Shown one piece after another: positions 1-38,912 of a DNA stretch of 38,912 bases; positions within the stretch are counted from its first letter, which is position 1; the number at the start of each line of letters is the position of its first letter. Position numbers and translations under genes: made by a program. This stretch comes from a virus, in IMG/VR virus record IMGVR_UViG_3300031576_000746, positions 1 to 38,912 of that record, one strand, 5' to 3'. The notes beneath the pieces were generated by a model. That model searched no databases, was not told where the DNA came from, and worked only from the letters and a program-made list of their open reading frames with translations.

Positions 1-120
1 GTCAGGGACGCGGTCAGGGACGCGGTCAGGGACGCGGTCAGGGACGCGGTCAGGGACGCGGTCAGGGACGCGGTCAGGGACGCGGTCAGGGACGCGGTCG
101 GGGGCGCGGTCAGGGACGCG
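1..120 (+). repeat. 12-bp tandem repeat, ten in-frame copies (left edge)
   Basis: Ten consecutive copies of GTCAGGGACGCG. The first eight are identical, the ninth is GTCGGGGGCGCG and the tenth returns to the main form. Each copy encodes Val-Arg-Asp-Ala or Val-Gly-Gly-Ala. The array is cut by the window edge. Confidence 0.95.
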
Positions 121-855
121 GTCATCACGTCGACCTGGTACCGATACATCGGCGGCCAGTTCTGGGTGGGCTGGGGCGGCTGGTGGTGGCTGGCCTCGCC
201 ATCGAGCGTCAGCTTCCTCCGCGAGGTCTGCGGCCTGACCCTGCCGGGCGACCTGATGGAGCGGGCGAAGGCCTACCAGGAGACCGCCGAGAGCGCGTGC
301 TGGTGGTGGCCGCACAAGCGGTTCGTGATGGTCAGCGACCGGCCGATGCGGATCTCGCTCGACGACCGCGGGCGCCTCCACTCTGAGAGCGGCCCGGCGA
401 TCGTCTGGCGCGACGGCTGGGGCGTGTACTCCTGGCACGGCGTCCGGGTCCCGGCGAACGTCATCGAGACGCCGGCCGACAAGATCACCGCGAAGTGGAT
501 CGCCGAGGAGCGTAACGCCGAGATCCGGCGCGTCCTCGTCGAGCGGGTCGGTGCCGAGCGCTACATGGCTCTCGCCGGCGGCAAGGTCGTTAGCCGCGAC
601 GACTGGGGCACGCTCTGGGAGGCGCGGAGCCCGACGCCAATGCGCGTCGTCGAGGTCGTCAACTCGACGCCCGAGCCTGACGGCTCAAGCAAGCGCTACT
701 GGCTCCGGGTGCCCGACACGGCCGAGCGGCGCGAGCCCGACCGCTGCATCGCCTGCGGCACGGATCTGGCGGTCGTCCCGGCCACGGCCCACGAGGCGAT
801 CGCCTGGTCGTACTCGAGCTGCGTCGCTGACTACCGACCGGCGGTGCAGACGTGA
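1..855 (+). CDS. DUF6745-like repeat protein, C-terminal part (5' end at the other window edge)
   Basis: Open from base 1 in frame 1 with no start before the window edge. It begins with ten VRDA/VGGA tetrapeptides and continues into a Trp-rich segment (FWVGWGGWWW). Later parts (SERP-like VSDRPMRISLDDRGRLHSES and DGWGVYSWHGVRVP) match my recollection of DUF6745 proteins, which combine RDAV-type repeats with a conserved C-terminal domain of unknown function. A CxxC sits near the end (CIACGTD). The 5' part is almost certainly the open frame at 38495-38912, which reaches the right edge in the same repeat. Function unknown; such proteins occur in phages and in bacterial genomes. The stop overlaps the GTG of the nuclease gene (GTGA). 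Sure that it is coding and continues off the edge; less sure of the family name. Confidence 0.8.
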   Translation, partial: VRDAVRDAVRDAVRDAVRDAVRDAVRDAVRDAVGGAVRDAVITSTWYRYIGGQFWVGWGGWWWLASPSSVSFLREVCGLTLPGDLMERAKAYQETAESACWWWPHKRFVMVSDRPMRISLDDRGRLHSESGPAIVWRDGWGVYSWHGVRVPANVIETPADKITAKWIAEERNAEIRRVLVERVGAERYMALAGGKVVSRDDWGTLWEARSPTPMRVVEVVNSTPEPDGSSKRYWLRVPDTAERREPDRCIACGTDLAVVPATAHEAIAWSYSSCVADYRPAVQT

Positions 856-1247
856 GCCGTCTCACCGACCTCGAGCGCCGCGAGCGGGCCCTGTCCGAGC
901 GGGACTTCCAGGTCCAGGTCACGGATCTCGCCGAGGCCCTGGGCTGGACCTGGGCGCATTTTCGGGCCATGCAGAACCGGCGGGGCATGTGGCAGGTGCC
1001 CGTCGAGGGCCCGCTCGGCGTCGGTTGGCCGGATGTGGTGCTGCTGAGAGTCCGTGACCGCCGGCTGGTATTCACCGAGCTGAAGCGCGAGCTCGGACAC
1101 GCCACGGCCGAGCAGGCCGCGACGCTGGCGGGTCTCGGCGAGCTCAGTCATGGGCTCGGCGGGTCGATGGTCGAGGCGTACCTCTGGCGGCCCTCCGACC
1201 TCCGGGACCCGATCGAGACGAGCCCGATCTACGCGGTGCTCCGGTGA
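852..1247 (+). CDS. VRR-NUC domain nuclease
   Basis: A 131-aa protein with GTG start overlapping the preceding stop. It shows the PD-(D/E)XK core of VRR-NUC proteins: GWPDVVLL (Asp61) at the end of one strand, then FTELKRE (Glu76, Lys78), then a helix carrying a conserved-type Gln (TAEQAATL, Gln88). The length equals a stand-alone VRR-NUC domain. The family cleaves structured or double-stranded DNA; phage copies are common beside replication or packaging genes and probably act in recombination or DNA processing. The next small gene starts inside its stop (TGATG), so they are co-translated. The family call is confident; the substrate is unknown. Confidence 0.82.
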   Translation: MSRLTDLERRERALSERDFQVQVTDLAEALGWTWAHFRAMQNRRGMWQVPVEGPLGVGWPDVVLLRVRDRRLVFTELKRELGHATAEQAATLAGLGELSHGLGGSMVEAYLWRPSDLRDPIETSPIYAVLR

Positions 1248-1354
1248 TGCCGATGGGACGTCTCGTCGCCGGTGCCTGGCTCCTGGCGATCGCCGCGGTG
1301 GTGGCCGTCGCCGGCGTCGCCCTGGTCCGGCCGCGGGTCCGGTGGTCGGCGTGA
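1247..1354 (+). CDS. 35-aa single-span membrane peptide
   Basis: ATG overlaps the stop of the nuclease gene (TGATG) and its own stop overlaps the GTG of the next gene. Residues about 6-27 are a continuous Ala/Val/Leu-rich hydrophobic stretch, followed by a basic tail (RPRVRW), which suggests a tail inside the cell. It has no recognised family. Support comes from translational coupling on both sides and the clean membrane pattern. A holin-like or membrane-accessory role is only a guess. Confidence 0.55.
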   Translation: MPMGRLVAGAWLLAIAAVVAVAGVALVRPRVRWSA

Positions 1355-1746
1355 GCGCCTACAAGCTGAGCGACGCCGAGTGTCGCTCGATCGCGGTCGC
1401 CCGCTACCGCGGCACGCGGCCGGCCGACCTGGCTATCCGCTACGGCGTCTCGATCCCGACGATCTACGGCGCGATCAAGCGCTCGGCGATCACGTCACGA
1501 GCAGGGCTCGGCACTTGGCCGCCGGACCGGCCGCGGCCCGTTCGACGGCACGCTATCGAGGACATCCGCTACGCCCTCGAGTGGATCCTGTGCTCGTGCG
1601 GCGTCGAGATCATCGCCGAGCCCGACGAGCTCTTCCACGAGCGCCACGAGCCGCTCGTCACGGCCTGGACCGAGCATCGCCGTGACGTTGGCGCCCGCAT
1701 CCTCAGCGTCGCCCAGGAGGCGTCGTTCCACCGGGCCTTCTCGTGA
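1351..1746 (+). CDS. Small helix-turn-helix protein
   Basis: A 131-aa protein with GTG start overlapping the previous stop. Residues about 15-45 hold a resolvase/transposase-type HTH: a helix near RPADLAIRYGVS, a turn, then the recognition helix IPTIYGAIKRS. The rest (LEWILCSCGVEIIAEPDELF, then a basic C-terminus) is not recognised. Lying just before the integrase, it could bind DNA to regulate or assist integration, but this rests on position only. It could also be an early transcription regulator. Confidence 0.6.
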   Translation: MSAYKLSDAECRSIAVARYRGTRPADLAIRYGVSIPTIYGAIKRSAITSRAGLGTWPPDRPRPVRRHAIEDIRYALEWILCSCGVEIIAEPDELFHERHEPLVTAWTEHRRDVGARILSVAQEASFHRAFS

Positions 1747-1880
1747 CGGATCGTCGCGAGCTGGTCCTCGCCCTGGCCGCCGCGATCCGGGAGATCGCGG
1801 AGCGGCGGGCCGCCGAGCGAGCCGCCCGCCGTGCCACACTGACGGTCATCGAGCCGCGTCGAGGAGGACGGGCAGCGTGA
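1743..1880 (+). CDS. 45-aa basic helical protein of unknown function
   Basis: GTG start overlaps the previous stop and its TGA overlaps the GTG of the integrase. Most of the peptide is a predicted amphipathic helix rich in Arg, Ala and Glu (LVLALAAAIREIAERRAA). A GAGGAGG sequence near its 3' end (1861-1867) gives the integrase a ribosome binding site. No family is recognised. Translation of this frame may mainly couple the integrase to the upstream genes. Confidence 0.5.
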   Translation: MTDRRELVLALAAAIREIAERRAAERAARRATLTVIEPRRGGRAA

Positions 1881-3433
1881 TCCGGTCCCTGCCAACCACG
1901 ATCGAGGACCTCCGCGGCCGCCGCGCCGCGCGCTGGATCCGCGAGAGCACGGCCGGCCAGTACGACCGCTATGGGCCCGACGCCCAGGCCGAGCTCGTCG
2001 ATCGCGCGGTCGAGCGCGTCGGCCTCGTCGACACCGGCCTCGGCTGGTCGGCCGCCCACTCGGGTTCGACCGTCCACGCGGCGCCCGCGATGCGGGCCAT
2101 GCTCGCGGCGGCCGCCGCCGGCGCCTTCGACGTCCTCGTCGTCGGCTACGTCGCCCGCTGGCAGCGGAACCTGCGTCAGACGCTCAACCTCCTCGAGGAC
2201 GAGCTCCACCCCGCCGGCGTGGCGGTGTGGTTCTGCGACGAGGAGCTCTTGAGCTCGAACGAGCGCCACTGGGACCAGCTCGTCGACGAGGCCAAGGGCG
2301 CCGAGAGCTGGCTCCGGAAGCACCGCCGGCGGGTCAGGGAGGGCTACGCGGCGAAGCTGGCCACGAAGCGCGACCCTGGCGGCCATCCGCCCTTCGGCTT
2401 CCGCCGGCACGCGACGACGAAGCTCCTCGAGGCGGACCCCGAGCGGGCGGGAGCAGTCGGCCAGGTCTACGAGCTCGCGGCCCGGCGCCTCACCGACCGG
2501 GAGGTCGCCGCGGCGACCTCGCTCGGGCTCTTCACCGTCCGGGGCATCCTCACGAGCCCGCTCTACGCCGGGCGCCTCCGGACGGGCGAGCGGGCCCATT
2601 GGCCGGCGCTCGTCGACGTCGGGCTCTGGGAGACCGTCCAGGCGATCCGGGCCCGCCGGCGGACCCGCGACGGCCGGCCCGGTCGCCGGCGACCGTACGC
2701 GCTCACGATGCTCCATTGCGCCGCCTGCGGCCGCCACCTCATCGGCGACACGGGACGCTACCGCCACCCGGACCCCTGCCCGGCGTTCGTCGCCCGCCGG
2801 CGAGAGCCACGCCATCGCCAGCGGGGCCAGCGCCGGGACATGCCCGGCCATTCCTACCGGGCCGACGAGTACGAGGCGATCGCCCGCGACGTCCTCGGTC
2901 GGGCCGCCCTCGGGTCATCGCTCGTCGCCGACGTCGTCGCCGACGTCGTCGCCGCGACGCGGGATCCGGAGCCCGATCGCCTGGCGCTGGCCAGGATCGG
3001 CCGGGAGCGCGACGCCGCCTTGGTCCGCTACAGGCGCGACCGGGACGCCCGGGCCCTGGAGGCCGCGATGGCGAGCCTCGACGAGCAGGAGCGCGCCGCG
3101 CGCGCCGGTGTCGAGCTCGCCGAGACGATGGACGCCGCCGAGGTCGTCGAGTACCTGCGGGACCTGCCGCGGCTGTGGGACGACGCGCCGGCCTCGAGGC
3201 GCGCCCTGGCCGAGGCGATCTTCGAGCGGATCGAGGTCCTCGGGATCCGGCGGATGCGGATCACGCCGACGCCTGCGGCCATCGCGGCCGGGCTCGCCGA
3301 GGCGTTCTCGAGCGCATCTGCTGGTTATGGTCGGGGCGAGAGGGCTGAAGGCTCCGGTACCCGGCAGATCCGGGGCTGCGCAGTCTCGTTCGACGTCCAG
3401 CCGGTGGCAGCAAGCCGGATCCGCTCGGCTTGA
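1877..3433 (+). CDS. int: Large serine recombinase (phage integrase)
   Basis: A 518-aa protein with GTG start, preceded by GAGGAGG. The frame is open further upstream, but this start fits the family N-terminus and the RBS. The resolvase domain is first, with nucleophile Ser24 in IRESTAGQYD and a second arginine motif YVARWQRNL. The recombinase domain follows (GGHPPFGFRR), then a zinc ribbon starting CAAC near residue 280, then a coiled-coil-like helix rich in Glu, Arg and Ala. The ribbon looks altered: after CAAC only one more nearby Cys (PDPCPAF) is visible. About 45 low-complexity residues follow the conserved part. It would join attP to the host attB by a 2-bp staggered cut through a Ser-DNA link. 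The Gp3-like gene at 35358 is the likely partner for excision. Confidence 0.92.
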   Translation: MIRSLPTTIEDLRGRRAARWIRESTAGQYDRYGPDAQAELVDRAVERVGLVDTGLGWSAAHSGSTVHAAPAMRAMLAAAAAGAFDVLVVGYVARWQRNLRQTLNLLEDELHPAGVAVWFCDEELLSSNERHWDQLVDEAKGAESWLRKHRRRVREGYAAKLATKRDPGGHPPFGFRRHATTKLLEADPERAGAVGQVYELAARRLTDREVAAATSLGLFTVRGILTSPLYAGRLRTGERAHWPALVDVGLWETVQAIRARRRTRDGRPGRRRPYALTMLHCAACGRHLIGDTGRYRHPDPCPAFVARRREPRHRQRGQRRDMPGHSYRADEYEAIARDVLGRAALGSSLVADVVADVVAATRDPEPDRLALARIGRERDAALVRYRRDRDARALEAAMASLDEQERAARAGVELAETMDAAEVVEYLRDLPRLWDDAPASRRALAEAIFERIEVLGIRRMRITPTPAAIAAGLAEAFSSASAGYGRGERAEGSGTRQIRGCAVSFDVQPVAASRIRSA

Positions 3434-3435
3434 CC

Positions 3436-3672
3436 ATGACCGAGACCCGTCGCGGAGTGGAGCACTACCGCGCGGGCCCCCATCTCCCCGACGGCCCGGC
3501 GCGATCGAGCGTCCTCGACTGCTTCCGGTGCGCCGCCGACCGGCGGGTGCTCCGCGAGTACGCCGTCGGGCGGTCCGGGAAGGTCGTCGGCTACATGCGG
3601 CTCTGCGATGCGTGTGCCGGCGACCTCATCCCGCTCGACCCGGATCCGCTCGACGTGACCGGGGTTGCTTGA
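3436..3672 (+). CDS. Small CxxC...CxxC zinc-ribbon-like protein
   Basis: A 78-aa protein starting at ATG 3436, two bases after the integrase stop; a TTG at 3430 is possible but weaker. Two Cys pairs (DCFRCAADRR and LCDACAGD) about 32 residues apart could bind one zinc ion. No enzyme motif is visible. Such small phage zinc proteins usually bind nucleic acid or protein. It is the last gene before the hairpin at 3727 and so probably ends the integrase operon. Confidence 0.6.
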   Translation: MTETRRGVEHYRAGPHLPDGPARSSVLDCFRCAADRRVLREYAVGRSGKVVGYMRLCDACAGDLIPLDPDPLDVTGVA

Positions 3673-3693
3673 CGAAACGCTCGATTCTCGTGC

Positions 3694-3707
3694 CCGGTGA
3701 TCACCGG
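3694..3707. other. 14-bp perfect palindrome in the gap after the integrase operon
   Basis: CCGGTGATCACCGG is perfectly self-complementary and lies in the 100-base gap 3673-3772, 20 bases before a terminator-like hairpin. It could be a protein binding site or part of attP, but nothing in the sequence decides this. Confidence 0.4.
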
Positions 3708-3726
3708 CGCCTTCCTCCAGGGCACA

Positions 3727-3758
3727 GCGGCCGCCGTCTCTCCTCAGACGGCGGCCGC
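3727..3758. terminator. Strong 13-bp hairpin, terminator-like, between integrase and lysis genes
   Basis: GCGGCCGCCGTCT pairs perfectly with AGACGGCGGCCGC across the loop CTCCTC. No T-run follows on either side, as is common for high-GC terminators. It separates the integrase operon from the lysis genes, where a stop in transcription is expected. Confidence 0.6.
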
Positions 3759-3772
3759 AGAACGTCCGGCGC

Positions 3773-4012
3773 ATGCCTGACTGGAACCTCCTCGCCGGCC
3801 CGGCCGCCCTGGCCATCGCCGCGAGCCTCGCCGTCTGGGCGCTCTGGCGCGAGCACGTCAAGGACGACGACCAGAAGGACGGCACGATCAAGACCCTGAC
3901 CGAGACCGTCGGCGCGTTCCCCGCCGCTCTCAAGGACCTGACCTCGGTCGTTGTGGCAGCGGCAGAACGCGAGCGGACGCGGCCACGAAGCGAGCGCGCA
4001 GGTGACCGGTGA
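3773..4012 (+). CDS. Single-span membrane protein with charged tail (lysis region)
   Basis: A 79-aa protein, first gene after the hairpin at 3727. The N-terminus is short, one membrane span runs over residues about 7-25 (LLAGPAALAIAASLAVWALW), and a basic/acidic helical tail follows (WREHVKDDDQKDG, then ERERTRPRSER). The shape resembles small phage membrane proteins encoded beside holins, often with cytoplasmic coiled tails. Its stop overlaps the next start (TGATG). A lysis accessory role is inferred from position. Confidence 0.6.
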   Translation: MPDWNLLAGPAALAIAASLAVWALWREHVKDDDQKDGTIKTLTETVGAFPAALKDLTSVVVAAAERERTRPRSERAGDR

Positions 4013-4233
4013 TGCGCCTTCTCGAATGGCTGTTCGGACCCCGGAAGACGCCCCCGCACGTCCAGGAAGCCCTCGACGCAGCCCGGACGGCCAACGCCGC
4101 GACCGACAGCGCCCACCGGGCCGTGACCTCGTACTGGAAGGCCCGCCGCCTCGAGGCCGCCGAGGCATCGGCGAAGGTCATCGACGACTACCAGGCGGCC
4201 GAGCTCGCACGACTCGCCCGGAGGCATAAGTGA
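4012..4233 (+). CDS. Small helical protein of unknown function (lysis region)
   Basis: A 73-aa protein. ATG at 4012 overlaps the previous stop; a GTG one codon earlier is also in frame. It starts with a hydrophobic patch (RLLEWLFGP) that could lie on the membrane surface. The rest is a charged, Ala-rich helix ending in basic residues (LARLARRHK). No family is recognised. It is translationally coupled on both sides within the lysis block. Confidence 0.55.
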   Translation: MRLLEWLFGPRKTPPHVQEALDAARTANAATDSAHRAVTSYWKARRLEAAEASAKVIDDYQAAELARLARRHK

Positions 4234-4535
4234 GCATCCCCACGCTCCTCGCCGTCCTGACCCTCGGCGTCGGGGTGCCGCTCAACCTGTACGTCACCGC
4301 GAAGCTCTGGCGACTGGCCCAGGCAGCGCCGCACGTGAAGGCCCTCCGCGAGCGGGCGATCGCCGCGACGGCGGTCCTGCTCGTCGTGGTCGTGTTCGGA
4401 CTCATCTTCGCCAACAACGACCTCGTGCCGCCGCTGCTCCCGTTCGACATGACAAAGTTCCTGACCCGCGGCGCGATGCTCGTGGTCGCCGTCGTCCCGG
4501 CGAGCTACTGGCTGTGGGTGTATCGGCCGCGATGA
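4230..4535 (+). CDS. Three-span membrane protein, holin-like
   Basis: A 101-aa protein with GTG start overlapping the previous stop. Hydrophobic segments lie at residues about 4-24, 44-62 and 80-98, with a basic loop after the first (KLWRLAQAAPHVKALRER) and a basic C-terminus. Size and topology fit a three-span holin, and the next gene is the candidate endolysin, whose start overlaps this stop (ATGA). A holin would open the membrane at a set time for the endolysin. Two further holin-like genes follow the peptidase, so which one triggers lysis cannot be told from sequence. Confidence 0.55.
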   Translation: MSIPTLLAVLTLGVGVPLNLYVTAKLWRLAQAAPHVKALRERAIAATAVLLVVVVFGLIFANNDLVPPLLPFDMTKFLTRGAMLVVAVVPASYWLWVYRPR

Positions 4536-5491
4536 CCTGGCTCACGACCGTCTGCACGGAGCGCGAGCCCGACGGCACCTACGAGGACTGCACCTGGGCG
4601 TCGGGCGTGATGTTCGCCAACGAGCGGGAGGGCTACCGGAAGCATCCGCAGACGCAAGCCGAGTACGAGGGCCTGCGAGCCGATGGCGACGACCCGGTGA
4701 TGCCGGGCGACCCGGGCTCCAACCTCGACGACCTCTCGAAGGGGCTCACGAAGCGGTACGGCTGGACGGGCTCGCTCCTCACGACGTGGACGCAGGTCGC
4801 CGCCGTGCCCGTTGGGACCGCGCTCGTCGTCCAGGGGCTCTATTCCGCCCTCCCCACGCGCCTCCGGCGCTGGTCGAAGTTCACCGGGGGCCATGCCGTC
4901 TGCGTCGTCCGCATCGGGACCGGCTGGTGGTGGCTCGATCCGCTGGCACCGAAGGACTACGCCGGCGAATCGATCACGACGGACGAGCTCAAGGCGTACT
5001 TCACGGCCCTGGCGGGAGCCAAGGTCATGGCTATCCCGGTCGGCTCGCAGGAGGTTGAGGTGATCAAGGCCATCAAGGGCGAGGACTGGAAGCCCACCAG
5101 GAATGCGACGACCCTCCTCTCGAACGGCGTCCTCCGCGACGCTCCCTCGAGGGCCGCCCAGATCGTCGAGCGCGTCGATCTCGAAGTGGTCGTCCGGTCG
5201 ATCGCCGAGGTAGCGGCGAACGGCGACAACTGGCGCCTGACGAAGCGGAACGGGCAGACGCTCTACATGCTCCGGTCCGACTGGGTGCCGCTCGTCCAGG
5301 GCGGCGACCCCGCTGTCGACGCAGGGCTCACCGCCTACATCGCCCGGACGCCGGTACCGGCGCCGGACTGCACGGCCGCGGTCGAGGCCGCGGTGGCACC
5401 GCTCAACGCCTCGATCGTCGGCCTCGAGGGCCGGATCGCGGGCATCAAGGCGAAGGTCGCGGCTGGCGCCGTCGACGTCGCCGACGACTGA
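4532..5491 (+). CDS. Papain-like cysteine peptidase, candidate endolysin
   Basis: A 319-aa protein starting at ATG 4532, overlapping the upstream membrane gene. The first ~165 residues show the order and spacing of a papain/C39-like fold: a Cys at the start of a helix (EDCTWASGVMFANE), a His in a strand (FTGGHAVCVVRI), and an Asp in the next strand (WWWLDPLAP). The middle (NWRLTKRNGQTLYMLRSDW) could be a small beta domain for wall binding, and the C-terminus is a short Ala/Val helix. Holin-like genes on both sides make a peptidoglycan peptidase or amidase role likely. No signal peptide is seen, so a holin would be needed. I do not recognise the exact family; a processing protease is the alternative. 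Confidence 0.62.
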   Translation: MTWLTTVCTEREPDGTYEDCTWASGVMFANEREGYRKHPQTQAEYEGLRADGDDPVMPGDPGSNLDDLSKGLTKRYGWTGSLLTTWTQVAAVPVGTALVVQGLYSALPTRLRRWSKFTGGHAVCVVRIGTGWWWLDPLAPKDYAGESITTDELKAYFTALAGAKVMAIPVGSQEVEVIKAIKGEDWKPTRNATTLLSNGVLRDAPSRAAQIVERVDLEVVVRSIAEVAANGDNWRLTKRNGQTLYMLRSDWVPLVQGGDPAVDAGLTAYIARTPVPAPDCTAAVEAAVAPLNASIVGLEGRIAGIKAKVAAGAVDVADD

Positions 5492-5502
5492 GGAGGTAGG
5501 AC

Positions 5503-5724
5503 ATGGGAGCCATCATCGCGCGCCTCAAGGCCGAACCGGCCCTCATCGTGGGCGCCCTCGCCTCGGGGATCGTCGCCGCGGTGCTGTACCTGGCCGGCCA
5601 TGACGTGCTCGGCTCGGACATCGTCGCCACGGTGCAGAACGCCCTCGACCCGGCCCAGGGTGGCTGGCTGATCCCGCTCATCACCGGGTTCGTGACTCGC
5701 TTCTTCGTCAGCCCAGCCCGATGA
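5503..5724 (+). CDS. Holin-like two-span membrane protein
   Basis: A 73-aa protein with a clear AGGAGG (5491-5496) six bases before ATG. Hydrophobic segments cover residues about 13-32 and 52-68, with a short acidic/polar loop between (GHDVLGSDIVATVQNAL) and a basic C-terminus. Size and topology fit small phage holins. It directly follows the candidate endolysin and overlaps the next holin-like gene. Confidence 0.6.
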   Translation: MGAIIARLKAEPALIVGALASGIVAAVLYLAGHDVLGSDIVATVQNALDPAQGGWLIPLITGFVTRFFVSPAR

Positions 5725-5975
5725 ACATCGACGCGATCCGGGCGTTCTTCACCTACGTCATCGCGATCCTGATCCTGGTCGGCGGGTTCTACTCGCTGGT
5801 CCTGAACCAGTTCGTCCTCGACGACCTCAGCAAGGGCGCCGTCATCGGCTTCATGGGCGCCGTCGTCCAGTTCGTCTTCGGTGCCGAGATCGCGAAGGCG
5901 GCGGTCAACTCGACGATCAAGTCGCTCCTGATCCCGCCCCCGCCGCCGACTGACCCGCCGGTCCCGACGCCATGA
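5721..5975 (+). CDS. Holin-like membrane protein with Pro-rich tail
   Basis: An 84-aa protein whose ATG overlaps the previous stop (ATGA). Two hydrophobic stretches (about residues 8-28 and 38-55) are followed by a Pro-rich tail (LLIPPPPPTDPPVPTP). The start MNIDAIRAFFTYVIAILI and the central phrase KGAVIGFMGAVVQFVFG resemble holins of actinobacterial phages as I recall them. With 5503-5724 it may form a holin pair, or one may act as an antiholin. Confidence 0.58.
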   Translation: MNIDAIRAFFTYVIAILILVGGFYSLVLNQFVLDDLSKGAVIGFMGAVVQFVFGAEIAKAAVNSTIKSLLIPPPPPTDPPVPTP

Positions 5976-6199
5976 GCCACACGATCTACCTTCGCGACCG
6001 GAGCTCGGGCCGGATCCACGTCGCTATGCGTGTCGGGCTGGTCCTCCTCACCGCCGAGGGCGACAACCTCGACGCCGCCGGGGATCGCGACGAGATCACC
6101 CTGGCGGATGCGATGGAGGCGGATGCCGAGGCGCTATGTGGCCGATGCTTCCCCGCCGGCGATGTGGTCGAGACGGTCGACGAGACGCTCGAGGCCTGA
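5972..6199 (+). CDS. Small acidic protein of unknown function
   Basis: A 75-aa protein, ATG overlapping the holin stop. It begins with a beta-like segment (HTIYLRDRSSGRIHVAMRV), continues with an acidic stretch, and has two Cys close together (LCGRCFPAGD). No family is recognised. It ends immediately before the HNH gene, whose ATG follows without a gap. Confidence 0.5.
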   Translation: MSHTIYLRDRSSGRIHVAMRVGLVLLTAEGDNLDAAGDRDEITLADAMEADAEALCGRCFPAGDVVETVDETLEA

Positions 6200-6628
6200 A
6201 TGGCTCGGCTTCGCAGCGCCCAGCCCGTTCGCCGGGGACCCCGGCTCTCTCGTCATGCCAGGGGCTACACGAACGGATGGGCCCGCGCATCGAAGGCGGC
6301 CATCGCCCGCCACGTCGCTCGCCTCGGCTGGGTCTGTCCAGGTTGGGGCCGGCCGTCGCACGAGGTGGGGGTGGGTCAGCTGACGGGGGACCACCGCGTG
6401 CCGCGCGCCTTCGGCGGCACCGAAGCCGATGGCATCGACGTCCTGTGTCAGTCGTGCAACAGCGAGCGCGGCCAGCAGACCCGTCGTGAGCTTGCTGCGC
6501 TGCGCGCGGACGGTCAGGCGCCTCGGAAAATCTCTCGTCGCCTCGTCCCCCCCTCAGGACTACGTCCCGGCTCATTTACATCTGTACGAGATCCCCGGCC
6601 GGACCCCGACGGCATCGGCTTCGCATGA
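6200..6628 (+). CDS. HNH endonuclease-like protein beside the terminase
   Basis: A 142-aa protein, ATG directly after the previous stop. The HNH core is at residues about 62-91: GDHRVPRAFGG supplies the metal-binding Asp-His pair, and VLCQSCNSERG is the second zinc-knuckle half and final helix. The first knuckle half is incomplete: only one Cys (WVCPGWG) is seen where CxxC is usual. The usual central Asn before the second CxxC also seems replaced (ADGIDVLC). HNH proteins coded beside terminases take part in cos cleavage and packaging in HK97-like phages. Here that may matter more than usual because the TerL nuclease looks defective. The stop overlaps the next ATG (ATGA). Confidence 0.75.
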   Translation: MARLRSAQPVRRGPRLSRHARGYTNGWARASKAAIARHVARLGWVCPGWGRPSHEVGVGQLTGDHRVPRAFGGTEADGIDVLCQSCNSERGQQTRRELAALRADGQAPRKISRRLVPPSGLRPGSFTSVRDPRPDPDGIGFA

Positions 6629-6759
6629 AGCGCCGGACCGACCAGGTCGAGGTCCCGCGCCGCTGCTACCGCGACGCCGAGCACCGCCTCGAGCTCCTGC
6701 TCGAGCTCGCGCCGAAGGGCGTCCGGATCCGCAACCGGCCCTGGCGGGCGGCGGCCTGA
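6625..6759 (+). CDS. 44-aa basic protein between HNH and small terminase
   Basis: A short frame overlapping the HNH stop (ATGA) and the start of the small terminase (TGATG). The peptide is basic with one predicted helix (DAEHRLELLLELAPKGV) and an Arg/Trp-rich end (RIRNRPWRAAA). No family is recognised. Support is the tight coupling to packaging genes and good codon use; it could assist packaging or just couple translation. Confidence 0.5.
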   Translation: MKRRTDQVEVPRRCYRDAEHRLELLLELAPKGVRIRNRPWRAAA

Positions 6760-7268
6760 TGCCCGGCCCCCAGCCGGCCGACCCGGCCGTCCGGCAGCGC
6801 CGCAACCGGCCGACCTCGAGCGCGGTCATCGAGGCGACGCCGGCCCAGGTGCGCCCCGGCAAGGTCCCCGCGCTCGGGCGCTACCGCCCCGACGTCCGCG
6901 AGAGCGTCGGCGCCGATGGCGGGCGCGTCGTCGAGCGGACCGCCTGGCACGCCCAGACCCGGCGCTGGTGGTCGACGATCTGGCGGTCGGCCGTGGCCGG
7001 GCGGTTCATCGACGCCCAGGTTCCCCAGCTCATCGCGGTCGCCCGCCTGGTCGACGACTTCTGGCGGGCGACGACCGCGGCCGAGGCGAAGCTCCTCCAC
7101 GCCGAGATGCGGATGGCGCTCCGGGAGTTCGGCCTCTACCCGATGGCCGCCCGGGCCCTGGGCTGGGAGTTCCGCCGGCCGATCGAGGCCGTGACCGCGC
7201 CGCCGAAGCTGCCGCCTGGCGCGGATCCGCGGAAGATCCTCAGCCTCCCGACGCGGGCGACCGGATGA
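6759..7268 (+). CDS. terS: Terminase small subunit (P27-like)
   Basis: A 169-aa protein. The N-terminus is Pro/Arg-rich (RRNRPTSSAVIEATP) as in P27-type small terminases. A helical core follows (WSTIWRSAVAGRFIDAQ, then LVDDFWRATT). The C-terminal phrase FGLYPMAARALGWEFRR matches the family pattern of FGL.P...R.L.W. It would bind the packaging start site and load DNA onto the large subunit as a ring. The frame is open further upstream, but ATG 6759 overlaps the previous stop and gives the usual length. It overlaps the terL ATG by four bases. Confident from motif and neighbour. Confidence 0.78.
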   Translation: MPGPQPADPAVRQRRNRPTSSAVIEATPAQVRPGKVPALGRYRPDVRESVGADGGRVVERTAWHAQTRRWWSTIWRSAVAGRFIDAQVPQLIAVARLVDDFWRATTAAEAKLLHAEMRMALREFGLYPMAARALGWEFRRPIEAVTAPPKLPPGADPRKILSLPTRATG

Positions 7269-8941
7269 CCGTCCTCATCGTTCCGTCGCTCGACGAGGAG
7301 CCCTGGCCGACGCTCGGGCCCGAGGTCTGCGCGCTCATGGAATCCGACCTGGTCTTCGGGCCGGGCGATCTCCGCGGCCGCGCCTACCGGCTCGACGACG
7401 AGGACCGGGCCTTCATCTTCCGGCTCTACGAGGTCCACCCGCCCGACCACGCCGGCTCATGCTCGTTCGACGCCATGTCGCTCCGCTGCACGGTCGGGCG
7501 CGGTACGTGCGGCCGCCGGCGCTTCGATTCCGGCGTGATCATGACCCGGAAGGGCACGAAGAAGAGCGAGCGCGCCGCGGCGCTCGTGGCCATGGAGCTC
7601 CACCCCGAGGGCCCGGTTCGGTGCGACGGGTTCCGCAAGGTCGACGGCGTCTGGCAGCCGGTCGGCCGGCCGGTCACGGATCCCTACATCCCGATGGTCG
7701 CCTACACCGAGAAGCAGGCCGAGGACACCGCCTGGGCGTCGCTCTACGTGATGATCGCCGACGGCCCGGGCGCCTCGAACTTCGACATCGGGCTGTCACG
7801 GATCATGCGGGCCCGGGGCGACGGGAAGGCCGAGGCGCTCGCCACGGCGCCCGATTCACGCGACGGCGCCCGGACCACCTTCCAGGTGAAGGAGGAGACC
7901 CACCGCTGGGTGCTGCCACGGCAGCTCGAGGCCCACGCCACCATGGAGGCGAACCTCGCGAAGCGGCCCCTCGCCGAGCCCTGGGAGCTGCACGTCACGA
8001 CCGGCTATGTGCCGGGCGCCGGGTCGCTGGCCGAGAAGATGCACGACACGGCGCGCTACGTCGACGAATCGGGTCCCGACATCCAGCGCCGGTCGCGGCT
8101 CTTCTTCTTCTACCGCTGGGCCGACGAGGCGATCGACACGTCCACGCCCGAGGGCCTCCGCGAGGCGATCGTCGACGCGTCCGGCGCGTCGGCCCTGGCG
8201 TTCAGCGACGTCGAGCGGATCGCCTCGAACTTCGAGAAGCCGGACGCTGACGTGAACTACCTCGAGCGCGTCTGGCTGAACCGGATCAAGCGGGCCACCG
8301 CCCAGGCCTTCGACGTCCGGAGGTTCGAGGACCTCGCCGCCCCGCACGAGGTGCCGGCCGACGCGATCCTCGTGCTCTCCTGGCACGGTGCCCGCTACTG
8401 GGACGCGGCCGGCCTCGTGGCCACCGACGTCGAGACCGGCTACCAGTGGGTCATCGCATCCTGGCAGCGGCCGCCCGACGCGCCGGCCGACTGGGAGGTG
8501 CCGGAAGACGAGGTCGACGCCGCGGTCGCCGAGACGTTCGCGACCCGCCAGGTCTGGCGCTTCTACGTCCACCCCGACCGCTGGGAGAGCTCGGCCGCGA
8601 AGTGGGCCAACGAGTTCGGCGAGGAGGTCGTGAAGTCCTGGCGGACGAACGCCTGGACCGAGATGACGAAGGCGATCCGGGCCTACCTCGAGGCGATGGT
8701 CTCGGGCGAGCTGACGCACTCGGGCGACGAGCGCCTGATCGCCCACATCGGCGCCGCTCACCGCCGGAACCTGACCCACCTGCGTGACGACGACGGGCAC
8801 CCGCTGTGGGTCCTGACGAAGGAGCGGGCCGCGTCGCCGCACCCGATCAACCTTGCCCAGGCGGCGGTCATCGGCTGGGCCGCCCGCCTGGACGCGCTCC
8901 GCGACGGAGCAACGGAGGCCGTGCGATGGACGGCGGCATGA
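7265..8941 (+). CDS. terL: Terminase large subunit with an apparently inactive nuclease domain
   Basis: A 558-aa packaging motor, ATG overlapping terS. The ATPase half carries the Walker A variant RKGTKKSE (about residue 97; RKGTAKTE in relatives as I recall), the phrase PYIPMVAYTEKQAED, and a Walker B-region motif TTFQVKEETHR where relatives have FDETHR. The nuclease half keeps the family outline, but its three usual acids look replaced: SWHGAR has His374 where FDGAR is expected, FYVHPDRW has His436 where YxDP is expected, and PINLAQAA has Asn529 where IDAAxAA is expected. The family comparison is from memory. If correct, it can pump DNA but not cut it, and another nuclease must make the ends. 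It resembles actinobacteriophage TerL proteins. Confidence 0.88.
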   Translation: MTVLIVPSLDEEPWPTLGPEVCALMESDLVFGPGDLRGRAYRLDDEDRAFIFRLYEVHPPDHAGSCSFDAMSLRCTVGRGTCGRRRFDSGVIMTRKGTKKSERAAALVAMELHPEGPVRCDGFRKVDGVWQPVGRPVTDPYIPMVAYTEKQAEDTAWASLYVMIADGPGASNFDIGLSRIMRARGDGKAEALATAPDSRDGARTTFQVKEETHRWVLPRQLEAHATMEANLAKRPLAEPWELHVTTGYVPGAGSLAEKMHDTARYVDESGPDIQRRSRLFFFYRWADEAIDTSTPEGLREAIVDASGASALAFSDVERIASNFEKPDADVNYLERVWLNRIKRATAQAFDVRRFEDLAAPHEVPADAILVLSWHGARYWDAAGLVATDVETGYQWVIASWQRPPDAPADWEVPEDEVDAAVAETFATRQVWRFYVHPDRWESSAAKWANEFGEEVVKSWRTNAWTEMTKAIRAYLEAMVSGELTHSGDERLIAHIGAAHRRNLTHLRDDDGHPLWVLTKERAASPHPINLAQAAVIGWAARLDALRDGATEAVRWTAA

Positions 8942-9021
8942 GCCGGACCGACTTCTTCCTCGGAATGATCACGGTGATCGTGGCGTTCATCGCCGGCGTC
9001 ATCGTCGGAGGGATCGTATGA
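8926..9021 (+). CDS. 31-aa single-span membrane peptide between terL and portal
   Basis: A GGAGG (8914-8918) lies seven bases before ATG 8926. A second in-frame ATG at 8938 overlaps the terL stop and would give 27 residues. Nearly all of the chain after DFFLGM is hydrophobic ([17 protein letters not shown]), so one membrane span is clear. Its stop overlaps the portal ATG. No known family; such peptides beside portal genes are usually not annotated. Confidence 0.5.
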
Positions 9022-10511
9022 GCACGGTGACCGCCCTCGTTGCCCGGCCCTTCGAGAGCACCGGGCGGATCCTCCGACTCACGAGCTCGATGCTCTGGGC
9101 CCGCGGGCGCGGCTGGACGTTCATGTGGAACCGGTCGCGGATCGACTACCGGGCCGAGGTCGGCGATCCGGCGGCGAACAGCATCGTCGGGGCCGTCGTC
9201 GGCTGGATCAGCCGCAACTTCCCCGACGCGCCGGTCCGGATCGTTCGGGAGGATCAGCCCGACGGGCCGCCGATCCGGCGCTCGGCGACGGGCCCTGGCG
9301 CCATGCTCCGGCTCCTCGAGCGGCCGAACCGCTTCTTCTCGGGCGTGCTGCAGTGGATGGCGACGGTCGTCGACTACGTCACCGACGGCAACGCCTACTG
9401 GCTGAAGGTCCGCAACGGCGCCGGCCGGGTCGTCGAGCTTTGGTGGGTGCCCCAGAAGTTCATGGAGCCGCGGTGGCCCCAGGACGAGCAGCCGTCGACG
9501 ACCTTCATCGGCTGGTACGAGCTCACGCTCGACGGCCTTCGGTACGAGGTCGACCCGGCCAACGTCATCCACTTCCGCAACGGCCTGGATCCCGACAACA
9601 CTCGCAAGGGCCGGGCGCCCCTGAAGTCACTCTTCCGCGAGATCTTCACCGACGAGGAGGCCGCCACCTTCACGGCCTCGCTGCTCCGCAACCTCGGCGT
9701 GCCGGGCGTCGTCATCGCCCCGGCGAACACGACGGGCGCCCAGAAGCTGAATGCCGACCCGGAGGTGATCAAGCAGAAGTTCATGGACAAGTTTGGCGGG
9801 GAGAGCCGCGGCGAGCCGCTCGTCCTGACGGCCCCGACCGACGTCAAGGTCCTGAGCTTCAACCCCCAGCAGATGGAGCTGAAGGCACTCCGGCGGATCC
9901 CCGAGGAGCGCGTCTCGGCCGTCCTCGGCGTGCCCGCAGGCGTGGCCGGTCTCGGTGCCGGCCTCGACCGGAACACGTTCACCAACTACGGCGAGGCGAA
10001 CAAGGCGGCGTATACGCAGGCGGTCATCCCGCTCCAGCGCCTCATCGCCGCCGAGCTCGAGGTCCAGCTGCTCCCGGAGTTCGTGGCGAACGCGCTCGAG
10101 CTCTACGACGTCTTCTTCGACGCCTCGGTCACCCAGGCGATGGCCGAGGCCGCCGGCGAGGTCTGGAAGCGGGCCGAGAGCTCGGCGACGAAGGGCCTCA
10201 TCACCCGGGCCGACTTCAAGCGGATCGTGGGCCGGAAGCCGGCCACCGACGGCTCGGACGACGTCTACATCCGCCCGAACAACTTCCTCGTCACGCCGGC
10301 CGGGGAGCGAGAGCAGACCCCGGCCGGCACCACTCCGCGCCAGCTGGCGCCAGGCGCCGAGGCGGCCCAGCTCACGGCCGGCCCGGAGGCGGGCCCGGTC
10401 CGGTGCACGGCGTGCGATCGGCTCCTCGCCGAGATGGCCGCGCCGCCGTACCGGTTCACCTGCCGCTGCAAGGCCGTCACGGAGGCCCAGCTCGAGGCAT
10501 CGGCGGCATGA
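9018..10511 (+). CDS. Portal protein (HK97 type) with a C-terminal Com-like zinc finger
   Basis: A 497-aa protein; ATG 9018 overlaps the upstream stop. Portal features include [15 protein letters not shown] with LWWVP (wing and stem region), [30 protein letters not shown], and [17 protein letters not shown], all typical of HK97-type portals, which form the 12-subunit ring at the capsid vertex. The last ~38 residues are unusual: [12 protein letters not shown], then [11 protein letters not shown], resembling the CxxCxxLL...CxxCK zinc finger of Mu Com proteins. A low-complexity linker (about residues 430-460) joins it. The stop overlaps the collagen-like gene. Portal call strong; the finger is seen directly as four Cys, its role unknown. 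Confidence 0.88.
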
Positions 10512-11479
10512 CCCTCGAGATCGTCGGCAGACCCATCGGCAAGGCCCGCTGGCGACCGATCCCGGCGACCTCGATCGCCACGGACGCGTCGCAGGGACCG
10601 CCCGGCGCCGATGGCGCCCCCGGGCCTCCAGGACCCGCCGGCGAGACGGGTCCGGCTGGTCCGCCGGGAGCGGACGGCCCTGGCGGTTTTCAGGGCCCGC
10701 CCGGCCAGGATGGAGCCGCTGGAGCGCAGGGACCGGAGGGTCCGCAGGGGATCCAGGGACCACCCGGGCCCGCCGGCGCCGATGGCGCTGCCGGCGCTCA
10801 GGGCCCAGCCGGACCGCCGGGGGCGGATTCGACGGTCGCCGGACCGGCAGGGCCGCAAGGTATCCAGGGGATCCAGGGACCACCCGGACCGCAGGGCGAT
10901 CCGGGGCCTCAGGGTTCGGTTGGACCCGAAGGGCCACAGGGGAGCCAGGGGCCAGCTGGTGCCGATTCGACCGTCCCGGGTCCACAAGGGCCGGCGGGCG
11001 CGGATGGCGCGCAGGGGCCGCAGGGTGACGCTGGCCCGCAGGGCATTCAAGGTCCCCAGGGCGACCCCGGCGCCGATGGGGCGGACGGCGCTCCCGGGGC
11101 GGATGGCGCCGCCGGCGTCACCCTGATCCGCCTCTCCGTCGCGGCGCGGACCTACACGAACCAGGGCGCCGGTCCGACCGAGAGCAACGTCGCGGATCGC
11201 GCGATCGTCGACCTCACGGGCAGGACGAACGCGCGGATCCATGGCCACGTCTCGACCCAAGGCGTCAACGCGAGCTGGAAGGTCCAGTACTCGACCGACG
11301 CGTCGGCCTGGTCGGACCTCACGACCGGCATCGCCGCGGCCGGCACGGGCCTGAAGGCCTCGGCTCCGGCCGCGATCCCGGCCGGCGCGAAGCAGCTCGT
11401 CATCCTGCGGGTCGTCGCGACCGGCGGCAACGGCACCGAGGATCCAGTCCTCAACGCGGTCACGGTCGAGATCACGTGA
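10508..11479 (+). CDS. Collagen-like fibre or decoration protein
   Basis: A 323-aa protein. After a 29-residue head, residues 30-203 are almost continuous Gly-X-Y triplets, about 58 in number, with two short breaks at GADSTV. A 120-residue C-terminal beta-rich domain ([16 protein letters not shown] ... [10 protein letters not shown]) looks like a trimerisation or binding head. Collagen-like phage proteins form trimeric stalks on capsids or tail fibres. Its place between portal and capsid genes suggests a head fibre. The next four genes, which overlap, encode glycan enzymes, so the stalk may be glycosylated. No hydroxylase gene was seen. Confidence 0.8.
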
Positions 11480-12213
11480 CGGTCACGGTGGCCATGCCCT
11501 GGCACGGGGCGCCCGAGCTGCTCGAGCGAGCCGTCCGCTCGGTCCTGGCGCAGACGCATCGCGACCTGGTCCTCGTCGTCGTGGGCGACGGGGCGCGACC
11601 GCCGATCGCCTTCAGTCACGACCGCCTGGTGACCTACACGCTGCCCGAGAACCGGGGCCCGTACTTCGCCCAGGAGGTCGTCCTCGAGGCGACGCGGCAC
11701 GAGTGGTACGCGCCGCACGCGGCAGACGACTGGAGCGAGCCCGAGCACCTCGAGCGCCTGCTCGCCCACGGGCACTCCGCCGCCGTCCCGGGCGTCGTGC
11801 GGTGGGAGGAGGGCGGCGGGAGCTTCGTCCACGAGGGCCGCTACGAGGTCGGCGTCTTCCGACCGTCGCGGCTCCGCGAGATCGGCGGCTTCAACGTCGG
11901 CGAGCGGATCGGCCAGGACACCCTCATGCTCAAGCTCCTGGACCTGACGGGCGGGATGGTCGTCGACATGGCGCTCCCCCCGACCTACCACCGCGTCCGG
12001 CGCCCGGGCGCCCTCACGACATCGCCCGAGACCGGCTTCGGCTCGCCGGCGCGGAATGAGATGCGGGCCCGGAACCGCGCGATCTACGCCCGGGCCCAGA
12101 GCCTCGTCGACGATCTGCCGGCGCTGGCGCGCTTCCGCCGGCGGGCGATGTCGCCGGCCCTCCGGGTCCAGGTCGCCGAGCACGCCGGCGAGCTCCGGCG
12201 CCTGATCGCATGA
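11476..12213 (+). CDS. GT-A (family 2-like) glycosyltransferase
   Basis: A 245-aa protein with GTG start overlapping the collagen-like gene's stop. The fold pattern is GT2: strand VTVAMPWHG, helix [15 protein letters not shown], strand LVLVVVGDG, then AADDWSEP (residues 82-89) as the DxD-like metal and nucleotide-sugar site, and a late [12 protein letters not shown] acceptor motif. It lacks membrane spans, so it is cytosolic. It probably adds a sugar to a virion protein. It is first of four coupled glycan genes. Donor and acceptor cannot be read from sequence. Confidence 0.75.
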
Positions 12214-13151
12214 CCGACCTCCGGATCCTGAACCTGACGACGACCGCCGACACCGGCGGCCAGGGCTGGGCCCTGCGCGAGGCCCTGGCCGCGGCGCGGC
12301 CGGGCTGGACCGTCGACGCGATGCGACGCTCCGACACGTGGATCCGCTACCCGTTCCACCGGGACTGGGATCCCGACGTCGCCCGCGAGCTGTGGGCCGC
12401 GGCCGACGTCGTCCACCTCCGCGAATCGCCCGACGCGATCGCGATGCTCGGCGCCCCGCCGCGGCCGCTCGTCGTTCACCACCACGGCACCCGCTACCGG
12501 CGCGACCCGGCGGCCATGTCGGCCCGCTGCCAGGCGGCCGGGGCGATCGAGGTCGCCTCGACGCTCGACCTGGTCCTCGCCGGCGGGCCGCACGTTCGGT
12601 GGCTGCCCGGAGTCGTCGACGTGGAGGCCCTCGAGGCGCTCCGTGCTGCCACCTTCGCCCGCCGGCGCGGTCGGCTCCGGATCTACCACAGCCCCACGAA
12701 CCGGGTGATCAAGGGCACCGACGACGTCGTCCGGGCCGTGACCGCCCTCCGGGCCCGGGGCCTGCCGGTGGAGCTCGAGCTCGTCGAGCGGCTGCCCTAT
12801 GCCGACAACCTCGGGCGGAAGGCCGGGGCGGACATCGTCGTCGACCAGCTGGTGCTGGGCTATGGCCTGAACGCGATCGAGGCCTGGGCGATGGGGATCC
12901 CCGTCGTCGCCGGCGTGGTCGATCCGGCCGTGCGCGCTGAGATGGTCCGCCGGTTCGGCGTCCTGCCCTTCGTCGAGGCGACCCCGCAGACGCTCGAGCG
13001 CGTCCTCGAGCGTCTGGTCCGGAGCCCGACGCGCCGCGCCCGCTCGGCCGCGGTTGGCCGGGCCCACGTCGAGCGCTTCCATTCACAGGCGGCCGTCGTC
13101 GACCGCCTCGAGCCCATCTATCGCGACGCGATCGAGAGGAGATCTCCATGA
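12210..13151 (+). CDS. GT-B (family 4-like) glycosyltransferase
   Basis: A 313-aa protein; ATG overlaps the previous stop (ATGA). The N-terminal half has ILNLTTTADTGGQGWALREA, a typical start of GT4 enzymes, and VVHHHGTRYRRDP. The C-terminal half carries the donor-binding phrases HSPTNRVIKGTDDVVRAV and LGYGLNAIEAWAMGIPVVAG, the latter resembling the GT4 Gly-rich/acidic nucleotide-sugar loop. Shorter than most bacterial GT4 enzymes (about 350-400 aa). It likely acts after the GT2 enzyme to extend a glycan. Confidence 0.72.
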   Translation: MTDLRILNLTTTADTGGQGWALREALAAARPGWTVDAMRRSDTWIRYPFHRDWDPDVARELWAAADVVHLRESPDAIAMLGAPPRPLVVHHHGTRYRRDPAAMSARCQAAGAIEVASTLDLVLAGGPHVRWLPGVVDVEALEALRAATFARRRGRLRIYHSPTNRVIKGTDDVVRAVTALRARGLPVELELVERLPYADNLGRKAGADIVVDQLVLGYGLNAIEAWAMGIPVVAGVVDPAVRAEMVRRFGVLPFVEATPQTLERVLERLVRSPTRRARSAAVGRAHVERFHSQAAVVDRLEPIYRDAIERRSP

Positions 13152-13687
13152 CGTACGACCCGGATGCCTACTGGCTGGAGCGAGGCCGGACCTACGAGGC
13201 GCGCTTTCGCCGCACGTCGGCTCACGCGCAGCAGGAGACGGCGCTCCTCGAGGTCCTCGGGCGGCTGAAGTTCGATTCGGTCCTCGAGGTCGGCGCAGGA
13301 TTCGGCCGGATCGGCCAGCTGATCGCCGATGCGTTCCCGGCCGCCAGCTACGTCGGCGTCGAGCCGTCGCCCGACCTGCGGGCCTCGAGCTCGAACGGCG
13401 ACCGGCGGATCGTCGCGTCGATCGAGGAGGCGGGCGAGCCCGTCGACCTGGTCATCGCGGTCGAGGTGGCCATGCATCAGCCGCCGGACCGGATCGAGGC
13501 CTTCCTCGAGCAGCTCCGCCGGCGATCACGCCGCCAGGTCGTCACGGTCGACTGGGACCAGCCGCTCGAGGCGGCGATCGCCGAGCACAACTTCCTCCAC
13601 GACTACGCCCGCCTGCTCCACACTGACCGGCGCTACCCGGCCAACCGGCGCCAGGGCATCTGGGTGGCGCGCGGCCTGGCCCGCTGA
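13148..13687 (+). CDS. Class I SAM-dependent methyltransferase
   Basis: A 179-aa protein with an AGGAGA ribosome binding site before ATG. Motif I is VLEVGAGFGRIG (residues 45-56), the next strand ends in an acid (YVGVEPS, Glu72), and LVIAVEVAMHQ occupies the motif IV position. Small size and setting among glycosyltransferases suggest a sugar O-methyltransferase that caps a glycan, as in other phage glycan clusters. No DNA-methyltransferase NPPY or PC motif is seen. Confidence 0.75.
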   Translation: MTYDPDAYWLERGRTYEARFRRTSAHAQQETALLEVLGRLKFDSVLEVGAGFGRIGQLIADAFPAASYVGVEPSPDLRASSSNGDRRIVASIEEAGEPVDLVIAVEVAMHQPPDRIEAFLEQLRRRSRRQVVTVDWDQPLEAAIAEHNFLHDYARLLHTDRRYPANRRQGIWVARGLAR

Positions 13688-13692
13688 CGGTT

Positions 13693-14814
13693 GTGGAGCC
13701 GATCGACGCCCTCGCCGGCGAGCGTCACTTCGTCGACCACCTGGTGCCGCTCTGGGCGGCGCTGCCGGCCGAGCTCCGCGGGCGCTTCATGGTGACCGCC
13801 GATCTCCTCGAGCACGCCCGCCGCCTCGGCCTGGCGCCCGAGCTGTACCGCGAGACGCCGGACCGGCCGATCGTCGTCGCCTCGTACGGCGACGTCCGGC
13901 GGGTCCGGCGGATCGGTCGCCGGCGGATCGCGCTCCTGCAGCACGGCATCGGGCAGTCCTACGCCGGCGAGGCCAACGCGGCCGCGACCGGGGCGAGCTA
14001 CTCCGGCGGCGCCGACAACGACGACGTCGGGCTCTTCCTGTGCCCGAACGAGCACTCGGCCGCCCGGTGGCGGGCGACGTACCCGACCGCCGAGGTGGCC
14101 ATAGTCGGCTCGCCGAAGCTCGACGGCCTGCCGCGCCGGGATCCGGCCGCCGACCCGGGGCCGGTCGTCGCGTTCGGGTTCCACTGGGACTGCCGGGTCG
14201 TGCCCGAGACCCGCTCGGGGTTCCACCAGTTCCGGCCGGCGATCGCCGCGGCGGCGCGGCGCTGGACCGTCCTCGGCCACGGCCACCCGCGTCTCCTCGA
14301 CCGCTCGGCGTCGGGTGCCGTCCGGCTATATCGCCAGCTCGGGGTCGAGGTCGTGACCGACTTCGCCGACGTGCTCCGCCGGGCTGACGTCTACGTCTTC
14401 GACAACTCGAGCTCGGGCTACGAGTTCGCGGCCACGCGCCGCCCGGTCGTCGTCCTGGATGCCACCGCCTACCGGCGCAGCGTCGACCACGGGCTCCGCT
14501 TCTGGGAGGCGGCCGACGTCGGCGTCAGGACGGCTCACGCCAGCCAGGTCGTCGGCGCGATCGGCGAGGCCCTCCGGGATCCGCCGGCGCGAGCAGCAGC
14601 GCGCGAGGCGGCACTCGAGCTCGTCTACGCCCACCGCAGCGGGGCGGCCGCCCGGGCGGCCGATGCCGTGACCGCCTGGGCCCGGACGGCGATCGCCCGC
14701 CAGCCGGCCCCCCGCGACGAACGGACGCGCCTCCGGATGGCCCGCATCGCCGGCCGTCGGCCGTCGGATCCGCGCTGGACGTTCACCTCGGGCGAGGTCC
14801 TCGCCCGAGGCTGA
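13693..14814 (+). CDS. CDP-glycerol/teichoic-acid-type polymerase-like transferase
   Basis: A 373-aa GT-B-like protein with GTG start, five bases after the methyltransferase stop. It shows the CDP-glycerol glycerophosphotransferase pattern: ALLQHGIGQSYAGE (the QHG motif), VAIVGSPKLDGL, then RADVYVFDNSSSGYEFA, equivalent to the D.SS..FE motif of TagB/TagF. A basic C-terminal tail of about 60 residues follows. Known relatives add glycerol- or ribitol-phosphate during wall teichoic acid synthesis. Here, without other teichoic genes, it may transfer a phosphorylated polyol or a sugar onto a virion glycan. Confidence 0.68.
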   Translation: MEPIDALAGERHFVDHLVPLWAALPAELRGRFMVTADLLEHARRLGLAPELYRETPDRPIVVASYGDVRRVRRIGRRRIALLQHGIGQSYAGEANAAATGASYSGGADNDDVGLFLCPNEHSAARWRATYPTAEVAIVGSPKLDGLPRRDPAADPGPVVAFGFHWDCRVVPETRSGFHQFRPAIAAAARRWTVLGHGHPRLLDRSASGAVRLYRQLGVEVVTDFADVLRRADVYVFDNSSSGYEFAATRRPVVVLDATAYRRSVDHGLRFWEAADVGVRTAHASQVVGAIGEALRDPPARAAAREAALELVYAHRSGAAARAADAVTAWARTAIARQPAPRDERTRLRMARIAGRRPSDPRWTFTSGEVLARG

Positions 14815-14827
14815 CGGCCGGATCTGC

Positions 14828-14856
14828 TTGACAGACGGCACTACATTCCCCGTCGA
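14828..14856 (+). promoter_or_regulatory. Possible promoter for the capsid genes
   Basis: TTGACA at 14828-14833 is a perfect -35 box in the 120-base gap 14815-14934, directly before protease and capsid genes where strong expression is needed. No good -10 hexamer (TAnnnT) lies 16-19 bases downstream, so this is only a candidate. Confidence 0.3.
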
Positions 14857-14899
14857 GATCGACCGGTGCTCCTCGTGAGCCAGCGTCGGACAAGTCGTG

Positions 14900-14929
14900 A
14901 GCCTCCGTGCTCCAGGTGAGTCGGAGGCT
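14900..14929 (+). promoter_or_regulatory. Hairpin that masks the ribosome binding site of the protease gene
   Basis: AGCCTCCG (14900-14907) pairs perfectly with CGGAGGCT (14922-14929) across a 14-base loop. The second arm contains the CGGAGG that serves as ribosome binding site for ATG 14935. When folded, the RBS is paired. It could also be a weak terminator (TTT follows), but its position points to translational control. Confidence 0.45.
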
Positions 14930-14934
14930 TTGCC

Positions 14935-15990
14935 ATGCCGGGTGGTCGATACCCGCACATCATCGCGGCGGTGCTCGGGCGCCCCTGGATGATCGACACG
15001 AGCTCGCTCGCCTGGGCCGCGATGATGGACGTCCTCGCCCTCCGCGCCGCCGGCGAGACCCTGTCGGAGGCCGAGATCGCCGCCCGGCTCGAGGCGGCCG
15101 CGAACGGCCCGCGGGCCGGCTCGCGTCGCGAGACCCGGATCGACGTCATCGGGCTCTACGGCCTGATCTCGCCCCGCATGTACATGGTCGACCAGATGTC
15201 GGGCGGGACGTCGGCCGAGGCCTTCGGCGCCGCGATCCGGGCCTCGCTCGCCGACCCCGAGGTCGACGGCATCGTCCTCGACATCGACACGCCGGGCGGC
15301 AACGTCGAGGGGATCGAGGAGGTCGCGAGCCTCATCCGCGACGGCCGGGGCGTGAAGCCGATCGTCGCCGTCGCCAACCATGACGCGCTCTCGGCCGGGT
15401 ACTACATCGCCGCCCAGGCCAGCGAGCTCGTCGTCACGCCGTCCGGATCCGTGGGCTCGATCGGCGTCAAGGGCGCCCACCAGGACATGAGTGGCGCGAT
15501 GGCCCAGAAGGGCATCGTCACCACCCTGATCTCGGCCGGCAAGTACAAGACCGAGGGCAACGCCTTCGAGCCCCTCGGCGACGAGGCCCGTGCCGCCTTC
15601 CAGGCCGACGTCGACCGCTACTACGAGATGTTCGTCGCCGCGGTCGCCCGCGGCCGCGGCGTGTCGGCCGACGCCGTCCGCTCCGGGTTCGGCCAGGGCC
15701 GGACCGTCATGGCCGAGCCGGCGCTCGCAGCCGGGATGGTCGACCGCATCGACACGCTCGAGAACACGATCGGGCGCCTCGCCCGTGGCGAGATCACCAC
15801 CGGCCGGGCCCAGGCGCTGACCACCCGCGTCGTCGTCGCCGAGGCGGTCGGCGGCCACGAGCTCGAGGAGCCGGCCCCGCCGGCGCCCGAACCCCCCGAA
15901 GCGCCAGCCGCGCGGGTCATCCCCGCCCGTCGGGCGCAGCTCGACACCCGCCTGGCGGCCATCGCCGGCGGTCATTCCCTCGGTAGCTGA
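14935..15990 (+). CDS. Prohead maturation protease, S49 (SppA-like) family
   Basis: A 351-aa protein. The S49 core is clear: DGIVLDIDTPGGNVEG (residues 111-126), nucleophile Ser153 in DALSAGYYIAA, VVTPSGSVGSIGVKG, and the basic residue region SAGKYKTEGN (Lys203/Lys205). The C-terminal ~90 residues are Pro/Ala-rich and may act as an internal scaffold, as in lambda C-type proteins. It would degrade scaffold and trim capsid proteins during maturation. It lies immediately before the capsid gene, whose RBS overlaps its stop. Confidence 0.85.
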   Translation: MPGGRYPHIIAAVLGRPWMIDTSSLAWAAMMDVLALRAAGETLSEAEIAARLEAAANGPRAGSRRETRIDVIGLYGLISPRMYMVDQMSGGTSAEAFGAAIRASLADPEVDGIVLDIDTPGGNVEGIEEVASLIRDGRGVKPIVAVANHDALSAGYYIAAQASELVVTPSGSVGSIGVKGAHQDMSGAMAQKGIVTTLISAGKYKTEGNAFEPLGDEARAAFQADVDRYYEMFVAAVARGRGVSADAVRSGFGQGRTVMAEPALAAGMVDRIDTLENTIGRLARGEITTGRAQALTTRVVVAEAVGGHELEEPAPPAPEPPEAPAARVIPARRAQLDTRLAAIAGGHSLGS

Positions 15991-16001
15991 AGGAGCAACC
16001 G

Positions 16002-17471
16002 GTGTTCGACATGCGTCTACGGTTCCGGGGGCCGGTGTCAGCCGCCCCGACGCTCGGGGATCCGCGGATCTTCGGGCTGGCGGTGCTCGCCTTCGTGGGC
16101 CTCGTCATCGCGGCCGGCATCCTCGCCGGCATCATCGACGCGCACGGCCTCGGCCTCGGCCTGATGGCCCTCGGCCCGGTCGCGTCCGTCGACCTGCGCG
16201 AGCAGGCGCTCGCGAAGTTCCTCGAGGCGAAGGCGCTCGAGGACGAGAGCGGCACGATCGCCGCCGAGGACCAGGAGCGCTACGACGCCCTGGTCGCCGA
16301 GGGCATGGCCCTCGATGGCCAGGTCGCCGAGGCCTCGAAGCGCGAGGGCGTCCAGCAGTCCGTCCGCGACCGGATCGACTTCTACCAGGGCAAGGCGACG
16401 GGCAACCCGATGCGCTGGGCCGCCACCGAGCTCGATCCGCGCGCCCGCCAGTCGCTCGGCGAGCAGTTCGTCGGATCCGAGAGCTACAAGAAGCTCGTCG
16501 CGTCCGGTGCCCTCTCGAGCCCGCGGGCCGCGTTCCGCACGGATCCCGTGACCCTCTTCGCCCCCCGCGGCATTTCGGCCGCGACCACCGACGTCATCCA
16601 CACCGAGACCGGCGGCTCGGCTGCGCCCCAGGCGATCCGGCTGCCGGGCGTCTACGCCTACGGGCGCCCGCCCCTCAACGTCCGGAACCTGTTCCCGAAC
16701 GAATCGCTCGCCAGTGATTCGCTCGAGTACGTCCAGCAGACGGCCCAGGAGCCGGCGTCGGGCTCGCTCGCGGTCAAGCAGTCGACCGCCGCCGATGACG
16801 CGGCTGGCCTGAAGAAGCAGTCGAGCGCGAAGTGGGAGGTCCAGACCGCCTACGCCGAGACGCTCGCCACCTGGTTCGCGACGACCCGCCAGGCGCTGGC
16901 CCAGCCGGACGGCATCCGGTCGTTCATCGACAACCAGGGCCGGCTCTTCCTCGCGATCGAGGAGGAGGACCAGTTCATCAACGGCAATGGCACCCGGCCG
17001 AACCTGTCGGGCATCCTCGACCAGAGCGCGATCCTGACCCACACCCCGACCGACAACCTCGACGGCATCCGTCGAGCTCGCCGGCTCGTGAAGTCGGGCC
17101 TGTCGCGGCTGCCGGCGTCGTTCCTCATCGTCCACCCCGCCGATTCGGAGCAGTTCGACCTCCTGAAGGACGACTTCGGCCAGTACCGGGGCGGGAACCC
17201 GATCGGCAACTTCACGTTCGACCAGCCGATCTGGGGCCTGACCCGCGTCGAATCCGAGGCCGTCGCCGAGGGCACCGCGATCGTCGGCTCCGGCGTCGGG
17301 GCGACCGTGTTCGATCGGCAGCCCCCGACCGTGCTCACCGCCGACCAGCACTCGGACTTCTTCGTCCGCAACCTCGTCGTGATCCTCTTCGAGGAGCGCG
17401 TCGCCTTCCCGATCTACTTCCCGACGGCGTTCTGCGAGGTCACCCTCGCCGCCTGGGCCGCCGGGTCCTAA
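16002..17471 (+). CDS. Major capsid protein (HK97 fold) with an N-terminal hydrophobic segment
   Basis: A 489-aa protein. GTG 16002 is chosen because AAGGAG (15990-15995) lies six bases upstream; ATG 16011 is also possible. Residues about 22-45 are a membrane-span-like stretch (GLAVLAFVGLVIAAGILAG), unusual for a capsid protein. A helical scaffold-like segment follows (AKFLEAKALEDESG to SKREGVQQ). The HK97 fold then runs from about residue 150 to the end, with QFINGNGTRPNLSGIL, a spine helix region (RRARRLVKSG), FLIVHPADSEQF and an aromatic strand end (FPIYFPTAF). The leader is probably removed by the upstream protease. An in-frame ATG at 16164 would skip the hydrophobic part but has no RBS. 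Confidence 0.88.
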   Translation: MFDMRLRFRGPVSAAPTLGDPRIFGLAVLAFVGLVIAAGILAGIIDAHGLGLGLMALGPVASVDLREQALAKFLEAKALEDESGTIAAEDQERYDALVAEGMALDGQVAEASKREGVQQSVRDRIDFYQGKATGNPMRWAATELDPRARQSLGEQFVGSESYKKLVASGALSSPRAAFRTDPVTLFAPRGISAATTDVIHTETGGSAAPQAIRLPGVYAYGRPPLNVRNLFPNESLASDSLEYVQQTAQEPASGSLAVKQSTAADDAAGLKKQSSAKWEVQTAYAETLATWFATTRQALAQPDGIRSFIDNQGRLFLAIEEEDQFINGNGTRPNLSGILDQSAILTHTPTDNLDGIRRARRLVKSGLSRLPASFLIVHPADSEQFDLLKDDFGQYRGGNPIGNFTFDQPIWGLTRVESEAVAEGTAIVGSGVGATVFDRQPPTVLTADQHSDFFVRNLVVILFEERVAFPIYFPTAFCEVTLAAWAAGS

Positions 17472-17480
17472 GCCGGGGCG

Positions 17481-17648
17481 ATGAGCCCTCGCTGTCCGGT
17501 ATGCGGCAAGGCCGGCGGCGCCTGCACCCCCGAGGAGCAGGCGCCGCTCGCCAAGCCCGTGCTGGACGTTCCCCAGCCGGCGCCGCCGCGCGTGTCACGG
17601 ATCCGTCCGTCGCGCGCGGCGCGCCCTGACCAGCGGGAGACACGGTGA
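17481..17648 (+). CDS. 55-aa CxxC protein after the capsid gene
   Basis: Short frame, ATG 17481 nine bases after the capsid stop; its TGA overlaps the GTG of the next gene. CPVC and a further Cys at residue 15 form a half zinc ribbon. The rest is Pro/Arg-rich and basic. Such tiny Cys-containing proteins are often found between capsid and neck genes of actinophages. Role unknown. Confidence 0.5.
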   Translation: MSPRCPVCGKAGGACTPEEQAPLAKPVLDVPQPAPPRVSRIRPSRAARPDQRETR

Positions 17649-18187
17649 CCCTCGACGTCACGGACCTGCGCGAGCACATCGAGACCGAGCTCGAGGACAG
17701 CGCCCTCGAGCGGCTGCTCGCTGCCGCGTACGACCAGATCGACGCGGTCGCCGGGCCCACGGGTGAGCTGATCGAGCACCACGCCGGCGGTTCCCGCTTC
17801 ATCATCCTGCGGCGCTTCGCCGCCGAGGCCGATTCGGGCGGCGAGCAGATCGAAGTCCGCGAGGCGGACGCGGCCGCGGCGCTCGACCCGGCCACCGAGT
17901 GGCGGATCCTGTCGGACCGGCGCTCGATCGAGCGCCTCGAGCCCGGCTGCGAGACGTGCGAGCGCCGTTTCTTCGGGCCGGTCGAGGTCATCTACGTGCC
18001 TCGCGCCGACGACGCGATCCGCGACCTCGTCGCGATCGAGCTCGTCAAGGGCGACGTCACCTCCAACCCCGGCGTCCTCGGCATGACCGAGGGCAACTGG
18101 ACGATCCAGTACGCCAATGGGACGACCTGGTCGTCTAGCCAGGCGGGCGCCCTCGAGGCGGTCGCGGCCCCCTGGAGCTTCGCGTGA
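17645..18187 (+). CDS. Head-tail connector (adaptor) protein
   Basis: A 180-aa protein, GTG start. The N-terminal helices (VTDLREHIETELEDSALERLLAAAYDQI) match gp6/gp15-type adaptor proteins that dock under the portal. A beta insert (residues about 50-115, including CETCERR) and a helix with AIRDLVAIELVKGD follow. Its place directly after the capsid gene is where adaptors lie in siphoviruses. Confidence 0.7.
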   Translation: MTLDVTDLREHIETELEDSALERLLAAAYDQIDAVAGPTGELIEHHAGGSRFIILRRFAAEADSGGEQIEVREADAAAALDPATEWRILSDRRSIERLEPGCETCERRFFGPVEVIYVPRADDAIRDLVAIELVKGDVTSNPGVLGMTEGNWTIQYANGTTWSSSQAGALEAVAAPWSFA

Positions 18188-18585
18188 TCGCGCCCGTCAT
18201 CCGGCCGCCGCTCCGCCACCGGGCCACGCTCGAGCGGAACACCGCGACCGGGACGTCGCCGACGAACCAGCCCCTGGCCCCGACGTTCGAGGTCGTGAAC
18301 GACGACCTCCACTGCCACTACTGGGAGCCGGAGCGCGCGGTCGACACGGCCCACGCCGGCCTGCGAGAGGGCCCGAACACCGTCGTCGTGGCCCTCGGGC
18401 CGCGCCTCCTCGTCCGGACCGACGCCGAGGTCCTGGTGGGCGATCGCGTCACCGAGGTCCGCTCGCGCGCCGGCATCGTCAGCGCCGAGGCGATGCGGGT
18501 CGTCGAGGTCCTGTGGCGCAGCTCCCACACCGAGATCGGCCTCGAGCTGACGAGCTCCGGACCCGTCGTCGAGGAGGGCTCCTGA
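18184..18585 (+). CDS. Head closure (stopper) protein
   Basis: A 133-aa protein, GTG start overlapping the adaptor gene. The beginning (IRPPLRHRATLERNT) and beta-rich remainder (VEVLWRSSHTEIGLELTSSG) resemble the small SH3-like stopper proteins such as SPP1 gp16. It is expected to join adaptor and tail and keep DNA inside. Assigned by order, size and general pattern. Confidence 0.62.
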   Translation: MIAPVIRPPLRHRATLERNTATGTSPTNQPLAPTFEVVNDDLHCHYWEPERAVDTAHAGLREGPNTVVVALGPRLLVRTDAEVLVGDRVTEVRSRAGIVSAEAMRVVEVLWRSSHTEIGLELTSSGPVVEEGS

Positions 18586-18920
18586 TGGGCCGGCTCCTCG
18601 AGTGGCACGGCGACGCGATCGTCGCGAAGGTCGAGCGCGCCGCGGCCGCCGAGACCGTGGCGGTCGTCGATCGCGCGGTCGAGGAGGCCCGGGCCAACAC
18701 GCCCGTCCTGACCGGCGAGGCCCGCGATTCGCTCGAGCGCGAGAACGAGGGCCTGGCGGTCACCTGGGGCTACCACGTCGTCGACGAGCAGGGCAACGAT
18801 CGCGGCATCTGGATCGAGATCGGGGCCCGCGGCCGGGCCGGCGCCCACGCCCTGCGTCGCGCCGCCGACGCCCAGTACGGCCAGCTCGCGTCCGGGATCC
18901 GCCGGAGGCTCGGGCTGTGA
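18585..18920 (+). CDS. HK97 gp10-like neck/tail completion protein
   Basis: A 111-aa protein; ATG overlaps the previous stop (TGATG). A long N-terminal helix (KVERAAAAETVAVVDRAVEE) is followed by ANTPVLTGEARDSLE, the P.TG.L..S signature of HK97 gp10-like proteins, then a short strand (AVTWGYHVV) and a helical end (ALRRAADAQYGQL). These proteins join or complete the tail at the neck. Confidence 0.75.
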   Translation: MGRLLEWHGDAIVAKVERAAAAETVAVVDRAVEEARANTPVLTGEARDSLERENEGLAVTWGYHVVDEQGNDRGIWIEIGARGRAGAHALRRAADAQYGQLASGIRRRLGL

Positions 18921-19360
18921 CCGAGCCCGAGCTCGGCCTGGGCGATGCGATCTCGGCGCTCGTCGAGTGGCTGTCCGCCGATCCCGGCATCGCCGAGGCG
19001 ACCGGCGCCGGCACGCGCGTCTTCGGCTGGGAGCTGCCGCTCGCCGAGGCCCAGCACATGCCCCGCTGCGCGCTCGTGATCAGCGACGCCGGCGGCTTCC
19101 ACGAGGGCCTGCCCGAGGTCATGGACCGCTCCCGGGTCGACGTCCGGGCCTACGGGGCAACGATGGACGAGGCGAAGCGCCTGGCCGTCCTCGTGCGGCT
19201 CCGGCTCAAGGAGCTCCGGCGCTGGGCCTCCAGCCTCGGGCTCGTGCTCCACGCACCGTCGCCCGCCGGCGGCTACATCCCCCTCCGCGAGCCGACGGGC
19301 GGGTGGCCGCTCGTGCTCCGGTCCTACATCCAGCCGTACGACGAGCGGCTCGTCGCATGA
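18917..19360 (+). CDS. Tail terminator protein
   Basis: A 147-aa protein; GTG overlaps the previous stop (GTGA). The pattern helix (DAISALVEWLSADPG), strands (RCALVISDAGG, RSRVDVRAYGA), helix (DEAKRLAVLVRLRLKELRR), strands (WPLVLRSYIQ) fits gpU-like tail terminators, which cap the tube at the neck end. Order before the tube protein agrees. Confidence 0.68.
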   Translation: MTEPELGLGDAISALVEWLSADPGIAEATGAGTRVFGWELPLAEAQHMPRCALVISDAGGFHEGLPEVMDRSRVDVRAYGATMDEAKRLAVLVRLRLKELRRWASSLGLVLHAPSPAGGYIPLREPTGGWPLVLRSYIQPYDERLVA

Positions 19361-19381
19361 AGCAGCAGAAGGAGTCCTGAC

Positions 19382-19966
19382 GTGGCCGAGCCCTTCGAGA
19401 TCATGGCGGTCCCGTTCGACGTCTACCTGGCGCCGGCGGGGACAGCCAAGCCCGACATCGACGCGGATCCGGCGGCGCCCTGGGTGCTGCTGGGCGAGCG
19501 CGGTGCCGACGAGTACGACGAGGGCGGGATCACCGCCACCCACGAGCAGGACGTCAACCTGTTCCGCGGCCTCCGCGGGACCGGGCCGATCAAGGCGTTC
19601 CGCACGTCCGAGGGCCTGACCCTCGGCTTCACCCTCAACGACCTCACCCTCGAGTCGTACGCGAAGATCCTCAACGACGCGACGGTGACCGACGGGGGCA
19701 TCGCCCGCGAGATCCCGATCCACCAGGGCGCCCAGGTCGCGACGTTCGCGCTCCTCGCGAAGTCGGCCGACGGCCCCTACGGGGACGGCCTCCCGATCCA
19801 GTACTACATCCCGAAGGTCTTCCAGTCGGGCTCGCCCGCGGTCGTCCACCGCAAGGGCACCCCGGCCGGCCTGGCCCTCGTCTTCACCGCGCTCGAGGAC
19901 CTCGACGCGGTGACCGAGGGCGAGCGCTTCGGCGTCATCGAGGCCCAGGACACCGCCGGCAGCTGA
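19382..19966 (+). CDS. Major tail tube protein
   Basis: A 194-aa protein, GTG start with AGAAGGAG upstream, a strong site fitting a highly made protein. It opens with FDVYLAPAGTAKPDID and continues with repeated beta-strand patterns (GLTLGFTLNDLTLESYAKIL, ATFALLAKSADGP, IQYYIPKVFQ, GLALVFTALED), as in siphovirus tube proteins of the gpV/Hcp fold. Lies between terminator and assembly chaperone. Confidence 0.78.
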   Translation: MAEPFEIMAVPFDVYLAPAGTAKPDIDADPAAPWVLLGERGADEYDEGGITATHEQDVNLFRGLRGTGPIKAFRTSEGLTLGFTLNDLTLESYAKILNDATVTDGGIAREIPIHQGAQVATFALLAKSADGPYGDGLPIQYYIPKVFQSGSPAVVHRKGTPAGLALVFTALEDLDAVTEGERFGVIEAQDTAGS

Positions 19967-19978
19967 TCGGAGGGTCCC

Positions 19979-20206
19979 ATGTCCGGACCGGCACAGGCGC
20001 TCGGCGCCACAGCCGTCCTGCTGCAGCGAACGGCGGACGACCTCGATGCCGAGGCCGTCCGCCACAAGCGCGCCGCTGACTTCCACCGGCGCCAGGCGCG
20101 GGCCGCTCGTCAGGCCCGCGCCCACCTCGAGGAGACGTGCCGGGCGCTCGGCATCGCTCTCGTCATCCGCCACGGCCACAGCCCCGAAGGAGGCACAGAC
20201 CGATGA
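19979..20206 (+). CDS. Small coiled-coil protein before the tail chaperone
   Basis: A 75-aa protein with GGAGGG before ATG. It is one long basic/Ala-rich helix (AVLLQRTADDLDAEAVRHKR ... RQARAARQARAHLEETC). No family recognised. It overlaps the chaperone gene by four bases and may be a minor assembly factor. Confidence 0.5.
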   Translation: MSGPAQALGATAVLLQRTADDLDAEAVRHKRAADFHRRQARAARQARAHLEETCRALGIALVIRHGHSPEGGTDR

Positions 20207-20673
20207 GCCCAGCCCCGGCCACGCCCGCCGGCCCGCTCCTGACGCTCGAGACGCTCGAGCCGCAGCGGCCCTTCATCACCATCGACGCAACGCCCTACGA
20301 GCTCGCGGTCCTCGGCGACTTCGGCCTGAAGGAGCAGGCCCGCCTGGCTCGCCTCATGGCCGACGCAACGGCGATCGACGCCGAGAACGCGAAGGCGTCC
20401 GACGGCCAGGCCACGGAGCTGACCCGCGAGCAGGAGGCCCTCGCCGACCGGGCGATCGCCCTCCTCGACGAGGCGGTCGCGATGATCGTCCGCGCTCCCG
20501 CCGAGGTCCTCGCGAAGCTCAACCAGAGCCAGAAGATCGCGATCCTCCAGGCTTTCTTGCCGGCGGTGCAGGCGATGGCGGCACCGCGGAAGCCGGAGGA
20601 CCATCGGAGCCCGTCGACGTCGGCTGGCTCGCGGCGACGCTCACCGCGACCTACGGCGTCGGTCCGTGGCTGA
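20203..20673 (+). CDS. Tail assembly chaperone (gpG-like)
   Basis: A 156-aa protein; ATG overlaps the previous stop, with GAAGGAGG upstream. A Pro-rich start and a strand (RPFITIDATPYELAVLGDFG) are followed by helices (EALADRAIALLDEAVAMIV, SQKIAILQAFLPAVQAM). Position between tube and tape measure genes fits gpG. The last ~30 residues (DHRSPSTSAGSRRRSPRPTA) read like out-of-frame sequence, which suggests the functional boundary is near the frameshift site and that the 0-frame end is incidental. Confidence 0.72.
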   Translation: MSPAPATPAGPLLTLETLEPQRPFITIDATPYELAVLGDFGLKEQARLARLMADATAIDAENAKASDGQATELTREQEALADRAIALLDEAVAMIVRAPAEVLAKLNQSQKIAILQAFLPAVQAMAAPRKPEDHRSPSTSAGSRRRSPRPTASVRG

Positions 20674-20948
20674 CGATGCCGACCCGCGAGCTCACCGCGT
20701 ACGTCGAGGCGCTGCCGGCCGTGGCCGCCAGCCGCTCGCTCGAGGCGGTGAACGAGATCGCGGCCGGCACCGGCTCCATGAAGCAGGCGAGCCGCGACCG
20801 GCTGCTCGCGGGCTGGCGCCGCGCGGTCCGGAGCCGGCAGAAGGTCGTCCGGCCGTCCACGCCGGCGGAGCTCCGGGCGATGGCGGCCGCGTCGGGCATC
20901 GGCATGCGCGTGGTCGTCAAGGCGAAGGCGGCTGATGCCGGGACGTGA
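20553..20948 (+). CDS. -1 frame extension of the tail chaperone (gpGT-like)
   Basis: An open frame at -1 to the chaperone overlaps its end and runs to within the tape measure start. It encodes a Gly-rich linker (LAGGAGDGGTAEAGG), a structured part (EPVDVGWLAATLTATYGVG), then basic helices (LLAGWRRAVRSRQKVV). Arrangement and length match gpT made by frameshift in siphoviruses. TTTC at 20553-20556 (0-frame codons GCT TTC TTG) would let the Phe tRNA re-pair with TTT. It is not a canonical X XXY YYZ heptamer, so the exact site is uncertain. Separate start at ATG 20676 is the alternative. Confidence 0.6.
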   Translation, partial: FLAGGAGDGGTAEAGGPSEPVDVGWLAATLTATYGVGPWLTMPTRELTAYVEALPAVAASRSLEAVNEIAAGTGSMKQASRDRLLAGWRRAVRSRQKVVRPSTPAELRAMAAASGIGMRVVVKAKAADAGT

Positions 20949-23877
20949 GCTCCTGGGGCGCGCCGCCCTCGAGCTCGTCACCGATCCGGCGAAGCTCCGC
21001 CAGGGCATGGCGGCAGCGCGTGCCGAATCGCTCTCGACCCTCGGGAGCGTCCAGAAGGAGCTGAACTCGATCGGCCGGTCGATGTCGGAGACCGGCTCGC
21101 GGATGACCGTCGGGATCACCGCGCCGGTGCTCGGCATCGGGGCCGCGATCACGAAGATCGGGACCGACTTCGAGACCGTCATGAACCAGGCGGTCGGCCT
21201 CGCCGGCGTCAGCCGTGACGCGATCGGCGGGATCCGGACCGAGATCCTCGCCCTCGGCAAGGAGGTCGGCAAGACCCCGCAGGAGCTCGGCGAGGCCTTC
21301 TACTTCGTGGCGTCGGCCGGCTTCGACGCCGCCGAGGCGATGGACGTCCTGCGGACCGCGGCCACCGCCAGCGCCGCCGGCCTCGGCTCGACCCAGGACG
21401 TCGCGAAGGTCCTGGGGCTCGTCATCAACGCCTACGGCCACGAGAACATCACCGCGGCGCGGGCGGCCGACATCCTCACCGCCGCCGTCCGCGACGGCAC
21501 CGCGGAGGCAGCTGCCTTCGCCGGCGTCCTCGGACGCGTCGTCCCGACCGCCGCGACCCTCGGGGTCAGCTTCGACCAGGTGACCGCGGCGATCGCCGCC
21601 ATGACCCAGTCCGGCCTGTCGGCCGACGAGGCGGCGACGTCGCTCAACCAGGTCATGGTCTCGCTCCTCAAGCCGACCCGCGAGGCCGAGGGGGCGATGG
21701 CCGACATGGGCCTCAGCGCCGAGGGCCTCCGGAAGCAGCTCCGGGAGCAGGGCCTGCTGGCCGTCCTCCGGACGCTCGAGGAGCGCTTCGCCGGCAACGA
21801 CGAGGCGGCGTCGCTCGTGTTCGGCAACGTCCGGGCCCTGCGCGGCGTGCTCTCGCTCCTGGGCCTCGACGCCGAGCAGCTGAACGACATCTTCGCCGAC
21901 ACGATCGACAGCCAGGGCGACCTCGCCCAGGGCTACGCCGACACCGAGGGATCCGCCCGCGAGTTCCAGCGTGCCGAGGCCGAGCTCCACGCCCTGCTGA
22001 TCGAGCTGGCCGAGGACGTCCTGCCGATCGTCGTCGACATGGTCCGGGGCGTGGTGGGCGTCGTGCGCGATGCCGTCGGCTGGTTCAAGCAGCTGCCCCA
22101 GCCGGTCCGCGAGACGATCATCCAGGCCCTCGCCCTCGCGGCCGCGATCGGCCCGGTCCTCGTCGTCCTCGGCGCACTGGTCAGCACCCTCGGCGCGATC
22201 GTCGGCGCGGTGAAGCTGATCGCCCTGACGTGGATCCCGGCCCTCGTCACCGGGTTCGCGAAGCTGGCCCTCACGGGCGTGTTCTTCGTCCAGCTCGGCG
22301 GCGTCGGCGCGGCGGCCCAGGCGGCGGCACTCGGGTTCAAGGCGATGGCTGCCTCGGCCGTGGCCGCCACGCCGCTCCTGCTCGCCCTGGCCGCGGCCCT
22401 CGGTGCCGTGCTCTACGTGTGGGGCGAGGTGTCGGCCGACATCGCGGCCCAGTCGGCCCAGATCGAGCACGACGTGCAGAACACCATCAGCCGCGGGATG
22501 CGCGAGGAGCTCGAGCGGACGAAGGCGGCGCTCGAGCAGGGCCTGCGCGATCTCGACAACCTCGGCGGGAAGGCCTTCAGCGAGGCCGGCGACCCGATCG
22601 TCGGGACCGCGGCCTGGCTCCTGGCCGGCCCGCTCTCGGCCGATGCTCGGCACAGCCTCGAGGCCCAGCTCGCCGCGGTGAACGCGGCCCTGGCGGCCGC
22701 GGCCGCGGAGCAGGACGCGTCGTTCAACCGGTCCTACGACGCCGTCGAATCGAACCGCCTCCGGATCGGCAGCAGCCTGGACGACGCCGCCGGCGACGTT
22801 GGCGACTACGCGGCCGACGTCCAGGCATCGCTCGACGAGACGCTCCAGGCCCAGAAGGACTTCGCCCGCGGGATGCTCGCCTCGATCCAGAAGTTCCGGA
22901 TCGACCTCGAGGGCGCGTTCGGGGCGGCGAAGGACGCCGAGCTCGACATGAACGACACGCTCCTCTCGATCGCCCAGAAGCAGGCCGAGCTCGCCGAGCT
23001 CGATGCCGAGACGAGCGCGAAGATCAAGAACGGGACGAGCGTCCAGAGTCTCGAGTACCGCAACCGCCGCGAGCACATCCTGGCCGAGCTGAGCGAGCTG
23101 AAGCTCCACGCGGCGCTCATCGGCGACGACATGCACAAGCAGGCGGCCCTGACGGCGCTCCTGACCGGCGAGGACATGGCCGAGGGCCTGACGTCGCCGC
23201 TGCCCGAGGTCGTGGCCGCCTACGAATCGCTCCGGGACCAGGCGCTGCTCGCGCTCCTCGACCTGTACCAGAAGGGCGGGCCGGCCGGCGCGGCCGCGGC
23301 GAAGGCGATCGCCGTCCTCTTCGACCCGAAGAACACGACGAGCCCGTTCGCGGGCATGCAGTCGTGGGGCGACGCGAGCGTCGATGCCTGGATCAAGGGC
23401 ATCATCGCCTCGCTCAAGGCCCACGAGGAAGAGGTCCGGATCAGCGTCGGCCGCTACGCCGGCAAGTTCATCGCGCAGTCGCCGCCCGGCCCCGAATCGC
23501 CGCTCCACCTCATCGACGTCTGGGGCGCGAAGACCGGCCAGGCCTGGATCGGCGGGATCGTGGCGGCCATCCGGGGCGGCGTGGGCCAGCTGGCCGCCCC
23601 GCTGGCCGCGATCCGGGATCCATTTCGAGCGATGCAGCTGCCGGCCCTGGCCCTGGCCGCCGGAGCGGCGGGTCCTGGCGTGACCGGCACCACGGGCGGA
23701 TCGCGCCTGGGCCAGGCCGGCGGCGGCGTGTCGATCGGGTCGATCTCGATCGCCGTCGACGCGAAGGGCGCGACGGATCCGGCGGCCGTCGGCGGCGCGG
23801 TCCGCCAGGGCGTCGCGGACGCGATGGCGGACATCCTCCGCGAGCAGAGCCAGCGCTTCGTGGCCGGGAGGACGTGA
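20935..23877 (+). CDS. Tape measure protein
   Basis: A 980-aa protein, by far the longest gene. The N-terminal part (MTVGITAPVLGIGAAITKIG, then VGLAGVSRDAIGG and AAEAMDVLRTAATASAAGL) matches TP901-type tape measure proteins. Hydrophobic segments lie at about residues 395-500 and long helices follow (LEAQLAAVNAALAAAAAEQD). The C-terminus is Gly-rich. At the usual 0.15 nm per residue it would set a tail near 150 nm. It is made with the chaperones that precede it. The stop overlaps the distal tail gene. Confidence 0.9.
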   Translation: MPGRELLGRAALELVTDPAKLRQGMAAARAESLSTLGSVQKELNSIGRSMSETGSRMTVGITAPVLGIGAAITKIGTDFETVMNQAVGLAGVSRDAIGGIRTEILALGKEVGKTPQELGEAFYFVASAGFDAAEAMDVLRTAATASAAGLGSTQDVAKVLGLVINAYGHENITAARAADILTAAVRDGTAEAAAFAGVLGRVVPTAATLGVSFDQVTAAIAAMTQSGLSADEAATSLNQVMVSLLKPTREAEGAMADMGLSAEGLRKQLREQGLLAVLRTLEERFAGNDEAASLVFGNVRALRGVLSLLGLDAEQLNDIFADTIDSQGDLAQGYADTEGSAREFQRAEAELHALLIELAEDVLPIVVDMVRGVVGVVRDAVGWFKQLPQPVRETIIQALALAAAIGPVLVVLGALVSTLGAIVGAVKLIALTWIPALVTGFAKLALTGVFFVQLGGVGAAAQAAALGFKAMAASAVAATPLLLALAAALGAVLYVWGEVSADIAAQSAQIEHDVQNTISRGMREELERTKAALEQGLRDLDNLGGKAFSEAGDPIVGTAAWLLAGPLSADARHSLEAQLAAVNAALAAAAAEQDASFNRSYDAVESNRLRIGSSLDDAAGDVGDYAADVQASLDETLQAQKDFARGMLASIQKFRIDLEGAFGAAKDAELDMNDTLLSIAQKQAELAELDAETSAKIKNGTSVQSLEYRNRREHILAELSELKLHAALIGDDMHKQAALTALLTGEDMAEGLTSPLPEVVAAYESLRDQALLALLDLYQKGGPAGAAAAKAIAVLFDPKNTTSPFAGMQSWGDASVDAWIKGIIASLKAHEEEVRISVGRYAGKFIAQSPPGPESPLHLIDVWGAKTGQAWIGGIVAAIRGGVGQLAAPLAAIRDPFRAMQLPALALAAGAAGPGVTGTTGGSRLGQAGGGVSIGSISIAVDAKGATDPAAVGGAVRQGVADAMADILREQSQRFVAGRT

Positions 23878-24251
23878 TGGACAACTTCGTGTCCCTCGGC
23901 ACGGTCGTCGACGCGATCGACACCGCCTACTCCGGCTTCGCCTTCCCGGCCCGGAAGCGCGTCGTCCCGCTCCTCGGCGACGGCACCTCGGCCACCGGGA
24001 ACAGCGTGCTCATGGAGGGCAGCTTTGGCTACCGCGAGGCGACGCTCACGCTGGCTGCCCTGACCACCGACGAGAAGGACGACCTGGTCGGCTATGACGA
24101 ATCCTCGGCGACGGTGACCTTCACCGACCACGACGGCAACGACCGGGACGTCCGCGTCCTCGAGCTCCGGGCGGCCCTCCGGCCCGGCGGCACGTGGGAG
24201 GCGAGCCTCACGCTCCAGGAGCTGTCCGAGCCCGTCCCGCCGGGATCCTGA
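23877..24251 (+). CDS. Distal tail (Dit-like) or minor tail protein
   Basis: A 124-aa protein; ATG overlaps the tape measure stop (TGATG). Beta-rich with few helices: AFPARKRVVPLLGDG, SFGYREATLTLAALTTDEK, ATVTFTDHDGNDRDVRVLEL, WEASLTLQEL. This resembles the short Dit/gpM-like proteins at the tail tip that link tube and hub. Assigned mainly by position and strand pattern. Confidence 0.55.
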   Translation: MDNFVSLGTVVDAIDTAYSGFAFPARKRVVPLLGDGTSATGNSVLMEGSFGYREATLTLAALTTDEKDDLVGYDESSATVTFTDHDGNDRDVRVLELRAALRPGGTWEASLTLQELSEPVPPGS

Positions 24252-24252
24252 C

Positions 24253-26916
24253 GTGCGAGCGATCACGCCCGAGCTCGAGGCGATCCTGAAGTCGAAGTTC
24301 CTCGCCGGCGCGTCCGGCTTCCGGGGCCGGATCGAGATCTCGTCACAGACGGCGCCGCTGCTGCTCGACACGGGTCAGGCGGCGACCGGCGCGGACGTCG
24401 TGTCGGACAGTTTCGCGCTGCCCTCCGTCGCAGCCTCCGGCGAAGGGATCGAGCTCATCGCGTTCATCCAGACGCGCCCCGGCGGCGCGCTCACCCTACC
24501 CGCCGAGTGGACGACGCTCCTCGACGAAGTCAGCTCGTTCAGCAATCCGGACGGCGAGTTCCGCTACGGGATGCACCAGCGATTCGTGAGCGCCCCGGCT
24601 AGCCCGTACGCGGACGTATTCGAGACGGCAGCCCCGGTCCATTGGCTCGCTGCTCAGCTCGCCTTCCGCCGGAGCGGCTCGGGCCCGGCTCACATCGGGA
24701 GCGCCTACGCGCAGTTCGCCCCGATGGACGACCCGACGCTCTCGTGCTCGTTCGACGACATGCTCCCGGCGACCGAGGGGAGCGTGCTGATCGCGTACTC
24801 GTCCGGGACGACCGGCGCGGGCAGCGGGCTCGTGCAGGAGTTCATCTGGCCGGAAGGCTGGACGGAGATCGCCTACATCGATGCGCCGGGCAACCTCGCG
24901 ACCGGACTCGATGCGGCGAGCGTGGCCTACAAGATCTCGGACGGCACGGAGACCGGAGTCGACGTCCAGCGGATCCAGCACAACGCGATCTCGTCTGTCC
25001 TCTTCCTTTCGGAGCATCACGTCGAACTCGGCGTGGTCCTCGAGCAGCAGGTGCGTCGGATCTCGATCGACAAGGCCCGGAAGATGTCGGCGGCCGCGAT
25101 GACGGTCGAACTCGACAACGCCGACGGCTCCCTGAGCCGCTACCCGTCGCAGGCGGTCGCCATCGAGGGCAACGTCATCAAGGCGTACGAGTGGTACGGC
25201 GACGTCGCGAACGAGGTCCGCACGTTCACGGGCGTCATCGACAAGATCCTTGAGCACGAGGACCCGTCGGCGGATCCGGGCATCATCACGATCACCTGTC
25301 GCGACCGGATGAAGCATCTCCTAGTCGAGAGCTTCTCGGCCGCGGCCCCCCAGGGGGCAGACGAGGACGGCGCCGTCCGGACGACGGCGAACGGGGTCTT
25401 CCTCAACATGGAGGTCTCCGACATCGTCGGGGTCATCCTCGACATGGCCGGGATCGCATCGACCGACCGGGCCATCAGCCCGACGTCCTACATGGTCGAC
25501 GAGTACGTCCTGCCCGACGGCATCAGCTGGGCCGAGGCGATCCTCGGGATCAACCGGCTCACCGACCTCGTGGGCTACGAGCTGTGGGCCGACGAGGACG
25601 GCATCATCCGGTTCGCCCCGTCCGGGCTCGGCGGCGGCGACACCGAGGTGCCCGACGAGCCCTCGTACACCTACCGGGTCGGCGAGGACCTGACCGAGCT
25701 CGACCTCGCCGGAGACGACTACGACCTCGCGACCCGAGTCAAGGTCCGAGGCCCGCTCACGACGAACAAGCCGGCCTGGGCCGAGACCTGGCACACGAAC
25801 GCGATCGCGCTGCCCGTGGGCCTGTTCTACGACGCCGCGGATCCGACGCACCTCTACGTGCTCGACCGCTCGACGAAGAAGCTCTACAAGCTCCTGCAGT
25901 CCGATCGCTCGATCGTCAGCTCCGTCACGCTCACCGGGATCACCCACCCGCTCGGCGTCTCGGGCGACCCGTCCGACGGCGCGATCTACTGGATCCTCGA
26001 GGCCCCCTGGAAATACACGGGCTCGACGACCGGCAACAAGATCCACAAGGTTCGGCGGTCCGACCAGGCGATCCTCGCCACCTACAACATCGCCAACGGC
26101 CGCTGGACCTCGATCAAGGTCTCGGCGAGCTTCATTTGGCTGGCCAACTGGGACACCGACAAGATCCACAAGCACTCGAAGGCCGACGGCTCGAGCATCG
26201 CTTCCTACACCGTCACCTTCGAGGCGGTCGCCCAGACGAACCCGACCGGGATCGCGGTCGACGGCACGACGCTCCTGACGTTCTTCTACGGCATGTCGGG
26301 CGGGAACCGCTTCCTCCTCGTCGACGAGAGCGACCCGACGACGGTGGATCCGACCAACGCGCTCGGGGTGGGGTCGGGCGTCATCAGCACCGCCGGCACG
26401 AACATCCTCGGCGGCGAGATGGACACGACGACGCATGCCGACCTGTACGCCTGCAGCGACGACCTCGGCCTGGTCTGGAAGTTCGCCCTCGTCGAGCCGG
26501 TGGACGAGACCGTGGCCGTCGTCGTCGCCGACGTCGAGCTCGAGGACGAGCTCGGGGCCGCGGCCCTCATCGGCGACCGGACCCACGACCTCACCCACGA
26601 CGCCAATCCGCCCCACCCCTACGAGATCCGGCGCCTGACGTTCGACCTCAAGGTCATCACCTCGATCGCCCAGGCGACCGAATCGGCGACCCGCCTGCTC
26701 GCCCGCTACTCGCAGCGGCGGGTGACGCTCGACGTCGGGACGATCGGCAACCCGGCCCAGCAGCTCCGCGACATGGTCGCGATCGACGATCCGGTCGCGT
26801 CGATCGACGAGGCCGAGCGCGAGTGGATGGTCGACACCCTCCGGACCGAGCTCGACGCCGAGGCCGGGACGTTCCTGGCCGTCATGGCCCTCCTGCCCTG
26901 GGAGGCCGCGTACTGA
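24253..26916 (+). CDS. Tail hub/baseplate protein with two inserted domains
   Basis: An 887-aa protein, GTG start. The hub core is split: N-terminus (TPELEAILKSKFLAG), a middle core at about 250-500 (VRRISIDKARKMSAAAMTVE, VRTFTGVIDKILEHED, ILGINRLTDLVGYELW, TRVKVRGPL) and a C-terminal core from about 755 (YEIRRLTFDLKVITS, WMVDTLRTELD). Inserted at about 36-248 is a beta-sandwich-like repeat (GIELIAFIQTRPGGALTLP with W and Y spacing, again at SVLIAYSSGTTG), and at about 516-750 a propeller-like series (THLYVLDRSTKKLYKLLQ, NKIHKVRRSDQAI, TDKIHKHSKADGS). Such insertions often bind host glycans. Codon use in the first insert is more mixed than in the core. Confidence 0.75.
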   Translation: MRAITPELEAILKSKFLAGASGFRGRIEISSQTAPLLLDTGQAATGADVVSDSFALPSVAASGEGIELIAFIQTRPGGALTLPAEWTTLLDEVSSFSNPDGEFRYGMHQRFVSAPASPYADVFETAAPVHWLAAQLAFRRSGSGPAHIGSAYAQFAPMDDPTLSCSFDDMLPATEGSVLIAYSSGTTGAGSGLVQEFIWPEGWTEIAYIDAPGNLATGLDAASVAYKISDGTETGVDVQRIQHNAISSVLFLSEHHVELGVVLEQQVRRISIDKARKMSAAAMTVELDNADGSLSRYPSQAVAIEGNVIKAYEWYGDVANEVRTFTGVIDKILEHEDPSADPGIITITCRDRMKHLLVESFSAAAPQGADEDGAVRTTANGVFLNMEVSDIVGVILDMAGIASTDRAISPTSYMVDEYVLPDGISWAEAILGINRLTDLVGYELWADEDGIIRFAPSGLGGGDTEVPDEPSYTYRVGEDLTELDLAGDDYDLATRVKVRGPLTTNKPAWAETWHTNAIALPVGLFYDAADPTHLYVLDRSTKKLYKLLQSDRSIVSSVTLTGITHPLGVSGDPSDGAIYWILEAPWKYTGSTTGNKIHKVRRSDQAILATYNIANGRWTSIKVSASFIWLANWDTDKIHKHSKADGSSIASYTVTFEAVAQTNPTGIAVDGTTLLTFFYGMSGGNRFLLVDESDPTTVDPTNALGVGSGVISTAGTNILGGEMDTTTHADLYACSDDLGLVWKFALVEPVDETVAVVVADVELEDELGAAALIGDRTHDLTHDANPPHPYEIRRLTFDLKVITSIAQATESATRLLARYSQRRVTLDVGTIGNPAQQLRDMVAIDDPVASIDEAEREWMVDTLRTELDAEAGTFLAVMALLPWEAAY

Positions 26917-27302
26917 TGGCCCGCTCGGGCAGCGTCCGCAACTACGCGATCGAGTTCGTCGGCGCCCGCCGTAGTGCCGGCGGCTCGACCGTGGGTGGTG
27001 GCAACGCCATTCTCGAGACCGGCCAGCACGCCCACGACGGGACCGAGCACACGGGACTGCTCCCGCTCGAGCGGATCTCGACGGCCGAGCTCGACGACAC
27101 GCTCGTTGCCGCGCCCGACGGCGCCGGCGGGATCGCGTTCCGGGCGGAGACGGGCGGCATCGACCCGTTCGTCCCCTACTTCATCGACGCCGGCGAGACC
27201 TTCACCGTGCCCGAGTTCAAGCAGGCCCTCTTCGCCATGACGATCGAGGTCGACCCCGGCGGGACGCTGGCCGTCGACGGCTTCCTCCTGGAGGTGGACT
27301 AG
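26916..27302 (+). CDS. Minor tail protein
   Basis: A 128-aa protein; ATG overlaps the hub stop. It has a Gly-rich start with HAHDGTEHTGLLPL, common in fibre-linking proteins, then a beta-like C-terminal half (ETFTVPEFKQALFAMTIEVD, GTLAVDGFLLEVD). Directly followed by the fibre gene. Probably a baseplate or fibre-attachment piece. Confidence 0.55.
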   Translation: MARSGSVRNYAIEFVGARRSAGGSTVGGGNAILETGQHAHDGTEHTGLLPLERISTAELDDTLVAAPDGAGGIAFRAETGGIDPFVPYFIDAGETFTVPEFKQALFAMTIEVDPGGTLAVDGFLLEVD

Positions 27303-28337
27303 ATGAGCGCGATCCAGCTGACCGAGGTCGACGATGCGACCATCCCGGCGCCCGCGGCGGGCAAGATCCGGGTGTTCGCGGACGACGTGCTCCACGAGCC
27401 CGCCTACAAGGGCTCCGACGACGTCACGCACCCGCTCGTCGGGGCCGCCGGCACGCCAGGCGCCGACGGGGCCGATGGTGCCGACGCGCCGCCGCTGACG
27501 TCGTTCGACGCCGGCGCGTCGGGCGCCGCGCTCGAGCTCGACCTCGCCGACGGCGACGTCCAGACCGTGGACCTGACCGCGAACGCGGCGATGACGTTCA
27601 CCGGCTGGCCGGCTGCGCCCGATGTCGGGATCGTGGTCGTTTGGTTCATCCAGCCCGGCGCAGGCGGACCGTTCGCCCCGACATTCGCTGCCGCAGTCGA
27701 CTGGGGACAGGCTGGCGAGCCCGTCTGGTCGACCGATCCGGACGCGGTCGACATCATCAAGTTCCAGTCGATCGACGCTGGCACTCGCATCGTCGCGACG
27801 GTCGACGGGCGACAGGGCCCGGCCGGTGTCGACGGCGCCGATGGCGCAGACGGGCTGGGCGTGCCCGCTGGCGGTACGACCGGGCAGGTGCTTGCGAAGG
27901 CCTCGAACGCCGACAACGACACGGAGTGGGCCGACCCCACCACCCCTACCCCGCTGGCCTGGGACGTGGACACGGTCGACACGGACGAGAGCACCTCGAG
28001 CGGCTCGTTCGGTGACCTCGCCACGGCTGGCCCGGCCGTCACGCTCACCGTGAACACGAAGGTCCGGGTGACCGTCTCGTGTGGCGCCTACAGCGGAGCC
28101 ACGATGGCCGCCGCGATGTGCGTGGCGGTGTCGGGTGCGAACACGATCGCGGCGGCCTTCGGCAAGGGTGTGGAGCTGTGGGTCACCGGCAGCGACAACA
28201 CCATCGCCGGGACACGGGTCACGGTGCTCGAGGGCCTGACGCCGGGTTCGACGACCTTCACCGCGAAGTACGCCCGCTATCCCTCCGGCACGGCCAACTT
28301 CCGCTTCCGGCAGATCCTCGTCGAGTGCCTGGACTGA
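27303..28337 (+). CDS. Tail fibre protein with short collagen-like segments
   Basis: A 344-aa protein, ATG right after the TAG of the previous gene. An N-terminal attachment part (VDDATIPAPAAGKIRVFADD) leads into a short Gly-X-Y piece ([14 protein letters not shown]). A beta domain follows, a second piece (GPAGVDGADGADGLG), then GGTTGQVLAKASNADNDTEW, a phrase typical of tail fibres, and a C-terminal beta-sandwich (VRVTVSCGAYSGATMAAAMC ... ANFRFRQILVECLD). Likely trimeric and receptor-facing. Confidence 0.72.
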   Translation: MSAIQLTEVDDATIPAPAAGKIRVFADDVLHEPAYKGSDDVTHPLVGAAGTPGADGADGADAPPLTSFDAGASGAALELDLADGDVQTVDLTANAAMTFTGWPAAPDVGIVVVWFIQPGAGGPFAPTFAAAVDWGQAGEPVWSTDPDAVDIIKFQSIDAGTRIVATVDGRQGPAGVDGADGADGLGVPAGGTTGQVLAKASNADNDTEWADPTTPTPLAWDVDTVDTDESTSSGSFGDLATAGPAVTLTVNTKVRVTVSCGAYSGATMAAAMCVAVSGANTIAAAFGKGVELWVTGSDNTIAGTRVTVLEGLTPGSTTFTAKYARYPSGTANFRFRQILVECLD

Positions 28338-28341
28338 CGCC

Positions 28342-29610
28342 GTGACCGCCGTCCGCGCTCTCTTCGGACCGACCGGCAAGCTCCTCCGCGCCGAGACGAC
28401 AGTCGCGCTCACCGCCGCCCCCGAGGGCGCCTGGCCGTGGGGCAACGCCCACCACTTCGGCGACCACACCTACGTCGGCTTTACGAACAACGCCGGCGGT
28501 GTGTCGCTCGCGATCGTGCCCGACGCGGATCCGGATTCGGTCACGATCTCCGACCTCGAGGCCGACGGATTCTGGTCTCCTGCGGACCAGCACAACGCGC
28601 CGGCGCTCTGGCAGCGGTCCGACGGCCGGCTCCTCGCGATCCATGTCGGGCACCAGTCGACGCACGTCTACCAGCGGGTCACGGTGAATACGCTCGGAGC
28701 CGACCCGCTCATCGCCGGCGGCTGGGCGGCCCGTACCGACCTGGACTCGCAGCTCGGCGGGAACACGTACACCTACCCCGACCTCCACCCGTTCGGGGCG
28801 GCCGGCGGCGTCCTCCTGTTCCTCCGGAACGACAACGCCGGCACGAGCTACTGGTCGATCGCGACCTCGAGCGACGACGGCGCCTCCTGGAGCGCGCTCA
28901 CGACCCTGTTCTCCGGCGTCAGGGCCTACGGCCGCAGCCATCGCTCGAGCTCGACCCGGCTCGACGTCCTGGCGATCAACGGCAGCTATGCGGAGGACTT
29001 CGCGGACCTGTTCCACTTCTATGTCGAGAGTGGGTCGCCGTTCAAGACGGACGGCACCGCGATCGGCGGCGGGTTCCCTGTCGCGTTCGCGAACATGACC
29101 CAGGTCTACGACGGCGCATCCGCCGGCGTCCGGGCCCCCGCGGACATCAAGAAGGTGGGCGACGACCTGGCGGCTGTCTGGTTCGTCCAGACCGGCACCC
29201 CCTCCGGGCACATCGGGGAGGACGAGGACTACCTCTACGGACGCTCGAACGCCGGCGGCGCGTGGGCCGTGTCAACCGTGGCGGCGGACATCGGGGCACT
29301 CACCTTCGAGTTCACGGAGGGCGGCCTCGTCATCGACCCGCTCAACCTCGCCCGGCTCCTCGTCTCGCGGCGCGAAGTGTCCGACCTCGGCTCACCCTTC
29401 CGGATGTTCGATGTCAAGAGCCCCGACGACGGCGCGACCTGGCCGGCCGGGATCCCCATCTCCGTCGATGATGGCGAGGCGGCGATGTACCCGGCGATGG
29501 TCCGCGGCGCGCCCGATCCCGCGGCGGTCCGGGGGGTCTGGCTCCAGGGGCCGACCTACACGAGCCAGAATGACTTCTCGACCGGGATCCGGGCGACGGG
29601 TCGGCGCTAG
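28342..29610 (+). CDS. BNR/Asp-box beta-propeller tail protein, possible depolymerase
   Basis: A 422-aa protein, GTG start. Two Asp boxes are visible: SSDDGASW (176-183) and SPDDGATW (360-367). The phrase DQHNAPALWQRSDGRLLAI followed by HVGHQSTHVYQRV (residues 82-113) matches the start of BNR_4 propellers as I recall them, a group that includes polysaccharide lyases and sialidase-like proteins. At the end of the tail module it is probably the receptor-binding protein or an enzyme that cuts a host surface polysaccharide. His and Tyr in the first blade are candidates for catalysis. The stop shares CTAG with the convergent epimerase-like gene. Confidence 0.68.
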   Translation: MTAVRALFGPTGKLLRAETTVALTAAPEGAWPWGNAHHFGDHTYVGFTNNAGGVSLAIVPDADPDSVTISDLEADGFWSPADQHNAPALWQRSDGRLLAIHVGHQSTHVYQRVTVNTLGADPLIAGGWAARTDLDSQLGGNTYTYPDLHPFGAAGGVLLFLRNDNAGTSYWSIATSSDDGASWSALTTLFSGVRAYGRSHRSSSTRLDVLAINGSYAEDFADLFHFYVESGSPFKTDGTAIGGGFPVAFANMTQVYDGASAGVRAPADIKKVGDDLAAVWFVQTGTPSGHIGEDEDYLYGRSNAGGAWAVSTVAADIGALTFEFTEGGLVIDPLNLARLLVSRREVSDLGSPFRMFDVKSPDDGATWPAGIPISVDDGEAAMYPAMVRGAPDPAAVRGVWLQGPTYTSQNDFSTGIRATGRR

Positions 29611-30458
29611 CGCCAGTCGTACTCGAACGCCGCGCCCATCTCGGCGAAGCACGGGTCGCCCGTCATGGCGGCGAGGGTGGCCATTTGGGAACGGTAGACC
29701 GCGACGTACGACGGGCCGATCTCGCTCCGATGTTCGAGGTCGTACCACGGCATCCGGCCCGGTTGGCGGAAGTGCCCCAGGTCGGCCCGGATCGCGCCCA
29801 GGGCGGAGACCAGGGCAGCGCGCACCGCCTCCGACCTGGTCGCGGCCCACTCGTCGTACAGGCCGTATGCCGCGAAGATCGCGCCGTTGAGGACGGGGTC
29901 CGGCGGGTCGTCGGGATACTCCTCGAGCCACAGCCCCGTTGCGGTCATGCGTGCGACCGGCGACGGGCCGAGGAGGGCCGGCAGGAGCCGCTCGGCCATC
30001 TGGCGATCGCCGAGCCGGACCGCGAGCGAGAGCGCCTGGCCCTGATCCATGGCCGAGTACCAGGGTGCGGCGAGCGTGTAGCCGCCGCCGGCGAAGTCGA
30101 AGCCGTACGGCAGGAGCGTGAAGCCGTCGACGTCGACCGTGGCCGCCTCTAGGAGCTCGAGCATCGCGCTGGCCTCCTCGGTCCGCCCCCAGGCGAGGAA
30201 CGTCAGGCCCGTCTGGGCGGTCGATCCCGGGTGGAGGGTGCCGTCGACCACGATCGGGTTCGGATGGGCCTCGCGGACGGCGTAGGGGTCGCCCGTGGGT
30301 AGCTCGCGCACGTCGAGCTCGACCCCCCGGTCGCAGGCCGGCGTCGCCGGCGCCAGGGCGGCTCGGACCAGTGGCTGGACCTGCGAGACCCCGACGATCG
30401 CGCCGACGGTGACCCACGCGACGATGGCCGCGAGCTGCGTGCCACGTGGCCTGGCCAC
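29607..30458 (-). CDS. Membrane-anchored D-glucuronyl C5-epimerase-like protein
   Basis: A 283-aa protein on the opposite strand, GTG start (CAC at 30456-30458) two bases after the stop of the small membrane gene. An N-terminal span (about residues 8-30) suggests an anchor with the domain outside the membrane. The rest follows the C-terminal domain of glucuronyl C5-epimerases: PWYSAMDQGQALSLAVR (132-148), LWLEEYPDDPP (176-186), VLNGAIFAAYGLYDEW (189-204) and WYDLEHR (238-244). Tyr181 and Tyr239 match positions of family catalytic tyrosines as I recall. The third motif, YHxxH in many members, is VYRSQ (254-258), so activity is uncertain. The family turns D-glucuronate into L-iduronate in polymers. 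A role in altering the host surface glycan is inference. Confidence 0.7.
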   Translation of the reverse strand: MARPRGTQLAAIVAWVTVGAIVGVSQVQPLVRAALAPATPACDRGVELDVRELPTGDPYAVREAHPNPIVVDGTLHPGSTAQTGLTFLAWGRTEEASAMLELLEAATVDVDGFTLLPYGFDFAGGGYTLAAPWYSAMDQGQALSLAVRLGDRQMAERLLPALLGPSPVARMTATGLWLEEYPDDPPDPVLNGAIFAAYGLYDEWAATRSEAVRAALVSALGAIRADLGHFRQPGRMPWYDLEHRSEIGPSYVAVYRSQMATLAAMTGDPCFAEMGAAFEYDWR

Positions 30459-30460
30459 CC

Positions 30461-30586
30461 CTAGATCATCCGGGCGATGTCGCCCTTGACCGCGAGGTAC
30501 ACGAAGACGACGACCGCCAGCATGACCAGACCGAAAATGAGGAGCGCGAACCGCTTCCAGTCGGTCATGCCCTCGGGATCGTTCAT
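30461..30586 (-). CDS. 41-aa single-span membrane peptide before the epimerase-like gene
   Basis: Read on the - strand from ATG (30586) with a strong GGAGGGGAG ribosome site upstream. A polar start (MNDPEGMTDWKRF) leads into a membrane span (ALLIFGLVMLAVVVFVYLAV) and a short basic tail. It ends two bases before the GTG of the epimerase-like gene, so the two form an operon and the peptide may be a membrane partner. No family known. Confidence 0.6.
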   Translation of the reverse strand: MNDPEGMTDWKRFALLIFGLVMLAVVVFVYLAVKGDIARMI

Positions 30587-30602
30587 CGCTCCCCTCCCCC
30601 AG

Positions 30603-30646
30603 TTATCCACAGGCGGTGCCACAAGAGCTGGCACGGCTCGTCCACA
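30603..30646. promoter_or_regulatory. DnaA-box-like sites flanking a dyad in the control region
   Basis: TTATCCACA (30603-30611) is the consensus DnaA box. TCGTCCACA (30638-30646) is one base off the TTGTCCACA form used in high-GC Gram-positives. Between them lies the dyad GTGCCA-N7-TGGCAC (30616-30634), shaped like a repressor operator. The 173-base gap 30587-30759 is visibly richer in A+T than its surroundings and contains the starts of divergent genes, so it must also hold promoters, but none could be assigned with confidence. Confidence 0.4.
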
Positions 30647-30759
30647 ACGATCTTCGGTGAGCGGCGGATAAGTACCTTGCGCTACGGTCGGGAGCGGCCG
30701 ATGCTGACACGCTCGAGGACATCAGGGTCCCGCCGGCGACGAGCCAGGAGGGTCCCGAG

Positions 30760-30933
30760 ATGACCCAGAAGCCTCGCACCCGAGAGCAGATCCTCGCCGA
30801 CATGGAGGCCGAGATCGAGCGCGCCTCGGAGCGCGCCGTCAGGAAGGCTCGGGCGCGTCTCGCTCGGCTCGAGCAGCGCCCCGCGCCGCGGCCTTCGCCG
30901 CCCGCTTCGTCAGGGCCCACTCCCGGGCGTTGA
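30760..30933 (+). CDS. 57-aa helical protein overlapping the repressor gene antisense
   Basis: ATG 30760 has AGGAGGG (30746-30752) seven bases upstream. The first 40 residues form one charged helix (TREQILADMEAEIERASERA, then Arg/Ala-rich) and the end is Pro-rich. The last 95 bases overlap the 3' end of the - strand repressor gene. The strong RBS and non-random helix support it; the overlap is unusual. Could be an early regulator or a repressor antagonist, but nothing shows this directly. Confidence 0.5.
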   Translation: MTQKPRTREQILADMEAEIERASERAVRKARARLARLEQRPAPRPSPPASSGPTPGR

Positions 30934-31162
30934 GCGCCTCGGGCTCGAGGAGCTCGATCGGCTCGCACTCGAAGAGCTCGGCGAGCTTCTTGATCTGCCA
31001 GGCATCCGGCAGGTGCGGCTCGTCCGGATCCTCCCATCGCCGATACGTCGCCTCGCTCGTGCCGGCGGCGATGCCGACGGTCTTCTGGGATCCGTGCCCG
31101 ATCCGCTTCCCGATGAGCGTCGCCGCGAAGGCGCGCTTGTAGGTCTGCTGATCGTCGGTCAC
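30839..31162 (-). CDS. XRE-type HTH repressor (lysogeny control)
   Basis: A 107-aa protein. The frame is open to 31252, but GTG at 31162 begins the conserved part and sits seven bases after a -10-like box. A HTH is at GSQKTVGIAAGTSEATYRRW (about residues 25-44): helix, turn with GTS, recognition helix. DAWQIKKLAELFECEPIELLEPE is the typical XRE C-terminal helix end. The tail is Ala/Arg-rich. Divergent from the Cro-like gene, it is the likely immunity repressor, though short for a CI with a dimerisation domain. No RBS precedes GTG. Confidence 0.72.
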   Translation of the reverse strand: MTDDQQTYKRAFAATLIGKRIGHGSQKTVGIAAGTSEATYRRWEDPDEPHLPDAWQIKKLAELFECEPIELLEPEALNAREWALTKRAAKAAARGAARAERDAPEPS

Positions 31163-31167
31163 TGACA

Positions 31168-31182
31168 GGACAGTAGGTGTCC
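31168..31182. promoter_or_regulatory. Candidate operator over the repressor promoter
   Basis: Inverted repeat GGACA-N5-TGTCC (31168-31182). It covers the -10-like box of the repressor promoter, so the repressor or the Cro-like protein binding here would switch that promoter off. A single half-site copy GGACA occurs at about 31213-31217. Confidence 0.4.
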
Positions 31183-31198
31183 GTCGCGGCTGGAACCA
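31170..31198 (-). promoter_or_regulatory. Repressor promoter, apparently leaderless
   Basis: On the - strand TGGTTC (31193-31198), 17 bases, then TACTGT (31170-31175), then seven bases to GTG at 31162. The -10 fits TAnnnT; the -35 is weak. The start codon would be the first transcribed base, which explains the absence of an RBS. Confidence 0.42.
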
Positions 31199-31246
31199 CA
31201 GCACAGATTGCCGGACAGGATCAACGGCGAGCGTCAAAAGTACCTC

Positions 31247-31275
31247 TTGCATGTCTCCGTCAGATTTGCTAGGTT
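31247..31275 (+). promoter_or_regulatory. Cro-like gene promoter, apparently leaderless
   Basis: TTGCAT (31247-31252), exactly 17 bases, then TAGGTT (31270-31275), then six bases to ATG 31282. Transcription would begin at or next to the ATG, and no ribosome binding site is visible. This is the expected early lytic promoter of the rightward operon. Confidence 0.48.
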
Positions 31276-31281
31276 ACGTCC

Positions 31282-31497
31282 ATGCACGACGGACGCAAGG
31301 GCTACGCGAAGGAACTGGTGCGCCAGCGCACGGGCCGCGAGGTCGCCGAGGTCCTTCGCGACCTCTACGTCGCGAAGCGGCACACCCAGCAGGAGATCGC
31401 CGCGGCCCTGGGCGTGAGCCGGATGGCGATCAGCGCCTGGCTCGCCGAGTACGGCATCACCCGCGACGACCGCCCGCCGGTGGAGATCCCGGCATGA
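31282..31497 (+). CDS. Cro/excise-like small HTH protein
   Basis: A 71-aa protein, first gene of the rightward early operon. The HTH is clear: HTQQEIAAALGVSRMAISAW (about residues 34-53), with a short basic N-terminal helix before it (KELVRQRTGREVAEVLRDLY). Size and place opposite the repressor fit Cro, which would shut off repressor synthesis. An Xis-like or antirepressor role is possible, but the Gp3-like gene fits excision better. Confidence 0.65.
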   Translation: MHDGRKGYAKELVRQRTGREVAEVLRDLYVAKRHTQQEIAAALGVSRMAISAWLAEYGITRDDRPPVEIPA

Positions 31498-31703
31498 CGC
31501 TCGCCGAACGGATCGCCCAGCGCCAGTCGGAGCCCTGCCTGGCCGTCGCCCCGAACGGCGATCGCTGCACGCGGACGGACCCGCACGGGCCCGAGGACTT
31601 CCACCGCCGCGGCGCACACACCTGGGGCTTCTGCAACCTGCCCGAGCAGCCGGCCTGGCTGTCGAACCTCCGGGCCCGCGAGCTCTCCGGCGGTCCGCTG
31701 TGA
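31494..31703 (+). CDS. Small Cys/His protein of unknown function
   Basis: A 69-aa protein; ATG overlaps the Cro-like stop. Cys at CLAVAPNGDRCTR, His at DPHG, FHRRGAH, and a last Cys at GFCNLP give a C...C...H...C set that could bind zinc. The phrase NGDRCTRTDPHGPEDFH recalls small actinophage proteins that carry CP..HH patterns. No function assigned. Confidence 0.52.
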   Translation: MTLAERIAQRQSEPCLAVAPNGDRCTRTDPHGPEDFHRRGAHTWGFCNLPEQPAWLSNLRARELSGGPL

Positions 31704-31801
31704 GCGACCGCGGCCTGACCTGGACGGCGCTCACGCTCGGCCTCGGGATCTTCTGGGGCCTCGTCATCTTCGCCCTCGGGCGCCTGACCGGAGCCTGGTG
31801 A
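31700..31801 (+). CDS. 33-aa single-span membrane peptide
   Basis: GTG overlaps the previous stop (GTGA) and the TGA overlaps the next ATG (TGATG). Residues about 8-27 are hydrophobic (TALTLGLGIFWGLVIFALG). Too short for family recognition. It is the first of three consecutive small membrane proteins in the early operon. Confidence 0.45.
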   Translation: MSDRGLTWTALTLGLGIFWGLVIFALGRLTGAW

Positions 31802-31983
31802 TGGCCCGCTCCGACGCGTACTACCGACTCCACGTCCGGAGCTCGCGCACCCGCCGCGCCGAGCGACTGTCGATGCTGCGGGCCCTCGCCCGGGCGGTCC
31901 TGATCGTCGGCGCCGCGCTCTTCGTCGCGACGTTCCTGTGGGCCTTCGGCGTCATCGGCGCGTCGCTCGAGGCGATCTGGTGA
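31801..31983 (+). CDS. 60-aa membrane protein
   Basis: ATG overlaps the previous TGA. A basic N-terminal part (YYRLHVRSSRTRRAERL) is followed by one membrane span (AVLIVGAALFVATFLWAFG) and a short external end. Positive-inside rule places the N-terminus in the cytosol. It could be a superinfection exclusion or membrane-accessory protein; no direct evidence. Confidence 0.5.
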   Translation: MARSDAYYRLHVRSSRTRRAERLSMLRALARAVLIVGAALFVATFLWAFGVIGASLEAIW

Positions 31984-32090
31984 TCGTCGTCCTGGCGGTC
32001 TCGCTCTTCATGCTCGCCCTCGCCGGCGGCTACGCCCTCGTCGGGCCCGACCGGCTCGACCGCTGGGCTGACCGGTGGTTCGGGCGATGA
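31980..32090 (+). CDS. 36-aa single-span membrane peptide
   Basis: GTG overlaps the stop of the 60-aa gene; its TGA overlaps the next ATG. The N-terminal half is hydrophobic (VLAVSLFMLALAGGYALVG), the rest is charged with two Trp (RLDRWADRWFGR), an amphipathic end that could lie on the membrane. Confidence 0.45.
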   Translation: MIVVLAVSLFMLALAGGYALVGPDRLDRWADRWFGR

Positions 32091-32752
32091 CGACCGCGGA
32101 GCTCGAGCGCCTGGCGCGCGGCATCATCCCGCCGGTCGGCGCGTCGTCGATCGTCGCGGTCGTCGAGCACGAGCCAGGCGGCCGCCTCGTCAACGGCTCG
32201 CCGTCGGGCCTCGGCGGCCGGACCCGCTTCGGCGTCGCCTGGCAGCTCTTCGGCCGGGTCGTTTATCAGCCGGCGATCGCGCTCTTCGATCGCCAGGCCG
32301 ACGCCCACCACTTCCTCGACATCCTGGCCGGCCGGGTACCGACGTCCCGGCCTGGGCCCGACCTTGCACCGGCGACGGGGGCCGTCGAGCAGGGACAGGC
32401 CCAGGCCGAGGCGCCGGTGCGCGTTCCGGGCCTCCCCTCGACGCCGGCGGCCGCGACTGGCCCTGAACCAGCCGCGGCCATCCCCGAGCCGGCGACCGGG
32501 CGTTGCGCTGGCTGTGGCAGCCCTATCCCCCCAGGGCGCCACGGCCAGCGCCGCCTCACCTGCGACGCCACCTGCCGCCAGCGCGCGCGCCGTCACCCTG
32601 CCGCGGAGCCGGCGTCGACGGAGGCTGACAGCGGAGCGCTCGTGTCACACCTTCCCGCGCCGTCTGACGCGGTCGGCCTCGTCCACACAGCCGCTGAGCC
32701 TTCGGGCCCGCGGGCGGACGGGCAGCTGCTCCTGAGCCTCGCCGGAGGCTGA
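32087..32752 (+). CDS. Protein with C-terminal zinc finger, unknown function
   Basis: A 221-aa protein; ATG 32087 overlaps the previous stop. The first ~85 residues look folded (ELERLARGIIPPVGASSIVA, then TRFGVAWQLFGRVVYQPAI and HHFLDILAGRVP). A Pro/Ala-rich linker follows. A zinc finger of the form CAGCGSPIPPGRHGQRRLTC with DATCRQRARR comes next, like the CxxC...C..xC fingers thought to bind DNA. The end (ADGQLLLSLAGG) is disordered and Leu-rich. Perhaps a DNA-binding early protein. Confidence 0.55.
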   Translation: MTTAELERLARGIIPPVGASSIVAVVEHEPGGRLVNGSPSGLGGRTRFGVAWQLFGRVVYQPAIALFDRQADAHHFLDILAGRVPTSRPGPDLAPATGAVEQGQAQAEAPVRVPGLPSTPAAATGPEPAAAIPEPATGRCAGCGSPIPPGRHGQRRLTCDATCRQRARRHPAAEPASTEADSGALVSHLPAPSDAVGLVHTAAEPSGPRADGQLLLSLAGG

Positions 32753-32763
32753 TCCCCCTGGCA

Positions 32764-32795
32764 CCCGGGCGACGGCGTGGAGGTCGTCGCCCGGG
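32764..32795. terminator. Strong 11-bp hairpin between early genes
   Basis: CCCGGGCGACG pairs perfectly with CGTCGCCCGGG across a 10-base loop (GCGTGGAGGT). It fills most of the 76-base gap 32753-32828. There is no T-run, so it may stop, slow or process transcripts between the membrane/zinc block and the nuclease block. Confidence 0.5.
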
Positions 32796-32828
32796 ATCAA
32801 CCCCTGGCAGTCGATGAGGAGGCGCGGA

Positions 32829-33056
32829 GTGGAGCCGGTGACCGAGATCCCGCCCGCCCCCGACTTCGTCGACGTCGGGCGCGACTTCCAGGTCCGCACG
32901 GCCGCCGTCGTCCTGACGATCCGCGAGATCGAGGACGGCGGGCTCGTCCTCACCGCCATCCCGCACGACGGGGTCGACCTGGTCGCTGACGGCCAGGAGC
33001 AGGGCCGAACCTGGCGCGCGCGGATCCGGACCCGGTCGAGCGCGGTCCGCCCGTGA
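32829..33056 (+). CDS. Small beta-rich protein before the Cas4-like nuclease
   Basis: A 75-aa protein. GTG 32829 is chosen because AGGAGG (32817-32822) lies six bases before; an ATG at 32814 is also in frame. Beta strands alternate (DFQVRTAAVVLTIREIEDGG, LVLTAIPHDGVDLV). No family is recognised. Overlaps the nuclease gene (GTGA). Confidence 0.5.
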   Translation: MEPVTEIPPAPDFVDVGRDFQVRTAAVVLTIREIEDGGLVLTAIPHDGVDLVADGQEQGRTWRARIRTRSSAVRP

Positions 33057-34060
33057 GCCGTCATCCGGTCCTCGCCCGCGCCGACGGGTCGCACCGCTTC
33101 TACCTCTGGGGCGATCCGCCCGAGGGCTACTGGTCGGTCACCACTGTGATCGACGGGGGCGTCCCGAAGTACCTGGTCCCGTGGGCCGCGAAGACGGTCG
33201 CCGACCTGGTCATCGCCGACCTCGAGACGATGCGCCCGCACTCGAGGGCCTCGACGCTGCGCCGGCGCTGGATGCGGTCGGGGCGCGAGTGGGTCGCGGC
33301 CCTCCAGGCGGCGGGCAAGCTGACGTCGATCAAGAAGGCCGAGCGCCTCGACGAGCTCGAGCTCGTCGCCCGCTGGCTCAAGGGCCAGCCGGAGCGGATC
33401 CGCGACACGGCGGCCGAGCTCGGCAGCGACGTCCACTCCGAGGCCGACACGCTCGTCCGCGGGCTCGCCCTGGCATCGGGCGACGCGTATGCCCACGGGC
33501 TCCCGATGCCGGAGTGGCCCGAGCGCCTCCGCGGGCACATGACCGCCTTCGGCCGCTTCCTGGCCGACTGCCGGCCGACGTACCTGGCGACCGAGGCGAC
33601 GGTCTTCAACCGGACCCAGGCGTACGCCGGCACCCTCGACGCGATCATCGACCTGCCCGGGCGCATGGTCCTCGCGGCTCTCCTCGCGGCCGGCACGGCA
33701 GGCGATGACATCCCGGGCTGGCTCCACGACGCCGCGGCCGTCGACGGCCTGGTCACGATCGTCGTCGACTACAAGTCGGGCCGGGCGGTGTACCCGACCG
33801 TCGCCCTCCAGCTGGCGGCCTACGCACGGTCCGAGTTCGTGGGCCTGCCCGATGGCGTGACCCAGCTGCCGCTGCCGCGGGTCGACCTCGGCGCGGTGCT
33901 CCACCTGACGCCCACGGGCTACGCGCTCCGGCTCGTCCAGATCGACGAGCCGGTCTATCGCGCGTTCCTGCACGCCCGCGAGGTCTATCGGTTCAACCGC
34001 GAGCTCGCCGGGCATGTGCTCGGCGCCCCGGTGTTCGCGTCAGCGAAGGAGGCGGCCTGA
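33053..34060 (+). CDS. Cas4/RecB-like PD-(D/E)XK exonuclease
   Basis: A 335-aa protein, GTG start. The N-terminal part has YWSVTTVIDGGVPKYLVPWA and GSDVHSEADTLVRG; the latter supplies the conserved His of RecB-family nucleases. The core is YAGTLDAIIDLPG (Asp196), then IVVDYKSGRAVYP (Asp239, Lys241), then VALQLAAYAR with the QxxxY motif. The four-Cys iron-sulfur cluster of true Cas4 is not seen. It likely resects DNA ends for phage recombination or replication. No single-strand annealing protein was recognised beside it; the next genes are of unknown function and may supply this. Confidence 0.78.
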   Translation: MSRHPVLARADGSHRFYLWGDPPEGYWSVTTVIDGGVPKYLVPWAAKTVADLVIADLETMRPHSRASTLRRRWMRSGREWVAALQAAGKLTSIKKAERLDELELVARWLKGQPERIRDTAAELGSDVHSEADTLVRGLALASGDAYAHGLPMPEWPERLRGHMTAFGRFLADCRPTYLATEATVFNRTQAYAGTLDAIIDLPGRMVLAALLAAGTAGDDIPGWLHDAAAVDGLVTIVVDYKSGRAVYPTVALQLAAYARSEFVGLPDGVTQLPLPRVDLGAVLHLTPTGYALRLVQIDEPVYRAFLHAREVYRFNRELAGHVLGAPVFASAKEAA

Positions 34061-34371
34061 TGGCACAGCGGCAACTGAGGTCGGTCGAGCAGATCGGCAT
34101 GGACGAGCGGGTCGTAGATGACCCCCCCCTTCAGGGGTTGCTCGAGAAGCGGCTCCGGCTCTACGACGACAAGGCCGAGATCAGCAAGGCCTACAAGAAC
34201 GCCCACGAGGACGCGAAGGACGCGGCCGCGAAGCACGAGATCGCCGAGGGCACCGCGATCCGCGTCGGGCGCTTCCGGATCGAGCGCAAGCCGGTCGCCG
34301 CGCGGTCGGTCAGCTTCACCGCCGACGCGACGTCGCGCCTGGTCATCGGGCTGTGGGCTGACGAGGAGTGA
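34060..34371 (+). CDS. Helical protein after the nuclease, unknown function
   Basis: A 103-aa protein with AGGAGG before ATG, overlapping the nuclease stop. Residues about 25-60 form a charged coiled-coil (LEKRLRLYDDKAEISKAYKN), then strands (EGTAIRVGRFRIERKPVAA, SVSFTADATSRLVIGL). It may bind nucleic acid or the nuclease; no family is recognised. Confidence 0.52.
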   Translation: MAQRQLRSVEQIGMDERVVDDPPLQGLLEKRLRLYDDKAEISKAYKNAHEDAKDAAAKHEIAEGTAIRVGRFRIERKPVAARSVSFTADATSRLVIGLWADEE

Positions 34372-34742
34372 GCGAGCTCGATCCCACCATCGCACGCGTC
34401 GCGAACGCCAGCCTGCAGCGGCTGGCGAAGTGGCGCTCGGTCTTCGCCGGCTGGCAGCTCGGCACGAGGCTGCGCGGCGACGGCGAATCCGAGGCCGTCC
34501 GCGATCACCGCGAGGTCACGATCCTCCTGCGGGCCGAGGTCAACGCGCTCACCCGGATCCTGCTCGAGGCGAAGGTCGTCGACCAGGAGGCGCTCACCCG
34601 ACGGGTCATGGGCGAGGAGGCCGAGTACCTCAACCAGGCATACGAGCGGAAGTTCCCCGGCGCCCGCGCTGTCGATGACGGCATGTCCTTCGACGTCGCG
34701 CAGTGGGTCGAGACCCAGCGCCGGCTGGGGTTCCCGCCGTGA
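34368..34742 (+). CDS. Helical protein of unknown function
   Basis: A 124-aa protein, GTG start overlapping the previous stop. Mostly alpha helical: ARVANASLQRLAKWRSVFAG, then REVTILLRAEVNALTRILLE, then VMGEEAEYLNQAYERKFPGA. The Trp-rich end (AQWVETQRRLGFPP) suggests a binding surface. It lies in the DNA-metabolism block with no gap to its neighbours. No family recognised. Confidence 0.52.
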   Translation: MSELDPTIARVANASLQRLAKWRSVFAGWQLGTRLRGDGESEAVRDHREVTILLRAEVNALTRILLEAKVVDQEALTRRVMGEEAEYLNQAYERKFPGARAVDDGMSFDVAQWVETQRRLGFPP

Positions 34743-35056
34743 GCCCGACCATGGCCGAGGCGATCGACGTGGCCCGCGATCTCGCCTGGCGTCCGATAGC
34801 CAACCTCTCGAGCGCGGTCCGGTACGCCGAGCGTCGCGAGCTCCACCGGCGGCTCGGCGAGCTGCTCTCGCGATCCCGCCTCCACCGGGATCCGTCGCCG
34901 GAGGCGCGCTTCCTGATCGCTGCGATGCGCCGGGCCGCGGCCGCGACCTTCGTCAACCGGAAGGGCCTGCCGTACTACGAGCGGCGCCAGGCTGTCATCG
35001 AGCTCCGTGGCTGCCTCGAGGCGTACGACCGCCTCCAGCGTGAAGGCGCCGCGTGA
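34739..35056 (+). CDS. Basic helical protein of unknown function
   Basis: A 105-aa protein with GTG 34739 overlapping the previous stop. Arg-rich helices (VRYAERRELHRRLGELLSRS, EARFLIAAMRRAAAATFVNR) with a late YYERRQAVIELRG. Strong basic charge would suit DNA or RNA binding. No signature found. Confidence 0.5.
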   Translation: MSPTMAEAIDVARDLAWRPIANLSSAVRYAERRELHRRLGELLSRSRLHRDPSPEARFLIAAMRRAAAATFVNRKGLPYYERRQAVIELRGCLEAYDRLQREGAA

Positions 35057-35358
35057 TGCCGGTGCTGCACCTCTCTGTCCGGGTCGGCGATGCGGCCGAG
35101 GGCATCCTCGTCGAGGAGCTCGAGCGGGACCTGGCCGCGTCGGTCCATGCGGACGCCGTCCAGCACTTCGGCCGCTCGAGCGGCTGCCAGGTCGTCGGCT
35201 TTCACCGCGACGGCGGGACCGACGCCGGTCGCGGCGCCTTCGAGGCGCGTCTCCTGGCGCTCGGGGTCGGGGTTGACGACCGGGCGACCTACCTGGGCGA
35301 GTGGGACGGCTTCACGCGACCCGTCGCGATCATCCACTGGACGAAGGCGGGCGACTGA
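35056..35358 (+). CDS. Small alpha/beta protein of unknown function
   Basis: A 100-aa protein; ATG 35056 overlaps the previous stop (TGATG), and a GTG one codon earlier is in frame. Strand-helix pattern: PVLHLSVRVGDAAEGILVEE, HADAVQHFGRSSGCQVVGF, ATYLGEWDGFTRPVAIIHW. It resembles an ACT-like or ferredoxin-like small domain, but this is a guess. Overlaps the Gp3-like gene. Confidence 0.48.
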   Translation: MPVLHLSVRVGDAAEGILVEELERDLAASVHADAVQHFGRSSGCQVVGFHRDGGTDAGRGAFEARLLALGVGVDDRATYLGEWDGFTRPVAIIHWTKAGD

Positions 35359-36470
35359 TGCCCATCGTCACGCTCCAGCGACAGATGCGCGAGCTCGGCC
35401 GGATCCGGACGGGCAGCTCGAGGCCGGGCAAGGGCGGCAAGAAGGTCCCGATCCGCCTGGAGACGTTCCGCCTGACGTCGTCGACGCGGGAGCTCGTCGA
35501 GCACGCCGCCGAGGAGTTCGGCGGGACCGTCGAGCCCTGGGAAGGGCGCCAGTTCCAGGTGACGACGGAGCGGGACGCCATCGACATCGTCATCCCGCCC
35601 GGCGAGCTCGTCAGCCAGTGGTACGAGCTGTGGGCCGGCGGCGGCTGTCTCCGGCGCTGCACCGGCGAGCAGAACGTCCTGACGATGGGACCGTGCGAGT
35701 GCCCGGCCGACCCGACCGAGCGGAACGACCTGGCCGCCAAGGGCGAGGCCTGCAAGCCGACGACCCGCCTCCGGGTGATGCTGCCCCAGCTGCCCGACAT
35801 CGGGGTCTGGTTGCTCGAATCGCACGGCTACTACGCCGCGGTCGAGCTGGCCGGCATGGCCGACATCCTCGCGGCCGCCACGGCGCGCGGCCTCCTACTG
35901 CCGGCGCGGCTCCGGCTCGACCAGCGCGAGAAGAAGGTGCCTGGCCAGCCGACCAACCGGTACGCCGTCCCGACGATCGAGCTCGTCCAGACCCGCATGA
36001 GCGACCTCGTCGAGCTGCCCTCGGCCGGCGCCCCCGTGCCCCGCCTCGGCATGGGCCGCGCGACCCTCCTTGAGCCGCCGCGCGCGCCGCTGCCCGACGC
36101 GTCGGACTTCCGGGCACCGCTCGCCGGCGTGGATCCCGAGGACGCGGTCGTCGTCGACGGGACGGCCGTCGACGCGACTGACGGGATCGAGCTGACCGAG
36201 CTCGGGCGCGACATCCGGGAGGCGGCGGGCCGGGCGGCCGGCGAGCCGTGGGCCCTCCTGCCGGTGAGCGACGAGCAGCGCCGGACGCTGGCCCAGATCT
36301 TCGAGGGCATGGCGCCGGCCTCGATCCTGGCCGGCAACGAGCTCGTCTTCGGCCACCGCACCCTAGCGAACGCCGGCGAGGCGGCCGCGATCGTGGGTCA
36401 GCTGGTGAACGCCGAGCCCGGCACGTTCCGGCACCGCTGGACGCTGATGCTCGAGGCGGTGCGGCCGTGA
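35358..36470 (+). CDS. phiC31 Gp3-like protein, candidate recombination directionality factor
   Basis: A 370-aa protein starting at ATG 35358 (TGATG overlap). The N-terminal domain follows the Gp3-like pattern: MRELGRIRTGSS, VPIRLETFRLTSSTRELVEH, FGGTVEPWEGRQFQVTTERD, and SQWYELWAGGGCLRRCTGEQ, then a Cys set (GPCECP ... GEACKP) that could bind zinc. The middle is helical (ADILAAATARG) and the C-terminus is variable and Pro/Ala-rich. In phiC31 this protein binds the serine integrase and reverses it so the prophage excises. With a serine integrase in the same genome, the same role is likely. The two genes are far apart on the map and under different control. Confidence 0.7.
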   Translation: MPIVTLQRQMRELGRIRTGSSRPGKGGKKVPIRLETFRLTSSTRELVEHAAEEFGGTVEPWEGRQFQVTTERDAIDIVIPPGELVSQWYELWAGGGCLRRCTGEQNVLTMGPCECPADPTERNDLAAKGEACKPTTRLRVMLPQLPDIGVWLLESHGYYAAVELAGMADILAAATARGLLLPARLRLDQREKKVPGQPTNRYAVPTIELVQTRMSDLVELPSAGAPVPRLGMGRATLLEPPRAPLPDASDFRAPLAGVDPEDAVVVDGTAVDATDGIELTELGRDIREAAGRAAGEPWALLPVSDEQRRTLAQIFEGMAPASILAGNELVFGHRTLANAGEAAAIVGQLVNAEPGTFRHRWTLMLEAVRP

Positions 36471-37051
36471 CGTATCGGCCGGCGCCGCCCGATGTCGACA
36501 ACCCTGAGGGCCTCGAGTGGGTCGTCGTCCCCGACGACGGATGGGCCCTCGTTCCGACGGACCAGGCGCGCCCGTGCCGGTTCACGACGGGGCCACGCCG
36601 CGCGACTTGCCGTCAGCCGTCCGTCGCGAAGCTCAACCGGGGTCGCCGGAGCTACGGCGGCTACACGCGCGGCGGCCGCGAGATCCCGATGGACCTCGAC
36701 GGTCGCGACCGCTGGTGGCACTACCGCGTCCTCGCGGCCAGCTCGGCCGACGCCATCGGGCGGGCGAAGGAGACCTGCCGGGCCGAGGGCTGGACCCTCC
36801 GTACAGTCGCGGGCGCCCGCCAGGCTGAGACACCGGGCCAGTGGCTCGTCACGCTCGTGGTCCGCCCGAAGGTGCCAGCGTGGAGCGAGTTGCACGACTT
36901 CGTGCCGTTCCCGATCACGGACGCCGAGCGCCCTGGCCACGTCTGCAACGGCGGGTGCTTCTGCGCACGGCCGGGCTGTGGACAGCGGAAGAGCGACCGG
37001 ACGGTCCACTACCAGGCTCGTGATCGACGTCGCCCGAAGGCGCCGGCATGA
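36467..37051 (+). CDS. Cys-rich protein of unknown function
   Basis: A 194-aa protein, GTG 36467 overlapping the previous stop. A middle Arg/Gly-rich part (LNRGRRSYGGYTRGGREIPM) is followed by a strand-helix domain (WWHYRVLAASSADAIGRAKE, QWLVTLVVRPKVP). A Cys set near the end (CNGGCFCARPGCGQRKS) suits zinc binding. The tail is basic. It may act on nucleic acids in the replication block. Confidence 0.5.
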   Translation: MTYRPAPPDVDNPEGLEWVVVPDDGWALVPTDQARPCRFTTGPRRATCRQPSVAKLNRGRRSYGGYTRGGREIPMDLDGRDRWWHYRVLAASSADAIGRAKETCRAEGWTLRTVAGARQAETPGQWLVTLVVRPKVPAWSELHDFVPFPITDAERPGHVCNGGCFCARPGCGQRKSDRTVHYQARDRRRPKAPA

Positions 37052-37233
37052 TCGGCGTCCAGCGCCGGGGCCCGACGACGTTGCAGCCCGAGCGCGTCGT
37101 CCAGCATGAGCTCGCCCGCCGGCGGACGGAGGCCGGCTACCGCCTGCCCGTCGAGCCCGAGCCCCCGAGCCGGCGCCTCACCGAGGACGAGCTCTTCGCG
37201 GCCTACGGCCTGCGCCCGAGGCGACGGCCATGA
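37048..37233 (+). CDS. Small basic protein before the replication initiator
   Basis: A 61-aa protein, ATG overlapping the previous stop. Arg-rich with a helix (RVVQHELARRRTEAGYRLP) and LTEDELFAAYGLRPR at the end. It overlaps the initiator gene. No family is recognised. Confidence 0.48.
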   Translation: MIGVQRRGPTTLQPERVVQHELARRRTEAGYRLPVEPEPPSRRLTEDELFAAYGLRPRRRP

Positions 37234-37874
37234 TGCGGACCCGTCTCATCCGCCCCGGCTTCTGGGCCGACGAGATCATGGCCCGGCTGCCGGTTTCGGT
37301 CCGCCTCACCTTCATGGGGCTCTGGGGCCTCGCCGACGACGCCGGCTACTTCGAGTGGCGGCCGCGCGAGATGGCGGGCGAGCTCTACCGCTTCGAGCCC
37401 GTCGGTCGACGCGAGCGACACCTTCGTGAGGCGGTCGATCGCCTGGTCGCCGAGGGGCGCGTCGTGCTCCTCGACTGCGAGCTCCACGGCCTGGTCCCGA
37501 CGATGGAGCGGCACCGGATTCAGAGCGGTCGCCACACCTTCGGGACCCGCGATGAGCACCTCAGCACCTGCGCGTCCCTTCGCGGAATTCCGCGTCCTGC
37601 CGCGTCCCGCTCGTATCGTGGTCGTAACGCTACGGATTCGGATTCGGAATCGTCACCCCCTCCCCCCGCCGAGCGGGGGCATCGAGCGAACGGGACGAGC
37701 CCACGCCAGCTGGGCACGAGCCCGAGGCAGACCAGCACGAGCGCTCGGGACCGGGGCACGTCGCCCCGACAGGCGCTGGCGGCTGAGAAGCGCGCCGGCT
37801 TCGAGACACTCCAGACGCTCGAGGAGCGCGTCGCGGCCTACCGGGCCGGACGGGTCGAGGAGCCGGTCGGATGA
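37230..37874 (+). CDS. Replication initiator/replisome organiser-like protein
   Basis: A 214-aa protein; ATG 37230 or 37233. Residues 1-75 match winged-helix phage replication proteins: TRLIRPGFWADEIMARLPVS, RLTFMGLWGLADDAGYFEWR, PREMAGELYRF, LREAVDRLVAEGRVVLL. From about residue 110 to 185 the chain is low-complexity and polar (NATDSDSESSPPPPAERG, repeated TSPRQ), then a C-terminal helix (GFETLQTLEERVAAYRAG). No helicase or primase domain follows, so it would recruit host replication proteins. The low-complexity part coincides with a DNA segment that looks like an origin. Confidence 0.62.
   Translation: MMRTRLIRPGFWADEIMARLPVSVRLTFMGLWGLADDAGYFEWRPREMAGELYRFEPVGRRERHLREAVDRLVAEGRVVLLDCELHGLVPTMERHRIQSGRHTFGTRDEHLSTCASLRGIPRPAASRSYRGRNATDSDSESSPPPPAERGHRANGTSPRQLGTSPRQTSTSARDRGTSPRQALAAEKRAGFETLQTLEERVAAYRAGRVEEPVG
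37571..37652. other. Candidate replication origin inside the initiator gene
   Basis: CGCGTCC repeats start at 37571, 37591 and 37601, in register with a 10-base spacing. Between the first two lies the perfect palindrome CGCGGAATTCCGCG (37581-37594). An A+T-richer stretch follows with CGGATT at 37633 and 37639 and the dyad GATTC-G-GAATC (37641-37651). Iterons plus dyad plus softer DNA within an initiator gene recall lambda-type origins. No replication data here. Confidence 0.42.
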
Positions 37875-38113
37875 CCAGGACCGAAGCGTGCTTGCTCTGT
37901 GGCGGGATCTCCGACGTCAGCGTGTCGCTCGTCGAATGGCGGGAGCCGATCGACGGCCGCCGCTTCGAGGCCCTGCCGCGGTGCCGTGACCGGAGCGCCT
38001 GCCGGGAGCGCTGCGAGCTGCTCGGCGATCCGTGGCTCGTCGTCGACCCCGGCCCGGCGCCGCTGATCCAGCCGCCCACCCCGATCCACCGAACGGAGGT
38101 CGCCACGTCATGA
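37871..38113 (+). CDS. Small Cys-containing protein of unknown function
   Basis: An 80-aa protein, ATG overlapping the initiator stop. A CxxC near the start (CLLCGGISD) and two later Cys (RCRDRSACRERC region) could make a zinc site. Strand VSVSLVEWREPIDGRRFEAL between them. The end is Pro-rich. No family recognised. Confidence 0.5.
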   Translation: MTRTEACLLCGGISDVSVSLVEWREPIDGRRFEALPRCRDRSACRERCELLGDPWLVVDPGPAPLIQPPTPIHRTEVATS

Positions 38114-38163
38114 AGCGCACCAGTGCGGGCACGTCGTCCGCGGATTCGAAGAGGAGGTCCGAA

Positions 38164-38481
38164 GTGACCCAGCCGCTCCGCCAGGGGGACGTGATGCTCG
38201 TCCCCGCCACCATCCCGGCCGGCGCCCAGCCGGTCGACCGCGACGCCGGCCGCGTCATCCTGGCCTACGGCGAGGTCACGGGCCACGCCCATGCCATCGC
38301 CGCTCCCGAGGCGACGCTCCTGACCGACGCGGAGAACGCCCGGTTCCTCCGGATCGTGGGCTCGGGCGCCACCCTGACCCACGAGGAGCACGGCGCGGTC
38401 CAGATCGCTCCGGGCGAGTACCGCGTCGTCATCGGCCGCGAGTGGTCGAGCGACATGGCGGCCCGCCCCGTCGTCGACTGA
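38164..38481 (+). CDS. Conserved phage protein with GEVTGHAH motif
   Basis: A 105-aa protein. GTG 38164 is chosen because AGGAGG (38152-38157) lies six bases upstream; ATG 38110 is in frame and overlaps the previous stop but gives an extra Ser/Lys-rich leader. The core QGDVMLVPA, VILAYGEVTGHAHAI, ARFLRIVGSGATLTHEEHG, QIAPGEYRVVIGREW is beta-rich with several His. As I recall, it is a common companion of DUF6745 repeat proteins, whose gene follows directly. The His cluster suggests metal binding. Function unknown. Confidence 0.65.
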   Translation: MTQPLRQGDVMLVPATIPAGAQPVDRDAGRVILAYGEVTGHAHAIAAPEATLLTDAENARFLRIVGSGATLTHEEHGAVQIAPGEYRVVIGREWSSDMAARPVVD

Positions 38482-38494
38482 GGGGCGGCCGGCG

Positions 38495-38912
38495 ATGGTC
38501 AAGGCGATCGCGTTCCTGACCGACGAGCAGCGCGCCCAGATGCCGGGCTGGGCGCGCAGGTGGATCGACATCGGCCTGTCCACCGAGCCGATGGACCTGG
38601 CGCGCTTCGAGCCAGCCGCCCGGGCCTGCTACCGCTACGCCGGCCTGGATGAGCCGCGGATCGTCGTGCCCGTCAGCTCGCCGCTCGTCCTCGCCCTGGC
38701 GGCCCCGATCGCCTCGTCCGCGCTCGCCCGGCTCACGCCGACCGGGCGCCTCAAGAAGCGCTACGCGGTCGAGGACGCGGTCAGGGACGCGGTCGGGGGC
38801 GCGGTCAGGGGCGCGGTCGGGGGCGCGGTCAGGGACGCGGTCGGGGGCGCGGTCAGGGGCGCGGTCGGGGGCGCGGTCGAGGGCGCGGTCGGGGGCGCGG
38901 TCGAGGGCGCGG
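38495..38912 (+). CDS. DUF6745-like repeat protein, N-terminal part (3' end at the other window edge)
   Basis: ATG 38495, 13 bases after the previous stop, then 139 codons open to the edge. The first 91 residues (AFLTDEQRAQMPGWARRWID, GLSTEPMDLARFEPAARACY, VVPVSSPLVLALAAPIASS) fit the N-terminus of DUF6745-type proteins. Residue 92 on is twelve tetrapeptide repeats (VEDA, VRDA, VGGA, VRGA, VEGA). The same kind of repeat opens the window at base 1, so both halves are one gene. Joining the raw ends leaves one extra base and breaks the frame, which suggests the repeat was trimmed or collapsed in assembly. Confidence 0.8.
   Translation, partial: MVKAIAFLTDEQRAQMPGWARRWIDIGLSTEPMDLARFEPAARACYRYAGLDEPRIVVPVSSPLVLALAAPIASSALARLTPTGRLKKRYAVEDAVRDAVGGAVRGAVGGAVRDAVGGAVRGAVGGAVEGAVGGAVEGA
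38768..38911 (+). repeat. 12-bp tandem repeat, twelve in-frame copies (right edge)
   Basis: Twelve copies related to GTCAGGGACGCG, more varied than at the left edge: forms with GGGGGC, AGGGGC, GAGGGC and AGGGAC alternate. Each codes Val-X-(Asp/Gly)-Ala. The array runs to the window edge, leaving one extra G. Confidence 0.95.

Follow-up and report, generated by a model that had tools for sequence, protein, structure and literature searches.

A predicted membrane-anchored uronosyl C5-epimerase encoded beside the last tail gene of a temperate siphophage

We report that a temperate siphophage codes for a membrane-anchored, single-domain member of the glucuronyl C5-epimerase (Glce) family, whose gene abuts the last tail gene and lies beside a candidate lysogeny control region. 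The window, i.e. the whole stretch of DNA analyzed here, comprises positions 1 to 38,912 (38,912 nucleotides) of the IMG/VR virus record IMGVR_UViG_3300031576_000746, and all positions are given as in this window. The observations as a whole are best explained, with moderate probability, by an anchored, extracytoplasmic uronosyl C5-epimerase that modifies the host surface polysaccharide during lysogeny. While the family itself is known, neither PHROGs nor the viral structure library nor the literature searched (open papers only) contains a counterpart to a phage-borne, membrane-anchored C5-epimerase serving in lysogenic conversion, and in that literature we found no earlier phage C5-epimerase.

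Family, fold and active-site residues of the phage protein

The open reading frame of the epimerase, which starts with a GTG codon, is genuinely coding: the correlation of its codon usage with that of the other genes of the phage is 0.955 (range among the other genes 0.942-0.982), as against 0.40-0.44 in the shifted and 0.34-0.77 in the antisense frames. The sole Pfam family found in its product is C5-epim_C (PF06662; E 3.3e-18, 66.3 bits, far above the curated cut-off of 23.3). Sequence searches of solved chains recovered only the human and zebrafish glucuronyl C5-epimerases (E about 1e-5), and a profile built from 79 relatives reaches human Glce at 9e-43. PHROGs, PADLOC and NCBIfam returned no match to the protein, and a single-sequence scan of viral contigs returned no relative, alignments being required for their detection.

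The AlphaFold model obtained with the 79-sequence alignment (mean pLDDT 91.6) consists of one N-terminal helix (residues 6-35) followed by an alpha-helical domain only. When it was compared with the PDB using Foldseek, all 8 matches at E<=0.001 were to Glce from human and zebrafish (E 4.5e-7 to 2.1e-6; query TM 0.55-0.57), with the cellobiose 2-epimerases ranking far behind; the viral structure library held nothing matching the model at E<=0.001. The 283-residue phage protein has neither the beta-hairpin nor the beta-sandwich domain of the animal enzymes, and many prokaryotic relatives (260-340 residues) are likewise too short to contain them.

The initial annotation, made from the DNA alone, had described the product as glucuronyl C5-epimerase-like, with a membrane anchor preceding four motifs ordered as in the C-terminal domain of these enzymes. 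The motifs SAMDQGQALS, LEEYPDDPP, VLNGAIFAAYGLYD and WYDLEHR are indeed present and follow the order of C5-epim_C, and the identification is borne out by the Pfam match, the fold and the catalytic residues: both the profile search and the structural comparison that had been proposed as checks lead to Glce, and by alignment the tyrosines and the glutamate of the cleft are in place. The anchor, too, was recovered, both as a stretch at about residues 9-27 with a best 19-residue hydropathy of 2.03 and as the first helix of the model. It sits at the N-terminus, in place of any virion-attachment domain, and the positive-inside rule points to an N-in/C-out topology.

Table 1. Features of the epimerase locus discussed in the text, with window coordinates.
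Feature	Position	Strand	Basis
Last tail gene, BNR_4 beta-propeller; possible uronate-active tail spike	28342..29610	(+)	PF15892
Membrane-anchored C5-epimerase-like protein, 283 aa	29607..30458	(-)	ORF, Pfam, AlphaFold, Foldseek, codon usage
C5-epim_C domain, residues 117-274	29637..30110	(-)	Pfam PF06662
Y251 (= human Y578, general base), followed by V-A-V-Y replacing H-x-x-H	29694..29708	(-)	alignment
Y239 (= human Y560)	29742..29744	(-)	alignment
N191 (= human N510)	29886..29888	(-)	alignment
E180-Y181 (= human E499, proton donor, and Y500)	29916..29921	(-)	alignment; PMC13308652, PMC12834895
WYSAMDQG motif, residues 133-140	30039..30062	(-)	alignment
N-terminal membrane helix, residues 9-27	30378..30434	(-)	hydropathy and AlphaFold helix 6-35
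Membrane protein of 41 aa with a single helix; its gene is the first of the operon	30461..30586	(-)	strong ribosome site (GGGGGAGGGGAG)
HTH regulator upstream of the epimerase operon, candidate repressor	30839..31252	(-)	PHROG 8 transcriptional regulator, weak, 0.0038
Divergent HTH protein in Cro-like position	31282..31497	(+)	PHROG HTH matches, best 2.4e-6

The published catalytic residues of Glce are E499, Y500, N510, Y560 and Y578 (PMC13308652), with Y578 acting as the base and E499 as the acid in the human enzyme (PMC12834895). Sequence alignment indicates that all five are kept in the phage protein, as E180, Y181, N191, Y239 and Y251. An offset of +90 in the numbering of the human chain, obtained by setting the tyrosine of its YHTTH motif as Y578, reproduces Y500, N510, Y560 and Y578 together, and the profile alignment pairs the tyrosine of the YxxxH motif (phage Y251) with human Y578, which reads Phe in chain 6i01. 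D138, within the first motif, is common only to the cellular homolog L058 among the aligned sequences, the rest having A or T at this position.

On one point the initial annotation needs correction. It had the third motif departing from YHxxH; the third motif, VLNG, is canonical, with N in 93/93 and G in 92/93 aligned sequences, and the oddity lies in the fifth, which reads Y251-V-A-V-Y255, with V252 and Y255 replacing both histidines of YHxxH. These histidines are common in the family (87 of the 93 aligned sequences have H at position 252 and 80 of the 93 at position 255) and are absent from the published list of catalytic residues.

Genomic context and recurrent association with tail genes

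The window is that of a temperate siphophage, coding for a serine integrase, terminase, portal, head protease, capsid, tail terminator and tape measure, along with an exonuclease and a recombination directionality factor. Its first frame (positions 1-120) opens with a run of VRDA repeats. Capsid searches did not identify the host. The integrase and the terminase did so: copies 73% and 53% identical, respectively, are found in genomes of a single Chloroflexota class, the best terminase match among known phages being 43% identical. The class searched was defined from the genome of L058, and these matches indicate that the host is probably a Chloroflexota bacterium of that same class. Of 177 genomes from one Chloroflexota class, 64 contain relatives of the integrase (1682-3433, plus strand), often with internal stops; these mark integrated elements that are abundant and in part decaying.

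In the tree, the neighbor of the phage epimerase with the best support (99/91) is likewise L058, both branches being long, so that such a join can be false. The pairing is nevertheless supported by independent agreement in size, membrane anchor, the retained D138 and the missing loop before EEYP. The genes around L058 code for a methyltransferase, a GT4 glycosyltransferase, a Wzx-type flippase and a WbaP-type sugar transferase, and this placement within a polysaccharide gene cluster makes it very likely that L058 naturally acts on a surface polysaccharide.

The phage epimerase gene is transcribed against the tail genes and next to the lysogeny control region, as had been stated at the outset. 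It is convergent with the BNR_4 tail gene, the two frames sharing 4 bases at their stops, and belongs to a leftward two-gene operon that lies beside a pair of HTH genes, away from the lytic late operons and on the opposite strand from the tail genes. Such an HTH pair beside the operon is the usual layout of immunity regions, which makes expression in lysogeny plausible; given its operon position beside the lysogeny regulator, the epimerase is probably expressed in the lysogen. Promoter scans, restricted to the sigma-70 consensus, and terminator scans found none. The other gene of the operon, for the 41-residue membrane protein, has its stop 2 bases ahead of the epimerase start, and its product could be either a partner of the epimerase or an independent exclusion factor.

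We compared the window with the corresponding loci of the Bradyrhizobium phage ppBeUSDA76-1 and of L032, L034 and L035. In 5/5 of these unrelated phage loci, a small set for which the features to compare were chosen after the first loci had been seen, the C5-epimerase gene directly abuts the last tail gene. The arrangement is convergent in the window, L032 (gap of 6 bases) and L035 (gap of 3 bases); in the remaining two loci, those of the Bradyrhizobium phage and L034, the epimerase gene comes after the tail gene on the same strand, i.e. in late tail orientation. The abutting tail protein has a right-handed beta-helix in L032 and L034, with an additional rhamnogalacturonase/epimerase-type lyase domain in the latter; it has a weak beta-helix in the Bradyrhizobium phage (L002) and belongs to a tail-fibre family without a glycan domain in L035. 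On these domain assignments, the last tail gene is predicted to code for a glycan-active spike in three or four of the 5 loci. The eight viral-contig matches L025-L031 and L033 were not counted as phage, for they cluster with enzymes of Streptomyces, and one of them is identical to a gene of Streptomyces wuyuanensis.

Among further observations on these genes, the epimerase gene of L034 (L034:7731-8705) has a third-codon-position G+C of 0.35, as against 0.45-0.68 in most of its phage neighbors, a sign of recent acquisition. On the Streptomyces plasmids L003, L004 and L005, genes of the C5-epimerase family coding for proteins of ~580 residues directly follow those for large FG-GAP repeat proteins, and a HINT-domain polymorphic-toxin gene is also nearby in L004 and L005, so that the same kind of neighborhood recurs. 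Records of head-protease relatives, many of them fragments, had the C5-epimerase domain in 0 of 17 cases.

The last tail gene of the window matches BNR_4 (PF15892) at 2.8e-8 (33.9 bits, cut-off 27.3). By inspection, H84, H104, Y145 and R162 of its product occur in the order seen in the PL25 lyases, the spacing of 20 between H84 and H104 being that of H95 and H115 in PL25; the single-sequence structure model has a pLDDT of 31. Searches of viral contigs, the phage collection and the Chloroflexota host class yielded no relatives of this protein. The PL25 ulvan lyases are seven-bladed BNR_4 propellers that act on rhamnose-glucuronate polymers through an active site of His, Tyr and Arg; the C5 hydrogen of iduronate points the opposite way from that of glucuronate, and in docking the iduronate units lay apart from the catalytic residues (PMC13193363).

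A sibling phage shares the large tail protein (65%), the exonuclease and the directionality factor with the phage of the window, and it lacks both the BNR_4 gene and the epimerase, with a collagen-like tail gene followed by a glycosyltransferase-like gene (L167:6307-7533) in the epimerase slot. This joint absence makes the two genes look like one exchangeable cassette. Separately, the window itself has a plus-strand glycosylation cassette (11476-14814), with a GT2 glycosyltransferase, a GT1-like gene, a methyltransferase and a CDP-glycerol glycerophosphotransferase-like gene, flanked on one side by a collagen-like gene (10514-11479) and on the other by the head protease gene. The occurrence of glycosyltransferase genes beside collagen-like genes in both phages suggests that the collagen-like virion proteins are glycosylated.

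Proposed function and alternative explanations

We consider it likely that the phage protein possesses uronosyl C5-epimerase activity, a well-supported chemistry, and reasonably probable that it acts outside the cytoplasm on a host polysaccharide. In the mechanism we propose, the protein, comprising the alpha-helical catalytic domain alone, would be tethered by its N-terminal helix to the outer face of the cytoplasmic membrane. Y251 would remove the C5 proton from a glucuronic (or similar) residue inside the polysaccharide, and E180 would give a proton back from the opposite face, yielding iduronic acid (or the matching C5 epimer). In a lysogen, the uronic acids of the surface polysaccharide would be altered during export or after assembly, and the product might then be neither bound nor cut by the spike of the phage itself or by related phages. 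Escape from the spike would be the likely benefit, given that the adjoining last tail gene appears to code for a uronate-active BNR_4 propeller.

That the epimerase protects the lysogen against superinfection is possible, if short of probable; the recurrence of the gene beside glycan-active tail spikes lends this support, and we know of no epimerase that has been found to cause superinfection exclusion. More speculatively, and on balance we think it unlikely, spike and epimerase might constitute one exchangeable cassette in which the spike acts on a uronic-acid polysaccharide in one C5 configuration and the prophage epimerase inverts it, so that lysogens could no longer be recognized or cut by their own phage. 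In two of the five phage loci, the late tail orientation of the epimerase gene does not favor its expression in lysogeny alone. The original interpretation, namely that the enzyme changes uronic acids of the host surface polysaccharide, perhaps with a block to superinfection, is supported by the family match, the fold, the cleft residues and the presence of L058 in a surface-polysaccharide cluster.

The loss of the near-invariant YHxxH histidines means that epimerase activity could be altered or lost, and the protein might be a C5-epimerase fold that no longer epimerizes, an inactive or binding-only form that, for instance, masks the polysaccharide or blocks an entry channel together with the 41-residue membrane protein. 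The long end branch of the protein in the tree would fit such a form, and small membrane proteins are common superinfection-exclusion factors. Random loss of function, however, is unlikely to have spared all five published catalytic residues. Moreover, the Bradyrhizobium phage protein is without both histidines, and L035, L102 and L107 are without one or both, yet all four retain the Y239 and Y251 tyrosines; hence, histidine loss appears to be a tendency of divergent members, and we regard an inactive fold as rather unlikely. To a different chemistry in the same fold and position we assign a similarly low probability: abstraction of the C5 proton is common to epimerases and lyases, and the protein could be a C5-epimerase specific for a different uronate, or a lyase of uronates that abstracts the proton through the same tyrosine, and could remodel the host polysaccharide at entry or lysis and not in lysogeny. 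The same-strand placement after the tail genes in the Bradyrhizobium phage and L034 is in line with this, whereas the window gene is on the strand opposite to the tail genes and adjoins a regulator, its product bears a membrane anchor and not a virion-attachment domain, and its sequence family is specifically Glce-like.

The substrate could alternatively be a glycan made by the phage itself, through the glycosyltransferases and methyltransferase of the cassette described above, e.g. on the collagen-like virion protein, whose gene that cassette adjoins. We hold this to be improbable, for virion assembly takes place in the cytoplasm, whereas the predicted orientation of the epimerase is outward; moreover, about 15 kb separate its gene from the cassette, which is on the opposite strand, and no uronate-making gene was recognized. 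Even less credible is the capture of a host gene through misassembly or mis-binning: the best relatives of the epimerase are cellular, but phage genes flank it on both sides, its stop overlaps that of the tail gene and its codon usage is phage-like.

Implications and comparison with known systems

Most of the surface conversions known from prophages work by adding a group, such as glucose or acetyl. If the proposal of an extracytoplasmic uronosyl C5-epimerase is true, the enzyme would reshape the polysaccharide backbone without a donor substrate and from outside the cytoplasm, and its pairing with the spike, if real, would represent lysogenic conversion of a new, stereochemical kind, leading to a testable prediction on how temperate phages avoid their own receptor. 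Very few prokaryotic enzymes that make iduronate have been characterized, and the phage protein would also add to this list a compact form with a single domain, which is of interest for heparin-type synthesis. A phage whose host probably belongs to a little-studied class of Chloroflexota is an additional gain.

Animal Glce is membrane-anchored, as is the phage epimerase. The human (6HZZ) and zebrafish (4PW2) enzymes share with it the alpha-helical catalytic domain (PF06662), the EEYP...LNG signature and the equivalents of Y560 and Y578; in contrast, the phage-encoded protein lacks the beta-hairpin and beta-sandwich domains, and hence is not the known Glce dimer, and it reads YVAVY in place of YHTTH. 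The bacterial single-domain proteins annotated as 'D-glucuronyl C5-epimerase family' (L058, L064) are of the same family and size, and L058 has in addition the anchor and a surface polysaccharide gene setting, whereas the phage version is phage-carried, has lost the histidines and comes without an accompanying polysaccharide operon. According to PMC13308652, no bacterial glucuronyl C5-epimerase other than the Bermanella RED65 enzyme has been identified. Agl32 of Halobacterium, an archaeal glucuronyl C5-epimerase, is likewise a single alpha-helical domain and makes iduronate on a short glycan; it lacks all five Glce catalytic residues (PMC13308652), unlike the phage protein, which keeps all five.

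The one deposited phage relative, WAX24363.1 of Bradyrhizobium phage ppBeUSDA76-1, is annotated as a 'hypothetical protein' and has the same domain encoded directly after a tail fibre gene; it differs in its 29% identity, in having no evident membrane anchor and in being co-directional with the tail genes. Through seroconverting genes, such as gtr of P22 and gtr/oac of Shigella phages, prophages change the surface glycan recognized by the phage's own spike. The phage epimerase would work likewise, if our reading is right, although the proteins are unrelated and it would alter the stereochemistry of an existing sugar without adding glucose or acetate. Modification by a phage of its own receptor has also been proposed for Kapi1 (PMC8787464), which thus offers a parallel in the target of the modification, with the epimerase chemistry proposed here being different.
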